From NCBI GenBank assembly GCA_946538525.1, contig CAMNGU010000005.1:1-52143 (forward strand): 52,143 nucleotides of DNA, given 5' to 3'. This document shows, one piece after another, positions 1 to 52,143 of the stretch. Positions within the stretch are counted from its first letter, which is position 1. Each line of letters starts with the position of its first letter. Under the pieces are notes generated by a model. The model did no database searches. It was not told the origin of the DNA and saw only the letters and a list, made by a program, of their open reading frames with translations. Source of the stretch: an uncultured Lachnospiraceae bacterium (GTDB lineage: Bacteria > Bacillota > Clostridia > Lachnospirales > Lachnospiraceae). The position numbers and the translations under genes were made by a program.

Positions 1-72
1 TAATTATCTATATAATTATTTATAATTTATATATAAAAAATTTTAAATTTTTTAATTCAGAGAGGAGAAATC

Positions 73-1098
73 ATGGATTACAAGAAATCTGGTGTTGATA
101 TCGAAGCGGGATACAAATCAGTGGAGCTCATTAAAGAGCATGTAAAGAAGACAATGAGACCTGAGGTGTTAGGTGGTCTTGGAGGTTTTGCTGGAGCATT
201 TGACTTGAGTAAAATAAAGGAAATGGATGAACCTGTTCTTCTTTCTGGAACAGATGGATGCGGAACAAAGGTTAAACTTGCGTTCATTATGGATAAACAT
301 GATACTATTGGTATAGATGCAGTTGCAATGTGCGTAAATGATATTGCCTGCTCAGGTGGTGAACCACTTTTCTTCCTGGATTACATAGCTTGTGGAAAGA
401 ATTATCCAGAAAAGATTGCTAGCATTGTTAGCGGAGTTGCAGAAGGTTGTCGTCAGTCAGATGCAGCACTTGTTGGTGGTGAGACAGCAGAGCATCCTGG
501 ACTTATGCCAGAGGATGATTATGATCTTGCCGGTTTTGCAGTTGGTGTTGTAGATAAGAAGGACCTTATCACAGGCGAGAATATCAAGCCAGGTGATACA
601 CTTATTGGTATCGCTTCTTCAGGTGTACATAGCAATGGTTTTTCGCTTGTTAGAAAAGTATTTGAGATGACAAAGGAAAGCCTTGATACATATTATGATG
701 AATTAGGAAAGACTCTTGGTGAGGCACTTATTGAGCCAACAAGAATCTATGTTCATGGCCTTAAGGCTGTTAAGGCTGCTGGAGTTACAGTTAAGGGCTG
801 CAGCCATATTACAGGTGGTGGTTTCTATGAGAATATTCCTAGAATGCTTCCTGAGGGTGTTAGAGCTAAGGTTGAGAAGAATTCATATGAAGTTCCAGCT
901 ATCTTTAAGCTTCTTGCATCAAAGGGCGATATAGCTGAGCAGATGATGTATAATACATACAACATGGGCGTTGGTATGGTGCTTGCAGTTGATCCTGCTG
1001 ATGCTGAAAAGACAATTGAAGCGCTTGCTTCAACAGGAGACAAGGCTTGGGTTCTTGGTGAGGTTATCAGTGGCGACAAGGGCGTTGATATCGTTTAA
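73..1098 (+). CDS. purM: Phosphoribosylformylglycinamidine cyclo-ligase (AIR synthetase)
   Basis: Cytosolic enzyme of purine synthesis that closes FGAM to aminoimidazole ribotide with ATP. The 341 residues match the usual PurM length. Recognisable family features are the N-terminal glycine-rich ATP/FGAM loop (GTDGCGTKVK, about residues 59-68), the central VGGETAEHPG segment and the HITGGGFYENIPR motif near residue 246. An AGAGGAGA ribosome site sits just before the ATG. It is the first gene of a purM-purN-purD run, with 12 bases to purN. The 60 bases upstream are almost pure A/T with no clear promoter; earlier pur genes may lie outside the window. Confidence 0.97.
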   Translation: MDYKKSGVDIEAGYKSVELIKEHVKKTMRPEVLGGLGGFAGAFDLSKIKEMDEPVLLSGTDGCGTKVKLAFIMDKHDTIGIDAVAMCVNDIACSGGEPLFFLDYIACGKNYPEKIASIVSGVAEGCRQSDAALVGGETAEHPGLMPEDDYDLAGFAVGVVDKKDLITGENIKPGDTLIGIASSGVHSNGFSLVRKVFEMTKESLDTYYDELGKTLGEALIEPTRIYVHGLKAVKAAGVTVKGCSHITGGGFYENIPRMLPEGVRAKVEKNSYEVPAIFKLLASKGDIAEQMMYNTYNMGVGMVLAVDPADAEKTIEALASTGDKAWVLGEVISGDKGVDIV

Positions 1099-1110
1099 AG
1101 GAGAAATAAG

Positions 1111-1731
1111 ATGAAAGTTCTCGTTTTAGTATCTGGTGGTGGAACAAACCTTCAGGCAATAATTGATGCGGTAGCAGATGGAACTATCACAAATACTGAG
1201 ATAGTTGGTGTTATCAGTAATAATTATGGAGTTTATTCTCTGGAAAGAGCTGAAAAGGCTGGGATAAAAAATGAAGTTATCTCACCAAAGGATTTTCCGG
1301 ATAGATCTTCCTTTAACAAGGCTTTTCTTGCAAAGCTGGATGAATATAAGCCAGATCTTATTGTACTTGCAGGATTCCTTGTTGTTATTCCTGAGATGGT
1401 TATTGAGAAGTATGAAGGAAAGATTATAAATATTCATCCTTCACTTATTCCTTCTTTCTGTGGTACAGGTTATTATGGACTTAAGGTTCATAAGGCTGCA
1501 TTGGAGAGAGGTGTAAAGGTATCAGGCGCAACAGTTCATTTTGTTGATGCTGGTACTGATACAGGCCCTATCATATTGCAGAAGGCAGTTTATGTTCAGG
1601 AGGGCGATACACCTGAAACACTTCAGAGAAGAATTATGGAAGAGGCTGAATGGAAGATTCTTCCAGAGGCTATTGACATGATTGCAAATGGTAAGGTTGT
1701 TTATAATAAAGCTGGAGATATGAGAAACTAG
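1111..1731 (+). CDS. purN: Phosphoribosylglycinamide formyltransferase (GART)
   Basis: Transfers a formyl group from 10-formyl-tetrahydrofolate to GAR in purine synthesis. It has 206 residues, normal for the single-domain bacterial enzyme. The N-terminal LVSGGGTNLQA loop binds substrate phosphate. The catalytic Asn107 and His109 lie in INIHPSLIP, and the conserved aspartate is Asp150 in the DTGP segment, by alignment from memory with the E. coli enzyme. The loop after NIHPSLIP (SFCGTGYYGLKVH) is a few residues longer than in E. coli. An AAAGGAGAAA ribosome site lies in the short gap after purM, and purD follows after 69 bases. Confidence 0.96.
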   Translation: MKVLVLVSGGGTNLQAIIDAVADGTITNTEIVGVISNNYGVYSLERAEKAGIKNEVISPKDFPDRSSFNKAFLAKLDEYKPDLIVLAGFLVVIPEMVIEKYEGKIINIHPSLIPSFCGTGYYGLKVHKAALERGVKVSGATVHFVDAGTDTGPIILQKAVYVQEGDTPETLQRRIMEEAEWKILPEAIDMIANGKVVYNKAGDMRN

Positions 1732-1800
1732 ATAAGTATTTGCGGATCCTTCAATAATTTTGAAGACTGTGAATATTATGAGATAAAGGAGATTTGTAAA

Positions 1801-3087
1801 ATGAAAATTTTGATCGTAGGCGGTGGCGGACGCGAGCACGCAATAGCATGGGCAGTAGCAAAGAGCCCAAAATGTGACAAGCTTTATGCTGCACCAGGTA
1901 ACGCAGGTATTGCGGAGTTAGCCGAGTGCGTAGATATATCAGTTATGGATGCACCTGCATTAGTTGCCTTTGCTAAGGAAAAGGAAATTGATTTCGTTAT
2001 AGTTGCACCGGATGATCCTCTTGCAGCAGGTGTTGCAGATGCATTTCTTGATGAAGGAATCAAGACTTTTGGACCAAGAAAGAATGCAGCTATAATTGAG
2101 GCATCAAAGGCATTTTCAAAGGATTTGATGAAGAAGTATGATATACCTTCAGCGGCCTATGAAACATTTGAGGATGCAGATGCTGCTATCGCTTATCTTG
2201 AGACTCAGGAAGCTCCATATGTACTTAAGGCTGATGGACTGGCTCTTGGTAAGGGTGTACTTATCTGTCAGACATTGGAAGAGGCTAAAGCAGGAATTCA
2301 GGAAATCATGGTTGATAAAAAGTTCGGTGACGCTGGAAATAAAGTTGTTATCGAAGAATTTATGACTGGTCGTGAGGTTTCAGTTCTCTGTTTCTCAGAT
2401 GGAAAGACAATCCTTCCAATGACTTCAGCTCAGGATCATAAGAGAGCTGGTGATGGAGATACAGGACTTAACACAGGTGGTATGGGAACATTTTCACCAA
2501 GTCCTTTCTATACAGATGAAGTAGCAAAGTTCTGTGAGGAAAATGTATATCAGAGAACAATAGATGCTATGGCTGCAGAAGGAAGACCATTTAAGGGAGT
2601 TCTTTTCTGTGGACTTATGCTTACACCAAAGGGACCAAAGGTGTTAGAGTTTAATGCAAGATTTGGTGATCCTGAAGCTCAGGTAGTTATTCCTCGTCTT
2701 AAGAATGATATTGTTGAGGTTATGGAAGCTTGTGCTGATGGAACTCTTGATAAGATAGATCTTCAGTTTGAGGATAATGCAGCTGTATGTGTAATGCTTG
2801 CTTCTGACGGTTATCCAGTATCCTATAAGAAGGGCTTTGAGATTAAAGGCCTTGAGAACTTTGCAGATAAGAAAGGTTATTTCGTATTCCATTCTGGAAC
2901 AAAATTTGTAGAAGCTGAAGATGGAACTAAGAAGGTTGTTACAAATGGAGGAAGAGTTCTCGGTGTAACTGCACTTGGTTCAAATCTAGTAGAGGCTAGA
3001 GCAAATGCTTATGAAGCAACAAAACTTATCGACTTTGAAAACAAATACATGAGAAATGATATAGGAAAAGCAATCGATGAAAAATAG
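1801..3087 (+). CDS. purD: Phosphoribosylamine-glycine ligase (GAR synthetase)
   Basis: ATP-grasp enzyme joining phosphoribosylamine and glycine. The 428 residues are full length. The N-terminal GGGGREHAIAW motif, the ATP-grasp segment YVLKADGLALGKGV (about 140-153) and the metal-binding LEFNARFGDPEAQ segment (about 282-294) are intact. The ribosome site is GATAAAGGAG ahead of the ATG. The last codons overlap the start of the next gene, the ClpC-type ATPase (ATG inside GATGAAAAATAG), so the two are probably translationally coupled. That pairing is unusual, because purine genes and Clp chaperones share no pathway. Confidence 0.97.
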   Translation: MKILIVGGGGREHAIAWAVAKSPKCDKLYAAPGNAGIAELAECVDISVMDAPALVAFAKEKEIDFVIVAPDDPLAAGVADAFLDEGIKTFGPRKNAAIIEASKAFSKDLMKKYDIPSAAYETFEDADAAIAYLETQEAPYVLKADGLALGKGVLICQTLEEAKAGIQEIMVDKKFGDAGNKVVIEEFMTGREVSVLCFSDGKTILPMTSAQDHKRAGDGDTGLNTGGMGTFSPSPFYTDEVAKFCEENVYQRTIDAMAAEGRPFKGVLFCGLMLTPKGPKVLEFNARFGDPEAQVVIPRLKNDIVEVMEACADGTLDKIDLQFEDNAAVCVMLASDGYPVSYKKGFEIKGLENFADKKGYFVFHSGTKFVEAEDGTKKVVTNGGRVLGVTALGSNLVEARANAYEATKLIDFENKYMRNDIGKAIDEK

Positions 3088-5584
3088 GTCTGAATACCCA
3101 GATGAATTCCCAGAAGTTAAATATTCAGAACTTGCAGATGCAACACTTGAAAGCTCTGCAATATGGGCGAAAAGAATAGGTAATGACTATATTGATGCCA
3201 GGCACATTTTTGTCGCGATTTATTCGCGGCAAAAAGGTCTGGCTTATCGTGTTTTAGTAAAGAATGGTATAAATACAGAGGATATCAGAAGTCTTGTAAG
3301 TGTTCTGGAGAAGGAAGTCAGCAAGGTTAAACACAGTGATTTTAAAAATGAATATACAGTAAGAACCCTTGGAATTCTGGAGAATGCCAGAAAAGATGCA
3401 GAGATGCTGGGACTTTCCGAAGTAGGTACAGAGCTTCTGCTTCTAAATATAATCAAGGACAGAAATCTGGACATTTGGCAGATATTTAAGAATAAGAATA
3501 TTCAGCCAAATGCTCTCTGCCAGAATCTTCTTATCGCAAGTGGAGTGAAGTTTGATCTAGTGAAAAAGTACATGGAATTACTTGTGATAGATGAGAGGAA
3601 GAAAGCTACTGCAAATAAAAAGAGCAGCAGTTCGACTCTTGATCAATTTGCCAGAGATCTCAGCATGGAAGCTGAACTTGGAAGTCTTGATCCTGTAGTA
3701 GGAAGATATAATGAGACAGTCCGCGTTATGCAGATACTTGGTCGTAGAGCGAAGAATAATGCCTGCCTTGTTGGTGAGCCGGGAGTTGGTAAGACTGCCA
3801 TAGTTGAGGGACTGGCACAGCTGATACATGAGAATAATGTTCCCGAAAATCTTAAGGGGAAGAGGATACTCAGTCTTGATCTTTCAGGTATGCTGGCAGG
3901 TACAAGATTCAGAGGTGACTTTGAGGAAAGACTGAAGAATACCATAGATGAGCTGAAAAATGATCCGGATATAATTCTCTTTATTGATGAGTTACATACA
4001 CTTATAGGCGCAGGTGGTTCTGAAGGAACCCATGATGCAGCAAATATATTTAAGCCAGCACTTTCCAGAGGTGAGCTTCATGTAATAGGAGCAACTACTC
4101 TTGAAGAATATAGAAAATATATTGAGAAGGATGCGGCTCTTGAAAGGCGTTTTCAGCCAGTCACGGTTGAGGAACCAAGTAAGGCTGAAACACTTGAAAT
4201 CCTTAAGGGATTAAAAAAGCGATATGAAACATTTCATGATGTAACAATAACTGATGAAGCTTTAGAAGCTGCGGTAGATTATTCTGAAAGATATATCAAT
4301 GACCGTTTTCTTCCTGACAAAGCTATCGACTTGGTGGACGAAGCTTGTTCAAGGGTTAAGCTTGGTAAGGTTCCTGAGGATTTTGCTTATACACACATTT
4401 CTGAAGATATCAAGTTTCTAAATGAAGAACTGGACGAGGCTCTTAAGAGTGGAGAGATGATTTGTGCAGGACGGATCAGGGATAATCTGGAAATCCTTAG
4501 AGAAGGTGAAAATATATCTTCTCGCAGTGGTGAAATTGTTACAGAAGATGATATTGCTGAGGTTGTGGCAGTTTGGACCAAGATACCGGTTGCTAGACTT
4601 ACTGAGACTGAGCAGACAAAGATTATTAATCTTGATAGGACTCTCAGTAACAGGGTTATAGGTCAGAGTGAAGCGGTTAAAGCGGTTGCCAGTGCGATTA
4701 AGAGAAATCGTGCAGGGCTTAGGTCTCCAGACAGGCCAATTGGTGCATTTCTCTTTATGGGACCTACGGGTGTTGGAAAGACTGAACTTTCAAAGGCACT
4801 TGCGGAAGCGCTGTTTGGAAATGAGAAAAGCCTTATTCGCGTGGACATGTCCGAATATATGGAGAAGCATAATGTGTCTAAGCTGATTGGTTCACCACCT
4901 GGATATGTGGGCTATGACGAGGGTGGACAGCTATCAGAAATGGTACGCAGAAATCCATACAGTGTAGTTCTGTTTGATGAGGTTGAGAAGGCACATCCTG
5001 ATGTATTCAATGTGTTGCTTCAGGTGCTGGATGACGGTGTCATAACTGATTCACAGGGCAGACATGTTAACTTTAAGAATACCATCATTATCATGACTTC
5101 AAATCTTGGGGCTGAGAAGATTATAGATCCTAAGTCCATGGGATTTGTAACAAATAATAGTGAAGACGCAAGTCATGAGGAAATGAAATCAAGAGTTATG
5201 GATTCTGTAAAAGAGTTATTTAAACCTGAATTCCTTAACCGACTTGATGATATAATAGTATTTAGAGCACTTGGGGAAGAACAGGTTCTTGAAATTGCTG
5301 ACTTGATGCTTAGAGAACTTAAGAATAGAATCTTTGAAAACAGCAGCATAAAACTTTCATATGGTGTGAAGCTTAAGAGGTTCATTTCCGAGAAGGGCTT
5401 TGATAAAAAATTTGGAGCAAGACCTCTTAGAAGAGCGATTCAGCAATATATTGAGGATCCTCTATCAGAGATGCTTCTTTCAGGAGAAATAAAAAAAGGT
5501 GATACGGTATCTGTATCCGTACCGGGAGAAGAGATTAAGTTTTCGGTGAAACAGAAATATAATACACTTGATAATAAGCTTTAG
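3077..5584 (+). CDS. clpC: ClpC-type AAA+ ATP-dependent protease unfoldase subunit
   Basis: Class I Hsp100 ATPase that unfolds proteins and feeds them to ClpP. An N-terminal double Clp-N repeat spans about residues 10-155. NBD1 has Walker A GEPGVGKTA near 233 and Walker B ILFIDELH near 299. A short middle domain with an EELDEALKSGEM helix lies near 450-485, which fits ClpC rather than the long coiled coil of ClpB. NBD2 has Walker A GPTGVGKTE near 561 and Walker B VVLFDEVEKAHPD near 632. An MGF tripeptide near 700 could be the ClpP-docking loop. The start overlaps the end of purD. The CtsR-McsA-McsB genes that often precede clpC in Bacillus are absent, while radA downstream keeps a familiar clpC-radA neighbourhood. 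Confidence 0.94.
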   Translation: MKNRSEYPDEFPEVKYSELADATLESSAIWAKRIGNDYIDARHIFVAIYSRQKGLAYRVLVKNGINTEDIRSLVSVLEKEVSKVKHSDFKNEYTVRTLGILENARKDAEMLGLSEVGTELLLLNIIKDRNLDIWQIFKNKNIQPNALCQNLLIASGVKFDLVKKYMELLVIDERKKATANKKSSSSTLDQFARDLSMEAELGSLDPVVGRYNETVRVMQILGRRAKNNACLVGEPGVGKTAIVEGLAQLIHENNVPENLKGKRILSLDLSGMLAGTRFRGDFEERLKNTIDELKNDPDIILFIDELHTLIGAGGSEGTHDAANIFKPALSRGELHVIGATTLEEYRKYIEKDAALERRFQPVTVEEPSKAETLEILKGLKKRYETFHDVTITDEALEAAVDYSERYINDRFLPDKAIDLVDEACSRVKLGKVPEDFAYTHISEDIKFLNEELDEALKSGEMICAGRIRDNLEILREGENISSRSGEIVTEDDIAEVVAVWTKIPVARLTETEQTKIINLDRTLSNRVIGQSEAVKAVASAIKRNRAGLRSPDRPIGAFLFMGPTGVGKTELSKALAEALFGNEKSLIRVDMSEYMEKHNVSKLIGSPPGYVGYDEGGQLSEMVRRNPYSVVLFDEVEKAHPDVFNVLLQVLDDGVITDSQGRHVNFKNTIIIMTSNLGAEKIIDPKSMGFVTNNSEDASHEEMKSRVMDSVKELFKPEFLNRLDDIIVFRALGEEQVLEIADLMLRELKNRIFENSSIKLSYGVKLKRFISEKGFDKKFGARPLRRAIQQYIEDPLSEMLLSGEIKKGDTVSVSVPGEEIKFSVKQKYNTLDNKL

Positions 5585-5595
5585 GAGGTAAAAAA

Positions 5596-6006
5596 ATGGC
5601 TGTTATTGATGAACTTATAAGAGAAGAAGGAGAAGCTATCGGCTTCGGAAATTATGAGTTAGGAGAGAAAACAAAGAAAGACGGCTTTGAGTATAAGGGG
5701 GATGTATATAAGATTAAGACCTTTAATGAGATTACAAAGCTTGAGAAGAATGGAATGTTCGTATATGAGTCTGTTCCAGGAACTACAGTTCATTCATTTA
5801 AGGCAACTGAATCAACTGTTGGTTTTGAGGTTGAAGGTGATAGAGATGCACAGGTTACTCTTGAACTTGAGCCAGAGACAGAATATATCGTAAAAATAGA
5901 TGATGAAAAGCTTGGTGAGATGAAGACTAACCTTGGTGGAAAGCTTAGTATCAGCGTTGAGCTTGAGTCAAATGATCAGGTAAAGGTTTTCATCCAGAAG
6001 AAATAA
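5596..6006 (+). CDS. Conserved hypothetical protein, beta-rich, between clpC and radA
   Basis: A 136-residue soluble protein without signal peptide or membrane segment. The sequence is acidic and rich in alternating Val/Glu/Lys, suggesting a beta sandwich. I recall similar small Lachnospiraceae proteins carrying an endosialidase label, but nothing here supports such an enzyme: there is no catalytic motif and the chain is far too short. A clear TAGGAGG ribosome site precedes it 11 bases after clpC stops, so it is in the same operon. Its job is unknown; co-transcription with clpC and radA hints at a stress or housekeeping role. Confidence 0.85.
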   Translation: MAVIDELIREEGEAIGFGNYELGEKTKKDGFEYKGDVYKIKTFNEITKLEKNGMFVYESVPGTTVHSFKATESTVGFEVEGDRDAQVTLELEPETEYIVKIDDEKLGEMKTNLGGKLSISVELESNDQVKVFIQKK

Positions 6007-6037
6007 CATATATTCTTTTGGATAATAGGAGGATAAA

Positions 6038-7432
6038 TTGGCGAAAGAAAAACAGATTTTCTACTGTAAAGAATGTGGAAATGAATATAGCCGTTGGCTT
6101 GGTCAATGTCCTTTCTGTAAAGCCTGGAACTCATTTGTGGAGGAAAAGGTCACTAAAACCAGATCTAATAAAACTATAGCTGCATCAGACAGACCTAAAG
6201 CTACCAGCATTAAGAATGTTTCATCTTCTGAAGAGAGCAGGATTGCTACTAGGATTTCAGAGCTGGACAGAGTGTTGGGGGGCGGAATAGTAAAGGGTTC
6301 TCTTGTTCTAGTGGGTGGTGATCCAGGAATTGGAAAATCCACACTTCTTCTTGAGATGTGCCGTAATCTGGTGGAGGACGATGTGAAGGTTCTCTATGTT
6401 TCCGGTGAGGAATCCATGTCTCAGATAAAGTCCAGAGCTGTGAGACTTGGTGGGACAGCTGGAAGTGATAAAGAAGCTCTAAAAGAAGCTCTAATCGAAG
6501 AACGATTGATGCTTCTTAGTGATAATGATATGGATAATATTGAGAACCAGATAGATAGCCTTGCTGCGGAGGTTGTGGTTATAGATTCTATTCAAACTAT
6601 AGAGGCTGCAAATGTGGAAGCGGCGCCAGGAACCATATCCCAGGTGCGCGAGGTTACTTCCAGATTACTTCAGGTTGCAAAGCAGAAGGATGCGGCTGTA
6701 TTTATAGTTGGACATGTTACTAAGGAAGGAACTGTAGCCGGACCAAGAACGCTGGAACATATGGTGGATTCTGTGCTTTACTTTGAAGGGGACGAGAGTG
6801 GTGGCTTCAGGCTTCTAAGAGCTAATAAGAATCGATTTGGTTCGACAAATGAGATTGGCGTATTTAACATGACCGACAGGGGACTGGAAGAAGTTCTAAA
6901 TCCGTCAGAGTTTTTCTTGACTGGAAGACCAGAGAAATCTTCGGGTTCTGTGGTTGTGTGTTTAATAGAAGGAACCAGAGCTATGCTGGTAGAGATTCAG
7001 GCGTTATGTACTGACTCCAGCTTTAGTATGCCTCGAAGGACCAGCGTTGGTGTTGATTATAATAGAGTTAATCTTCTTACAGCGGTGTTAGAGAAGAGAG
7101 GCGGGATCAGTCTTTCGGGCTGTGACTGCTATGTAAATGTAGCTGGTGGACTGAAGATAAATGATCCTTCTACTGATCTTGGAATTGTTATGGCTATAGC
7201 ATCCTCATTTAGAGATAGGGCTATTGATGACAGGACAGTGATAATTGGTGAGATAGGACTTGCGGGTGAGATAAGAGCTGTGCGTAATATAGTGCAGCGT
7301 ATTAAAGAGGTTGCTAAGTTGGGTTATACCAAGGCAATAATACCGAAGTCTAATTACTGTAAAGATATAGAAGGGCTTGGCGTAGAAATCATTTACACTG
7401 CAAATATCCGACAGGCATTGGATGCAATGTAG
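6038..7432 (+). CDS. radA: DNA repair protein RadA (Sms)
   Basis: RecA-related ATPase that promotes branch migration during recombinational repair. The 464 residues show the full family plan. A C4 zinc finger uses Cys10, Cys13, Cys24 and Cys27. Walker A GGDPGIGKS is at 93-101, the RadA signature KNRFG at 264-268, and a C-terminal Lon-protease-like domain (SGCDCYVNVAGG onward) follows. The start codon is TTG, fixed by AGGAGG seven bases upstream at 6027-6032 and by the zinc-finger position. It is the last gene of the clpC group. Confidence 0.96.
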   Translation: MAKEKQIFYCKECGNEYSRWLGQCPFCKAWNSFVEEKVTKTRSNKTIAASDRPKATSIKNVSSSEESRIATRISELDRVLGGGIVKGSLVLVGGDPGIGKSTLLLEMCRNLVEDDVKVLYVSGEESMSQIKSRAVRLGGTAGSDKEALKEALIEERLMLLSDNDMDNIENQIDSLAAEVVVIDSIQTIEAANVEAAPGTISQVREVTSRLLQVAKQKDAAVFIVGHVTKEGTVAGPRTLEHMVDSVLYFEGDESGGFRLLRANKNRFGSTNEIGVFNMTDRGLEEVLNPSEFFLTGRPEKSSGSVVVCLIEGTRAMLVEIQALCTDSSFSMPRRTSVGVDYNRVNLLTAVLEKRGGISLSGCDCYVNVAGGLKINDPSTDLGIVMAIASSFRDRAIDDRTVIIGEIGLAGEIRAVRNIVQRIKEVAKLGYTKAIIPKSNYCKDIEGLGVEIIYTANIRQALDAM

Positions 7433-7504
7433 GGTATACAAACTGATATTAAATAGTAAATAAAAAAAACAAAAAATATATACTTAAAGAAGTGAGGAAA
7501 AATA

Positions 7505-8110
7505 ATGGGAATGAATGTTTGTTGTCTGGATCTTGAAGGAGTACTTGTACCTGAAATATGGATTGCATTTTCTGAGGCAAGTGGTATACCTGAGCTGAAA
7601 AGAACTACAAGAGACGAACCAGACTATGATAAGCTTATGAACTGGAGACTTGGAATACTTGAAGAGCATGGACTTGGACTTAAGGAAATTCAAGAGACTA
7701 TCGCAAAGATTGATCCACTTCCAGGAGCAAAAGAGTTCCTTGATGAGTTAAGAGATGTTTCACAGGTTATCATCATAAGTGATACATTTGAACAGTTTGC
7801 AAAGCCACTTATGGTTAAGTTGGGAATGCCAACTATCTTCTGTAATACACTTGAAGTTGCTGAAGATGGAAAGATTACAGGATTCAAGATGAGATGTGAA
7901 AAGTCTAAGCTTACAACAGTAAAGGCTCTTCAGTCTTGTGGTTTTGACACAATTGCAACAGGTGACAGCTTTAATGATCTTGCCATGATTCAGGCAAGTA
8001 AAGCGGGATTCCTGTTTAGATCAACAGAGCAGATTAAGAAGGATTATCCTGACCTTCCTGCATACGAGGAGTATTCAGATCTCCTTGCTGCATTCAAGGC
8101 TGCACTGTAA
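7505..8110 (+). CDS. thrH: ThrH-like phosphoserine phosphatase / homoserine phosphotransferase
   Basis: HAD-family enzyme. Pseudomonas ThrH dephosphorylates phosphoserine and can transfer the phosphate to homoserine. The 201 residues match ThrH closely: the opening CLDLEGVLVPEIWIAF and the segment TTRDEPDYD are nearly the same as I remember for Pseudomonas. The nucleophile is Asp9, and HAD motif I reads DLE (Glu11 in place of the usual second Asp), a ThrH hallmark. Motif II is the IISDTF segment and motif III the GDSFNDLAM segment. It may serve serine or threonine metabolism. MATE and CPBP genes follow closely, though a shared function is not evident. Confidence 0.9.
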   Translation: MGMNVCCLDLEGVLVPEIWIAFSEASGIPELKRTTRDEPDYDKLMNWRLGILEEHGLGLKEIQETIAKIDPLPGAKEFLDELRDVSQVIIISDTFEQFAKPLMVKLGMPTIFCNTLEVAEDGKITGFKMRCEKSKLTTVKALQSCGFDTIATGDSFNDLAMIQASKAGFLFRSTEQIKKDYPDLPAYEEYSDLLAAFKAAL

Positions 8111-8130
8111 GGATAATAAGGAAAAATAGT

Positions 8131-9474
8131 ATGAGTGAAAAGATGTCTCGAAGAGAGATGTTGACGGAAACACCGATTCCACAGCTGATAGTCAAGCTAT
8201 CTATACCGACTATTATCAGCATGTTGGTAACGGCACTTTACAATTCGGCAGATACATATTTTGTAGGCAAGATATCCACTGAGGCGACAGCAGCAGTGGG
8301 TCTTGTCTTTTCTGTTATGGCTGTAATTCAGTCCCTTGGTTTTTTCTGTGGACACGGCTCTGGAAATTATCTTTCCAGAATGCTGGGAGCCGGTAAAAAG
8401 AAAGAAGCAAATGAGATGGCTGCCACTGGTTTTGCTGTGGCACTTATTCTTGGAACCATACTTGCTATAGTTGGAAATATATTTGTTCATCAGATAGCAG
8501 GCTGGCTGGGAGCAACCTCTGGCGATACACTCCACGAAACAGAAAATTATATGAGGATAATCCTCATAGGTGCTCCATTTATGATGGGACAGTTTGTCAT
8601 AAATAATCAGCTGAGATTTCAGGGAAATGCGGTCTATGCTATGTGTGGACTTATGTGTGGCGCAGTTATAAACGTTTTCCTTGATCCCCTTCTTATATTG
8701 GTACTTGGATGGGGAGTTACAGGAGCGGCAATGGCTACGGTTGCCGGACAGATTACCAGCTTTACAGTTCTCTTCATTGGAAGCAGAAGAGGAGAAAATA
8801 TCAAGATACATTTTAAGAATATACATATAAATAGTTTCTATCTTTTGGAGCTTGCAAATGGTGGAGCTCCATCTCTTTTGAGACAGGGACTAGCTGCCAT
8901 TTCCACTTTGCTACTTAACAGATTCGCAGGACAATATGGTGGTGACGCAGCTATTGCAGGAATGTCAATTGTATCCAGAGTGTTCCTGATGATGCTGTCA
9001 GCTCTTATAGGATTTGGTCAGGGATATCAGCCAGTTGTTTCATTTAACTATGGAGCCGGGATACTAAAGAGAGTAAGAGAAGGGTATTTCTTCTGCGTAA
9101 AATGGGGATTCATATTCCTATTTGTCATTGCTAGTATTTGTTTCATCTTTGCGCCGGATATAGTTGGATGGTTCAGAGATGATGCTGCAGTAATAGAGAT
9201 AGGTACATTGGCCCTTAAGTGTCAGGCTGTAGTACTTCCACTATCAGCACCTATTGTAATAACCAATATGATGCTTCAGTCAATGGGAAAGGGTGTAAAA
9301 GCAAGTATTCTGGCATCTGCTAGAAATGGTCTATGTTTTATACCGCTGATTTTGATTTTACCTCTTTTTATGGGTTTATTGGGTGTTCAGATAACTCAGA
9401 CCTGCGCAGATATTATAACAACTTTTATGTCCATTCCTATGGCATATTCAGAGCTTAAGAATATGAAAGAGTAG
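8131..9474 (+). CDS. MATE family multidrug/Na+ exporter
   Basis: Integral membrane transporter of 447 residues with about twelve predicted helices in two pseudo-symmetric halves. The N-terminal PIPQLIVKLSIPTIISMLVTALYNSADTYFV pattern, split here as IPQLIVKLSIPTIISML and YNSADTYFVGKI, is typical of the DinF/NorM-like MATE group. The second half carries GFGQGYQPVVSFNYGAG, the matching motif. It starts 20 bases after thrH with a GGATAATAAGGA ribosome site. The substrate is not predictable. A long open frame on the opposite strand inside this gene is only a shadow of its codon pattern. Confidence 0.94.
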   Translation: MSEKMSRREMLTETPIPQLIVKLSIPTIISMLVTALYNSADTYFVGKISTEATAAVGLVFSVMAVIQSLGFFCGHGSGNYLSRMLGAGKKKEANEMAATGFAVALILGTILAIVGNIFVHQIAGWLGATSGDTLHETENYMRIILIGAPFMMGQFVINNQLRFQGNAVYAMCGLMCGAVINVFLDPLLILVLGWGVTGAAMATVAGQITSFTVLFIGSRRGENIKIHFKNIHINSFYLLELANGGAPSLLRQGLAAISTLLLNRFAGQYGGDAAIAGMSIVSRVFLMMLSALIGFGQGYQPVVSFNYGAGILKRVREGYFFCVKWGFIFLFVIASICFIFAPDIVGWFRDDAAVIEIGTLALKCQAVVLPLSAPIVITNMMLQSMGKGVKASILASARNGLCFIPLILILPLFMGLLGVQITQTCADIITTFMSIPMAYSELKNMKE

Positions 9475-9499
9475 AATAGAAAAAGAACTCGGAGAAATT

Positions 9500-10507
9500 A
9501 TGGAATATTCAGAATTAAAAAAGAAATATAGATGGCTGGGAATCAGTTTCGCAGTATTTGGTATAGTAATGCAGGCTGCTTCATTAATTATGGAGTTTGC
9601 GCTAAAAAATTTGGATTCGAAGATATTTGATAACAGCTGGATAGTATATATATTGGGACTTATGCCGATATGGGCTATAGGTTTTCCTGCATGTCTTTTA
9701 TGTGCATCGAAGCTTCCCTCGAAAAAGCCGGAAGAACATGACATGAAAGTTCTAGACTTAGTTCAGGTTTATGCTATGGTAACATTTTTTGCTATAGTAA
9801 TGAATCTTATCGGTCTTGTGATTATAAGTGTTTTAGAAAAGATAACAGGCCTAACTTTGCAGAATACTACTATTGAACTTATTAATAAACAGGAAATTTT
9901 TCCAACTATTATATTTGCTGTAATTCTTGGCCCGATTTTTGAAGAGCTGTCATATAGAAAACTTCTAATTGATAAGATAGGACAGTATGATAAGTTTTAT
10001 GCTATTCTTCTTTCGGGGCTCATGTTTGGACTTTTCCATACAAATATATATCAGTTTTTCTACACCACATGTATAGGAATGCTGTTTGCATTTGTTTATA
10101 CAAAAACCGGGAAGATAAGATATTCCATAATATTACATATGTGCATGAATTTTATTCATGGTGCTGTTCCGATATTCTTATCGAGGATGATGGATATGGA
10201 TATTGTTACCAGTCTTAGAGATGCGGATTTAAATGATCCTGCGATTAGGGATCAAGTCACTAAAATGTATACGGATCCAGGATTCCTACTGTATCTGGCA
10301 TTTGCTAATTTCATATTAGTTATGGTGGTTTTAGGTTTTGTAGTATTTATTGTTTGGAATGTACATAAAAAGTGGATGTTGGATAATACTGAATCAATGC
10401 TTCCAGAAAAAGGAGCTGCAAAGATTGTATTTGGTAACTTTGGATTTATACTTTTCACCCTTGTTACCATTGGAATAACGATTTATGAGATAATTCTGCT
10501 TCAGTAA
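9500..10507 (+). CDS. CPBP-family (Rce1-like) intramembrane metalloprotease
   Basis: Multi-helix membrane protein of 335 residues with the three CPBP/Abi motifs: E148-E149-x3-R153 in FEELSYRK, His180 in FGLFHTN, and His213-x3-Asn217 in HMCMNFIHG. Family members cleave prenylated proteins in eukaryotes; in bacteria they are tied to bacteriocin immunity, pheromone maturation or regulated proteolysis. There are about eight hydrophobic segments, and a further pair after the catalytic core. A GGAGAAATT ribosome site precedes it 25 bases after the MATE gene, and a terminator follows, so this is the last gene of its transcript. The substrate is unknown. Confidence 0.88.
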   Translation: MEYSELKKKYRWLGISFAVFGIVMQAASLIMEFALKNLDSKIFDNSWIVYILGLMPIWAIGFPACLLCASKLPSKKPEEHDMKVLDLVQVYAMVTFFAIVMNLIGLVIISVLEKITGLTLQNTTIELINKQEIFPTIIFAVILGPIFEELSYRKLLIDKIGQYDKFYAILLSGLMFGLFHTNIYQFFYTTCIGMLFAFVYTKTGKIRYSIILHMCMNFIHGAVPIFLSRMMDMDIVTSLRDADLNDPAIRDQVTKMYTDPGFLLYLAFANFILVMVVLGFVVFIVWNVHKKWMLDNTESMLPEKGAAKIVFGNFGFILFTLVTIGITIYEIILLQ

Positions 10508-10547
10508 AAATGGGCATTTAATAACTTCTTAATATGAATTATGATAT

Positions 10548-10584
10548 AAAGGTACTGTGAGCGAAAGCGTAAGCGGTACCTTTT
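10548..10584 (+). terminator. Rho-independent terminator after the CPBP protease gene
   Basis: Eight-base stem AAAGGTAC (10548-10555) pairs with GTACCTTT (10576-10583), followed by a T-rich stretch. The loop contains repeated AAGCG/GAGCG words that may extend the fold. It separates the transcript of the MATE/CPBP genes from the ABC transporter genes. Confidence 0.8.
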
Positions 10585-10596
10585 ATTTTAAACTTT

Positions 10597-10622
10597 TTGT
10601 TCTGGATTCTTATATAGAACAA
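10597..10622. promoter_or_regulatory. Inverted repeat, possible operator for the ABC transporter operon
   Basis: TTGTTCT (10597-10603) is a perfect inverted match to AGAACAA (10616-10622), with a 12-base spacer. It lies 51 bases before the ABC ATPase start and just upstream of a weak promoter-like pair (TTCACC near 10626 and TATATA near 10648). It could bind a regulator; no protein is identified. Confidence 0.35.
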
Positions 10623-10673
10623 TAATTCACCGAATATGCTTATGGATTATATAAAAAATATCGGGAGAAAAAT

Positions 10674-11507
10674 ATGATGAATAATAAAGAGGTAATACTA
10701 TCTGCTAAAGGTGTTCAGAAAACATTTGCCAACAATGGAGAACAGTTGCATGTCCTGACAAATGTTGATCTTGATATTTATGCAGGAGATTTTACCGTGA
10801 TAATGGGCGCATCTGGTTCAGGAAAATCAACACTTCTTTATGCGCTTTCTGGAATGGATAAGGCCACAGCAGGAGATGTTATATATAGAAGGAATACGGG
10901 TCAAAAGCAGAATTATGATGACATAGATGAGGTTAACATAACTACTGTAAAGGATAAGATGTTAAGTCAGCTTAGAGCTAAAGAGTTTGGTTTTGTATTT
11001 CAGCAAATGCATCTTGTGAAGAATTTAACCCTATTGGAAAATGTATCTGTAACAGGATATTTAAATAAAGAAAGAAAGGCTGCTGATACTAAGAAAAGGG
11101 CGGAGGAGCTTCTTGAAAGAATGGGGATTTCTGATGTAAAGAATCATCTTCCTTCTAGAGTATCTGGTGGAGAACAGCAGAGATGTGCAATAGCCAGGGC
11201 GGTTATCAATGATCCTGCAATACTTTTTGCGGATGAACCAACAGGAGCATTAAATAGGAAAAATACAAATGATGTTTTAGATCTTCTCACAGAACTAAGT
11301 GATGAGGGACAAAGTATATTGATGGTTACTCATGATATAAAAGCGGCTCTTAGGGGAGATAGAATACTATATCTGGAAGATGGGAATATAGTTGGAGAGT
11401 TGGAGCTTTCTCGCTATGGTGAGAAGGATAAGGATGGAAATCTTCTTCAGGATAAGAAAGCCCGTGAAGCACAGATTAATGCGTGGCTTGAATCCCTTGA
11501 CTGGTAG
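10674..11507 (+). CDS. ABC transporter ATP-binding protein, MacB/LolD-like
   Basis: Cytoplasmic ATPase of 277 residues, longer than the usual 225-240, with an extra C-terminal tail. Walker A GASGSGKST is at 45-53, signature VSGGEQQR near 165, and Walker B ILFADEPTG follows. An insertion of about 25 residues (IYRRNTGQKQNYDDIDEV) lies between Walker A and the Q-loop. Such ATPases energise FtsX-domain permeases that export peptides or drive envelope processes rather than classical import. The GGGAG ribosome site precedes two adjacent ATGs. The permease gene follows after 47 bases. Confidence 0.93.
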   Translation: MMNNKEVILSAKGVQKTFANNGEQLHVLTNVDLDIYAGDFTVIMGASGSGKSTLLYALSGMDKATAGDVIYRRNTGQKQNYDDIDEVNITTVKDKMLSQLRAKEFGFVFQQMHLVKNLTLLENVSVTGYLNKERKAADTKKRAEELLERMGISDVKNHLPSRVSGGEQQRCAIARAVINDPAILFADEPTGALNRKNTNDVLDLLTELSDEGQSILMVTHDIKAALRGDRILYLEDGNIVGELELSRYGEKDKDGNLLQDKKAREAQINAWLESLDW

Positions 11508-11554
11508 GTGCTGAAGGATTAGAAGATTCATTTACCTATAGAAAGGAAGAGGAT

Positions 11555-13966
11555 ATGGAAATTATTACGCTTGTTAAAGCTGGAATTAGAAGTAAGAAGG
11601 GTATAGCTGTTGGCTTTATGCTTCTAAATGTATTTATTGTAATAAGTGTTATATCAATAATCGGCGTTTGGAAGAATTATAAAAATGCAATTCAGAATGC
11701 ATTTGAATACGAAGATAAGGGTACAATCTGTGCATTCTTTAAGTATGGAGTGTTTACAGAGGATTATCAAAGAGAAATTGAAGCATCGGAAATGGTTAAC
11801 TTCTTAGAAGTGCAGGATGGATTGATTGGTGTAAATATTCATAATGGTGAAAATGAAGATGGTAATGGATATATTGTAACCAAGATGTTTGATACCATTT
11901 CTGTATATAATAATGAGGCGACTGAATTATCAAAATATGATATATCAAATAAAGAATATTCATTAGAACTAAAAAAGGGTGAGATATATCTTCCGTATGG
12001 TTCAAAAGACCGACTTAAGATTAATGTAGGTGATAAGATAAGTTTTGATTTTCTTGGCATCTCAAGAGATTTTACGGTTAAAGGATTCGTTCAGGAAGTT
12101 TATATGGGCTCCTCAATTATTGGCTACAAAACTGTTTTCATAAGTGATGAAGAGTTTGATGAACTTGTAAAAATTTGTGAAGGAAATATTAAGTCTGATA
12201 AAGATTATTGGAGCTTAGGGAAACTGGTATATGTACATCCATCGGCTAAGGCGAATAAGTCTTCAGATTTGTTCCTGCGAGATCTAAATCGAGATTTAAA
12301 ATTTGGTGACTTAAGCTCTATGATTATTACAAGAGAAACCTCCGAGCATTATACAGGGATTTTTATAAATGTTATGCTGGCGGTTATCACAGGTTTTTCA
12401 GGATTACTATTTGCCATATATTTAATTGTTGTAGGACATAATATTAGTAATGAAATGGAAATGGATTATGTGGAACTCGGTATCCTGAAGAGTCAGGGCT
12501 TTACTAATAAAGTGATAAGATCTGTATATATCATTCAATATCTTCTTATAGAAGTGGTGGGAATATTTATCGGCTTACTAGTTGCAGTTCCGTTAGAAAG
12601 GCTGTTAAGTAAAATATTCTTTAATCTTACCTGTGTTCTTCCGGAAAAGGATATTCCAATAAAAGAAATTATATTATTCACATTGGCTATTTTTGTAATA
12701 ACACTTCTATTTATATATATCTACACAAGGAAGGTTTCCAAAACATCTCCTGTTAAGGCTATAACAGGAGAAAAGAGTGATTTCTATTTTGAAAGCAAAT
12801 TAAATGCACCTATATCGCAAAGACTAATGGGGCTGAGTTTAAGTTATCGTCAGCTTACCTCTGCACCTAAAAGATATATAAGTGTATTCATAGTATCATC
12901 AATGTTGCTATTTGCAATAGTTACAGTTGAACTAAGTGGTGGATATATTAAGTCGAGAAATGCACTTAATGCCATGGGGGAAACATTTACTGAGATTAAA
13001 TTTGCTTATAAAGTAGTTGAGGCTGAACCAGAAGTTAAAGTTGCTGATATTGAAAATGAGATAAAAAAGTATTCTGATATTGATTGCCGAGTGTACGAGA
13101 GTCATGGTTATGTTTCTATTGAAGGCGAAAATGTTCTAAATATAATCAAGGCTTATCCTCAGGAGAGTAGCTCGGTATATAAAGGGCGAGAGATTAAGTA
13201 TGATAATGAGATAGTAGTAACAGAACAGATATGTAAGATGTTGAATGTGGATATTGGTGATACTGTTACCATAGGAAGGGCTGATTTAAGTCAAGATTAT
13301 GTTATTGTTGGTATATTCCAAACAATGTCTGATACTGGTAAAGCCATATCTATGTCACTTGATGGATTAAGTAGATTAAAGAAAGATCCAAATGAAAAAT
13401 ATACAGTAAATCAGCTAAATATGTTTGGCGTAGTTTTAAAAGAACCTGATAATGCTGAGAAGATAAAAGAAGCTTTGATTGAAAAGTATGGAGATTATAT
13501 TGAGGTAGAGAGTTCAAGCTTCGCGGATGTTATGGAACAAATTGGAAATAGCTTTTATGTTGCGGCAAGAGGCTCTGAGATAATGATCTATGTTCTAACT
13601 TTTATCTTTGCTTTAGTAATAGTATCCATGGTTAGTTCGAAAGTATTTATTGAGGAGAGAACAGATATAGGAATATATAGGGCGATAGGATTTTCAGTGA
13701 GAAAAATTCGTATGCAGTTCGCACTAAGATTTGCATCTATCAGCCTTATTAGCGCGGTGTTTGGTGTAACGCTTGCCAGACTATTTTCTGGAAAAATGCT
13801 GGAATTATTATTCTCTATGTTTGGAATACCACATATAGAACTTGAATATGGAGTTATGTTCTTTGTAAAACCAATTCTTATATTTTCATTAGGCTATTTT
13901 GTATTTGGATATATTTCTTCAAGAAAAGTTAAAAATGTAAGTTCACGGGAACTGATAATTGAGTGA
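11555..13966 (+). CDS. ABC transporter permease with two FtsX domains
   Basis: Membrane protein of 803 residues. One helix near 14-38 and a large extracytoplasmic region (about 40-265) are followed by a first FtsX domain with three helices (about 272-390). A linker and helix near 444-465, a second extracellular region (about 470-670) and a second FtsX domain (about 676-790) complete it. This eight-helix, two-loop plan fits MacB/YknZ-type mechanotransmission systems fused in tandem, not the ten-helix BceB type. The partner ATPase is directly upstream. Likely roles are antimicrobial-peptide defence or peptide export; the sequence does not decide. A strong terminator ends the unit. Confidence 0.9.
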   Translation: MEIITLVKAGIRSKKGIAVGFMLLNVFIVISVISIIGVWKNYKNAIQNAFEYEDKGTICAFFKYGVFTEDYQREIEASEMVNFLEVQDGLIGVNIHNGENEDGNGYIVTKMFDTISVYNNEATELSKYDISNKEYSLELKKGEIYLPYGSKDRLKINVGDKISFDFLGISRDFTVKGFVQEVYMGSSIIGYKTVFISDEEFDELVKICEGNIKSDKDYWSLGKLVYVHPSAKANKSSDLFLRDLNRDLKFGDLSSMIITRETSEHYTGIFINVMLAVITGFSGLLFAIYLIVVGHNISNEMEMDYVELGILKSQGFTNKVIRSVYIIQYLLIEVVGIFIGLLVAVPLERLLSKIFFNLTCVLPEKDIPIKEIILFTLAIFVITLLFIYIYTRKVSKTSPVKAITGEKSDFYFESKLNAPISQRLMGLSLSYRQLTSAPKRYISVFIVSSMLLFAIVTVELSGGYIKSRNALNAMGETFTEIKFAYKVVEAEPEVKVADIENEIKKYSDIDCRVYESHGYVSIEGENVLNIIKAYPQESSSVYKGREIKYDNEIVVTEQICKMLNVDIGDTVTIGRADLSQDYVIVGIFQTMSDTGKAISMSLDGLSRLKKDPNEKYTVNQLNMFGVVLKEPDNAEKIKEALIEKYGDYIEVESSSFADVMEQIGNSFYVAARGSEIMIYVLTFIFALVIVSMVSSKVFIEERTDIGIYRAIGFSVRKIRMQFALRFASISLISAVFGVTLARLFSGKMLELLFSMFGIPHIELEYGVMFFVKPILIFSLGYFVFGYISSRKVKNVSSRELIIE

Positions 13967-13980
13967 TGATTATATAATAG

Positions 13981-14027
13981 AAAAGTGCCTCAAGTGTTAA
14001 GTGATAAACACTTGAGGTGCTTTTTTT
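13981..14027 (+). terminator. Strong Rho-independent terminator after the FtsX permease
   Basis: A near-perfect 18-base stem (13981-13998 with 14007-14024, two G-T wobbles) ends in a run of T. The core CCTCAAGTGTT pairs perfectly with AACACTTGAGG. The A-rich 5' side could make it work in both directions. Confidence 0.92.
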
Positions 14028-14099
14028 GTTGAAAATCCTCAAAAAAAATTAAAAATTTTGTTATTTTTAGTGTTATGTTAACGAAAAAACGGGCTTTTT

Positions 14100-14137
14100 G
14101 GAGAACTAGGGAGAACTCTGTTTAGTACAATTATAAT
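14100..14137 (+). promoter_or_regulatory. Promoter of the giant surface protein with tandem operator-like direct repeats
   Basis: TATAAT lies at 14132-14137 with no good -35 box. Instead GGAGAACT occurs twice, at 14100-14107 and 14110-14117, exactly 10 bp apart, with the second copy over the -35 position. This layout is typical of activation by OmpR/PhoB-family response regulators. The rest of the 281-base gap before the giant gene holds the terminator upstream and a hairpin in the 5' untranslated region. Confidence 0.55.
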
Positions 14138-14196
14138 ATGTTGTTTTATCTGAAATTATGAAAATACAAATTCAGGTATGAAGTTACTATAGGTTT

Positions 14197-14219
14197 TCTG
14201 ATATGGGGGTCATATCAGA
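14197..14219 (+). promoter_or_regulatory. Hairpin in the 5' untranslated region of the giant gene
   Basis: TCTGATATG (14197-14205) pairs perfectly with CATATCAGA (14211-14219) around a GGGGT loop, 28 bases before the chosen start codon and 16 bases before the AAAGGGGA ribosome site. There is no T-run, so it is not a terminator. It may stabilise the very long message or bind a regulator. Confidence 0.4.
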
Positions 14220-14247
14220 GTGTTTCATGGAGAAAGGGGAGATGCAA

Positions 14248-17200
14248 ATGAAACAAAAATATTTAGGAAGGAGAATTATAAGCATAGTGCTTACTATTGC
14301 GATGGTATTTTCTCTGCTATCGATTAATAGTATACCGGTACGTGCCGAAGGAAATGATCCTCCTTCCGGATTTCAAGAAGGGGCCACCCTGGCTCCAACT
14401 ATCAAATCGCAACCTCAAAGTATTAACCTTAATGTAGGTTATGAGGCTGCTGTACCCATTAGTGTTGAAGCAGATCCTAGTGATGTGACGGATGTGCTCA
14501 CATTTCAATGGTATTCAAATACTTCAAAGTCAAATATTGGTGGTACTTCAATCGAGGGTGCTACTTCTTCGACTTTTAACATCCCTACAGGTTACCCAGC
14601 AGGAAACTATTATTTCTACTGTATAGTAACCGCAACTAATGCTGCTGGGGATGCTACAGATTCTACTGTTTCTGAAGCTGCAACAGTTAGTGTAATAGCT
14701 TCAGAAGCTTTAGTTACAGGAGTTACCATTACGAATGAATATGGTACAGCTGTAACTGGTACGGTAAATCTTTCTTGGAATAGTACTAAGCAGGTTTATG
14801 CAGAGCTTTCACCTGATGATGCTGCAGACAAAACTGTTGTATGGACTAGTAGCGATCCTAATGTGGCAACTGTAAGTGATGGCGTTGTAGCACCTATAGG
14901 TGTTGGAACAGCTACTATTACAGCTACAGCAACAAATGGTACAGCAGCTGTTGGAGATGACACGTCTGCTTCTTTTGAAGTTCAGGTAAATCCATATGTT
15001 AACTTAGTTCAAAGTTTTACATATACAGGCAGTAGGGAAAAACTAATTTCTGAAGCCAGCCTGAATTGTTGGTATAGGGTAGCGTCAGCAGGTAATGCTG
15101 GTACTTGGGTAAAATATACAGATTATACTGATCTATCAAGTGATGCATTAACTGCAAAAAATATAGGTCAGTATACAGTTTATTATTATTACGGAAATGC
15201 TGATCCTACATCAGAGACTGTGGGAACCGAAGCCGGTACAGTAGGTATTTCTAAGGCAAATGTAACTATAAAGGCTGATGATATAACTAAGGCTTATGGT
15301 GAAACTGATCCTACACTTACTGCTACAGTAACAGGCGTAAAGGGTTCTGATGCGCTGACTTATTCCTTGAGTAGAGAGTTGGGAAATAATGTAGGTACAT
15401 ACAAAATAAATGTAACAGTTGGATCAAGTGAAATTAATTCAAATTATAAAATAACAACGTCAGCTGGTACATTTACAATTACTAAGGCTGGACAGCCTAA
15501 TGTAGTTACTCCGGAAGTTGGTGCTGGCTCAACATATAATGGTCAGCCTCGTGCACTTCTTAGCGTTAATGGTAGTACAGATGATGGAACTATCTATTAT
15601 GCAGTTGGAACCAGCGAATCAGAAGCGCCTACAACTGGATGGAATACATCAGCTCCAACCAGAAAGAATGCTGGAGTATACTGTGTATGGTTTAGAGTTG
15701 ATGGTCAAAATCATGAAGATGTCCCAGCAACTTATGTGGGTACAGTAACTATTTCAAAGAAGAGTATTGCAGTTACTGCAGAAGCTAAAACTATGGTATA
15801 TGGTGATACAGAGCCTGCATTAACATATACTTATACAACAAGTGATCTTATATCAGGTGATAGCTTTACTGGTTCTTTATCTCGTGCAGCGGGAACAGAT
15901 GCAGGAACATATGAGATTACTTTAGGAACTCTTTCACTTGGAGATAACTATAATATTCAATATACAAGCAATTATCTTACAATTACTCAAAAGCAGTCTA
16001 GCGTAACTACACCTCCAGTTGGTATACCTAATCTGGTTTATGACAAAACAGCGAAAGCTCTTGTTTCAGTAGGTGAGGCTTCAAATGGAGAACTTCAGTA
16101 CGTTATAGGCGAAAGTGCAACTACTCCTCCTGCAGATACTGCAGAATGGAGCACAACTGTTCCTACAGGAACTGATGCTGGAACATACAATGTATGGTAC
16201 AGAGTATATGGTGGTACAAATAATACTGGTGTTGCTCCAGTATGTATCCCAGTAGTAATTGCTCCTAAGTCAATTAGTGTGGCAGCTGATGCACAGAGCA
16301 TACCTTATGGTACTTCTGATCCTAGCTTGACATATACAAGTGATGCTTTATATGAAGGCGATAGCTTTACAGGCGCACTTAGTCGTGCAACAGGTGACAA
16401 AGCTGGCACATATGAAATTACTCAGGGAACACTTACTGCAGGAAATAATTATAATATTACTTACACTGGCGCAACATTTACTATTACAAAGAGAAACTTT
16501 GTAGTTAAAACTGCCCCAGTTGTAGACGAATTAACATTTAATGGAAATGCACAGGCATTAGTAAATGCTACAAATGCAGTTGTTGATGATTCAACTGATG
16601 TATTAGCTAAGAAGGATGATGGAAAACTTGAATATATACTTGGCACAGATGCACAAACTCAGCCTGCAGCAGATGCTACTGAGTGGAGTACAACTATTCC
16701 TACAGCTACAGACGCAGGAACATATTATGTTTGGTATAGAGCTCAGGCTGATGACAATCATAATGGAACTGAGCCTGTATGTTTAACATCAGTTATTAAG
16801 AGTGCAACAATTGAGTATACAGCAAGCGGATATGAAGCTGCCTATGATGGTCAGAGTCATACCGGTACAGTTACAGTAACAGCTCCTACAGGTGCTACTG
16901 TAGAATATATGATTGAAAATGGATCATGGACAGATACAGCTCCATCATTTAGTGATGTATGTAACAAGGTTGTATCTTATAGAATTAATGCTGCTAACTA
17001 TTCTGAAGTTACAGGAACATTTACAGTAAATATTTCTCCTAAGGCTTTAACAGTTACAGCTAATCCTATAACAAAGAAATATGGCGAAACTGATCCTGAA
17101 TTAACATATACTTACGAAGGTTTAGTGGACGGTGATTCATTCACTGGAGCACTAGCTCGTGAAGCAGGAGATAATGTTGGTACATATGCAATTTCAATTG

Positions 17201-20200
17201 GTGACCTTTCAGCTGGTACAAACTATGAAATAGCTGAAGGCGCATATACAGGTGCTAATTTTGTTATCACAAAGAGAACTGTAAAACTTGAATCAGCAAC
17301 TGCTACAAAGGTTTATGATGGTTCTCCATTAACAAATAGTGATGTAACTAGTCTTACTTCAGAGATGGTTGAAGGTGAGACTATCAATTATGACGGATTT
17401 GCTACAGGTGAAGGTGCAACCTTTAATGTAACAGGAAGTCAGACATTAGTAGGTGAATCAGATAATACATTTACTTATACACTTAACGAAGGAACACTTG
17501 CAGACAACTATGATATCACAACAGCAAATGGAAAACTTTCAGTAACAGATAGAACTGCTAAGTATGAGATTACTGTTGTTGCAAATAGTAGTGCTGAAGG
17601 CGGAATCCTTTATGACGGAACTGCTAAAACAATAAGCGGATTCAATACATTAGAGTTTACATTAGACGGAAATAAATATACAGTATCAGGTCTTAGTGCA
17701 TCAGGCACTGGAACAGATGCAGGAACATATCCTGTAGCTATAACTGGTACAGCAGTAGTTAAAGATGCGAATGATAATGTTGTAACAGATCAGTTTATAG
17801 TTAAAACAACAGATGGTTCATTAGTGATTAATAAGAGAAATATTACTCTTACATCTGCATCAAAAACTAAGCAGTATGACGGAACTGCACTTACAGATGG
17901 TACTGTTACCGTAACCGGTGACGGTTTTGTTGAAGGACAGGGTGCAACATATTCAGTAACTGGTTCACAGAAGATAGTTGGTTCTTCTGCAAATGAATTT
18001 ACATATACATTGAATGAAGGAACAAGTGCTGATAACTACAATATAACAAAGGCTACAGGTACTTTGACAATATCAAATAGAGAAGCGAAGTATGAGATCA
18101 AACCAGCAGCTAAGAGTGAGACATTAAAGTATAATGGTAGAGAGCAGTCAACTACAGCATTAGATCTTACTCCAGTTGAAGGCGTTGCTGATACTTATAC
18201 ATTTGAAATCGAAGGCGTTACATATACATTATCAGGATTAACAGTTTCAGGTTCTGGAATAAATGCAAATACATATACTGTATCAGTATCTGGTACAGCA
18301 ATAGTAAAAGATTCTGACGGAAATGATGTAACTGCTCAGTTTAGTGTGGAGCCTCAGGCTGGAACACTTACGATAGCTAAAAGAGATGTAACACTTACAT
18401 CTGCTACAACATGTAAGCAGTATGATGGTATGGCTCTTACAGATGACACTGTTACAGTAGGTGGTGACGGATTTGTTGAAGGTGAAGGCGCTACTTACAA
18501 TGTATCAGGAAGTCAGACATTGGTAGGTACAGCAGAGAATAGCTTTACTTATACACTTAAAGATGGAACACTTGCTGATAACTACAACATTTCTACAATT
18601 GCAGGAACACTTACAGTAAGTGATCGTGAAGCAAAATATGAAGTTAAGGTAACAGCAAATAGTGCTGAATATAAGTATGATGGTACTCAGAAGACTGTTT
18701 CTGGATTTAAGATTGAAACAGGCGATGATAAGACTTTCGTAGCTCCAAATGGATTGGTTTATACTCTTTCAGGATTAACAGCAGGAATTTCTGGAACGGA
18801 TGCTAATGAATATACATCTAATGTTACTGGTACTGCAGTGATTAAGGATGCAGCAGGAAATGATGTGTCAGCTCAGTTTAGTATTATTCCAGTTGCTGGA
18901 AAGCTTAAGATTAATCCTAGAGAGGTTACTCTTATTTCTAAGTCAGCTGAGAAGGTATATGATGGTAAGCCTCTTACAAGTAATTCAGTATCCTTCACAG
19001 GCGATAGTATCGTAACTGGTCAGAGTATCAACGGTACAGCATATGGAGAGCAGACATTAGTTGGTGAATCAACTAACTATATTAAGTATACAGTAGAGGG
19101 AACTCTCGAATCTAACTATAAGATTACAGTTAATCAGGGAACTCTTAAAGTAACAAGCAGAGAAGAAAACCCTGAAGATCCAGATGATAAGAAATTCGAG
19201 ATTATAGTAACAGCAAATAGTGATGCAGTTCTTTATGATGGTAAAGAACATACAGTAAGTGGATTTAAGACATTAAGCTTTGAATTTAATGGTGAGACAT
19301 TCACAGTATCAGGAATAAATGCATCAGTAACAAAGACAGATGTTGGAACATATCCAATAGAAATTACTGGAACTCCTGTTGTTAGGGATTCAAAGAAGAA
19401 TGATGTAACAAATCAGTTTATTATTAACAAAGTAAATGGATCATTAAAGATTAATCCTCGTACTCTTAAACTTACATCTGCAACAGATAGTAAAGAGTAT
19501 GATGGTAAAGCACTTACAAATGATAAAGTAACAGTTAGTGGTGATGACTTTGCTGAAGGCGAAGGCGCTACATATAATGTTACTGGAACACAGACATATG
19601 TTGGTTCAGCTGATAATGCATTTACTTATACACTGAATGAAGGTACAAAGGCAGCTAACTATGTGATTTCTACAGAAGTTGGAACACTTACAGTAACTAA
19701 CAGAAGTGAAGAAGCTAAGTACCAGATTTCACCAGAAACAAATAGCGGCTCATTTAAGTATGATGGTAAAGAGCATACAGTTTCTGGATTTGTAACTAAT
19801 GAATTTGAAGTTGACGGAAATACATATACAGTATCAGGACTTACAGCAACCGTTACTGCAAAAGATGCAGGTAATTATACAGTTGCTATAAATGGTACAG
19901 CGATTGTTAAGGATAGCCAGGGCGAAGTTGTAACAGATCAGTTTATCGTTACCCCTCAGGCTGGAACACTTACAATCGATAAGCGTGAAGTAACACTTAC
20001 ATCAGCAACAGCTACTCAGATTTACAATGGTAAAGCACTTACAGCTAAGGATGTAGAGGTAACTGGAGATGGCTTCGCAACTGAAGAAGGCGCTACATAT
20101 GATGTAACTGGAACTATAACACTTGTTGGTATAGCAGAAAATACATTTACATACACACTCAGTGAAGGAACAAAGGCTGATAACTATGATATAACAACAG

Positions 20201-23200
20201 CTTTTGGAACACTTACAGTAACAGATAGACAAGCTAAGTATGAGATTACACTTAAGGCTAATAGCATTAATGGGGATGAAGCTCCTAAGTATGATGGCAC
20301 AGAAAAGACTGTTTCTGGCTATGCAGTAGTAGTTGGAGAAGATGAGTATCCAGCAGAAAGTGCTACAGCTACAAGCGTAACATTCACAGTAGAAGAAAAT
20401 GAATATACTATCTCAGGAATGACAGCAGGCGTTTCTGGAACAGATGCTGGAACATATACATCAAATGTATCTGGAATACCTGTAGTTAAAGATAGTAAGG
20501 GTAATGATGTTACAAAGCAGTTTGCAGTAACACCAGAATCAGGAACATTAGTAATTGTACCAAGAAGCGTAACACTTACATCAGCAACAGCTACTCAGGT
20601 ATATGATGGTAAAGCGCTTACAGCTAAGGATGTAGAGGTAACTGGTGATGGTTTCGCTGAAGGCGAAGGTGCTACATATAATGTAACTGGAACTCAGACA
20701 TTAGTAGGAACATCAGATAATACATTTACCTATAGCCTGGATGAAGGTACAACAGCAAGCAATTATGTAATTGAAAAGATTGCTGGAAAACTTACAGTAA
20801 CTGGCAGAAAGGAAGAGGGCGAAGACAAGAAGTTTGAAATCACAGTAACTGGAAATAGTGATGAAGTTCTCTATGATGGAAAATCACATACAGTAAGTGG
20901 TTTTGAAACACTTGAATTCACAATCGATGATGTTGCTTATACAGTATCTGGAATTACATCAGAAGTATCTGGTGTAAACGCTGGAGAATATACAACAGTA
21001 ATTGATGGAAATCCTATAGTTAAGGATGCAGACGGTATTGATGTAACAGAACAGTTCGTAGTTACAGTTAATCCTGGAAAGCTTACAATCAATAAGCGTA
21101 AGGTTACGCTTACATCTGCATCAGATGAGATGAAGTATGATGGAACAGAACTTAAGAATGATGATGTAACAGTTAGTGAAGATGGCTTTGCAGAAGGCGA
21201 AGGCGCAAGCTATGAAGTTACAGGAGTACAGAAGGTTGTTGGTTCATCAGACAATATATTTACTTACAAACTTAAGAATGGTACAAATGCTGAAAATTAC
21301 ATTATCAATACAGTATTTGGAACATTAACAGTAGTAACTAGAAGTGAAGTAGCTAAGTATCAGATTTCACCAGAAGCAAAGAGTGGAACATTTAAGTATG
21401 ACGGTGCAGAGCATGAAGTAACAGGTTTTGTAGCAGATTCATATAGTGTTGAAGGTAATACATTTACTGTAGAAGGACTTACAGCTACAGCTAAGGCTAC
21501 AGATGCTGGAGAATATACAGTTACTGTAACTGGCGAGCCAGTTGTTAAGGATAGCACAGGTAATGTTGTTACTGATCAATTTATAGTAACACCAAAGTCT
21601 GGAACACTTAAGATAGAGAAGAGAGTCGTTACATTTAAGTCTAGCTCAGCTGATAAAATGTATGACGGCGCAGCTCTTACAAATTCTGAAGTGAAGATAG
21701 GCGGAGATGACTTTGCAGAAGGCGAAGGCGCTACATTTGATGTCAAAGGAACAAGAACACTTGTTGGTATTTCAGAGAATACATTTGAGTATACACTTAA
21801 TGAAGGCACAAAGGCTGAAAACTATGAAATAACAACAACTTATGGAACACTTACAGTAAATGACAGAAATCCACAGTTTGCTATTACACTTAAGGCTAAT
21901 AGTATTAGTGGTGAAGATGCTGTTAAGTATGATGGCGAAGTAAAGACTGTTTCTGGTTATAAGGTAGTTATTGTTAAGGATCAGAAGACAGACGAGTATA
22001 CTTCAGATACAGATACAATTGAATTTGAAATGGAAGGTAACAAGTTTACTATATCTGGAATGACAGCTGAAATTTCAGGAACAGATGCAGGAACATATAC
22101 ATCAAATGTTACTGGAATGCCTGTTATCAAGGATAGTAAGGGAAATAATGTTTCAGATCAGTTTGCAGTAACAGCAGAGGCTGGAACACTTGAAATACTT
22201 CCAAGAAGCGTAACACTTACATCAGCAACAGATACTAAGGTATATGATGGTAAGAAACTTACAAATGATGAAGTAACAGTTTCAGGTGACGGATTTGTAG
22301 TAGGCGAAGAACCTACATATAATGTAACTGGAACTCAGACATTAGTAGGTGAATCACAGAACACATTTACTTATACTCTTGGTGAGACTACAAGTGCATC
22401 TAACTATAGTATTGAAAAGGTAGAAGGAAAACTTACAGTAACAACTAGAGCTGATGAAGAACCAAACAAGAAGTTTGAGATCACAGTAACAGCAAATAGT
22501 GATGAAGTTCTTTATGATGGAACAGAGTACGCAGTAAGTGATTTTGAAACACTTGAGTTCTCAATTGATGGTGTTGATTACACAGTATCAGGAATCACAG
22601 CTGAAGCTAAGGGTACAGATGCTGGTGAGTATGAGACCATCATTAATAAGGACGAATTAGTAGTAAGTGATGCAGAAGGAAATGATGTAACAGATCAGTT
22701 TATCGTTACTACAGTTTCTGGAAAGCTTACAATCGATAAGCGTCAGGTAACACTTACATCTGCATCAGATAAGATGAAGTATGATGGAACAGAACTTAAG
22801 AATGACGAAGTAACAGTAAGTGGTGACGGATTTGCCGATGGCGAAGGTGCGACATTTGATGTTACTGGAGTACAGAAGGTTGTTGGTTCATCAGAAAACG
22901 CATTTACTTATGAACTGAATGAAGGAACAAAGGAAGCTAACTATGATATTACTGTAGTACCTGGTACTCTTACAGTAATTAGTAGAAGTGATGCAGCTAA
23001 GTATCAGATTTCACCTGAGGCAAATAGTGACGAAGTGAAGTATGATGGCGAAGAGCATACAGTTTCTGGTTTTGTTACCGATACATTCACAGTAGAAGGA
23101 AATACTTATACAGTATCTGGACTTAACGCTGAAGTTAAGGGAACAGATGCAGGCGAGTACACAGTTAGCGTAACTGGTACAGCAGTAGTTAAGGATAGCG

Positions 23201-25647
23201 ATGAAAATGATGTAACAGATCAGTTCGTTGTTACTCCAAAGACTGGAACACTTAAGATTAACAAGCGTGAGATTACTCTTACATCTGCAACAGATACAAA
23301 GGTTTATGATGGAGATCCTCTTGCAAATGACGAAGTAACAGTAAGTGGTGACGGATTCGTAGAAGGCGAAGGCGCAACATATGATGTTACTGGAACAAGA
23401 ACAGCAGTTGGTACATCAGAGAATACATTTACATACAAATTAAGTGATGGTACAAAGGCTGGAAACTATGACATTACAGAAGCATATGGAACACTTACAG
23501 TTAATAGCCGTGACGCTAAGTATACAGTTAAACTTACAGCAAATAGTGATGACACACTTCTGTATAGTGGCGCTGAGCAGTCAGTTACTGGCTTTAAGGT
23601 AAATGGTGAGGATTCTACAACATTTACAGCTGAAAATGATAAGACTTATACTATCTCAGGTATGAGCGCAGAAACTAAGGCAACAAATGCAGGTGAATAT
23701 GTAGTTAATATCACAGGTACTCCACTTATCGTTGATAGCGACGGAAATGCAGTAACAGATCAGTTTGCTATGACTATTGAAAGTGGAAAGATGACAATCA
23801 ATAAGAGAGAAGTTACTATGACATCAGCAACTGATACAAAGGTTTATGATGGAACAGCTCTCGCAAATGATGAAGTAACAATTACTGGTGATGGATTTGC
23901 AGATGGCGAAGGTGCAGATATTAATGTAAATGGAAGTCAGACATTACCAGGAGAGTCAAAGAATGACTTTACTTATACTCTTAAGGAAGGCACAAGTGAA
24001 GATAACTATGTAATTACAAAGGCTGAGGGAACACTTACAGTAACTGAAAGAGAAGGCGAAGACAGATATGCTATTACTGTTACAGCTAATAGTGGTGAGT
24101 TTACTTACGACGGAACTGAGAAGGAAGTAAGTGGATTTGAAACTCTCGAGTTTACATTTAATGGAGTTACATACACAGTATCAGGACTTAGTGCAGAAGC
24201 TAAAGAAACAAATGCAGGTACATATGTAGTAGAAGTTACAGGCGAAGCTGTAGTAACAAATGCAAATGGTGATGTTTTAACTAATAACTTTACTGTTGAG
24301 ACAATCGATGGTGAGTTAGTAATTAATAAGGCAGATCCTGAGTATACAGAGCCTGAAGACCTTGAGACAGTTTATGGAAAGACTTTAGCAGATATAGAGC
24401 TTCCAGAAGGCTGGACATGGGATGATGATACTACTGTAGTAGGTGATGTAGGAGATAAGGAATTCCCTGCAACATTTACACCAGAAGACACAGATAACTA
24501 TAATGAAGTTAATATTAATCTTGCAGTAACAGTTTCTTCACCAGATAAGACAGATCTGAATGAAGCAATTGAAGAAGCAGAAGAATATTACGACAGTATT
24601 AAGGATAACGCTGAATATGGCGATATTCCTGCAGAACTTAAAGAAGCAATTGACGAAGCTAAGAACATTGCAGCAACTGATAATGTAACAGAAGAAGAAG
24701 TTAGTGATTCACTGACAAGCGTTGATGGTGCATTAGATACTGCAAAGACAGATGTTAAGAAGATTGAAGACGATAAGGCAGCAGCAGCCGCTGTAACTAA
24801 TCAGATAAATGCACTTCCTGCATCAGGAAATGTAACAGTTGCAGATAAGGCAAAGATTGAAGCAGCTAGAAAGGCTTACAACAACTTAACAGATGATCAG
24901 AAAGCTAGAGTTAATGCTACAACACTTAAGAAACTTGCAGATGCTGAATCAGCTCTTAAGGGTGCTGAGAAGAAAGAAGCAGCAGATACTTCAGCAGCAA
25001 ATACAGTAACAAATACAATCAATGCACTTCCAGATGCAGCTAATGTAACTGTAGATGATAAGGCAAAGATTGAAGCAGCTAGAAATGCTTATAACAATCT
25101 TACAGCAGATCAGAAGGCTAAGATAAGTGCAGAAACACTTAAGAAGCTTACAGATGCAGAAGCAGCACTTAAGAAGGCTGAAGATGAAGCAGCAGCAGCG
25201 GCTGAAAAAGCTAAAAAGTACTCAAATGAGTGGGCTGAAGGCCAGTGGTATGGAACTAATGGAGACATGAGTTACAAGCCAAAGGGTCAGTGGAAGAGCA
25301 ATGCAACAGGCTGGTGGTATGAAGATTCATCTGGCTGGTATCCAAGCAATCAGTGGCAGAAGATAGACGGATATTGGTATTACTTTGATGGTTCTGGTTA
25401 CATGGCATCCAATGAGTGGAGAGATGGATATTGGCTCGGATCTGACGGAGCATGGAAGTATCAGTTTATAGGTTCATGGAAGTCTGATGCAACAGGCTGG
25501 TGGTATGAAGATACTTCAGGTTGGTATGCAAGCAACCAGTGGCAGAAGATCAATGGTCTCTGGTACTACTTCGGAGGAGATGGCTACATGCTAACAGATA
25601 CAACTATTGATGGATATTATGTTGATGCTAATGGAGTATGTCAGTAA
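14248..25647 (+). CDS. Giant secreted repeat protein with MBG-like, YDG-like and cell-wall-binding domains
   Basis: Predicted 3,799-residue surface adhesin or stalk. The start at 14248 is chosen because GGGGA lies seven bases upstream and a standard signal peptide follows (KQKYLGRR, a hydrophobic core, cleavage after VRA at residue 33). An in-frame ATG at 14203 has no ribosome site. Domains in order: Ig-like (about 49-150), BIG2-like (155-248), MBG-like repeats with the YGETDP motif (about 337-1009), a long array of 13 YDG-like units alternating with 13 partner units (1010-3361), a short MBG-like unit (to 3431), a helical region with two INALP/AARxAYNNL repeats (to 3656), and two 62-residue Trp/Tyr-rich cell-wall-binding repeats (to 3799). 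No LPxTG motif is present, so attachment should be non-covalent. The ligand is unknown. Confidence 0.93.
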   Translation: MKQKYLGRRIISIVLTIAMVFSLLSINSIPVRAEGNDPPSGFQEGATLAPTIKSQPQSINLNVGYEAAVPISVEADPSDVTDVLTFQWYSNTSKSNIGGTSIEGATSSTFNIPTGYPAGNYYFYCIVTATNAAGDATDSTVSEAATVSVIASEALVTGVTITNEYGTAVTGTVNLSWNSTKQVYAELSPDDAADKTVVWTSSDPNVATVSDGVVAPIGVGTATITATATNGTAAVGDDTSASFEVQVNPYVNLVQSFTYTGSREKLISEASLNCWYRVASAGNAGTWVKYTDYTDLSSDALTAKNIGQYTVYYYYGNADPTSETVGTEAGTVGISKANVTIKADDITKAYGETDPTLTATVTGVKGSDALTYSLSRELGNNVGTYKINVTVGSSEINSNYKITTSAGTFTITKAGQPNVVTPEVGAGSTYNGQPRALLSVNGSTDDGTIYYAVGTSESEAPTTGWNTSAPTRKNAGVYCVWFRVDGQNHEDVPATYVGTVTISKKSIAVTAEAKTMVYGDTEPALTYTYTTSDLISGDSFTGSLSRAAGTDAGTYEITLGTLSLGDNYNIQYTSNYLTITQKQSSVTTPPVGIPNLVYDKTAKALVSVGEASNGELQYVIGESATTPPADTAEWSTTVPTGTDAGTYNVWYRVYGGTNNTGVAPVCIPVVIAPKSISVAADAQSIPYGTSDPSLTYTSDALYEGDSFTGALSRATGDKAGTYEITQGTLTAGNNYNITYTGATFTITKRNFVVKTAPVVDELTFNGNAQALVNATNAVVDDSTDVLAKKDDGKLEYILGTDAQTQPAADATEWSTTIPTATDAGTYYVWYRAQADDNHNGTEPVCLTSVIKSATIEYTASGYEAAYDGQSHTGTVTVTAPTGATVEYMIENGSWTDTAPSFSDVCNKVVSYRINAANYSEVTGTFTVNISPKALTVTANPITKKYGETDPELTYTYEGLVDGDSFTGALAREAGDNVGTYAISIGDLSAGTNYEIAEGAYTGANFVITKRTVKLESATATKVYDGSPLTNSDVTSLTSEMVEGETINYDGFATGEGATFNVTGSQTLVGESDNTFTYTLNEGTLADNYDITTANGKLSVTDRTAKYEITVVANSSAEGGILYDGTAKTISGFNTLEFTLDGNKYTVSGLSASGTGTDAGTYPVAITGTAVVKDANDNVVTDQFIVKTTDGSLVINKRNITLTSASKTKQYDGTALTDGTVTVTGDGFVEGQGATYSVTGSQKIVGSSANEFTYTLNEGTSADNYNITKATGTLTISNREAKYEIKPAAKSETLKYNGREQSTTALDLTPVEGVADTYTFEIEGVTYTLSGLTVSGSGINANTYTVSVSGTAIVKDSDGNDVTAQFSVEPQAGTLTIAKRDVTLTSATTCKQYDGMALTDDTVTVGGDGFVEGEGATYNVSGSQTLVGTAENSFTYTLKDGTLADNYNISTIAGTLTVSDREAKYEVKVTANSAEYKYDGTQKTVSGFKIETGDDKTFVAPNGLVYTLSGLTAGISGTDANEYTSNVTGTAVIKDAAGNDVSAQFSIIPVAGKLKINPREVTLISKSAEKVYDGKPLTSNSVSFTGDSIVTGQSINGTAYGEQTLVGESTNYIKYTVEGTLESNYKITVNQGTLKVTSREENPEDPDDKKFEIIVTANSDAVLYDGKEHTVSGFKTLSFEFNGETFTVSGINASVTKTDVGTYPIEITGTPVVRDSKKNDVTNQFIINKVNGSLKINPRTLKLTSATDSKEYDGKALTNDKVTVSGDDFAEGEGATYNVTGTQTYVGSADNAFTYTLNEGTKAANYVISTEVGTLTVTNRSEEAKYQISPETNSGSFKYDGKEHTVSGFVTNEFEVDGNTYTVSGLTATVTAKDAGNYTVAINGTAIVKDSQGEVVTDQFIVTPQAGTLTIDKREVTLTSATATQIYNGKALTAKDVEVTGDGFATEEGATYDVTGTITLVGIAENTFTYTLSEGTKADNYDITTAFGTLTVTDRQAKYEITLKANSINGDEAPKYDGTEKTVSGYAVVVGEDEYPAESATATSVTFTVEENEYTISGMTAGVSGTDAGTYTSNVSGIPVVKDSKGNDVTKQFAVTPESGTLVIVPRSVTLTSATATQVYDGKALTAKDVEVTGDGFAEGEGATYNVTGTQTLVGTSDNTFTYSLDEGTTASNYVIEKIAGKLTVTGRKEEGEDKKFEITVTGNSDEVLYDGKSHTVSGFETLEFTIDDVAYTVSGITSEVSGVNAGEYTTVIDGNPIVKDADGIDVTEQFVVTVNPGKLTINKRKVTLTSASDEMKYDGTELKNDDVTVSEDGFAEGEGASYEVTGVQKVVGSSDNIFTYKLKNGTNAENYIINTVFGTLTVVTRSEVAKYQISPEAKSGTFKYDGAEHEVTGFVADSYSVEGNTFTVEGLTATAKATDAGEYTVTVTGEPVVKDSTGNVVTDQFIVTPKSGTLKIEKRVVTFKSSSADKMYDGAALTNSEVKIGGDDFAEGEGATFDVKGTRTLVGISENTFEYTLNEGTKAENYEITTTYGTLTVNDRNPQFAITLKANSISGEDAVKYDGEVKTVSGYKVVIVKDQKTDEYTSDTDTIEFEMEGNKFTISGMTAEISGTDAGTYTSNVTGMPVIKDSKGNNVSDQFAVTAEAGTLEILPRSVTLTSATDTKVYDGKKLTNDEVTVSGDGFVVGEEPTYNVTGTQTLVGESQNTFTYTLGETTSASNYSIEKVEGKLTVTTRADEEPNKKFEITVTANSDEVLYDGTEYAVSDFETLEFSIDGVDYTVSGITAEAKGTDAGEYETIINKDELVVSDAEGNDVTDQFIVTTVSGKLTIDKRQVTLTSASDKMKYDGTELKNDEVTVSGDGFADGEGATFDVTGVQKVVGSSENAFTYELNEGTKEANYDITVVPGTLTVISRSDAAKYQISPEANSDEVKYDGEEHTVSGFVTDTFTVEGNTYTVSGLNAEVKGTDAGEYTVSVTGTAVVKDSDENDVTDQFVVTPKTGTLKINKREITLTSATDTKVYDGDPLANDEVTVSGDGFVEGEGATYDVTGTRTAVGTSENTFTYKLSDGTKAGNYDITEAYGTLTVNSRDAKYTVKLTANSDDTLLYSGAEQSVTGFKVNGEDSTTFTAENDKTYTISGMSAETKATNAGEYVVNITGTPLIVDSDGNAVTDQFAMTIESGKMTINKREVTMTSATDTKVYDGTALANDEVTITGDGFADGEGADINVNGSQTLPGESKNDFTYTLKEGTSEDNYVITKAEGTLTVTEREGEDRYAITVTANSGEFTYDGTEKEVSGFETLEFTFNGVTYTVSGLSAEAKETNAGTYVVEVTGEAVVTNANGDVLTNNFTVETIDGELVINKADPEYTEPEDLETVYGKTLADIELPEGWTWDDDTTVVGDVGDKEFPATFTPEDTDNYNEVNINLAVTVSSPDKTDLNEAIEEAEEYYDSIKDNAEYGDIPAELKEAIDEAKNIAATDNVTEEEVSDSLTSVDGALDTAKTDVKKIEDDKAAAAAVTNQINALPASGNVTVADKAKIEAARKAYNNLTDDQKARVNATTLKKLADAESALKGAEKKEAADTSAANTVTNTINALPDAANVTVDDKAKIEAARNAYNNLTADQKAKISAETLKKLTDAEAALKKAEDEAAAAAEKAKKYSNEWAEGQWYGTNGDMSYKPKGQWKSNATGWWYEDSSGWYPSNQWQKIDGYWYYFDGSGYMASNEWRDGYWLGSDGAWKYQFIGSWKSDATGWWYEDTSGWYASNQWQKINGLWYYFGGDGYMLTDTTIDGYYVDANGVCQ
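15256..17274 (+). repeat. MBG-like repeat block in the giant gene
   Basis: Four copies of an MBG-like unit (motif K/T-x-YGETDP-x-LTYT, ending NYxIxYTxxxxTITK) begin near residues 337, 515, 677 and 933, counted from the 14248 start. They alternate with a second unit containing DAGTYxVWYR and a TGW/AEW-ST-x-PT signature. This block differs from the downstream YDG array but shares the general logic of two alternating beta-sandwich modules. Confidence 0.8.
17275..24330 (+). repeat. Thirteen-fold alternating repeat array with period-three higher-order structure
   Basis: Unit A (R-x-VTLTSAT-x-x-x-YDG ... NYxIxxxxGTLTV) begins at 17275, 17836, 18382, 18919, 19459, 19984, 20563, 21097, 21622, 22204, 22741, 23266 and 23806. 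Each A is followed by a B unit (KYxIxxxANS ... YDG ... YTVSGL ... VVKD ... VTDQF). B units fall into three subtypes in strict rotation: a FETLEF type, an AKYQISPE type and a TSNVTG/SGM type. Units three apart are 1,602-1,644 bases apart and resemble each other more than direct neighbours do, showing a 1.6-kb higher-order repeat present about four times. Confidence 0.9.
24787..25185 (+). repeat. Two helical INALP repeats in the giant gene
   Basis: Two copies of about 60 residues, each with INALP, then ADKAKIEAARxAYNNLT, DQKA and LKKLxDAExALK. They form a predicted alpha-helical spacer between the beta-rich array and the cell-wall-binding end. The pattern is common in Firmicutes surface proteins. 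Confidence 0.8.
25273..25644 (+). repeat. Two cell-wall-binding repeats at the end of the giant gene
   Basis: Two 62-residue copies share GxWKSxATGWWYED, SGWYxSNQWQKI and WYYFxGxGYM. These aromatic repeats resemble choline/cell-wall-binding motifs of Gram-positive surface proteins and probably hold the protein to teichoic or other wall polymers. Confidence 0.85.
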
Positions 25648-25688
25648 CATTCAAGATTAGTATTTGAAATGTAATAACTAGCTAGAAT

Positions 25689-25733
25689 TAGCCACACGAT
25701 TATGTATATAGTCGTGTGGCTATATTCTTTTTC
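25689..25733 (+). terminator. Rho-independent terminator after the giant gene
   Basis: TAGCCACACGA (25689-25699) pairs with TCGTGTGGCTA (25712-25722), an 11-base perfect stem followed by a T-rich tract. It separates the giant gene from the two-component system, which therefore needs its own promoter. I see no convincing one in 25734-25866. Confidence 0.9.
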
Positions 25734-25866
25734 TGGATAGTAATTTAGAGTCGAAATCATTGCATAATGTTAGGTGTTGTGGCAAAATATTTGAAGGGTG
25801 TAGATATCATTTACCCTGGAGCTGTCTTAAGATTCATGCTCTGTAAAAATATAAAAGGTGTTATAC

Positions 25867-26562
25867 ATGGAAAATAATAGAAAAATATTGATCGTTGATG
25901 ATGATGTAGCACTTTCAGATATTATAAAGGAAATGCTGGAGAGTTATGATTATTCAGTGGAACAGGCCGAAAGTATTGAGGATGCATATGAGAAGCTGAC
26001 TGACGGAAAATATGACTTGATAATTCTTGATATTAATCTTCCTGATGGCGAAGGATATGAGGTGTGTCAGGAGCTTAGGAAGGCATCCACGGTCCCGGTT
26101 ATATTTGCTAGTGCCAGAACAAATGTGGATGATAGGGTAACTGGTTTTGAGATTGGTGGAGATGATTATCTTCCAAAGCCATATTCCATGAAAGAACTAT
26201 TGGTGCGAATAAATGCGCTTATTAGAAGAACTTATGGTTTTTCGGAAGGAGAAACCAAGGTTCAATTTGGCGATGTGGAAGTTAATCTTACTACCAGAAG
26301 TGTTACGAAGGCAGGGAATACTGTTAACCTGTCGCTTAAAGAATTTGATCTATTGGCATTTCTTTGTATGCATAGAGGAGAAGCGATTGAGAAGGATAAA
26401 TTGATTTCTGAGGTTTGGGGAGCATTCAGTGAAGTGGATCCTTCGACCCTTACTGTTCATATCAGATGGCTGAGAGAAAAACTGGAGGATGATCCTTCTA
26501 AACCTGTGTATATTAAGACCGTATTTAAGATAGGCTATATTCTGGATGTGCCTGTAGAGTAG
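25867..26562 (+). CDS. OmpR/PhoB-family response regulator
   Basis: DNA-binding regulator of 231 residues. A receiver domain has the acidic cluster Asp11-Asp13, phospho-acceptor Asp55 in the LIILDINLPDGEG segment, and Lys in PKPYS. It is followed by a winged-helix output domain with the LSLKEFDLLAFL and VDPSTLTVHIRWLREKL motifs. ATG at 25867 is preferred because AAAGG lies eight bases upstream; an in-frame GTG at 25858 overlaps that ribosome site. The sensor kinase follows after 10 bases. Targets are unknown; the 10-bp-spaced direct repeats before the giant gene are of the kind this family binds. Confidence 0.94.
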   Translation: MENNRKILIVDDDVALSDIIKEMLESYDYSVEQAESIEDAYEKLTDGKYDLIILDINLPDGEGYEVCQELRKASTVPVIFASARTNVDDRVTGFEIGGDDYLPKPYSMKELLVRINALIRRTYGFSEGETKVQFGDVEVNLTTRSVTKAGNTVNLSLKEFDLLAFLCMHRGEAIEKDKLISEVWGAFSEVDPSTLTVHIRWLREKLEDDPSKPVYIKTVFKIGYILDVPVE

Positions 26563-26572
26563 GATATTTTAT

Positions 26573-27796
26573 ATGAAAAAAAGACTAATTATAATTGCAT
26601 TTATATATACAGCAGTGCTGGTCTTAATTTCACATCTGGTTTTTAGTTTGCTCATTAAGAATGTCAGTGATGAGCTGAACAAGGAAAATGAATATGAAAC
26701 CAGTATAGCAGTTGAGATGAATGAGGTTAAAAAGCTTATTTCAAATGGCGATATTGAAGGGGCAGTGTCCAAATGTGACGAAGTGGTGGAAGTCTTTAGT
26801 CACGGTGAAAATAGAGAGGTTGAATATCTTGTTTTGATGTGGCTGTTTGTTGGAGTGAATATTCTCGCGGTTATTATACTTCTCATTTATATTTATATGA
26901 GGATTTTAAAACCATTTGAAGATTTGAAAGAATATGCTTCGGATATTTCGAGAGGGAATCTGGATGTGCCTCTCAAAGTTAAAAAAGGTAATTATTTTGG
27001 CGACTTTACCTGGGCGTTTGATAATATGCGTAAGGAGATAGTGAAGTCCAGAAATGCTGAAAAGAATGCCATAGAGAACAATAAGACTGTGGTGGCTACT
27101 CTTTCACATGATATTAAAACTCCAGTGGCATCTATAAGAGCGTACGCAGAAGCCTTTGAGGCTAATATGGATTCAACTCCTGAGAAAAGACAGAAATATC
27201 TTGGGATACTGATGCAAAAATGTGACGAAGTAACGAATCTCACCAACGACCTTTTTATTCATAGCATCTCGGAAATGGATCGACTTAATATCATTAAAGA
27301 AAAGCTGGATATAGTAAGCTTTATGAACAGTGATCTAAGAGAACTTTATGCAGATGAAGAAGTTGAGATAAAGATTCCTGAATCTTTTTCAGGGGATTTA
27401 TCAAGTGGTTCTGCAGGTGATATTTCAAATACTCAAAAAAGAATCTTTATTAGTGCAGATAGAAAAAGACTTCTTCAGATTATGGAAAATCTGAAGAATA
27501 ATGCGGATAAATATGCAAAAACTAAAGTAAGTATTTCTCTGGAACTGGATGATAAAAGCCTTTCAATTCATTTCCGGGATTATGGCCCTGGAATATCAGA
27601 TGAGGAGATACCATTTATCACTGGAAAGTTTTATCGAGGGAAAAATGCTGGTGCTGAGAATGGATCAGGCTTGGGACTATATATTGTTAAGGAACTTATG
27701 GAGAAGATGAATGGGGGACTAAAAATATATAATAAAAATCCTGGATTAGATGTGGTTTTGGATTTTGTTATATTGGATTCTACAGAAAATATTTAG
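26573..27796 (+). CDS. Sensor histidine kinase, HAMP-type
   Basis: Membrane kinase of 407 residues paired with the preceding regulator. A transmembrane helix is at about 4-25. A short extracytoplasmic sensor of about 55 residues follows, then a second helix near 83-106 and a HAMP segment (RILKPFEDLKEYASDISRG). The phospho-acceptor is His179 in LSHDIKTP. The N box (ENLKNNADKYA), G1 (DYGPGI) and G2 (GSGLGLYIVKELM) complete the ATP-binding domain. The small sensor loop suggests detection within the membrane or via a partner. A Ser/Gly-rich insertion lies between the dimerisation and ATPase domains. Confidence 0.94.
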   Translation: MKKRLIIIAFIYTAVLVLISHLVFSLLIKNVSDELNKENEYETSIAVEMNEVKKLISNGDIEGAVSKCDEVVEVFSHGENREVEYLVLMWLFVGVNILAVIILLIYIYMRILKPFEDLKEYASDISRGNLDVPLKVKKGNYFGDFTWAFDNMRKEIVKSRNAEKNAIENNKTVVATLSHDIKTPVASIRAYAEAFEANMDSTPEKRQKYLGILMQKCDEVTNLTNDLFIHSISEMDRLNIIKEKLDIVSFMNSDLRELYADEEVEIKIPESFSGDLSSGSAGDISNTQKRIFISADRKRLLQIMENLKNNADKYAKTKVSISLELDDKSLSIHFRDYGPGISDEEIPFITGKFYRGKNAGAENGSGLGLYIVKELMEKMNGGLKIYNKNPGLDVVLDFVILDSTENI

Positions 27797-27872
27797 ATAT
27801 ATTTTAGAAAATTACAGGTGAATTATTTCGATTTGTTGTGCTTTTGTTGCGCTTTTGTTGCGCTTAGTGTGG

Positions 27873-28034
27873 TAGAATGATTTCATCGATTGATAAGTTA
27901 TTTTTATAAAGATATTTAATAAGAAATATTTAAATAGGGGTATTTAAATATATATAAAAATTATTTATCTAAAAATATTTATATTATTTGGGGTGTAGCA
28001 TAAATTATTTTATATAAAGACTTATCAAAGATGG
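27873..28034 (+). ncRNA. Candidate small structured RNA between the kinase gene and mgtE
   Basis: The 339-base gap holds no credible reading frame. An extended -10-like box (TGGTAGAAT, TAGAAT at 27873-27878) follows three TTGTTG(T/C)GC words. TTGATAAGT (27890-27898) pairs perfectly with ACTTATCAA (28020-28028), enclosing an A/T-rich 121-base loop immediately before a strong terminator. Together they could form a separate transcript of about 200 bases. It may equally be an untranslated tail of the kinase transcript. Confidence 0.3.
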
Positions 28035-28089
28035 AAAAAACCGTCAAGAGAATGGAGATAAAAGTATCTCATGCTCTTGGCGGTTTTTT
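28035..28089. terminator. Bidirectional terminator between the convergent kinase and mgtE genes
   Basis: AAAAAACCGTCAAGAG (28035-28050) pairs with CTCTTGGCGGTTTTTT (28074-28089) with one G-T pair, and an inner GAGATA/TATCTC hairpin (28055-28060 with 28065-28070) caps it. A-tract and T-tract on the two sides let it work for both converging genes. Confidence 0.92.
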
Positions 28090-28135
28090 TGATAATTATA
28101 TTAAACTTTTAATTCATTTATTCATGGCTGCAGTA

Positions 28136-29662
28136 TTATGCCAGATGAAGTACATTTAGCAGTAGTAACCAGCTCATTCCATAGTATGTTACTACAGCAA
28201 CTAAGTCGTTAATGGTTGTGATAAGTGGACCTGAAGCAACAGCAGGGTCCACCTTGATTTTCTTGAAGAATAATGGTATCAGTGTTCCTACTGCACTGGA
28301 AATCAGCATAGCGAGTAATAGAGAAAGACCGATACATCCTGATACTGCGTAGGAGAACATAAATGTTTTTCCTTTTGCAAAATGAATATACAGACCCACC
28401 AGCAGGAAGGATATAACGCCCAGCAGCAGACCGTTACAAAGTCCTACACGCATTTCTTTTGTAACCAGATGACCTTTCTGCTTAAAGGTTAGGTTTTCGT
28501 CCATAAGTACTCGGATGGTTACAGCTAGTGACTGGGTACCAACATTACCGGCCATGTCCAGAATAAGTGATTGGAAGGCCATAATAAGTGTGAGCTGAGC
28601 TACCACATGATCAAATAAGGAAACCACACTGGAAACGATCATTCCAAGGCCTAACAGGATGATGAGCCAAGGAAGTCTTTTCTTCATACTTTGTCCAAGG
28701 GGTTCCTGAAGATCTTCTTCAGCAATAAGACCAGCCAGCTTTACATAGTCCTCACTCATCTCATCATCTACAACTTCGATAATACTCTGGGCAGTGATGA
28801 TTCCCAGAACTTTGTTTCTATTATCAAGAACAGGTATATAATCCTCTGAATAATCCTTCAGTCTTTCAATACAGTCATCAATGCTTTCGTTGGCATAGAC
28901 ATAAGGGAATGAGGTAACTATCAGGTCATCTAGTGGAACAGTGTTTCTTGCGATGATCAGGTCCTTAAGGTCGATGGCTCCATAGAATTCATCATTTTCA
29001 TCCACTACGAAGAGAGTAGAGATGTTGTCATTTTCCTCTGCCTGTTTAACCAACTCATTCATCGCCTGTTTAACTGTCAGGTTCTCACGAATGAGGATAC
29101 AGTTGGTGGTCATGTGGCTACCGATTTCATCCTCATCGAAGGAAGCCAGCAGTCGAATCTCTTTCTGTATCTCAGGATTGATAGCGTCTATTATAAGCGC
29201 GCGTTTTTCTTTTTCAATTTGATGAAGAACATTTGCGGCTGTGTCTGTCTCCAGATCAGAGATTACAAGTGCGGCCTTATAAATGTCCATTTCATTAATA
29301 TAAACAGCGGCTTCATCTTCCTCAACATACTCGAAAATCTCAGCCAACATTTCTGAATTACAGATTCGGAAGAATTTCTTTCTTTCCTGTGGCTGAAGCA
29401 CACTAAAAACCTGAGCAATATCATTTTCATGATAGTCCTCAATTTTACTAAGTATCACTCTTGGGGAAAATGTTCCTCTGATGATTTCCAATATCTCTGA
29501 CTCATAGTCGCGCTTTGGAGCTGTAACAGCTTCTGCGTCAATATTGTCAGTAGTATTGATGGTTTCTTTCTCATTTGCCTCACTAGAAGAGTTCTTGGAT
29601 GTATTCTTGGATGCATCCAATTCAGAATCTAGTAAAACATCTTTTTCTTTGATATCTGACAT
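28136..29662 (-). CDS. mgtE: Magnesium transporter MgtE
   Basis: Mg2+ channel of 508 residues. After a variable Ser/Asn-rich lead come the MgtE-N superhelical domain (about 60-185) and two CBS domains (about 190-310, with FVVDENDEFYGAI and IPVLDNRNKVLGIIT) that sense cytosolic Mg2+. The five-helix pore follows, with the GNVGTQS and VDPAVASGP signatures; the Asp in the last motif is the pore metal ligand in known structures. The start is set at 29662 because GGAGG lies five bases upstream; the frame stays open 18 codons further without a ribosome site. It is transcribed alone, with a structured leader upstream. Confidence 0.95.
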   Translation of the reverse strand: MSDIKEKDVLLDSELDASKNTSKNSSSEANEKETINTTDNIDAEAVTAPKRDYESEILEIIRGTFSPRVILSKIEDYHENDIAQVFSVLQPQERKKFFRICNSEMLAEIFEYVEEDEAAVYINEMDIYKAALVISDLETDTAANVLHQIEKEKRALIIDAINPEIQKEIRLLASFDEDEIGSHMTTNCILIRENLTVKQAMNELVKQAEENDNISTLFVVDENDEFYGAIDLKDLIIARNTVPLDDLIVTSFPYVYANESIDDCIERLKDYSEDYIPVLDNRNKVLGIITAQSIIEVVDDEMSEDYVKLAGLIAEEDLQEPLGQSMKKRLPWLIILLGLGMIVSSVVSLFDHVVAQLTLIMAFQSLILDMAGNVGTQSLAVTIRVLMDENLTFKQKGHLVTKEMRVGLCNGLLLGVISFLLVGLYIHFAKGKTFMFSYAVSGCIGLSLLLAMLISSAVGTLIPLFFKKIKVDPAVASGPLITTINDLVAVVTYYGMSWLLLLNVLHLA

Positions 29663-29744
29663 GATGCCCTCCATTATTCTTTTAGTAAATTCAGCGCACA
29701 AAAAGAACTGAATCATTATAAAATAAATGAAAGGGTCGCAGGAT

Positions 29745-29864
29745 TTAATCTATATGAATATTGAGAAGCATAGTGATCAAAGTGGCAGAATTTTCGAACT
29801 GCGACTTATAATCTCTATGCTTGCAAGATCGTCCGCTCGACCCATGACTGTCGCCATTCGCCAC
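29745..29864 (-). CDS. Putative 39-codon leader reading frame upstream of mgtE
   Basis: A GTG-initiated frame with a near-perfect Shine-Dalgarno (AAGGGAGGTGA, 8 bases between GGAGG and GTG), better than most genes here. The peptide begins VANGDSHGSSGRSCKHRDY and ends LLNIHID. A second overlapping frame begins with ATG at 29857 and would give 26 residues (MATVMGRADDL... ending ILPL, stop at 29777). Neither peptide resembles a known family to me. The frame ends 82 bases before mgtE. It may be a regulatory leader peptide or may be chance within a structured RNA. Confidence 0.4.
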   Translation of the reverse strand: MANGDSHGSSGRSCKHRDYKSQFENSATLITMLLNIHID

Positions 29865-29873
29865 TAAAATCAC
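29773..29873 (-). promoter_or_regulatory. Candidate structured leader (switch) of mgtE
   Basis: On the mgtE strand GTGATtttAGTGGC (29873-29860) can pair with GCCACTttgATCAC (29786-29773): 11 pairs around a 3x3 internal loop, hiding the leader ribosome site and GTG. Inside, GCGAC pairs with GTCGC. Downstream CTGCGACCC can instead pair with GTCGCAG or with GGGTCG, offering exclusive folds. The M-box (ykoK) consensus is not recognisable. Other than this element and a hairpin further up, 29874-30045 holds only A/T-rich sequence. Confidence 0.45.
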
Positions 29874-29961
29874 CTCCCTTAATTTGGTCTAGATAGGATT
29901 GATATTAAGCTTTTTTAAAGCTTTTTAAACATTCATTTTCATGCATATATCAATATAAGAA

Positions 29962-29997
29962 CTGTGATATTTTACTCACAGCTTAATTATTATCACA
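29962..29997. promoter_or_regulatory. Nested inverted repeats in the mgtE / ABC-F divergent region
   Basis: CTGTGA (29962-29967) pairs with TCACAG (29976-29981), and TGTGATA (29963-29969) also pairs with TATCACA (29991-29997). These exclusive TGTGA-type pairings lie about 110-130 bases before the mgtE leader and 50-85 bases before the ABC-F promoter. It may be an operator; no binding protein is known. Confidence 0.25.
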
Positions 29998-30045
29998 CCA
30001 TAGACAAATGATGTCAAGAATCTTCTCTTATAAATTTATTTATGC

Positions 30046-30051
30046 TATAAT
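30046..30051 (+). promoter_or_regulatory. Extended -10 promoter for the ABC-F gene
   Basis: TGCTATAAT contains a consensus TATAAT (30046-30051) with the TGn extension. No good -35 is present, which an extended -10 can tolerate. Transcription would begin near 30058, some 43 bases before the start codon. Confidence 0.6.
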
Positions 30052-30100
30052 AGCGCTTGCTATATCAGCGTTTTAAATGTATGAAAGGGAAAAATATACT

Positions 30101-32071
30101 ATGATCCTTGCGTGTCAAAATATCAGCAAGAGCTATGTTGGAAATGATGTTTTAAAGAATGTAAATTTTCATATTGAGAAAAATGATAAGTGTGGAATAG
30201 TCGGAATAAATGGTGCCGGCAAGACCACACTTCTTCGTATTATATTAGGTGAGGAAGAGGCGGACAGCGGCAATGTGGTTATAGCCCGGGATGTGAGAAT
30301 GGGATATCTATCTCAGAATCAGGACACAGAGCTGGATAATACCATTTATGGTGCTATGCAGGAGGCTAAGAAGTACATTATCGAGATGGAAGCCCGAATC
30401 CGTCAGTTGGAGCAGGAGATGGAGGGCAAGACAGAGGAAGAACTTGCGCCAATCCTTGAGGCTTATAATAGACTCTCTACACAGTATGACAGAGAAAATG
30501 GCTATGCTTATGAAAGTGAGATAACAGGAGTTATTGCTGGACTGGGCTTTGGAAAAGAGGACTATGATAGACCGATTGCCAGTCTTTCTGGAGGACAGAA
30601 GATGAGAGTTGCATTAGGACGATTACTTCTAAGTCATCCTGATATCATCATTCTTGATGAGCCTACCAACCATTTGGATATGACATCTATCAGTTGGCTG
30701 GAGGGATATCTTGCAGCTTATCCGGGGGCGGTTATTGTAGTCAGCCATGATAGATATTTTATTGATAAGATTACCAATAAGATTATAGAGATAGATCAGG
30801 GCGTTTCAGGAATCTATAACGGCAGCTATTCTTACTATAGTGAAGAAAAGGCTAAGAGAAGACAGGCGGAAATGAATGCCTATATTAAACAACAGGCAGA
30901 GATAGCCCATGAGGAAGCGGTTATAACAAAGCTAAAACAGTTTAACCGTGAGAAGTCTATCAAGCGTGCGGAGAGCCGCGAGAAGAAACTGGATAAGATA
31001 GATAGAATAGATAAGCCGACTGAGACGGTTGCGGATATGAGGCTCAAGCTGGAGCCTGTATGTGAATCAGGTGAGGATGTTCTCCTTGTGGAAGGTCTGG
31101 CAAAGGCTTATGGAGAGAATAAGCTTTTTGAAGAACTGGGGATGGATATTAAGAGAGGCGAGCATGTTGCGCTTATCGGAGGAAATGGTACTGGTAAAAC
31201 CACCATTCTTAAGATTATAGCCAGAAAGCTGGCAAAAGATGCCGGGAATGTGACTTTGGGAGCCAAGGTTAGAATTGGATACTTTGATCAGGAGCATCAC
31301 GACCTGGATGTGAATAAGTCTATATTTGACGAGATGTCAGACTCATTTCCAGATATGAATAATACGAGAATCAGAAATGTTTTAGCAGCATTTCTTTTTA
31401 CAGGTGAGGATGTTTTCAAAAAGATTGGGGACCTTTCAGGTGGAGAGAGAGGACGACTTTCTCTGGCGAAGTTAATGCTGTCACCTGCTAATTTCCTGAT
31501 ACTAGATGAGCCTACCAACCACCTGGATATTCCGTCTAAGGAAATTCTCGAGGATGCACTTAAGGACTACACAGGTACAGTGCTATATGTCAGTCATGAT
31601 CGTTACTTTATCAATAAGACAGCCACCAGGATAATAGAACTTAGGGAGAAGGTTCTTACTAGCTTCGTAGGTGATTATGATTATTATGAAGAGAATAAGG
31701 ATCATCATTTTGCTGTTCAACATCCGGATATGGCGATAAGTCTTGGGATATCTGCAGACGGAAATACTGCTTCTGTTTCTGGAGATGCATCGGGCACAGC
31801 TTCAGGTGGCGCCAATAAATCTGCTGGTCGTCTTGAGTATGAGAGCAAGAAGGCTTCCTATGCAGAGCAGAGAAAGCGTGAAAATGCATTAAAGAGAGTT
31901 GAGAAAGCTATAGAGAAGCTTGAAGGAGAAATCGGAGAAATCGACGAACAGCTAAATGATCCTGCCAATGGAACGGATGCAGGACTTCTTATGGAACTGG
32001 CCGGCAAGAAGCAGGAAGCGGAAGAAAAGCTGGAAGAACTTTATACTGAGTGGGAAGAATTGCAGGACTAA
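30101..32071 (+). CDS. ABC-F family ATPase (ribosome-associated)
   Basis: Soluble protein of 656 residues with two ABC domains and no membrane segments. The first has Walker A GINGAGKTT near 35-43, signature LSGGQ and IILDEPTNHLD. The second has GGNGTGKTT, LSGGE and LILDEPTNHLD. A charged linker (AEMNAYIKQQAEIAHEE) joins them, and a C-terminal coiled coil follows a Ser/Gly/Ala-rich stretch. ABC-F proteins act on the ribosomal E site in translation rescue or antibiotic protection; the coiled-coil tail fits the Uup/YdiF-like branch, but the class cannot be fixed. ATG at 30101 is chosen over 30077 because AAAGGGA lies 10 bases ahead and the protein then begins with the usual MILACQNISK. Confidence 0.92.
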   Translation: MILACQNISKSYVGNDVLKNVNFHIEKNDKCGIVGINGAGKTTLLRIILGEEEADSGNVVIARDVRMGYLSQNQDTELDNTIYGAMQEAKKYIIEMEARIRQLEQEMEGKTEEELAPILEAYNRLSTQYDRENGYAYESEITGVIAGLGFGKEDYDRPIASLSGGQKMRVALGRLLLSHPDIIILDEPTNHLDMTSISWLEGYLAAYPGAVIVVSHDRYFIDKITNKIIEIDQGVSGIYNGSYSYYSEEKAKRRQAEMNAYIKQQAEIAHEEAVITKLKQFNREKSIKRAESREKKLDKIDRIDKPTETVADMRLKLEPVCESGEDVLLVEGLAKAYGENKLFEELGMDIKRGEHVALIGGNGTGKTTILKIIARKLAKDAGNVTLGAKVRIGYFDQEHHDLDVNKSIFDEMSDSFPDMNNTRIRNVLAAFLFTGEDVFKKIGDLSGGERGRLSLAKLMLSPANFLILDEPTNHLDIPSKEILEDALKDYTGTVLYVSHDRYFINKTATRIIELREKVLTSFVGDYDYYEENKDHHFAVQHPDMAISLGISADGNTASVSGDASGTASGGANKSAGRLEYESKKASYAEQRKRENALKRVEKAIEKLEGEIGEIDEQLNDPANGTDAGLLMELAGKKQEAEEKLEELYTEWEELQD

Positions 32072-32164
32072 AATTGATATAAATGTCATAAATACAGTCG
32101 CATGATGAAATGCTTATTTGATATAATTAATCTCGAGGGTTCGGCCTATTTAATTGGGGGATAA

Positions 32165-32207
32165 TAAGGCTATAAATTTATAAGGCAATAATTTATAAGG
32201 CTATAAA
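32165..32207. repeat. Three TAAGGC repeats before the beta-glucosidase gene
   Basis: TAAGGC recurs at 32165, 32181 and 32196; the first and third are part of identical 12-mers TAAGGCTATAAA. They sit directly upstream of the GAGAGGAGAG ribosome site of the GH1 gene. A TATAAT at 32122-32127 could be the promoter, though no -35 is evident. They may be operators or just the A-rich spacer repeats common in this genome. Confidence 0.4.
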
Positions 32208-32220
32208 GAGAGGAGAGTTT

Positions 32221-33561
32221 ATGGGATTTTCAAAAGACTTCATTTGGGGTGCTGCCACAGCTTCTTATCAGGTAGAGGGCGCTTATAAAGAAGACGGAAA
32301 AGGGCTTAATATATGGGATGTTACCACCGCAGTAAATGGCAGGGTTTCCCATAATGAAAATGGAAATGTAGCTTGTGACCATTATCATAGATATAAAGAA
32401 GATATAAAACTCTTTAAAGAATTGGGTTTAAAATATTATCGATTTTCTATTAGCTGGGCGAGAATAATTCCAGATGGGGATGGAGAGATTAATCCAAAGG
32501 GACTGGAGTTCTACAGCAATCTTGTGGATGAGCTTCTGGCAAATGGAATAACTCCCCTCGTAACTTTGTTCCATTGGGATCTTCCTTATGAACTTTATCT
32601 AAAGGGTGCTTATAGTAATCCGGATTTTCCAATCTGGTTTGAGAAATACACTAAGGTTATTATTGATGAGCTGTCAGACAGAGTGCATTATTGGATAACC
32701 TTCAATGAACCACAGTGTTTCATAGGGAATGGTTATTGGATTGGAGGACATGCTCCATTCCATCACTGTGATAACAGGACTCTGCTTAGAATGATACATA
32801 ATTATCTTCTGGCACACGGCAGGGCAGTTAAGTATATTCGTGAAAATGCGAAAACTGAGCCGAAGATCGGTATTGCGCCTATTGCGCCGGTGCGTATTCC
32901 AAAGTCTGATTCACCAGAGGATATTGAAGCTGCTAGAAAAGAAAGTTTCTCACTAAATGACATGTTCTTTTCATTGGCTATTTATTCAGATCCGATTGTT
33001 TTAGGTAAATATCCTGAAGATGCATATGAAGTCTTTGGGGATGATATGGTGGTGCCTGCAGAAGGGGATATGGAACTCATTTCCCAGCCGATTGATTTCT
33101 ATGGTATGAATATTTACTATAGTTCAGCGGATTTTGTTGAAGAAGGATATATGGATAATGAGTATCAGGGCATAGCCAGGAATGCGTTAGGCTGGGTGAT
33201 CGATCCTAGAGTAATGTATTGGTCTCCTCGCTTTGTATATGACAGGTACAAGCTTCCAATTCTTATGACAGAAAATGGAATGGCTGTAAATGATACTATT
33301 TCTTTGGATGGAAAAGTACATGATCCTCAGAGAATAGATTATATGCATAGATATCTTAAGGAATATAAAAGGGCAGGAGAGGACGGAGTTCCTCTTATGG
33401 GATATCTATATTGGTCAGCTATGGACAACTTTGAATGGGCATTAGGATATGATATGAGATTTGGACTTATTCATGTGGACTACCGTGATCAGTCCAGAAT
33501 CATAAAGGATTCAGGCTATTGGTTCAGAGAAGTGATTGAAACCAACGGGGAAAATATATAA
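32221..33561 (+). CDS. bglA: GH1 family beta-glucosidase / 6-phospho-beta-glucosidase-like
   Basis: Glycoside hydrolase family 1 enzyme of 446 residues that cleaves terminal beta-glucosides such as cellobiose. It opens with the family FxWGAATASYQVEGA motif. The acid/base Glu163 lies in TFNEP and the nucleophile Glu351 in the LMTENGMA segment. The WSAMDNFEWALGY segment near the C-terminus binds the glycone; the Glu in NFEWALGY fits plain beta-glucosidases better than phospho-glucosidases. There is no signal peptide, so it acts in the cytoplasm on imported oligosaccharides. No PTS or ABC sugar genes are adjacent; a terminator follows, so it appears monocistronic. Confidence 0.94.
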   Translation: MGFSKDFIWGAATASYQVEGAYKEDGKGLNIWDVTTAVNGRVSHNENGNVACDHYHRYKEDIKLFKELGLKYYRFSISWARIIPDGDGEINPKGLEFYSNLVDELLANGITPLVTLFHWDLPYELYLKGAYSNPDFPIWFEKYTKVIIDELSDRVHYWITFNEPQCFIGNGYWIGGHAPFHHCDNRTLLRMIHNYLLAHGRAVKYIRENAKTEPKIGIAPIAPVRIPKSDSPEDIEAARKESFSLNDMFFSLAIYSDPIVLGKYPEDAYEVFGDDMVVPAEGDMELISQPIDFYGMNIYYSSADFVEEGYMDNEYQGIARNALGWVIDPRVMYWSPRFVYDRYKLPILMTENGMAVNDTISLDGKVHDPQRIDYMHRYLKEYKRAGEDGVPLMGYLYWSAMDNFEWALGYDMRFGLIHVDYRDQSRIIKDSGYWFREVIETNGENI

Positions 33562-33603
33562 AATCAAGAAACAAAAATATATTAAAAATTAAAAGCTCAA
33601 AAT

Positions 33604-33635
33604 AGGGGTATAGGTTGCAACCTTGCCCCTTTTTT
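33604..33635 (+). terminator. Rho-independent terminator after bglA
   Basis: AGGGG (33604-33608) pairs with CCCCT (33626-33630), with an inner AGGT/ACCT pairing, followed by six T. The distal part also carries a possible -35 of the nrdR promoter. Confidence 0.8.
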
Positions 33636-33652
33636 GTTACTATATATGGTAC
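33615..33652 (+). promoter_or_regulatory. Candidate nrdR promoter with NrdR-box-like palindrome
   Basis: TTGCAA (33615-33620) and TACTAT (33638-33643) are spaced by 17 bases. The -10 lies within TTACTATATATGGTAC (33637-33652), which matches 11 of 16 positions of the NrdR box as I remember it (ACACTATATATAGTGT). Binding of NrdR here would give autorepression. Only one box is seen, whereas NrdR usually binds two. Confidence 0.35.
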
Positions 33653-33705
33653 TTGAAAACTATTGGATGCATAAATGATCTGATAAAAAATGTGAGGTAG
33701 AAGAA

Positions 33706-34155
33706 ATGAAGTGCCCATTTTGTGGAAATGAAGAAACAAGAGTTATAGATTCCCGTTCAGCGGATGATAATACATCAATCAGACGCCGTCGTCAGTGCGA
33801 TGTATGTGGAAAGAGATTTACTACTTTCGAGAAAGTTGAAGCTACTCCTCTTATGGTTATCAAGAAGGATAAGACGAGAGAGCCATATAATAGAGAGAAG
33901 ATTATGAAGGGACTTATTCGTAGCTGTCATAAGCGTCCAGTTTCTATGGAAAGAATTGAAGCCTGCGTAAATGAGATTGAATCAGAAATCTATAATCTTG
34001 AATCTAAAGAGGTTGATAGCAATACTATCGGTGAGATCGTTATGGATAAGATTAAGGATCTGGATGGAGTTGCTTATGTTAGATTTGCCTCTGTATATAG
34101 AGAATTTAAGGATGTAAATACATTTATGGATGAGCTGAAGAAGCTTCTAAAATAA
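33706..34155 (+). CDS. nrdR: Transcriptional repressor NrdR
   Basis: Zinc-finger and ATP-cone regulator of ribonucleotide reductase genes, 149 residues, standard length. The C4 finger is Cys3, Cys6, Cys31 and Cys34 with the [15 protein letters not shown] motif. The ATP-cone follows from residue 47 ([18 protein letters not shown]). It senses ATP/dATP balance. A GTGAGGTAG ribosome site precedes the ATG. The nrd target genes are not in this window. Confidence 0.97.
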
Positions 34156-34191
34156 ATATTAGAAATAAATATCAGAAATAATATTAGATTT
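34154..34191. repeat. Three 13-base A-rich repeats after nrdR
   Basis: AAATATTAGAAAT, AAATATCAGAAAT and AATATTAGATTT follow one another from the last bases of the nrdR stop codon up to the next gene. See the other spacer repeats of similar period in this window. Confidence 0.6.
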
Positions 34192-34201
34192 GAGTGAGCG
34201 A

Positions 34202-34819
34202 ATGCAAGAAGGAATAAGGATAACAGAAACAGGGGAGTCGGAAGTTATAATCAAGAAATCTCGTTTTCTTGGAACGGCAGTAAATGTGGAATCTGAAGAA
34301 GAAGCAAGAGAGATTGTGGCTTCTATCAGAAAAGAGCATTATTCTGCCCGACATGTATGCTATGCCTATAGCATTGGAGAAACTAATCCAAGCCTTAAAT
34401 TTTCTGATGATGGTGAACCGGGTGGAACAGCTGGAAAACCAATCCTTGAAGTTATAACTAATTCTGGTATCAGCAATATTCTCATAGTGGTTGTAAGATA
34501 TTTCGGAGGTGTTCTCCTGGGGACTGGTGGACTGGTGAGAGCCTATACACAGTCGGCTCAGGAAGCAGTGGCAGCCGCTGAAAAAAAGACAATATGTCTT
34601 TCAAATATTTATGATATAACTTTGGAGTATTCGGATTTTGATAAGGTAAAATATCTTATAGATAATACAGAGGGTACCAGCTACGAAGTCGGATACTCTG
34701 ATAAAGTAGTCATAAATGTTATTGTTCCGGAGGTGAGAGCTGAAGAAATGATTCAGCAGATATCGGAAAAAACCGCCGGAAGGTCAGAAGTAAAGTATTT
34801 AGAGACGAAAATGATTTAA
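34202..34819 (+). CDS. YigZ / IMPACT family protein
   Basis: Soluble protein of about 205 residues. The N-terminal UPF0029/IMPACT domain has KKSRFLG, the HVCYAY segment, DDGEPGGTAGKPIL and the VVVRYFGGVLLGTGGLVRAY motif; a C-terminal DUF1949-type ferredoxin-like domain follows. The family's biochemical role is unsettled, with links to translation control in the eukaryotic homologue. The start is uncertain: ATG at 34202 has only a weak GAGTGAG site, and an in-frame TTG at 34190 has none. It follows nrdR after a short repeat spacer. Confidence 0.9.
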   Translation: MQEGIRITETGESEVIIKKSRFLGTAVNVESEEEAREIVASIRKEHYSARHVCYAYSIGETNPSLKFSDDGEPGGTAGKPILEVITNSGISNILIVVVRYFGGVLLGTGGLVRAYTQSAQEAVAAAEKKTICLSNIYDITLEYSDFDKVKYLIDNTEGTSYEVGYSDKVVINVIVPEVRAEEMIQQISEKTAGRSEVKYLETKMI

Positions 34820-34869
34820 AAGACACTATAAAAAGAAGATATAAAGAGATAATATAACTTACACAGCCG

Positions 34870-35151
34870 TTATTCCCAGATATGATCTTCTTCTATAACA
34901 TGAAAGTCTAGATAATCAAATTCAATACTTTCCATAAAATTCACATCGCGAAAATATGTTCTGGCATGTTCTATAAATTCTTTCTTGTTTGAATCCAGCC
35001 ACACTGGAACCGCAAGATCAAATTCATCACATACCATTTCCAAGGCTTTATATACTTTCTTTGTGCGAGAGAGTTCCTGTCCTGGAAGCTCCACAGTAAT
35101 ATCCTTAACCATTCGGTTTTCTTTTATCAGTTTTCCCCAAACTCTAAACAT
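34870..35151 (-). CDS. Conserved hypothetical protein, 93 residues
   Basis: Small soluble protein beginning MFRVWGKLIKENRMV, with a conserved-looking VWLDSNKKEF segment and an acidic end (FDYLDFHVIEEDHIWE). I recall similar short proteins across Lachnospiraceae, without function. The start at 35151 is fixed by TTAGGAG seven bases upstream; the frame is open 27 codons further without a ribosome site. It runs divergently from the HtrA gene, with about 190 bases between, and converges on the YigZ gene. Confidence 0.8.
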   Translation of the reverse strand: MFRVWGKLIKENRMVKDITVELPGQELSRTKKVYKALEMVCDEFDLAVPVWLDSNKKEFIEHARTYFRDVNFMESIEFDYLDFHVIEEDHIWE

Positions 35152-35299
35152 GTGATTACTCCTAAATTTTTTCGTTTTTTTCGGTAGAAGTATATCATAA
35201 ATATACTTTGCTGAGTATATCATATAATTCATTCTCGTGTTGACTCTTTTTTGACATATTTGTTACATTTCCCCGTGAGAAATTTTGCTCCCTTGGAAT

Positions 35300-35305
35300 T
35301 ATAAT
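35300..35305 (+). promoter_or_regulatory. Possible -10 box of the htrA gene
   Basis: TATAAT lies at 35300-35305, about 39 bases ahead of the start codon, in GGAATTATAATAACC. Two TTGAC-type words (TTGACT near 35240 and TTGACA at 35251) are too far upstream for a classical -35. An alternative sigma factor or activator cannot be excluded. Confidence 0.35.
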
Positions 35306-35343
35306 AACCATAGTTTCAAAAATATATGAAGGGAAGTGTTTCT

Positions 35344-37023
35344 ATGGAATATGGAAATGGCGTAAATAATGGAACTAATAATATAACTAATAATATTCCT
35401 AATAGCAATATGACTAATAATACTACCAATAATATACCTAATAATCAGAATCCAATGGGTTCTGGAAATGGTAATTATAGATCAAGCAATTTGACCTACA
35501 AAGATTATTATGCTGAAACCTCTCAGCAATTAAGTGAAACACACAGAGCCGACACTCAGCAAAATGCAGGTTCAGCACATAATACAGGAACTACGCAGAC
35601 TTCAGGTGCTGTCCAAGGAGCAGGTGCACCCACAAGACCTGATTATAGAAATATGTCGTTCAGCACTGGAGCTGCAGTTCCTGAGAAAAAGGCAAAGGTA
35701 GGAAACGGAAATGGTAACAATAATAATGGAAATCATAAGATAAATAAATCCTTTGGCAGAAAGTTAGGTCAGACTGCAGCAATCGCTCTTGTATTCGGAC
35801 TTGTATCAGGTGGTACATTTGCAGGTATAAATATGGGAGTTGATAGACTTGCAGGAAAAGATGAAGCGAAGCTGGAAGCTCTGGAGGAAGAGCAGGCAGA
35901 AGAGCAGAGCTTTAGAGATAGAGAGGAAGAAAAGGCTAAAAATGATAGCCAGAAAGAAAATCAAGCTTCAAATGATTCTGTAGACACTGCTTCAACAGAA
36001 GATGCAGCTGATAAATCAGATGATGATATAAATGTTCAGCAGATAGCACAGTCATCATCCACAGTAACTCTTGATTATGATGTGTCAGATATAGTTGCAA
36101 AGACACAGCCTTCAATCGTTTCAATAACAACAACTGGTACAACAACATATCAGTCTTATTTCCAGGTTTATGAACAGCCAACATCAGGCGCTGGTTCAGG
36201 AATAATCGTTGGACAGAATGAGGATTATCTATATGTAGCAACTAACTACCATGTTATTGAGGAGGCTGATGATATAAAAGTCGGTTTCAATGACGGCGAA
36301 GTTGTTGACGCAACTGTTAAGGGCTATGACGAGAATGCAGATATTGCACTTGTTCTTGTTCCTCTTAAGGATATGAAGGATACAACAAAGGATGCTATAA
36401 CCATAGCAAGTATCGGCGACTCTTCATCACTTAAGGTTGGTGAGCCGGCTATAGCAATAGGAAATGCACTTGGTTATGGACAGTCAGTAACAGTTGGTTA
36501 TATCAGTGCACTTAACAGATCCATTTCAGGAAGTGATGGACAGTATATTCAGACAGATGCAGCTATAAATCCTGGAAATAGTGGTGGCGCTCTTATTAAT
36601 TCAAAGGGCGAGGTTATCGGTGTCAATTCAGTTAAATATGTAGATAGTACAGTTGAAGGAATGGGATTCTCTATTCCAATCAACGAGGCTATGAGCATTA
36701 TAAATGATATTGCTTCTGGTCAGCAGGCAGCTACAAAGGATTTGGGAATAGATGGAGTTGATATAGGTAGAGACTATGCGATGATATATGGTTTCCCTAT
36801 GGGAATCTATGTTAAGGATATCAAAGATGGTTCAATGGCCGCAGATTCAGAACTTCATGTAGGCGATATAATTGTTGAATTTGATGGTAATGAAGTTTAT
36901 ACTAATGACAGCTTGGAGAAAATGGTTAAAAGCTGTTCGGAAGGTGAGACTGTTGAAATGGTGGTTTATAGATCAAATGACTTCGGAGAATATGAAGAAA
37001 AGACTATAAGCATTACGATTTAA
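35344..37023 (+). CDS. htrA: Membrane-anchored HtrA/DegP-type serine protease
   Basis: Envelope quality-control protease of 559 residues. A disordered Asn/Thr-rich cytoplasmic head (about 1-140, with NNxTNN repeats) precedes one transmembrane helix (about 147-170, QTAAIALVFGLVSGGTFAG). An acidic coiled linker (EALEEEQAEEQ) follows, then the trypsin-like domain with triad His303 (NYHVIEEAD), Asp333 (ENADIALVLV) and Ser413 (NPGNSGGAL), and one PDZ domain from about 470. ATG at 35344 is preferred because GAAGGGAA lies nine bases upstream; the ATG at 35326 overlaps it. The Asn-rich head is unusually long. Confidence 0.94.
   Translation: MEYGNGVNNGTNNITNNIPNSNMTNNTTNNIPNNQNPMGSGNGNYRSSNLTYKDYYAETSQQLSETHRADTQQNAGSAHNTGTTQTSGAVQGAGAPTRPDYRNMSFSTGAAVPEKKAKVGNGNGNNNNGNHKINKSFGRKLGQTAAIALVFGLVSGGTFAGINMGVDRLAGKDEAKLEALEEEQAEEQSFRDREEEKAKNDSQKENQASNDSVDTASTEDAADKSDDDINVQQIAQSSSTVTLDYDVSDIVAKTQPSIVSITTTGTTTYQSYFQVYEQPTSGAGSGIIVGQNEDYLYVATNYHVIEEADDIKVGFNDGEVVDATVKGYDENADIALVLVPLKDMKDTTKDAITIASIGDSSSLKVGEPAIAIGNALGYGQSVTVGYISALNRSISGSDGQYIQTDAAINPGNSGGALINSKGEVIGVNSVKYVDSTVEGMGFSIPINEAMSIINDIASGQQAATKDLGIDGVDIGRDYAMIYGFPMGIYVKDIKDGSMAADSELHVGDIIVEFDGNEVYTNDSLEKMVKSCSEGETVEMVVYRSNDFGEYEEKTISITI
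35362..35450 (+). repeat. ACTAATAAT repeats at the start of htrA
   Basis: Degenerate nine-base-type repeats (ACTAATAAT, ACCAATAAT, CCTAATAAT) encode the Asn/Thr-rich NNxTNN head of the protease. They resemble the A-rich short tandem repeats found in spacers nearby. Confidence 0.7.
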
Positions 37024-37111
37024 AGAGTCGAACTAAGTATAAATAATTCGAAAGATACATTTTCTTCAGTCTGAAATATATCATCAAAATAGAATGAAAG
37101 ATGGAAGATAA

Positions 37112-38242
<1,131 letters not shown>

Positions 38243-38306
38243 AAGAAATTAAGAATAACTAATTGCATTATTTTATCAATTAATATATTATATCTAGGTA
38301 TTAAAA

Positions 38307-38378
38307 TAGGATTTAAAAAGATTCTAAAAAAGATTCTGAAATAGAATCTATAAAAGAATTCTAAATAAAATCTAAAAG
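38307..38378. repeat. 12-base A-rich tandem repeats between tgt and yajC
   Basis: Units AGATTCTAAAAA, AGATTCTGAAAT, AGAATCTATAAA, AGAATTCTAAAT and AAAATCTAAAAG run head to tail from 38319 to 38378, preceded by a more diverged copy at 38307. They stop just before the GAGGAG ribosome site of yajC. No gene is present in this 158-base gap. Confidence 0.75.
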
Positions 38379-38400
38379 AAGTTATTAGAGGAGAAAAATT

Positions 38401-38793
38401 ATGATTAATATGATGATGCTTGAAGGCGGATCTGTACTTGGAGGCTCTAACGGAACAGTATTTATGATTGGTTACATTGTATTCCTTGTACTTATCGTTT
38501 ATTTCCTGTTCATTAGACCTTCAAAGAAGCAGAGAGCTCAGCAGGAAGAACTTATGAATTCTATTAAGCCTGGTGATACTATCATGACAACAAGTGGTTT
38601 CTATGGAACTGTAATCGGAATCGATGATGATACAGTTATTGTTGAGTTTGGTAACAACAAGAACTGCCGTATCCCAATGCATAAGAAGGCTATCGCAGAG
38701 GTTGAAAGTCCTGATTCAGGTAAAGACGAAGAGGAAGATACAGAAACTAGAAAAGAGAGTAAAACAAAGTTAGGAAAGAAGAAGGATGCTTAA
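38401..38793 (+). CDS. yajC: Preprotein translocase subunit YajC
   Basis: Single-pass membrane accessory subunit of the Sec translocon, 130 residues. A helix at about 21-41 (MIGYIVFLVLIVYFLFIRP) is followed by the family segment KKQRAQQEELMNSIKPGDTIMTTSGFYGTV and a charged Glu/Lys-rich tail. The tail, about 40 residues, is longer than in most homologues. The stop codon overlaps the start of the next gene by eight bases, suggesting translational coupling to the lipoprotein. Confidence 0.95.
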   Translation: MINMMMLEGGSVLGGSNGTVFMIGYIVFLVLIVYFLFIRPSKKQRAQQEELMNSIKPGDTIMTTSGFYGTVIGIDDDTVIVEFGNNKNCRIPMHKKAIAEVESPDSGKDEEEDTETRKESKTKLGKKKDA

Positions 38794-39559
38794 AAAAATA
38801 TCGTCTATTTTAATAGCGATACTTGTTCTTGGTTCTTTGGCGGGTTGTGGCGAAGAAGAAGAGGCATATTCATCACCTTCATTTAATGACGGTTCTTCAG
38901 AGAAAGCAACTGTGCTGGATGCTGAGGATGATATGGCCAGTATTTCGGATGCTCTTATGATCGCCAGCTATACCGATGCAACTGTTACTGACGCGTCAGA
39001 GCTTGATGCTATAGTGTCAGTTCTCCCTGCATCCCTTACAGATGCACTTCCTATGGGAGTTTATGATAAAAATGTTTATTATAATGGGTTAGCAGAGTTT
39101 AAGATAACAGTTGATGGAGATGATTGGCGTTTCTTTGATGCTGAAGAAGTTGCAAATGCTACAGGAACAACCAAGGATTATATAAATAACTTGTGGTATG
39201 GATATAAGAGTCCATATGATGAGGAAACCACATATGCAGCAATTGCTACACATGTGGAATCGGGTTCGACTATCATAGTCTCATATGTTAATCCAGAGAA
39301 CTATAACATGCCGGATTATTCTGCGAGAGAATATCTGGAAATGGCGGCTGGAAAATATGAGGACTTGAAAGTAAGGCATGTTACTTTTTTGGGGAAGAAA
39401 TACGAGGTTTTAGATATTCCTGCTGAACAGACCAATGTGGGGCGCAGGACGCAGTTTGCAATCAAAGAGGGAGAGATTATCATAGTTATAACATTTACTA
39501 TGGATGAGAATGTTTCCCTTGAAGAAGCTGTAGGTCTTCTTACACCTCTGTATTATTAG
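38786..39559 (+). CDS. Putative lipoprotein of unknown function
   Basis: A 257-residue protein with a lipoprotein signal peptide: MLKK, hydrophobic core, lipobox LAGC with Cys21. An acidic Ser/Ala-rich linker leads to a folded domain from about residue 90 that has alternating beta/aromatic pattern (FKITVDGDDWRFFDAEE, FLGKKYEVLDIP). I do not recognise the family; it resembles outer-surface domains often next to Sec genes in Clostridia. Overlap with yajC and an AGGAAAG ribosome site inside yajC mark it as the same operon, and a terminator follows. Confidence 0.85.
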   Translation: MLKKISSILIAILVLGSLAGCGEEEEAYSSPSFNDGSSEKATVLDAEDDMASISDALMIASYTDATVTDASELDAIVSVLPASLTDALPMGVYDKNVYYNGLAEFKITVDGDDWRFFDAEEVANATGTTKDYINNLWYGYKSPYDEETTYAAIATHVESGSTIIVSYVNPENYNMPDYSAREYLEMAAGKYEDLKVRHVTFLGKKYEVLDIPAEQTNVGRRTQFAIKEGEIIIVITFTMDENVSLEEAVGLLTPLYY

Positions 39560-39617
39560 AGGGATAATCTAGAGATTGGTCTAAGATTATCAAAAAATAA
39601 TAAAAACAAATGTTATG

Positions 39618-39650
39618 CCGGGGCACATGAAAGCATGCTGCTCCGGTTTT
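39618..39650 (+). terminator. Rho-independent terminator after the lipoprotein gene
   Basis: CCGGGGCA (39618-39625) pairs with TGCTCCGG (39639-39646) with one G-T wobble, and CATG/CATG extends it with one bulged C; TTTT follows. It ends the tgt-yajC-lipoprotein unit. Confidence 0.85.
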
Positions 39651-39673
39651 CTATATTAAGAAGGTGAGTTTAT

Positions 39674-40621
39674 TTGAATGAAAATAGTATAGAAAAAAGC
39701 ATAGAGAAAAAGATAAATGGTCCGCAGAATAAAAAATTGAGAGGTATACTTCATATAATTTTGGCGGCTTTTTCATTTTCACTTATGACGCTGTTTCTAA
39801 AACTGGCGGGAGATCTTCCAACTATGCAGAAGGTTTTCTTTAGAAATGCAGTTGCTCTTATTCTGGCTGTATCTATCCTGCTGAAAAGTGAGGAGAAGTT
39901 TAAGATAAAGAGGCAGAGCTATGTGGGGATTTTGTGCCGTTGCCTTTTTGGTACGGCAGGTGTAATAGCCAACTTTTGGGCCATAGATAGACTTGGGCTG
40001 GCAGATTCAAATATGCTGAATAAGATGTCTCCTTTCTTTGCTATGATCATGTCTATATTTATTTTGAAGGAGAAACCAAATGCCTTTGAATGGTTCACAG
40101 TTATTCTGGCGTTTATTGGTGTGGTATTCATTGTAAAACCGGGACTGGGACTTGCAAGCCTTCCGGCATTGGTGGGACTATTCAGTGGTTTTTGCGCTGG
40201 AACAGCATATGCATTTCTCAGGAGTGTAACCAGTAAGGGAGAGAGGGGCACTATAGTTGTTATGTGTTTCTCCTTATTTTCAACTCTAGTTTCGTTGCCG
40301 TTTCTTATATTTGATTATCATCCTATGAGTCTGAAGCAGTGGATATTTATGATTTTGGCTGGATTCGGTGCCATGGGTGGACAGATGAATATAACTGCAG
40401 CTTATACTTATGCTCCGGCTAAGGAAATTTCTGTTTATGATTATGTACAGGTTGTATTTGCTGCGATTTGGGGCATCTTTATTTTTTCTGAAATTCCGGA
40501 TATACTTAGTATCATAGGTTATGTTATAATAATCGGTGCGGGTGTGATCAGATGGAGGTACACACTATTAAAAGAATCTGATCAAAAAGCTAATCAAAAA
40601 GCTGAGCAAGAGGCTAAATAA
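39674..40621 (+). CDS. EamA/DMT-superfamily transporter
   Basis: Membrane protein of 315 residues with ten predicted helices in two EamA repeats (about 25-160 and 170-295). The start is TTG at 39674, chosen because AAGGTGA lies six bases upstream; a nearby ATG at 39679 is out of frame and stops at once. The C-terminus is a hydrophilic tail of QKA-type four-residue repeats encoded by a 12-base tandem repeat that runs on past the stop codon. The substrate is unknown; relatives export amino acids or metabolites. Confidence 0.9.
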   Translation: MNENSIEKSIEKKINGPQNKKLRGILHIILAAFSFSLMTLFLKLAGDLPTMQKVFFRNAVALILAVSILLKSEEKFKIKRQSYVGILCRCLFGTAGVIANFWAIDRLGLADSNMLNKMSPFFAMIMSIFILKEKPNAFEWFTVILAFIGVVFIVKPGLGLASLPALVGLFSGFCAGTAYAFLRSVTSKGERGTIVVMCFSLFSTLVSLPFLIFDYHPMSLKQWIFMILAGFGAMGGQMNITAAYTYAPAKEISVYDYVQVVFAAIWGIFIFSEIPDILSIIGYVIIIGAGVIRWRYTLLKESDQKANQKAEQEAK

Positions 40622-40639
40622 AAGCCGAATAAAAGGCTT
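40580..40639. repeat. 12-base tandem repeat spanning the stop codon of the EamA gene
   Basis: GATCAAAAAGCT, AATCAAAAAGCT, GAGCAAGAGGCT, AAATAAAAGCCG and AATAAAAGGCTT are consecutive. The first three encode the DQKANQKAEQEA tail, the fourth contains the TAA stop, and the fifth is intergenic. Confidence 0.75.
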
Positions 40640-40694
40640 ATTAGATTATTATCATAGCATTACTAAATATAGAGTAAAGAGATAAAGATAAAAG

Positions 40695-41558
40695 ATGAAG
40701 AACAGGAACAAGATGATTAAAAATCTACTTATCGGTATGTTTGGCATGGGGCTCTGCGCTCTTGGATGCTGGATTGCCGGAAAGTATGGTAAGGGAAATG
40801 TGAGAAATGGCTATATCCAGAGTAACTGGAGCAAAATGGGCTATTTACAGTTTGAAATCTCTCTTATTCTTGAATCAATTGGAGTTGCTATTAGTTATAT
40901 TGGAATAAAAGACTATATAAAATCAGTCAGGATGGTTCATAGAAAAAGGCATCCGTATGATGGATTTATGGGAATACTTTTTGAGATAGGATGCGTAGCA
41001 TTTTTGGTTTCATTTTTATTTATCCAGACTGGCTATATTTTTATGGCTCTTGTGTATAAGCATCTATATGAGACAAGTCTTATGGGAGCGGATATAATAT
41101 CTACTGTTGAGGGTTCATTTAACTATATTGCCATTCCGCTTTTTGCTTTTCTGGCAATATCAGTTGGAGCATCTTCACTGGCGTATATGTATTTTGTGCT
41201 GACAGGAGGATTTAAAGTTTCAAAGATATGCATCCTTTTTAATCCTTTGGTATTTTTAGGGATTGGTGAGGTGCTTAAGCTGACGAAACAGTTTTATCTT
41301 GTGGATGCAGCTTCAGGTTTTATCCCTTTGGGATTTCTATTGATGATGAGTGTGGGAAGCGTTCATATTTCCAGTATGCCGGTTAAGAAGGCAAGTGCAG
41401 CAAGAAATAGAAATAGTGAAAGAACAACAAATAGAGATAGAAATATAAGCAGAGATAGAGATTTAAGTAGAGATTATAATAGAGATTTTAATAGAGACAG
41501 AATCAGAAATTCAAGGAACTTTAGAAATGGATTTGATGAAGAAGATTCTCTATATTAA
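40695..41558 (+). CDS. Hypothetical membrane protein with Arg/Asp/Asn-rich tail
   Basis: A 287-residue protein with about six hydrophobic segments (near 10-28, 50-68, 93-120, 145-170, 180-197, 210-230). The cytoplasmic tail from about 235 has repeated NRDR, SRDR and NRDF units and ends EEDSLY. I do not recognise the family. The weak A-rich ribosome region (AAAGAT) makes the start less sure, but the hydrophobic N-terminus supports it. It lies between the EamA transporter and exoA on the same strand with no terminator on either side. Confidence 0.8.
   Translation: MKNRNKMIKNLLIGMFGMGLCALGCWIAGKYGKGNVRNGYIQSNWSKMGYLQFEISLILESIGVAISYIGIKDYIKSVRMVHRKRHPYDGFMGILFEIGCVAFLVSFLFIQTGYIFMALVYKHLYETSLMGADIISTVEGSFNYIAIPLFAFLAISVGASSLAYMYFVLTGGFKVSKICILFNPLVFLGIGEVLKLTKQFYLVDAASGFIPLGFLLMMSVGSVHISSMPVKKASAARNRNSERTTNRDRNISRDRDLSRDYNRDFNRDRIRNSRNFRNGFDEEDSLY
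41404..41530 (+). repeat. AGAGATAGAAAT-type repeats at the 3' end of the membrane protein gene
   Basis: Purine-rich words such as AATAGAGATAGAAAT, AGCAGAGATAGAGAT and AATAGAGATTTT recur with 12- to 15-base period and encode the charged NRDR/SRDR tail. They resemble the repeats in neighbouring spacers. Confidence 0.7.
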
Positions 41559-41630
41559 AAATATAATCAAAAAAATATAGATATAGGCTAAGAAGTAATT
41601 AAAGAAGTATTTAAGGAAAATAAATAGAAA

Positions 41631-42386
41631 ATGAGATTTGTATCATGGAATGTAAATGGAATAAGAGCATGTGTGACTAAAGGATTTAAGGAATCCTTCG
41701 ACAGCCTGGATGCAGATATACTTGCAATTCAGGAAAGTAAAATGCAGAAGGATCAGCTTATTCTTGAAACACCGGGATATCATCAATATTGGAATTATGC
41801 TGTAAGAAAGGGCTATTCCGGAACTGCAGTGTTCACAAAGAAGGAACCTGTAAATGTGATAAATGGAATGGGAATAGAAAGACATGATCAGGAGGGGAGA
41901 GTTATAACTCTTGACATGGGTGACTATTACTTTATTACCGTATATGTTCCAAATTCTCAAAATGAGCTAAAAAGACTTGATTATCGTATGGACTGGGAGG
42001 ACTGCTTTAGAGAATATCTCCTGGGGCTAAAAAAAGAAAAGCCGGTTATAGTATGCGGAGATCTAAATGTTGCTCATAAAGAAATCGATCTTAAGAACCC
42101 GGCGTCAAATCATCAAAATCCGGGATTTACAGATGATGAGAGAGAGAAGTTCAGTACACTTCTGGAAGCGGGATTTGTGGATACATTTAGATATAAATAT
42201 CCTGACCTGGAGGGAGCTTATTCCTGGTGGTCATACCGCTTTAATTCCAGGGCAAGGAATGCAGGGTGGCGTATAGATTATTTTGTGGTATCTGATGATA
42301 TAAAAGATAAGATTGTAGATGCGAAGATACATTCTGATATTATGGGCTCTGATCATTGTCCGATTGAATTGGAACTGGATATCTAA
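41631..42386 (+). CDS. exoA: Exodeoxyribonuclease III (AP endonuclease)
   Basis: Base-excision-repair enzyme cutting DNA at abasic sites, 251 residues. The ExoA/Xth motifs are intact: WNVNGIRA at the N-terminus, the IQESKM metal-binding Glu, the VPNSQ segment, CGDLNVAHKEIDL, the WWSYRFNSRARNAGWRIDYF segment and the final GSDHCPIELEL. The ribosome site is poor (AAGGAAAATAAATAGAAA). It follows the unknown membrane protein after 72 A-rich bases, and a long palindrome/terminator follows. Confidence 0.96.
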   Translation: MRFVSWNVNGIRACVTKGFKESFDSLDADILAIQESKMQKDQLILETPGYHQYWNYAVRKGYSGTAVFTKKEPVNVINGMGIERHDQEGRVITLDMGDYYFITVYVPNSQNELKRLDYRMDWEDCFREYLLGLKKEKPVIVCGDLNVAHKEIDLKNPASNHQNPGFTDDEREKFSTLLEAGFVDTFRYKYPDLEGAYSWWSYRFNSRARNAGWRIDYFVVSDDIKDKIVDAKIHSDIMGSDHCPIELELDI

Positions 42387-42475
42387 ATTAAGAATAAGAT
42401 TTAAATCTTAAAATTTAAATCTTGAAATTTGATAAAATCCAGATAGTTTTCTAAAAAACTTAATAATAATTTAAC

Positions 42476-42504
42476 TTGATTTATATAATATTGAATATTA
42501 TAAT
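42476..42504 (+). promoter_or_regulatory. Promoter for the acyl-CoA synthetase
   Basis: TTGATT (42476-42481) and consensus TATAAT (42499-42504) are spaced by exactly 17 bases. The predicted transcription start near 42511 falls inside the palindrome at 42507-42541. Confidence 0.65.
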
Positions 42505-42506
42505 AC

Positions 42507-42548
42507 ATCCAACATGTAGTTTTCAAAACTACATGTTGGATATTTTTT
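42507..42548 (+). terminator. Perfect 35-base palindrome with T-run: exoA terminator and/or operator
   Basis: ATCCAACATGTAGTTTT (42507-42523) and its exact complement (42525-42541) flank a single C, followed by TTTTTT at 42543-42548. It reads as a terminator of exoA, but sits immediately behind a good promoter, so it may also be an operator or early attenuator for the acyl-CoA synthetase. Confidence 0.75.
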
Positions 42549-42637
42549 GTAAATAAATAGTTATTAGTTAGTATTTTACTGAGATTTTGCTGGAGCTCTT
42601 AAGGGCTATAGCAGAATCGTGCAAAATGAGGAAGTTA

Positions 42638-44335
42638 ATGGAAAATAATACTAATACAAAAAAAGAATATAACATGGTTCCAGCTGAGGGAATCGCTGGA
42701 AAATTTATTTCTGTATGTGAGGATGAAAAGGGCGTTCTTCAAGCTATAGATATTCATGATGCTGAATCCTTTAATTTTGGTTTTGATGTAGTTGATGTAA
42801 TGGCTGAAAAGGATCCTGATAAAACAGCTATGTTACACATTTCCAAGGATGGCAAGGAGAGAAGAATCACTTTCAAGGATATGATGACATATTCCAATAA
42901 GACTGCAAATTATCTTCAGTATCTTGGAGTTAAGAAAGGTGATAGAGTCCTTCTTATTCTGAAGAGACATTACCAGTTCTGGTTCACATTGGTCGCTCTT
43001 CATAAGATAGGGGCTATCGCGGTTCCTTGTTCATATCTTCTTACTAAGAAAGATTTTGAGTATAGACTTAAAGCTGGAAGTATAAATGCGGTTGTTTGTA
43101 CTGCTGATGGTGATGTGGCTGATGAAGTAGATAAGGCTGCAAAGAGCTATCTGGGGCTTAAGGCAAAGATTATTGTTGGTGGAAGTAAAGATGGCTGGAC
43201 CAATTATAATCGTGATGTAAGATTTTTCTCATCCCAGCTAAAGAGACCGGCAGATGTGGCCTGTGGAAATGATCCTGCTCTGATGTTCTTTACTTCAGGT
43301 ACAACTTCTTATCCAAAGATGGCAACACATTCACACAAGTACCCGCTGGGACATTATATAACAGCAAAATATTGGCATCAGGTAGATAAGGACGGACTTC
43401 ATTTTACAATTAGTGATACTGGCTGGGGAAAGGCGCTCTGGGGCAAGATATATGGCCAGTGGTTATGTGAAGCACCAATATTTACATATGACTATGAGGA
43501 ATTCTTCGCAAAAGAAATCCTGTCTATGATGGAAAAATATCATATGACATCTTTCTGTGCGCCACCTACTGTATTTAGAATGCTGGTGCATGTTGATATG
43601 AGTAAGTTTGATCTATCAAGTTTGAAAAATGTATCTACTGCAGGTGAAGCGCTGAATCCTGAAGTGTTTGATAAGTTTTATAAGGCAACTGGACTTAAGA
43701 TCATGGAGGGCTTTGGTCAGACGGAAACAACTCTTACTATAGCAAATCTGAAGGGAGCAACTCCTAAGCCAGGTTCCATGGGTAAGCCTAGTCCAATGTA
43801 CAATGTGAAACTCCTTCATGCAGGAGATGTTGAGGCAGGAAGGGGAGAAACCGGAGAGGTTTGTCTGGATATAAGGAACGGTAATCCTTGTGGTCTGTTC
43901 TTAGGTTACTACATGGATGAAGAGAAAACTGCAGCAGTAATGCATGGCGGTTATTATCATACTGGTGATACAGCTTATATGGATGATGAGGGATACCTTT
44001 GGTATGTAGGTAGAGTAGATGATATTATCAAGTCAGCCGGATATAGAGTTGGTCCATTTGAAATAGAAAATGAGATCATGAAGCTGCCATATGTTCTTGA
44101 GTGTGCTGTAACAAGTGTTCCTGATAAGGTGAGAGGACAGGCGATAAAGGCTTCTATCGTTCTTACAAAAGGTTATTCACCTACAGATAAGCTGAAGAAG
44201 GATACCATGAAGTATCTTAAGACTAATCTTGCTTCTTACAAGAGACCTAAGTATATAGATTTCGTTGAGACGCTTCCAAAGACATCCAGTGGAAAGATAA
44301 AAAGAGCAGAGATTAAGAACAAGGATTGGCAGTAG
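42638..44335 (+). CDS. AMP-dependent acyl-CoA synthetase, MACS-like
   Basis: Adenylate-forming ligase of 565 residues activating a carboxylic acid to acyl-CoA. The phosphate-binding loop FTSGTTSYPKMATHSH lies near 215-230. GFGQTETT, GDTAYMDDEGYLWYVGRVDD and IKSAGYRVGPFEIEN carry adenylate and hinge residues, and the catalytic Lys is in SSGKIKR near the end. The pattern fits medium-chain/acetyl-type synthetases; chain length is not predictable. ATG at 42638 is chosen for GAGGAAG five bases upstream; the open frame extends to a TTG at 42587 without support. It lies just before the fatty-acid operon but has its own promoter and terminator. Confidence 0.92.
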   Translation: MENNTNTKKEYNMVPAEGIAGKFISVCEDEKGVLQAIDIHDAESFNFGFDVVDVMAEKDPDKTAMLHISKDGKERRITFKDMMTYSNKTANYLQYLGVKKGDRVLLILKRHYQFWFTLVALHKIGAIAVPCSYLLTKKDFEYRLKAGSINAVVCTADGDVADEVDKAAKSYLGLKAKIIVGGSKDGWTNYNRDVRFFSSQLKRPADVACGNDPALMFFTSGTTSYPKMATHSHKYPLGHYITAKYWHQVDKDGLHFTISDTGWGKALWGKIYGQWLCEAPIFTYDYEEFFAKEILSMMEKYHMTSFCAPPTVFRMLVHVDMSKFDLSSLKNVSTAGEALNPEVFDKFYKATGLKIMEGFGQTETTLTIANLKGATPKPGSMGKPSPMYNVKLLHAGDVEAGRGETGEVCLDIRNGNPCGLFLGYYMDEEKTAAVMHGGYYHTGDTAYMDDEGYLWYVGRVDDIIKSAGYRVGPFEIENEIMKLPYVLECAVTSVPDKVRGQAIKASIVLTKGYSPTDKLKKDTMKYLKTNLASYKRPKYIDFVETLPKTSSGKIKRAEIKNKDWQ

Positions 44336-44361
44336 AGTTTAGGATATAGTTATAAGTTTAT

Positions 44362-44403
44362 AAATCACTTCGTAGGACATTAAGTCTGCGAAGTGATTTT
44401 TTT
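44362..44403 (+). terminator. Rho-independent terminator after the acyl-CoA synthetase
   Basis: AAATCACTTCG (44362-44372) pairs perfectly with CGAAGTGATTT (44389-44399), with an inner GAC/GTC pairing, then a T-run. It insulates the fatty-acid operon. Confidence 0.9.
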
Positions 44404-44413
44404 AATTTTTATA

Positions 44414-44441
44414 TTGACAATCACTATATATGTTCTATAAT
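44414..44441 (+). promoter_or_regulatory. Near-consensus promoter of the fatty-acid synthesis operon
   Basis: TTGACA (44414-44419) and TATAAT (44436-44441) are both perfect, with a 16-base spacer. Transcription should begin near 44448, leaving a 90-base A/T-rich leader before acpP. I see no recognisable FapR or FabT operator. Confidence 0.88.
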
Positions 44442-44540
44442 AAAAAAGGTTAAAAAATTTTAAATAAAATATTTTAATTTTATTTAGAGACAGAAGAAAA
44501 CCTAAAAAACAAATAACTTTTTACAAAGGAGAATTAAGAA

Positions 44541-44765
44541 ATGTTTGAAGAAATTAAGGCAGTTATCGCAGAGACACTTAGCGTAGATGAGGATAAGATC
44601 ACTCTTGAAGCTTCACTTACAGATGATCTTGGTGCTGATTCACTTGATGCTGTAGAACTTGGAATGGCTATTGAGGATGCTATTGGAGTTGCAATAGCTG
44701 ATGAGGATCTTCCAAACATCAAGACAGTTCAGGATCTTGTTGATTATGTAGAGTCACATCAGTAA
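44541..44765 (+). CDS. acpP: Acyl carrier protein
   Basis: Carrier of growing acyl chains in type II fatty-acid synthesis, 74 residues, strongly acidic. Ser34 in [10 protein letters not shown] is the site for 4'-phosphopantetheine. The helical plan matches AcpP. A strong ACAAAGGAG ribosome site precedes it. It is the first gene of the fab operon, consistent with the need for abundant expression. It is followed by 156 bases containing 13-base tandem repeats and no gene. Confidence 0.97.
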
Positions 44766-44824
44766 GTTTAAGTAACAAAAATAATTATTTAAATTATCTA
44801 GAAAACAATTTTAGAAAAAGTATT

Positions 44825-44888
44825 AGTAACAGAAGCTAGTAAAAGAAACTAATAAAAGAAACTAGTAACAGAAACTAGCAATAAAAGA
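44825..44888. repeat. 13-base tandem repeat between acpP and accD
   Basis: AGTAACAGAAGCT, AGTAAAAGAAACT, AATAAAAGAAACT and AGTAACAGAAACT run head to tail (44825-44876), followed by a decayed copy. There is no stem or T-run, so it is unlikely to be a terminator. Confidence 0.8.
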
Positions 44889-44921
44889 TTTTGACAATTA
44901 CTCGTTTGGAGGCTAAACATT

Positions 44922-45911
44922 ATGAAACTTTTTGGTAAGCATAGTCAGGGGGTTGACGCTGAGAAGGCTACCAAGAGAGAAACTAACAAAGCTGCTAGCA
45001 AGACTACAAACAGAGCTGCTCATGATAATGTTGTGAAAAATATCATGGACAATATTATTGAGAAGGGTAATGTTGAATTAGTCGAATCTGTAAACGAGGA
45101 AGTATATGATGATAAGGAGTCGGAGCAGGCATATACCTGCTCCGATTGTAATGTTACCATACCTCTGAGCAAGATAAAGGAGAATCTTTATGTTTGTCCA
45201 AATTGTGGAAAACATGCAAAGATTTCTGCTAGAAGAAGAATGGCAGGGCTGGCAGATCCTGGAACATTTAGAAAGATTAAGTTTGATATTCCATTTAAGA
45301 ACCCAATTGATTATCCGGATTATGAGGATAAGATTCAGGGGCTCAAGAATAAGACTGGTCTTGATGAGGGAGTTCTTTCTGGAGTATGCGAGATAGAAGG
45401 TTATAAAGCGGCTGTAGCAGTTATGGCACCTGAGTTCCTTATGGGAAGTATGGGCGTTGCAGTCGGTGAAATGATTACGAAAACATTTGAAGTTGCAGAA
45501 AAACTGGAACTTCCAGTTATTATATTTACAGCTAGTGGTGGTGCCAGAATGCAGGAGGGAATCCTTTCACTTATGCAGATGGCGAAAACATCAGCTGCGG
45601 TTCAGAGATTCAGCGATAATGGTGGACTGTATATCTCAGTTCTTACACATCCTACAACAGGTGGTGTAAGTGCAAGTTTTGCTACACTTGCTGATATTAC
45701 TATAGCAGAACCTGGTGCACTCATCGGTTTTGCCGGACCAAGAGTTATAGAGCAGACAATAGGTCAGAAGCTTCCTAAGGGATTTCAGAGAGCTGAATAT
45801 CTGGAGGAACATGGATTTGTAGATGGCATAGTATCTCGTCTGGAGATGAGAGATAAGCTGGCACAGATCCTTAGACTCCATACTAAGAGGAGGAAGTCAT
45901 GGCTAAGATAA
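44922..45911 (+). CDS. accD: Acetyl-CoA carboxylase carboxyltransferase subunit beta
   Basis: With AccA it moves the carboxyl group from carboxybiotin to acetyl-CoA, giving malonyl-CoA. The 329 residues include a C4 zinc finger (Cys73, Cys76, Cys92, Cys95) and the crotonase-type core with SGGARMQEGILSLMQM and GGVSASFA segments. An N-terminal extension of about 65 residues rich in Lys, Thr and Asn precedes the finger, longer than in E. coli AccD. A TTGGAGG ribosome site sets the start. Its end overlaps accA by 13 bases. Confidence 0.96.
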   Translation: MKLFGKHSQGVDAEKATKRETNKAASKTTNRAAHDNVVKNIMDNIIEKGNVELVESVNEEVYDDKESEQAYTCSDCNVTIPLSKIKENLYVCPNCGKHAKISARRRMAGLADPGTFRKIKFDIPFKNPIDYPDYEDKIQGLKNKTGLDEGVLSGVCEIEGYKAAVAVMAPEFLMGSMGVAVGEMITKTFEVAEKLELPVIIFTASGGARMQEGILSLMQMAKTSAAVQRFSDNGGLYISVLTHPTTGGVSASFATLADITIAEPGALIGFAGPRVIEQTIGQKLPKGFQRAEYLEEHGFVDGIVSRLEMRDKLAQILRLHTKRRKSWLR

Positions 45912-46846
45912 ATGATATTAGAGATATAGATAATAAGCTTATGGCGCTTGAGGAGCAGATAAATGCACTCAGTGACAGCATGGAGCATATGGAACTTCTT
46001 AGTGATCTTCATGCCGAGTATGACAGGATTGCAGTTCAGGCAGAAGAACTTACTCCACATGACAGAGTGTTCCTTGCAAGACATCCAAAGCGACCAAAGG
46101 TGGATGACTATATTAATGCGCTCTTTGATGATTTCTTTATTCAGAGAGGTGATGTTTTAAATAAAGAAGATAAGAGTATTTACGGTGGAATTGCCACATT
46201 TCATGGTGTTCCTGTAACGGTACTTGGACATCGTAAGGGTCGTGATCTTCAGGAAAATCTGGAGTTTAATTTTGGAATGCCAGAACCAGAAGGATACCGA
46301 AAAGCTCTTCGTATGATGAAGCAGGCAGAGAAGTTTGGAAGACCAATCATCACATTTATAGATACTCCTGGAGCATATCCGGGTCTTGATGCTGAGGCTC
46401 ATGGACAGAGTCAGGCTATATCAAGAAACCTGGCTGAAATGAGTGCTCTCAAGGTACCAGTTATCGCAATTGTTACTGGTGAGGGAAGCAGTGGTGGAGC
46501 TCTTGCAATCGGTGTGGCCAACTCAGTATACATGCTGGAAAATGCAGTATATTCAGTTCTTTCACCAGAGGGATTTGCATCAATCCTTTGGAAGGATGCA
46601 AGTAAGGCTGATGAGGCCTGCAAACTGATGAAACTCACAGCTCATGATCTTTATAATTTCAAAGTTATAGATGGAATTATTCAAGAACCACTTTGTGGTG
46701 CTCATCATAATCCAAGTGTTGTATATCGTGATATAGATGAGGTTCTGGTTAAGGAACTTAGGAAGTTTAAAGGCAAGAGTGGATCAGATATCGCAAAAGA
46801 CAGATATGAGAAATTTAGAAATATAGACAGAGTAGTTCTGTCTTAG
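45899..46846 (+). CDS. accA: Acetyl-CoA carboxylase carboxyltransferase subunit alpha
   Basis: Partner of AccD in the carboxyltransferase, 315 residues, usual length. The N-terminal helical region (IDNKLMALEEQINAL) is followed by the core with GHRKGRD, TFIDTPGAYPG, GEGSSGGALAIG and the SPEGFASILW segment. The start lies within accD, with AAGAGGAGG as ribosome site, so both subunits are probably made in equal amounts by translational coupling. accB and accC are not seen in the window. Confidence 0.97.
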   Translation: MAKINDIRDIDNKLMALEEQINALSDSMEHMELLSDLHAEYDRIAVQAEELTPHDRVFLARHPKRPKVDDYINALFDDFFIQRGDVLNKEDKSIYGGIATFHGVPVTVLGHRKGRDLQENLEFNFGMPEPEGYRKALRMMKQAEKFGRPIITFIDTPGAYPGLDAEAHGQSQAISRNLAEMSALKVPVIAIVTGEGSSGGALAIGVANSVYMLENAVYSVLSPEGFASILWKDASKADEACKLMKLTAHDLYNFKVIDGIIQEPLCGAHHNPSVVYRDIDEVLVKELRKFKGKSGSDIAKDRYEKFRNIDRVVLS

Positions 46847-46867
46847 TTCTGTGTAATAGATAGAGTA

Positions 46868-46910
46868 ACAGTTTAAACACTGTCATCCTGCGCTATGGCG
46901 AAGGATCTTT
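46868..46910. repeat. Short palindromic element between accA and fabK
   Basis: Two hairpins in a row: ACAGT/ACTGT (46868-46883) and ATCCTgCGC/GCGaAGGAT (46885-46906) followed by CTTTT. The phrase GTCATCCTGCGC...GCGAAGGATC resembles a repetitive-element phrase I recall from many genomes. It creates an ATG at 46895 in frame with fabK, but without a ribosome site. Confidence 0.45.
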
Positions 46911-46930
46911 TGAAAATAGAGGGACTAACA

Positions 46931-47845
46931 ATGATTAACGAATTATTAGGTACTAAATATCCTATCATTCAAGGTGGTATGGCAAATATCGCCCTTGGTA
47001 AATTTGCAGCTGCTGTATCTAATGCTGGTGGACTTGGTCTTATCGGTTCAGGTGGATATGATGCAGCTCGCATCGAGAAAGAGATATATGATGCCAGACA
47101 GGCAACAGATAAGCCATTTGGTGTGAATCTTATGCTTCTCAATCCTGATGTAGATAATATCGCAGATCTTCTTGTAAAAGAGAAGATTAAGATTATTACT
47201 ACTGGAGCAGGAACTCCAGGAAAATATATGGAAAAATGGAAAGAAATGGGAGCGATAGTTATCCCTGTTATTGCAAGTAGTGCACTTGCTCGTCGTGTAG
47301 AGAAGCAGGGTGCTGACGCTGTTATAGCCGAAGGTGGCGAAAGTGGTGGACATGTAGGTGATATGACAACTATGGCACTGGTTCCACAGATAGTTGACTG
47401 TGTTGATATTCCTGTAATTGCTGCAGGTGGTATCGCTGACGGAAGACAGTTTGCTGCTGCTATGTGTCTTGGTGCACAGGGTGTTCAGATTGGAACATGT
47501 CTTCTTGTTAGTGAGGAGTGTCCTGTACATGATAATTATAAGCAGGAACTTATTAAATCAAAGGATAACAGCACAACAGTAACTGGTCGTTCATTAAATG
47601 CACCAGTAAGAATTATTAAGAATCAGATGGCTCGTGAGTATCTGAAGCTGGAGTCAGAAGCTGCATCTCGAGAGGAACTTGAACAGATAACTCTTGGAGG
47701 ACTTCGCCGCGCGGTTACAGATGGTGATATGAAGACTGGTTCTGTTATGGCAGGACAGGTTTGTGGACAGCTTAAAGAGGTTCGTCCTGTAGCTGCTATT
47801 CTTGATGAGATTTATACAGAAGGTATGAAAATTCTGGGAAAATAA
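46931..47845 (+). CDS. fabK: Enoyl-ACP reductase II (FMN-dependent)
   Basis: Reduces the enoyl-ACP double bond in the last step of each elongation cycle; FabK enzymes are FMN/NADH proteins unaffected by triclosan. It has 304 residues with a TIM-barrel nitronate-monooxygenase-like plan: YPIIQGGMANIA at the N-terminus, the GGESGGH motif near 138-144, and IPVIAAGGIADG with GAQGVQIGT following. ATG at 46931 has AGAGGGA six bases upstream; the open frame starts at 46895 inside a palindromic element. No FabI or FabL is seen. Confidence 0.94.
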   Translation: MINELLGTKYPIIQGGMANIALGKFAAAVSNAGGLGLIGSGGYDAARIEKEIYDARQATDKPFGVNLMLLNPDVDNIADLLVKEKIKIITTGAGTPGKYMEKWKEMGAIVIPVIASSALARRVEKQGADAVIAEGGESGGHVGDMTTMALVPQIVDCVDIPVIAAGGIADGRQFAAAMCLGAQGVQIGTCLLVSEECPVHDNYKQELIKSKDNSTTVTGRSLNAPVRIIKNQMAREYLKLESEAASREELEQITLGGLRRAVTDGDMKTGSVMAGQVCGQLKEVRPVAAILDEIYTEGMKILGK

Positions 47846-47885
47846 ATCCTGAAAAAATTCTCAGTAAATTAGTTTAGTTGGAAAT

Positions 47886-49178
47886 ATGAACAGACTGAAT
47901 AAAAAAAACTGCTTATTTATAATTTTACCAATTGTTCTTATGGTATTGGTGAATATTTTTCACTTTGTGAATTATATGACTTTAGTCTGGAAGAATCCTA
48001 TTGATAGTGTACTAGCTTCATCCTTTCCTGTAAGCCTGCTTTTTCTGCTGTTGGCGTTTATCTTTTATAGGCAAACAAATGACGAAAAATATAGAGATAT
48101 AGATGAGGTTGCTGATTCTTTGAATCCTGGACCGGATTCTCAATCGATTTCTCAATCGGATCCTCGAAAAATTAGACTTACTTCAAAAAAGAAAATATAT
48201 CTTATAGTTGGAACACTTATCGTTGTTTATGGGGTAAGTATAGTCAATTCTGTTATGTGTCAAATTATATATAATAGTCGACGTCAGCATGATGATGAAA
48301 TAGTTAGGGCATTAGGAGAGGCATGTAAAGCTACATATGAATATTATCAGGATGATTCATATGGAATAAAGTCAAGTAAACAGGCTGAGAGCTATGAGAT
48401 AGGATTTCAAAAACTCCAGGAAGGTGTAGATATCTTAACTTGGTCTGAACTGACATCTGATACCAAGGAAATGGATTCTTTTGCATATAAGTTAGAAATC
48501 GAGTTTGAGAGAGAACTTTTTAATGGGGCTGATGATTATGTCTTAGGTCGAGATGGAGAGGCAATTACTCTTTCTAATCTAAAAGAACATCTTTTTTTTG
48601 CTAATAAGGATTCTGAACTATATGTATATATGACAGATACAGTTGTTGTAGCTGGAATTAAAAATCCAGTTAAAAGTCTTGATAAAGATGCAGGAAAATT
48701 ATGGAATTGCATTGCGGGAAAACAGAATGTTCCTGAATTGCTTTTTTATGTTGTTGATGATTCAGATAATCCGAAGCATAACACTTTTGCAGTAGATACA
48801 TTTGGACAGATATACGAGTCAAAGTTTCCACAGAATGATTATTACAAGTTGAATACCTATATGAATTATCTGGCTGATGGTGATTTCTACCGTGAATTTA
48901 GAAAAGTTGGAGAAATTGATGATTTTGAAACATATGAAGTGTATCAGATTTTTACTTCCAACTATTCGGATGCTACTCATTCCTTTAAAGGAGATAGAGA
49001 TGAGTTGCTAAAGCGACTGAATGCGGATTTTTTTGAAGGTTTTAAAGCTGGCTATAATGATGAGTATTTAAGGCCTGTTTCGGAAGATGTTTCAATACTG
49101 GATATGAATGTTATTGGTATATATACATCGGAAGAATATTACAGCATAACTAATGATGAGTTAATAAAACTTAAATAA
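47886..49178 (+). CDS. Hypothetical membrane protein embedded in the fab operon
   Basis: A 430-residue protein with three hydrophobic segments (about 9-31, 43-61 and 103-125) and a large hydrophilic, acidic C-terminal domain of about 300 residues, probably outside the cell. No motif or family is recognisable. Base composition is somewhat more A/T-rich and codon use less polished than in the flanking fab genes. It sits between fabK and fabD, 40 bases after fabK, and lacks a good ribosome site (only TTGGAAAT). It could be a lineage-specific insertion or an unknown envelope-lipid factor. Confidence 0.75.
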   Translation: MNRLNKKNCLFIILPIVLMVLVNIFHFVNYMTLVWKNPIDSVLASSFPVSLLFLLLAFIFYRQTNDEKYRDIDEVADSLNPGPDSQSISQSDPRKIRLTSKKKIYLIVGTLIVVYGVSIVNSVMCQIIYNSRRQHDDEIVRALGEACKATYEYYQDDSYGIKSSKQAESYEIGFQKLQEGVDILTWSELTSDTKEMDSFAYKLEIEFERELFNGADDYVLGRDGEAITLSNLKEHLFFANKDSELYVYMTDTVVVAGIKNPVKSLDKDAGKLWNCIAGKQNVPELLFYVVDDSDNPKHNTFAVDTFGQIYESKFPQNDYYKLNTYMNYLADGDFYREFRKVGEIDDFETYEVYQIFTSNYSDATHSFKGDRDELLKRLNADFFEGFKAGYNDEYLRPVSEDVSILDMNVIGIYTSEEYYSITNDELIKLK

Positions 49179-49273
49179 GAATAATAAGATAAAATATTTA
49201 AGATATATAAATTTGGTAAGAGAGTTAAAGCCGCTTGGCTCATAACATGTTTATAACATGGAGGAAATAGATT

Positions 49274-50242
49274 ATGAAAATAGGATTTTTGTATGCAGGT
49301 CAGGGAGCTCAAAAGGTTGGAATGGGACTTGATCTTTATGAGAAGTATCCTGAATTTAAAGAGACATTTGATAATGTGACAGGTGTGGATTTTGATCTTA
49401 AGAAGGTATGCTTTGAAGGACCAGAAGAAACACTAAATGAAACTAAATATACACAGCCTTGTATGGTTGCATTTGCAGTTGGTTTAACAAAGGTATTAAA
49501 GAATCTTGGAGTTGAACCAGCTTGTGTAGCAGGATTATCACTTGGAGAATATTCAGCGCTTTATGCTGCTGGAGTATTTTCAGAACAGCAGGTTGTTCCT
49601 CTTGTACAGTTTAGAGGAAATGCAATGCAGACAGCTGTTCAAGGAAGAGATTGCAAGATGATTGCGGTGCTTGGACTTGATAAAGATACAGTATTTGCTG
49701 GTTGCGATAAAGTTCGTGCAGAACTTGAGGCTGCTGGAAAGGTTGACGCTGAAGGAAAGGTGCTTGTAGCTGAACCTGCAAACTTCAATTGTCCAGGACA
49801 GATTACAGTTTCTGGAGATGCTGAAGCTGTAGATATGGCAGCAGAAGTACTTAAGGAAATGGGAGCAAAGAGATGTCTTCCTGTTAAAGTTAGCGGTCCT
49901 TTTCATACATCACTTATGAAGCCGGCAGGAGATGCTCTTGCAGAGAGGTTTAAGAGTGAGAACTTTGGAGAAATGCAGGTACCTGTATTTTTCAACTGTA
50001 TTGGAAGACAGAAGGAAGATGCTGAGACAATTCCTGGTCTTCTTGAACAGCAGGTTCAGAAGTCAGTTTATTTTGATGATACTATCAAGGCTATGGCTGA
50101 TATGGGTATAGATGCATTTATAGAAATTGGACCTGGAAAAACACTTTCAAAGTTTGTTCAAAAGACGGTTTCTGATATTCCAGTATATGGAATTGAAAAT
50201 GTTGAAGATCTTGAAAAATTTATGGCAACATTTAATGGTTAG
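49274..50242 (+). CDS. fabD: Malonyl-CoA:ACP transacylase
   Basis: Loads malonyl groups onto AcpP. It has 322 residues. The acyl-binding Ser89 lies in GLSLGEYSAL and the catalytic His211 in SGPFHTSLM. The N-terminal FLYAGQGAQKVGMG and C-terminal IEIGPGKTL motifs are intact. An ATGGAGGAAAT ribosome site precedes the ATG. The 95-base spacer before it has no clear promoter. Confidence 0.97.
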   Translation: MKIGFLYAGQGAQKVGMGLDLYEKYPEFKETFDNVTGVDFDLKKVCFEGPEETLNETKYTQPCMVAFAVGLTKVLKNLGVEPACVAGLSLGEYSALYAAGVFSEQQVVPLVQFRGNAMQTAVQGRDCKMIAVLGLDKDTVFAGCDKVRAELEAAGKVDAEGKVLVAEPANFNCPGQITVSGDAEAVDMAAEVLKEMGAKRCLPVKVSGPFHTSLMKPAGDALAERFKSENFGEMQVPVFFNCIGRQKEDAETIPGLLEQQVQKSVYFDDTIKAMADMGIDAFIEIGPGKTLSKFVQKTVSDIPVYGIENVEDLEKFMATFNG

Positions 50243-50282
50243 AAATAAGCCTAGTTTTTAGAAAAACTGGGAGGTGTATTAT

Positions 50283-50837
50283 ATGGGGTTTAAGCCAACT
50301 GGAAAATGGGCGATGATCGGAATAATCGGAGTAGTACTTCTTATTATTCTTGCAGCAGTATTGATACTTAAAAAGATGGGTTACGATCCGGAAACTGAAG
50401 AAACCAGGACAGATTATTCATCCTATAGTGAGTTTCGGGAAGATGTTATGATGGGAATCCTTCCAGAGACAGAACCGGAAAGCGCAAAAAATTATAAATA
50501 TTACAAATATGTTGATGAAGATACAAATTGTTTTGAGTATGTTATTAGTTTTGAAGTGAATAAAGAGGACCTTAAATCTCTTCAAAAGTATGCTGACAGT
50601 CAGATGTCCACAAGTAATGATCTGGTTAAAAATATTAAAAATGAAGAGATAAAAGTTGGTTTCTTAGATAAAGAAGAACTTACTTCAGTCCAGCAGTTTA
50701 TCACTTCTCCTAGAGGTTTTACGGTATATCGTTATACAAGAAATGACAATTCGGACAAGACATTTAGAACTGGGTTCTTATATAACAAGGAAAGCGGACA
50801 GGTTGTAATCTTTGATATAACAAGAAAAACCAGTTAG
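50283..50837 (+). CDS. Hypothetical single-pass membrane protein between fabD and fabG
   Basis: A 184-residue protein with one N-terminal transmembrane helix (about 9-31, AMIGIIGVVLLIILAAVLIL) and an acidic, Tyr-rich extracytoplasmic domain. No family is recognised. ATG at 50283 is chosen because GGGAGGT lies seven bases upstream; an upstream in-frame GTG overlaps that site. The short 40-base gap after fabD places it in the operon. It shows no similarity I can see to the other unknown operon member at 47886. Confidence 0.78.
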   Translation: MGFKPTGKWAMIGIIGVVLLIILAAVLILKKMGYDPETEETRTDYSSYSEFREDVMMGILPETEPESAKNYKYYKYVDEDTNCFEYVISFEVNKEDLKSLQKYADSQMSTSNDLVKNIKNEEIKVGFLDKEELTSVQQFITSPRGFTVYRYTRNDNSDKTFRTGFLYNKESGQVVIFDITRKTS

Positions 50838-50888
50838 TTCATAGTTTGTAACATGATGAAAGTTTAAATAGTATTTAAAGTTTTGCTA

Positions 50889-50955
50889 TTAAAAATATTG
50901 TTTAAAAATTATTGTTTTAAAAATTATTGTTTAAAAAATATTGTTTTAAAATTAT
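50889..50955. repeat. 14/15-base tandem repeat before fabG
   Basis: Four to five copies of TTAAAAATTATTGT-like units, alternating 14 and 15 bases, run from 50889 to about 50955 and end at the AAGGAG ribosome site of fabG. No gene or terminator is present in this 133-base gap. Confidence 0.75.
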
Positions 50956-50970
50956 TAAGGAGAAAAAAAC

Positions 50971-51720
50971 ATGAGTAAGACATTAGAAGGAAAGACAGCC
51001 ATTGTAACTGGTGGTGCTCGTGGTATCGGAAGAGCCATAAGTATTAAGCTTGCTTCTGAAGGAGCAAATGTAGTTATTTGCGATATCGTTATAAATGAAG
51101 CTGCTGAAGAAACTGTAAAGCTTATTGAAGAGCAGGGCGTTAAGGCTGCAGCATTTGCAGCAAATGTAACAGTTCCAGAAGATTGTGAAAATCTCTTCAA
51201 GCAGGCAATAGAGCAGTTTGGGGCTGTTGATATCCTCGTAAATAATGCAGGTGTTACAAGAGATAATCTCATCATGAGAATGAAGGAAGAAGAGTTTGAT
51301 CTTGTTATAGCAACAAACCTTAAGGGTACATACAACATGATGAAGGCTGCAACTCGTCCTATGATGAAGGCTCGTTACGGCCGTATCGTAAATATAAGCT
51401 CTGTAGTAGGTATCTATGGAAATGCAGGACAGGTTAATTATTCTGCAAGTAAGGCTGGTGTTATCGGTATGACAAAGTCACTTGCAAAGGAACTTGGAAG
51501 CCGTGGAATCACAGTAAATGCTGTAGCACCAGGATTTATTGAGACAGATATGACAAAGGTACTTTCAGATGAACTGAAAGCAGAGATGGTTAAGAATATC
51601 GCCCTTGGCAGACCAGGCCAGCCAGAAGATGTAGCAAAGGTAGTAGCATTCCTTGCATCCGACGAAGCTGCCTATGTAACAGGCCAAGTTATCGAATGCG
51701 CTGGAGGGATGAGCTGTTAA
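50971..51720 (+). CDS. fabG: 3-oxoacyl-ACP reductase
   Basis: NADPH-dependent short-chain dehydrogenase that reduces beta-ketoacyl-ACP, 249 residues. TGGARGIG is the cofactor loop, NNAG follows at about 91-94, and the catalytic triad is Ser144, Tyr157 and Lys161 (YSASK). The C-terminal FIETDM and GQVIECAGGMS segments match FabG. A TTAAGGAG ribosome site is present. Confidence 0.97.
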   Translation: MSKTLEGKTAIVTGGARGIGRAISIKLASEGANVVICDIVINEAAEETVKLIEEQGVKAAAFAANVTVPEDCENLFKQAIEQFGAVDILVNNAGVTRDNLIMRMKEEEFDLVIATNLKGTYNMMKAATRPMMKARYGRIVNISSVVGIYGNAGQVNYSASKAGVIGMTKSLAKELGSRGITVNAVAPGFIETDMTKVLSDELKAEMVKNIALGRPGQPEDVAKVVAFLASDEAAYVTGQVIECAGGMSC

Positions 51721-51745
51721 AAAAACAGTCCGGTGGACTGTTTTT
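51721..51745 (+). terminator. Hairpin with T-run immediately after fabG
   Basis: AAAAACAGTCC pairs with GGACTGTTTTT around a 3-base loop: a perfect 11-base stem ending in T. It would end or reduce transcription between fabG and fabF, or act as part of a small repeat element that follows. Confidence 0.7.
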
Positions 51746-51795
51746 AAGCGAATCCACGAAGAGCTATGCTCGAGGGCGGATATGAGCTGTTAAAG
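51746..51795. repeat. Short insert duplicating the 3' end of fabG
   Basis: The fabG end (GGAGGGATGAGCTGTTAAA, near 51702-51721) is echoed as GAGGGCGGATATGAGCTGTTAAA near 51773-51795. The intervening bases, with the hairpin, look like an inserted repeat element flanked by this duplication. Confidence 0.45.
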
Positions 51796-51838
51796 ACCAC
51801 GATTTCGAAGAAATCTTTATTATTTATAGGAGGAAAAA

Positions 51839-52143
51839 ATGAGACGCGTAGTAATAACAGGAATTGGAACTATTAACCCGGTTGGACATAATCTTGAGGA
51901 AGCTTGGGAGAATGTTAAGAAGGGTGTTTGTGGTATCGACTTTACAAAGCAGATTGATACAACAGATTTTAAGGTAAAGGTTTCCGGTGAAGTTAAGGAT
52001 TATGATCCAGCAAACTTCCTTGATAAGAAGGAAGCTAGAAAGATGGATAGATATACACAGTTTGGTATGATCGCTGCAAGAGAAGCAATTAAGGACAGCG
52101 GCATTGATATCGAGAAGGAAGATCCATTTAGATGTGGAACTAT
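51839..52143 (+). CDS. fabF: 3-oxoacyl-ACP synthase II (partial, runs off the window)
   Basis: The first 101 codons of the condensing enzyme that elongates acyl-ACP with malonyl-ACP. MRRVVITGIGTINPVGH is the typical KAS II beginning, followed by KMDRYTQFGMIAAREAIKDSG, a well-conserved helix. The catalytic Cys-His-His lie beyond the window. ATAGGAGG seven bases upstream fixes the ATG. It continues the fab operon, though a hairpin after fabG may lower read-through. Confidence 0.95.
   Translation, partial: MRRVVITGIGTINPVGHNLEEAWENVKKGVCGIDFTKQIDTTDFKVKVSGEVKDYDPANFLDKKEARKMDRYTQFGMIAAREAIKDSGIDIEKEDPFRCGT

Follow-up and report, generated by a model that had tools for sequence, protein, structure and literature searches.

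The gene for a predicted MgtE magnesium transporter in this uncultured Lachnospiraceae bacterium lies behind a leader whose mode of control is the question raised by the locus. The contig stretch analysed here, referred to as the window, is 52,143 nucleotides in length. Control of mgtE in Gram-positive bacteria is usually explained by the M-box (ykoK), a Mg2+ riboswitch. A sequence-only reading of the window had described mutually exclusive RNA folds in the mgtE leader, not recognisable as an M-box, and suggested a candidate switch of undescribed type, responsive to Mg2+ or to translation. The best explanation of the leader is a translation-coupled attenuator built around a conserved leader peptide, a probable assignment on comparative sequence grounds, with low Mg2+ as the likely trigger. 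The proposal of an undescribed type of switch is supported, with no Rfam match and with compensatory change present. The translation-responsive form of that proposal is favoured, and the conserved centre of the leader is an upstream ORF (uORF) that had been noticed merely as a leader ribosome site. The features of the locus are listed in Table 1.

Table 1. Predicted features of the mgtE locus in the window (positions of the whole stretch)
Feature	Position	Strand	Basis or remark
mgtE, 508-aa Mg2+ transporter	28136..29662	-	TIGR00400 above cut-off; Pfam MgtE_N, CBS and MgtE domains
Promoter-like site, TTGACA-17-GATAAT	29989..30017	-	11/12 matches, with TG
Leader ORF Shine-Dalgarno, GGGAGGTGA	29870..29878	-	Sequence
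Leader ORF (uORF), 39 aa, VANGDSHGSSGRSCKHRDYKSQFENSATLITMLLNIHID + stop	29745..29864	-	Sequence; beginning conserved in relatives
Codons 4-12, GGC GAC AGT CAT GGG TCG AGC GGA CGA, conserved unpaired core	29829..29855	-	
P1 5' strand, GTGAT + AGTGGC, overlapping Shine-Dalgarno and start codon	29860..29873	-	
P1 3' strand, GCCACT + ATCAC, inside uORF end	29773..29786	-	Own-partner preference, 70 leaders
Rival hairpin, mid-uORF strand AAGCATAG	29815..29822	-	
CTATGCTT, partner of AAGCATAG; adjoins P1 3' strand, one base in common	29766..29773	-	Pair probabilities 0.79-0.97
GTCGCAG, alternative mid-uORF strand	29799..29805	-	Pairing with CTGCGAC about 0 at equilibrium
CTGCGACCC, past uORF; pairs with GTCGCAG or GGGTCG (29838-29843)	29733..29741	-	GGGTCG/CGACCC 0.07-0.08 at equilibrium
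CCTTTCATT, anti-Shine-Dalgarno strand (P3) opposite mgtE ribosome site	29726..29734	-	Pair probabilities 0.43-0.93, window leader only
AATGGAGGG, mgtE Shine-Dalgarno region, pairs with CCTTTCATT	29667..29675	-	

An Rfam scan of the whole window returned no family at threshold, and the M-box model (RF00380) did not reach its gathering score. A low-threshold scan of positions 29300-30300 gave five implausible families without the M-box among them. Rfam riboswitch matches were likewise absent from 45 uORF-bearing loci (12 + 13 + 20). One of the 40 scanned mgtE loci without the uORF by the criteria used (40 of 42 such loci) does carry an M-box (L189), so the scan is able to detect M-boxes where they are present. 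The L189 M-box (369-527, + strand) is located upstream of the mgtE homologue. Between it and the gene lies a short ORF (MDGDSYPDTTNTGY...) that has a Shine-Dalgarno sequence, so both kinds of control may be present in tandem. Another 20 mgtE loci, of which 19 belong to distant paralogues (25-29% identity), had no M-box. Two other Rfam matches were recorded: Clostridiales-1 RNA (L101, 1100-1264, + strand), upstream of a mgtE homologue without the uORF, and DUF3800-XI RNA (L099, 2996-3043, - strand). In the relevant parts of two published sources, a mgtE riboswitch is mentioned for B. subtilis (PMC12288461) and an M-box controls a uORF in an Mtb case (PMC12810186).

The uORF of the window begins with GTG at 29864 behind a strong Shine-Dalgarno sequence, and on the mgtE strand its peptide begins VANGDSHGSSGRSCKH. 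Boxes similar to the promoter-like site (TTGACA...ATAAT) are visible in the upstream DNA of some relatives. All of the pairings named in the sequence-only reading are present on the minus strand where it had placed them. In P1, GTGAT (29873-29869) pairs with ATCAC (29777-29773) and AGTGGC (29865-29860) with GCCACT (29786-29781). This helix spans the leader Shine-Dalgarno (29878-29870) and the GTG start and would therefore hide the uORF ribosome site, in keeping with the burial proposed earlier. GTCGCAG (29805-29799) can pair with CTGCGAC (29741-29735), the inner GCGAC being at 29854-29850, and GGGTCG (29843-29838) can pair with CGACCC (29738-29733). The best duplex of the window start region with downstream DNA has a z of -2.7, with 1 of 100 shuffles equally good, and the minimum free energy of the whole leader is mildly unusual (z of -1.79 and -2.22). 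In the equilibrium fold of the complete window leader, P1 has a probability of approximately 0.03. The rival hairpin AAGCATAG/CTATGCTT competes with P1 for the same 3' stretch and dominates this fold, so P1 is one of two alternative states rather than the predicted ground state. The claim of alternative folds is confirmed, and the alternatives presumably exclude each other, but the pair probabilities do not favour the named helices at equilibrium. The scarcity or absence there of P1 and of the two pairings with GTCGCAG and GGGTCG counts against the attenuator model, which needs co-transcriptional folding or ribosomes.

A search of a sample of 397 genomes of the family, 99 of which encode a close MgtE, supplied 98 mgtE loci. 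A motif screen of the upstream DNA followed by a nucleotide model identified the uORF before 56 of the 98 mgtE homologues. The core of the related uORFs reads M-D-S-C-D-S-H-G-R-S, typical leader peptides being MDSCDSHGRS..., MDNSDSCGRTRR... and VDNGDSQGRSS..., and the uORFs of 70 leaders are 24-52 aa in length. A close mgtE (79-85% identity, L002-L007) is found in only six of 36 genomes of the same genus, and all six carry a Shine-Dalgarno and an ORF beginning [VM]-x-x-G-D-S-[HY]-G-S-D-G-R. The other 42 of the 98 upstream regions contain no recognised uORF, though at least four of these have divergent look-alikes (L140, L173, L174, L177). A mgtE 79% identical to that of the window (L096) has no recognisable uORF within the upstream DNA examined. 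A strict DNA pattern retrieved 12 stretches from a sequence collection, annotated as Lachnospiraceae, Clostridiales, Eubacterium or Ruminococcus MAGs together with one Lachnospiraceae strain, LC2019. Seven of the 12 were inspected; a mgtE ORF follows the leader in five, and of the other two the first stops at the leader and the second is truncated right behind it. The 39-aa peptide alone, searched against 299 genomes, gave itself as the sole convincing match, with the next at E 0.03 or worse. A DNA pattern allowing one mismatch was uninformative in the 397 genomes, matching 21 genomes against about 31 for the reversed control, with the exception of one exact match (L066); three one-mismatch matches re-scanned with a stricter DNA pattern were not recovered. 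The comparisons below use a set of 62 leaders (62 from 110 regions, minus L100, which has a 12-aa ORF with a TTG start, plus L089) and a set of 70 that adds eight later leaders, and some members are near relatives. The leaders were partly chosen by Shine-Dalgarno and peptide motif, so the universal presence of both is not independent evidence.

The association with Mg2+ transporter genes was examined with R1, a sequence-only model of the first codons of the uORF (53 positions) trained on 40 mgtE leaders and searched against genomes regardless of mgtE. In the 397 family genomes R1 gave 48 matches at E ≤ 1e-3, with weaker matches (up to E 0.05) mostly outside this tally, and 44 of the 48 are on the strand of a close mgtE, 122-683 nt ahead of it. 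One of the remaining matches (L206) precedes a mgtE cut by the contig end. Another (L221; G238 contig 22, 338000-341300) precedes a gene for an MgtA-type Mg2+ P-type ATPase (TIGR01524) and has its own uORF, MDSGGSHERY..., with an 11-bp start-region helix, AAGAATGGATA/TATCCATTCTT. A third (L222) is false, as it falls in a larger ORF (MDNCDWCNLSEEDK...), and the last (L218) is an orphan, lacking a downstream mgtE. The L218 locus nevertheless contains a complete leader (1517-1780) with a uORF, MDSCDSQSRSIYNDG..., and by eye an antiterminator and a terminator-like hairpin; its next ORF, of about 100 aa, we take to encode a TIGR04076-type protein. Among 216 genomes of the order, 18 had matches at E ≤ 0.002, 16 of them before mgtE; eight of the 16 belong to three further families and five had already been counted in the family search. 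The other two are a leader whose next gene lies outside the locus (L238) and a false match, in an ORF presumably resembling ribosomal protein L28. Scanning 18 loci of MgtA homologues gave just two weak matches (E 0.0045 and 0.12). Upstream ORFs at the mgtA loci L243 and L249, MDTGSNSS... and MESGSS..., may be related.

Compensatory change in homologous leaders had been put forward as a check on the proposed switch, and it is present both by duplex z-scores and by partner swaps. The best duplex of each start region with its downstream DNA, compared with dinucleotide-preserving shuffles, averages a z of -2.40 across the 62 leaders, 35 of which fall below -2. When 22-nt segments were scanned along 68-70 leaders, the signal peaked at -10..+12 (P1; mean z -2.54, 44/70 below -2) and again at +36..+58 (P2; mean z -2.04, 35/69 below -2), and it vanished at +9..+31 (the core; mean z -0.05, 3/70 below -2). 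As a control, segments at -10..+12 of 28 ORF starts in the window (ORFs of at least 150 aa with a Shine-Dalgarno-like site) gave a mean z of 0.07, with 0/28 below -2. The downstream DNA of each of the 70 leaders was then exchanged for that of the other leaders. A leader's own DNA had a median rank of 0.06 for P1 (top 5% in 34/70), 0.11 for P2 (27/70) and 0.49 for the core (6/70). Two predicted helices thus co-vary within leaders, P1 joining the uORF start to the uORF end and P2 joining the mid-uORF to sequence beyond it. Examples of such pairing are ACAGAATGGAC/GTCCGTTCTGT (L104), ACAAAATGGATAGT/ACTGTCCATTTTTGT (L115) and AGAGAATGG/CCATTCTCT (L122). MAFFT and RNAalifold weakly recovered P1 in the clade of the window and nothing in a second group; the variable 3' strands could not be aligned, which is why duplex z-scores and partner swaps are used here rather than an alignment-based covariation count.

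The helices are also placed in relation to the ends of the uORF and to downstream elements. The stop codon of the uORF falls within -20..+40 nt of the 3' end of P1 in 59 of the 70 leaders, whereas 200 random placements gave 27.8 such leaders on average and 37 at most. By eye, the far strand of P2 in several leaders either doubles as the 5' arm of a terminator-like hairpin (L006, L218) or is complementary to the mgtE Shine-Dalgarno region (L102, L112). Terminator-like sites occur in 55 of 70 leaders and overlap P2 in 39, counts obtained with loose criteria and no shuffled control. The order of the P1 and P2 3' strands is the same in 65 of 70 leaders and is left out of the evidence because the search ranges favour that order. 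Instead of excluding each other, the two helices might form together as a pseudoknot, a point against the attenuator model.

The conserved core exhibits the marks of a coding sequence together with an unusual choice of codons. In the N-terminal codons, third positions account for 47% of the pairwise differences among 13 leaders and 48% among 37, and Ser is maintained through AGY/TCN exchanges; in codons 14-24 the third-position share is 34%, with no codon periodicity. Within codons 2-14 of 62 leaders, CGA makes up 67 of 86 Arg codons (78%) and AGT 122 of 169 Ser codons (72%), compared with 50/589 and 151/1094 in 32 mgtE ORFs from the same set of loci. The conclusion is the same with the ORFs of the window, where CGA makes up 33 of 533 Arg codons (stop-to-stop ORFs in six frames, some possibly spurious). 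An in-frame CGA is located at codons 6-12 in 63 of 70 leaders, the other seven having AGA, CAA, CAG, CAT or different codons. All 141 occurrences of AGT in codons 2-14 are in frame, and CGA occurs 72 times in the reading frame but 5 and 33 times in the other two, counts that result partly from the Shine-Dalgarno and motif selection. Peptide and codons therefore both appear to be selected, given the third-position variation and the extreme codon choice, and the nucleotide-level preference for CGA and AGT is greater than the peptide alone would need, which counts against the attenuator model. Acidic residues are found at position 2 (D/E) in 51 of 70 leaders and at position 5 (D) in 59; in the window peptide the sole early acidic residue is Asp at position 5 (D5), position 2 being Ala. 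Three leader peptides searched against NCBIfam and the window peptide searched against Pfam had no match.

The attenuator reading can be set out as follows. A ribosome that paused on the early conserved codons, or left the RNA there, would keep P1 open and the mid-uORF free. P2 could then form and withdraw the partner from the terminator or anti-Shine-Dalgarno helix, turning mgtE on. A ribosome running through the uORF would strip P2, and an absence of uORF translation would let P1 shut the leader, the OFF fold being favoured in either case. By analogy with E. coli MgtL and Salmonella MgtQ, the trigger would be low Mg2+ weakening ribosomes on the early codons, and the pause may come from the nascent peptide or from slow codons (CGA, AGU, GGG). 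A response to Mg2+ is plausible, with mgtE behind nearly all of the strong matches and MgtA behind one, and the signal is probably low Mg2+ because the leader precedes mgtE and, once, mgtA. Acidic residues are the known destabilising element, and their scarcity in the window peptide counts against the attenuator model. The upstream regions with no recognised uORF, L096 among them, weigh against it too. It is possible that the slow step lies at the CGA/AGU block rather than at acidic residues, since the window peptide has a single early Asp. CGA is read by an inosine-34 tRNA. An unlikely version is that codon-anticodon decoding itself is the Mg2+ sensor, in which GGG-CGA-AGU would slow the ribosome when Mg2+ is scarce and timing would select the fold. 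If true, such sensing of Mg2+ would be specific to codons and would differ both from aptamer riboswitches and from arrest peptides of the acidic or proline kind.

The same conservation could be read as that of an RNA ligand site. In a metabolite or metal riboswitch, which appears rather improbable here, the GAYAGTCAYGGG...CGAAGT block would be an unpaired aptamer core, possibly with P1 and P2 as an H-type pseudoknot, and the ORF would be incidental. Such a core would account for the conservation of nucleotides beyond residues, with CGA and AGT codons dominating, and P1 and P2 do flank the core as in a pseudoknot; in three leaders, moreover, CAA or CAG replaces CGA and changes the residue. The position of the variation is that of a reading frame, however, as third positions are most variable in the core and not past it, Ser is retained through codon swaps, the peptide classes differ in length by whole codons, and AGT and CGA are concentrated in frame, although those counts stem partly from selection. 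The lack of an Rfam riboswitch match in the window and the 45 uORF-bearing loci scanned also argues against a riboswitch.

The codon enrichment would equally be expected if the leader sensed the charging of the tRNAs reading CGA, AGT or TGY, and CGA AGT is repeated in some leaders (L178, L113). Amino-acid attenuation of this kind is nonetheless very doubtful, as the downstream genes encode Mg2+ transporters rather than amino-acid functions, the codon mix spans several amino acids, and Gln or His replaces Arg in four leaders. Least credible is a small protein acting in trans, for example on MgtE, with the RNA helices secondary. The N-terminus is indeed conserved as a peptide, and Mg2+-related small proteins such as MgtR are named for Salmonella in the pertinent part of PMC8092293, but conservation is limited to about ten residues, the variation in codons 14-24 has no codon periodicity, and pairing with start and downstream sequence constrains the DNA of that part. 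Two general features of leader-peptide attenuators are seen at mgtE: a short ORF with a ribosome site lies upstream of the gene, its translation being predicted from sequence, and alternative helices share sequence with the ORF and extend to a terminator-like site or to the ribosome site of mgtE, as judged by the P1 and P2 tests and the anti-Shine-Dalgarno helix of the window.

In enteric bacteria, leader peptides are known to control Mg2+ transport. As described in part of Choi et al. (2021, PMC8092293), mgtQ is an 8-aa ORF before mgtB of Salmonella with Asp2/Glu5, Pro4 and alternative stems involving the mgtB ribosome site. The mgtE leader resembles that account in having a short ORF with a strong Shine-Dalgarno ahead of a Mg2+ transporter gene, in its alternative stems, one formed with the ORF and one burying the ribosome site of the transporter gene, and in the frequent acidic residues at positions 2 and 5, although the window peptide is without D2. 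It differs from the intergenic 8-aa mgtQ with its Pro4 in the greater length of its uORFs, in their location in a 5' leader, in the conserved CGA/AGT codon block and in belonging to other bacteria and another transporter family (MgtE). No resemblance was seen past M-D-x-x-D/E, in peptides that are too short for sequence homology to be judged. In the sections of PMC11282234 that deal with mgtL, the leader of E. coli mgtA, the early acidic residues Glu2 and Asp4 destabilise ribosomes at low Mg2+, and ribosome drop-off leads to an RNA fold permitting mgtA transcription. Here too a leader peptide precedes a Mg2+ transporter gene, but the EPDP motif of that description is missing from the mgtE leader core, and several mgtE leaders show intrinsic-terminator-like or anti-Shine-Dalgarno elements in place of Rho-dependent termination. 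The "mgtE motif" SRC-65-1, in the portion of Narunsky et al. (2024, PMC11109978) that describes it, also precedes mgtE and has a stem that takes in the mgtE Shine-Dalgarno and AUG; it is reported from Thioalkalivibrio only and is presented there as a structured riboswitch candidate, without description as a uORF.

No description of such a mgtE leader was found in searches of an open-access library, nor a family for it in Rfam, NCBIfam or Pfam. The leader thus appears to be new, a putative leader-peptide family for Mg2+ transporters apparently unrelated to MgtL and MgtQ and with an unusual codon signature. A leader ORF widespread before mgtE, and once before mgtA, would give Lachnospiraceae and related families a solution of their own, apparently a convergent one, and the joint conservation of residues and exact codons would make it a clean system for how ribosomes sense Mg2+.

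Two neighbouring regions of the window were also noted. The divergent neighbour of mgtE (30077-32071, + strand) encodes a 664-aa ABC-F protein (NF000355 above cut-off). The ABC-F protein EttA of E. coli acts on MgtL translation, according to the part of PMC11282234 that concerns it. A role of the neighbour in the leader was considered and dropped, as matches of just 25-30% identity, none of them close, were found in 2 of 18 loci of relatives. Beyond mgtE (25858-27796, + strand) are ORFs that by eye resemble a response regulator and a histidine kinase.
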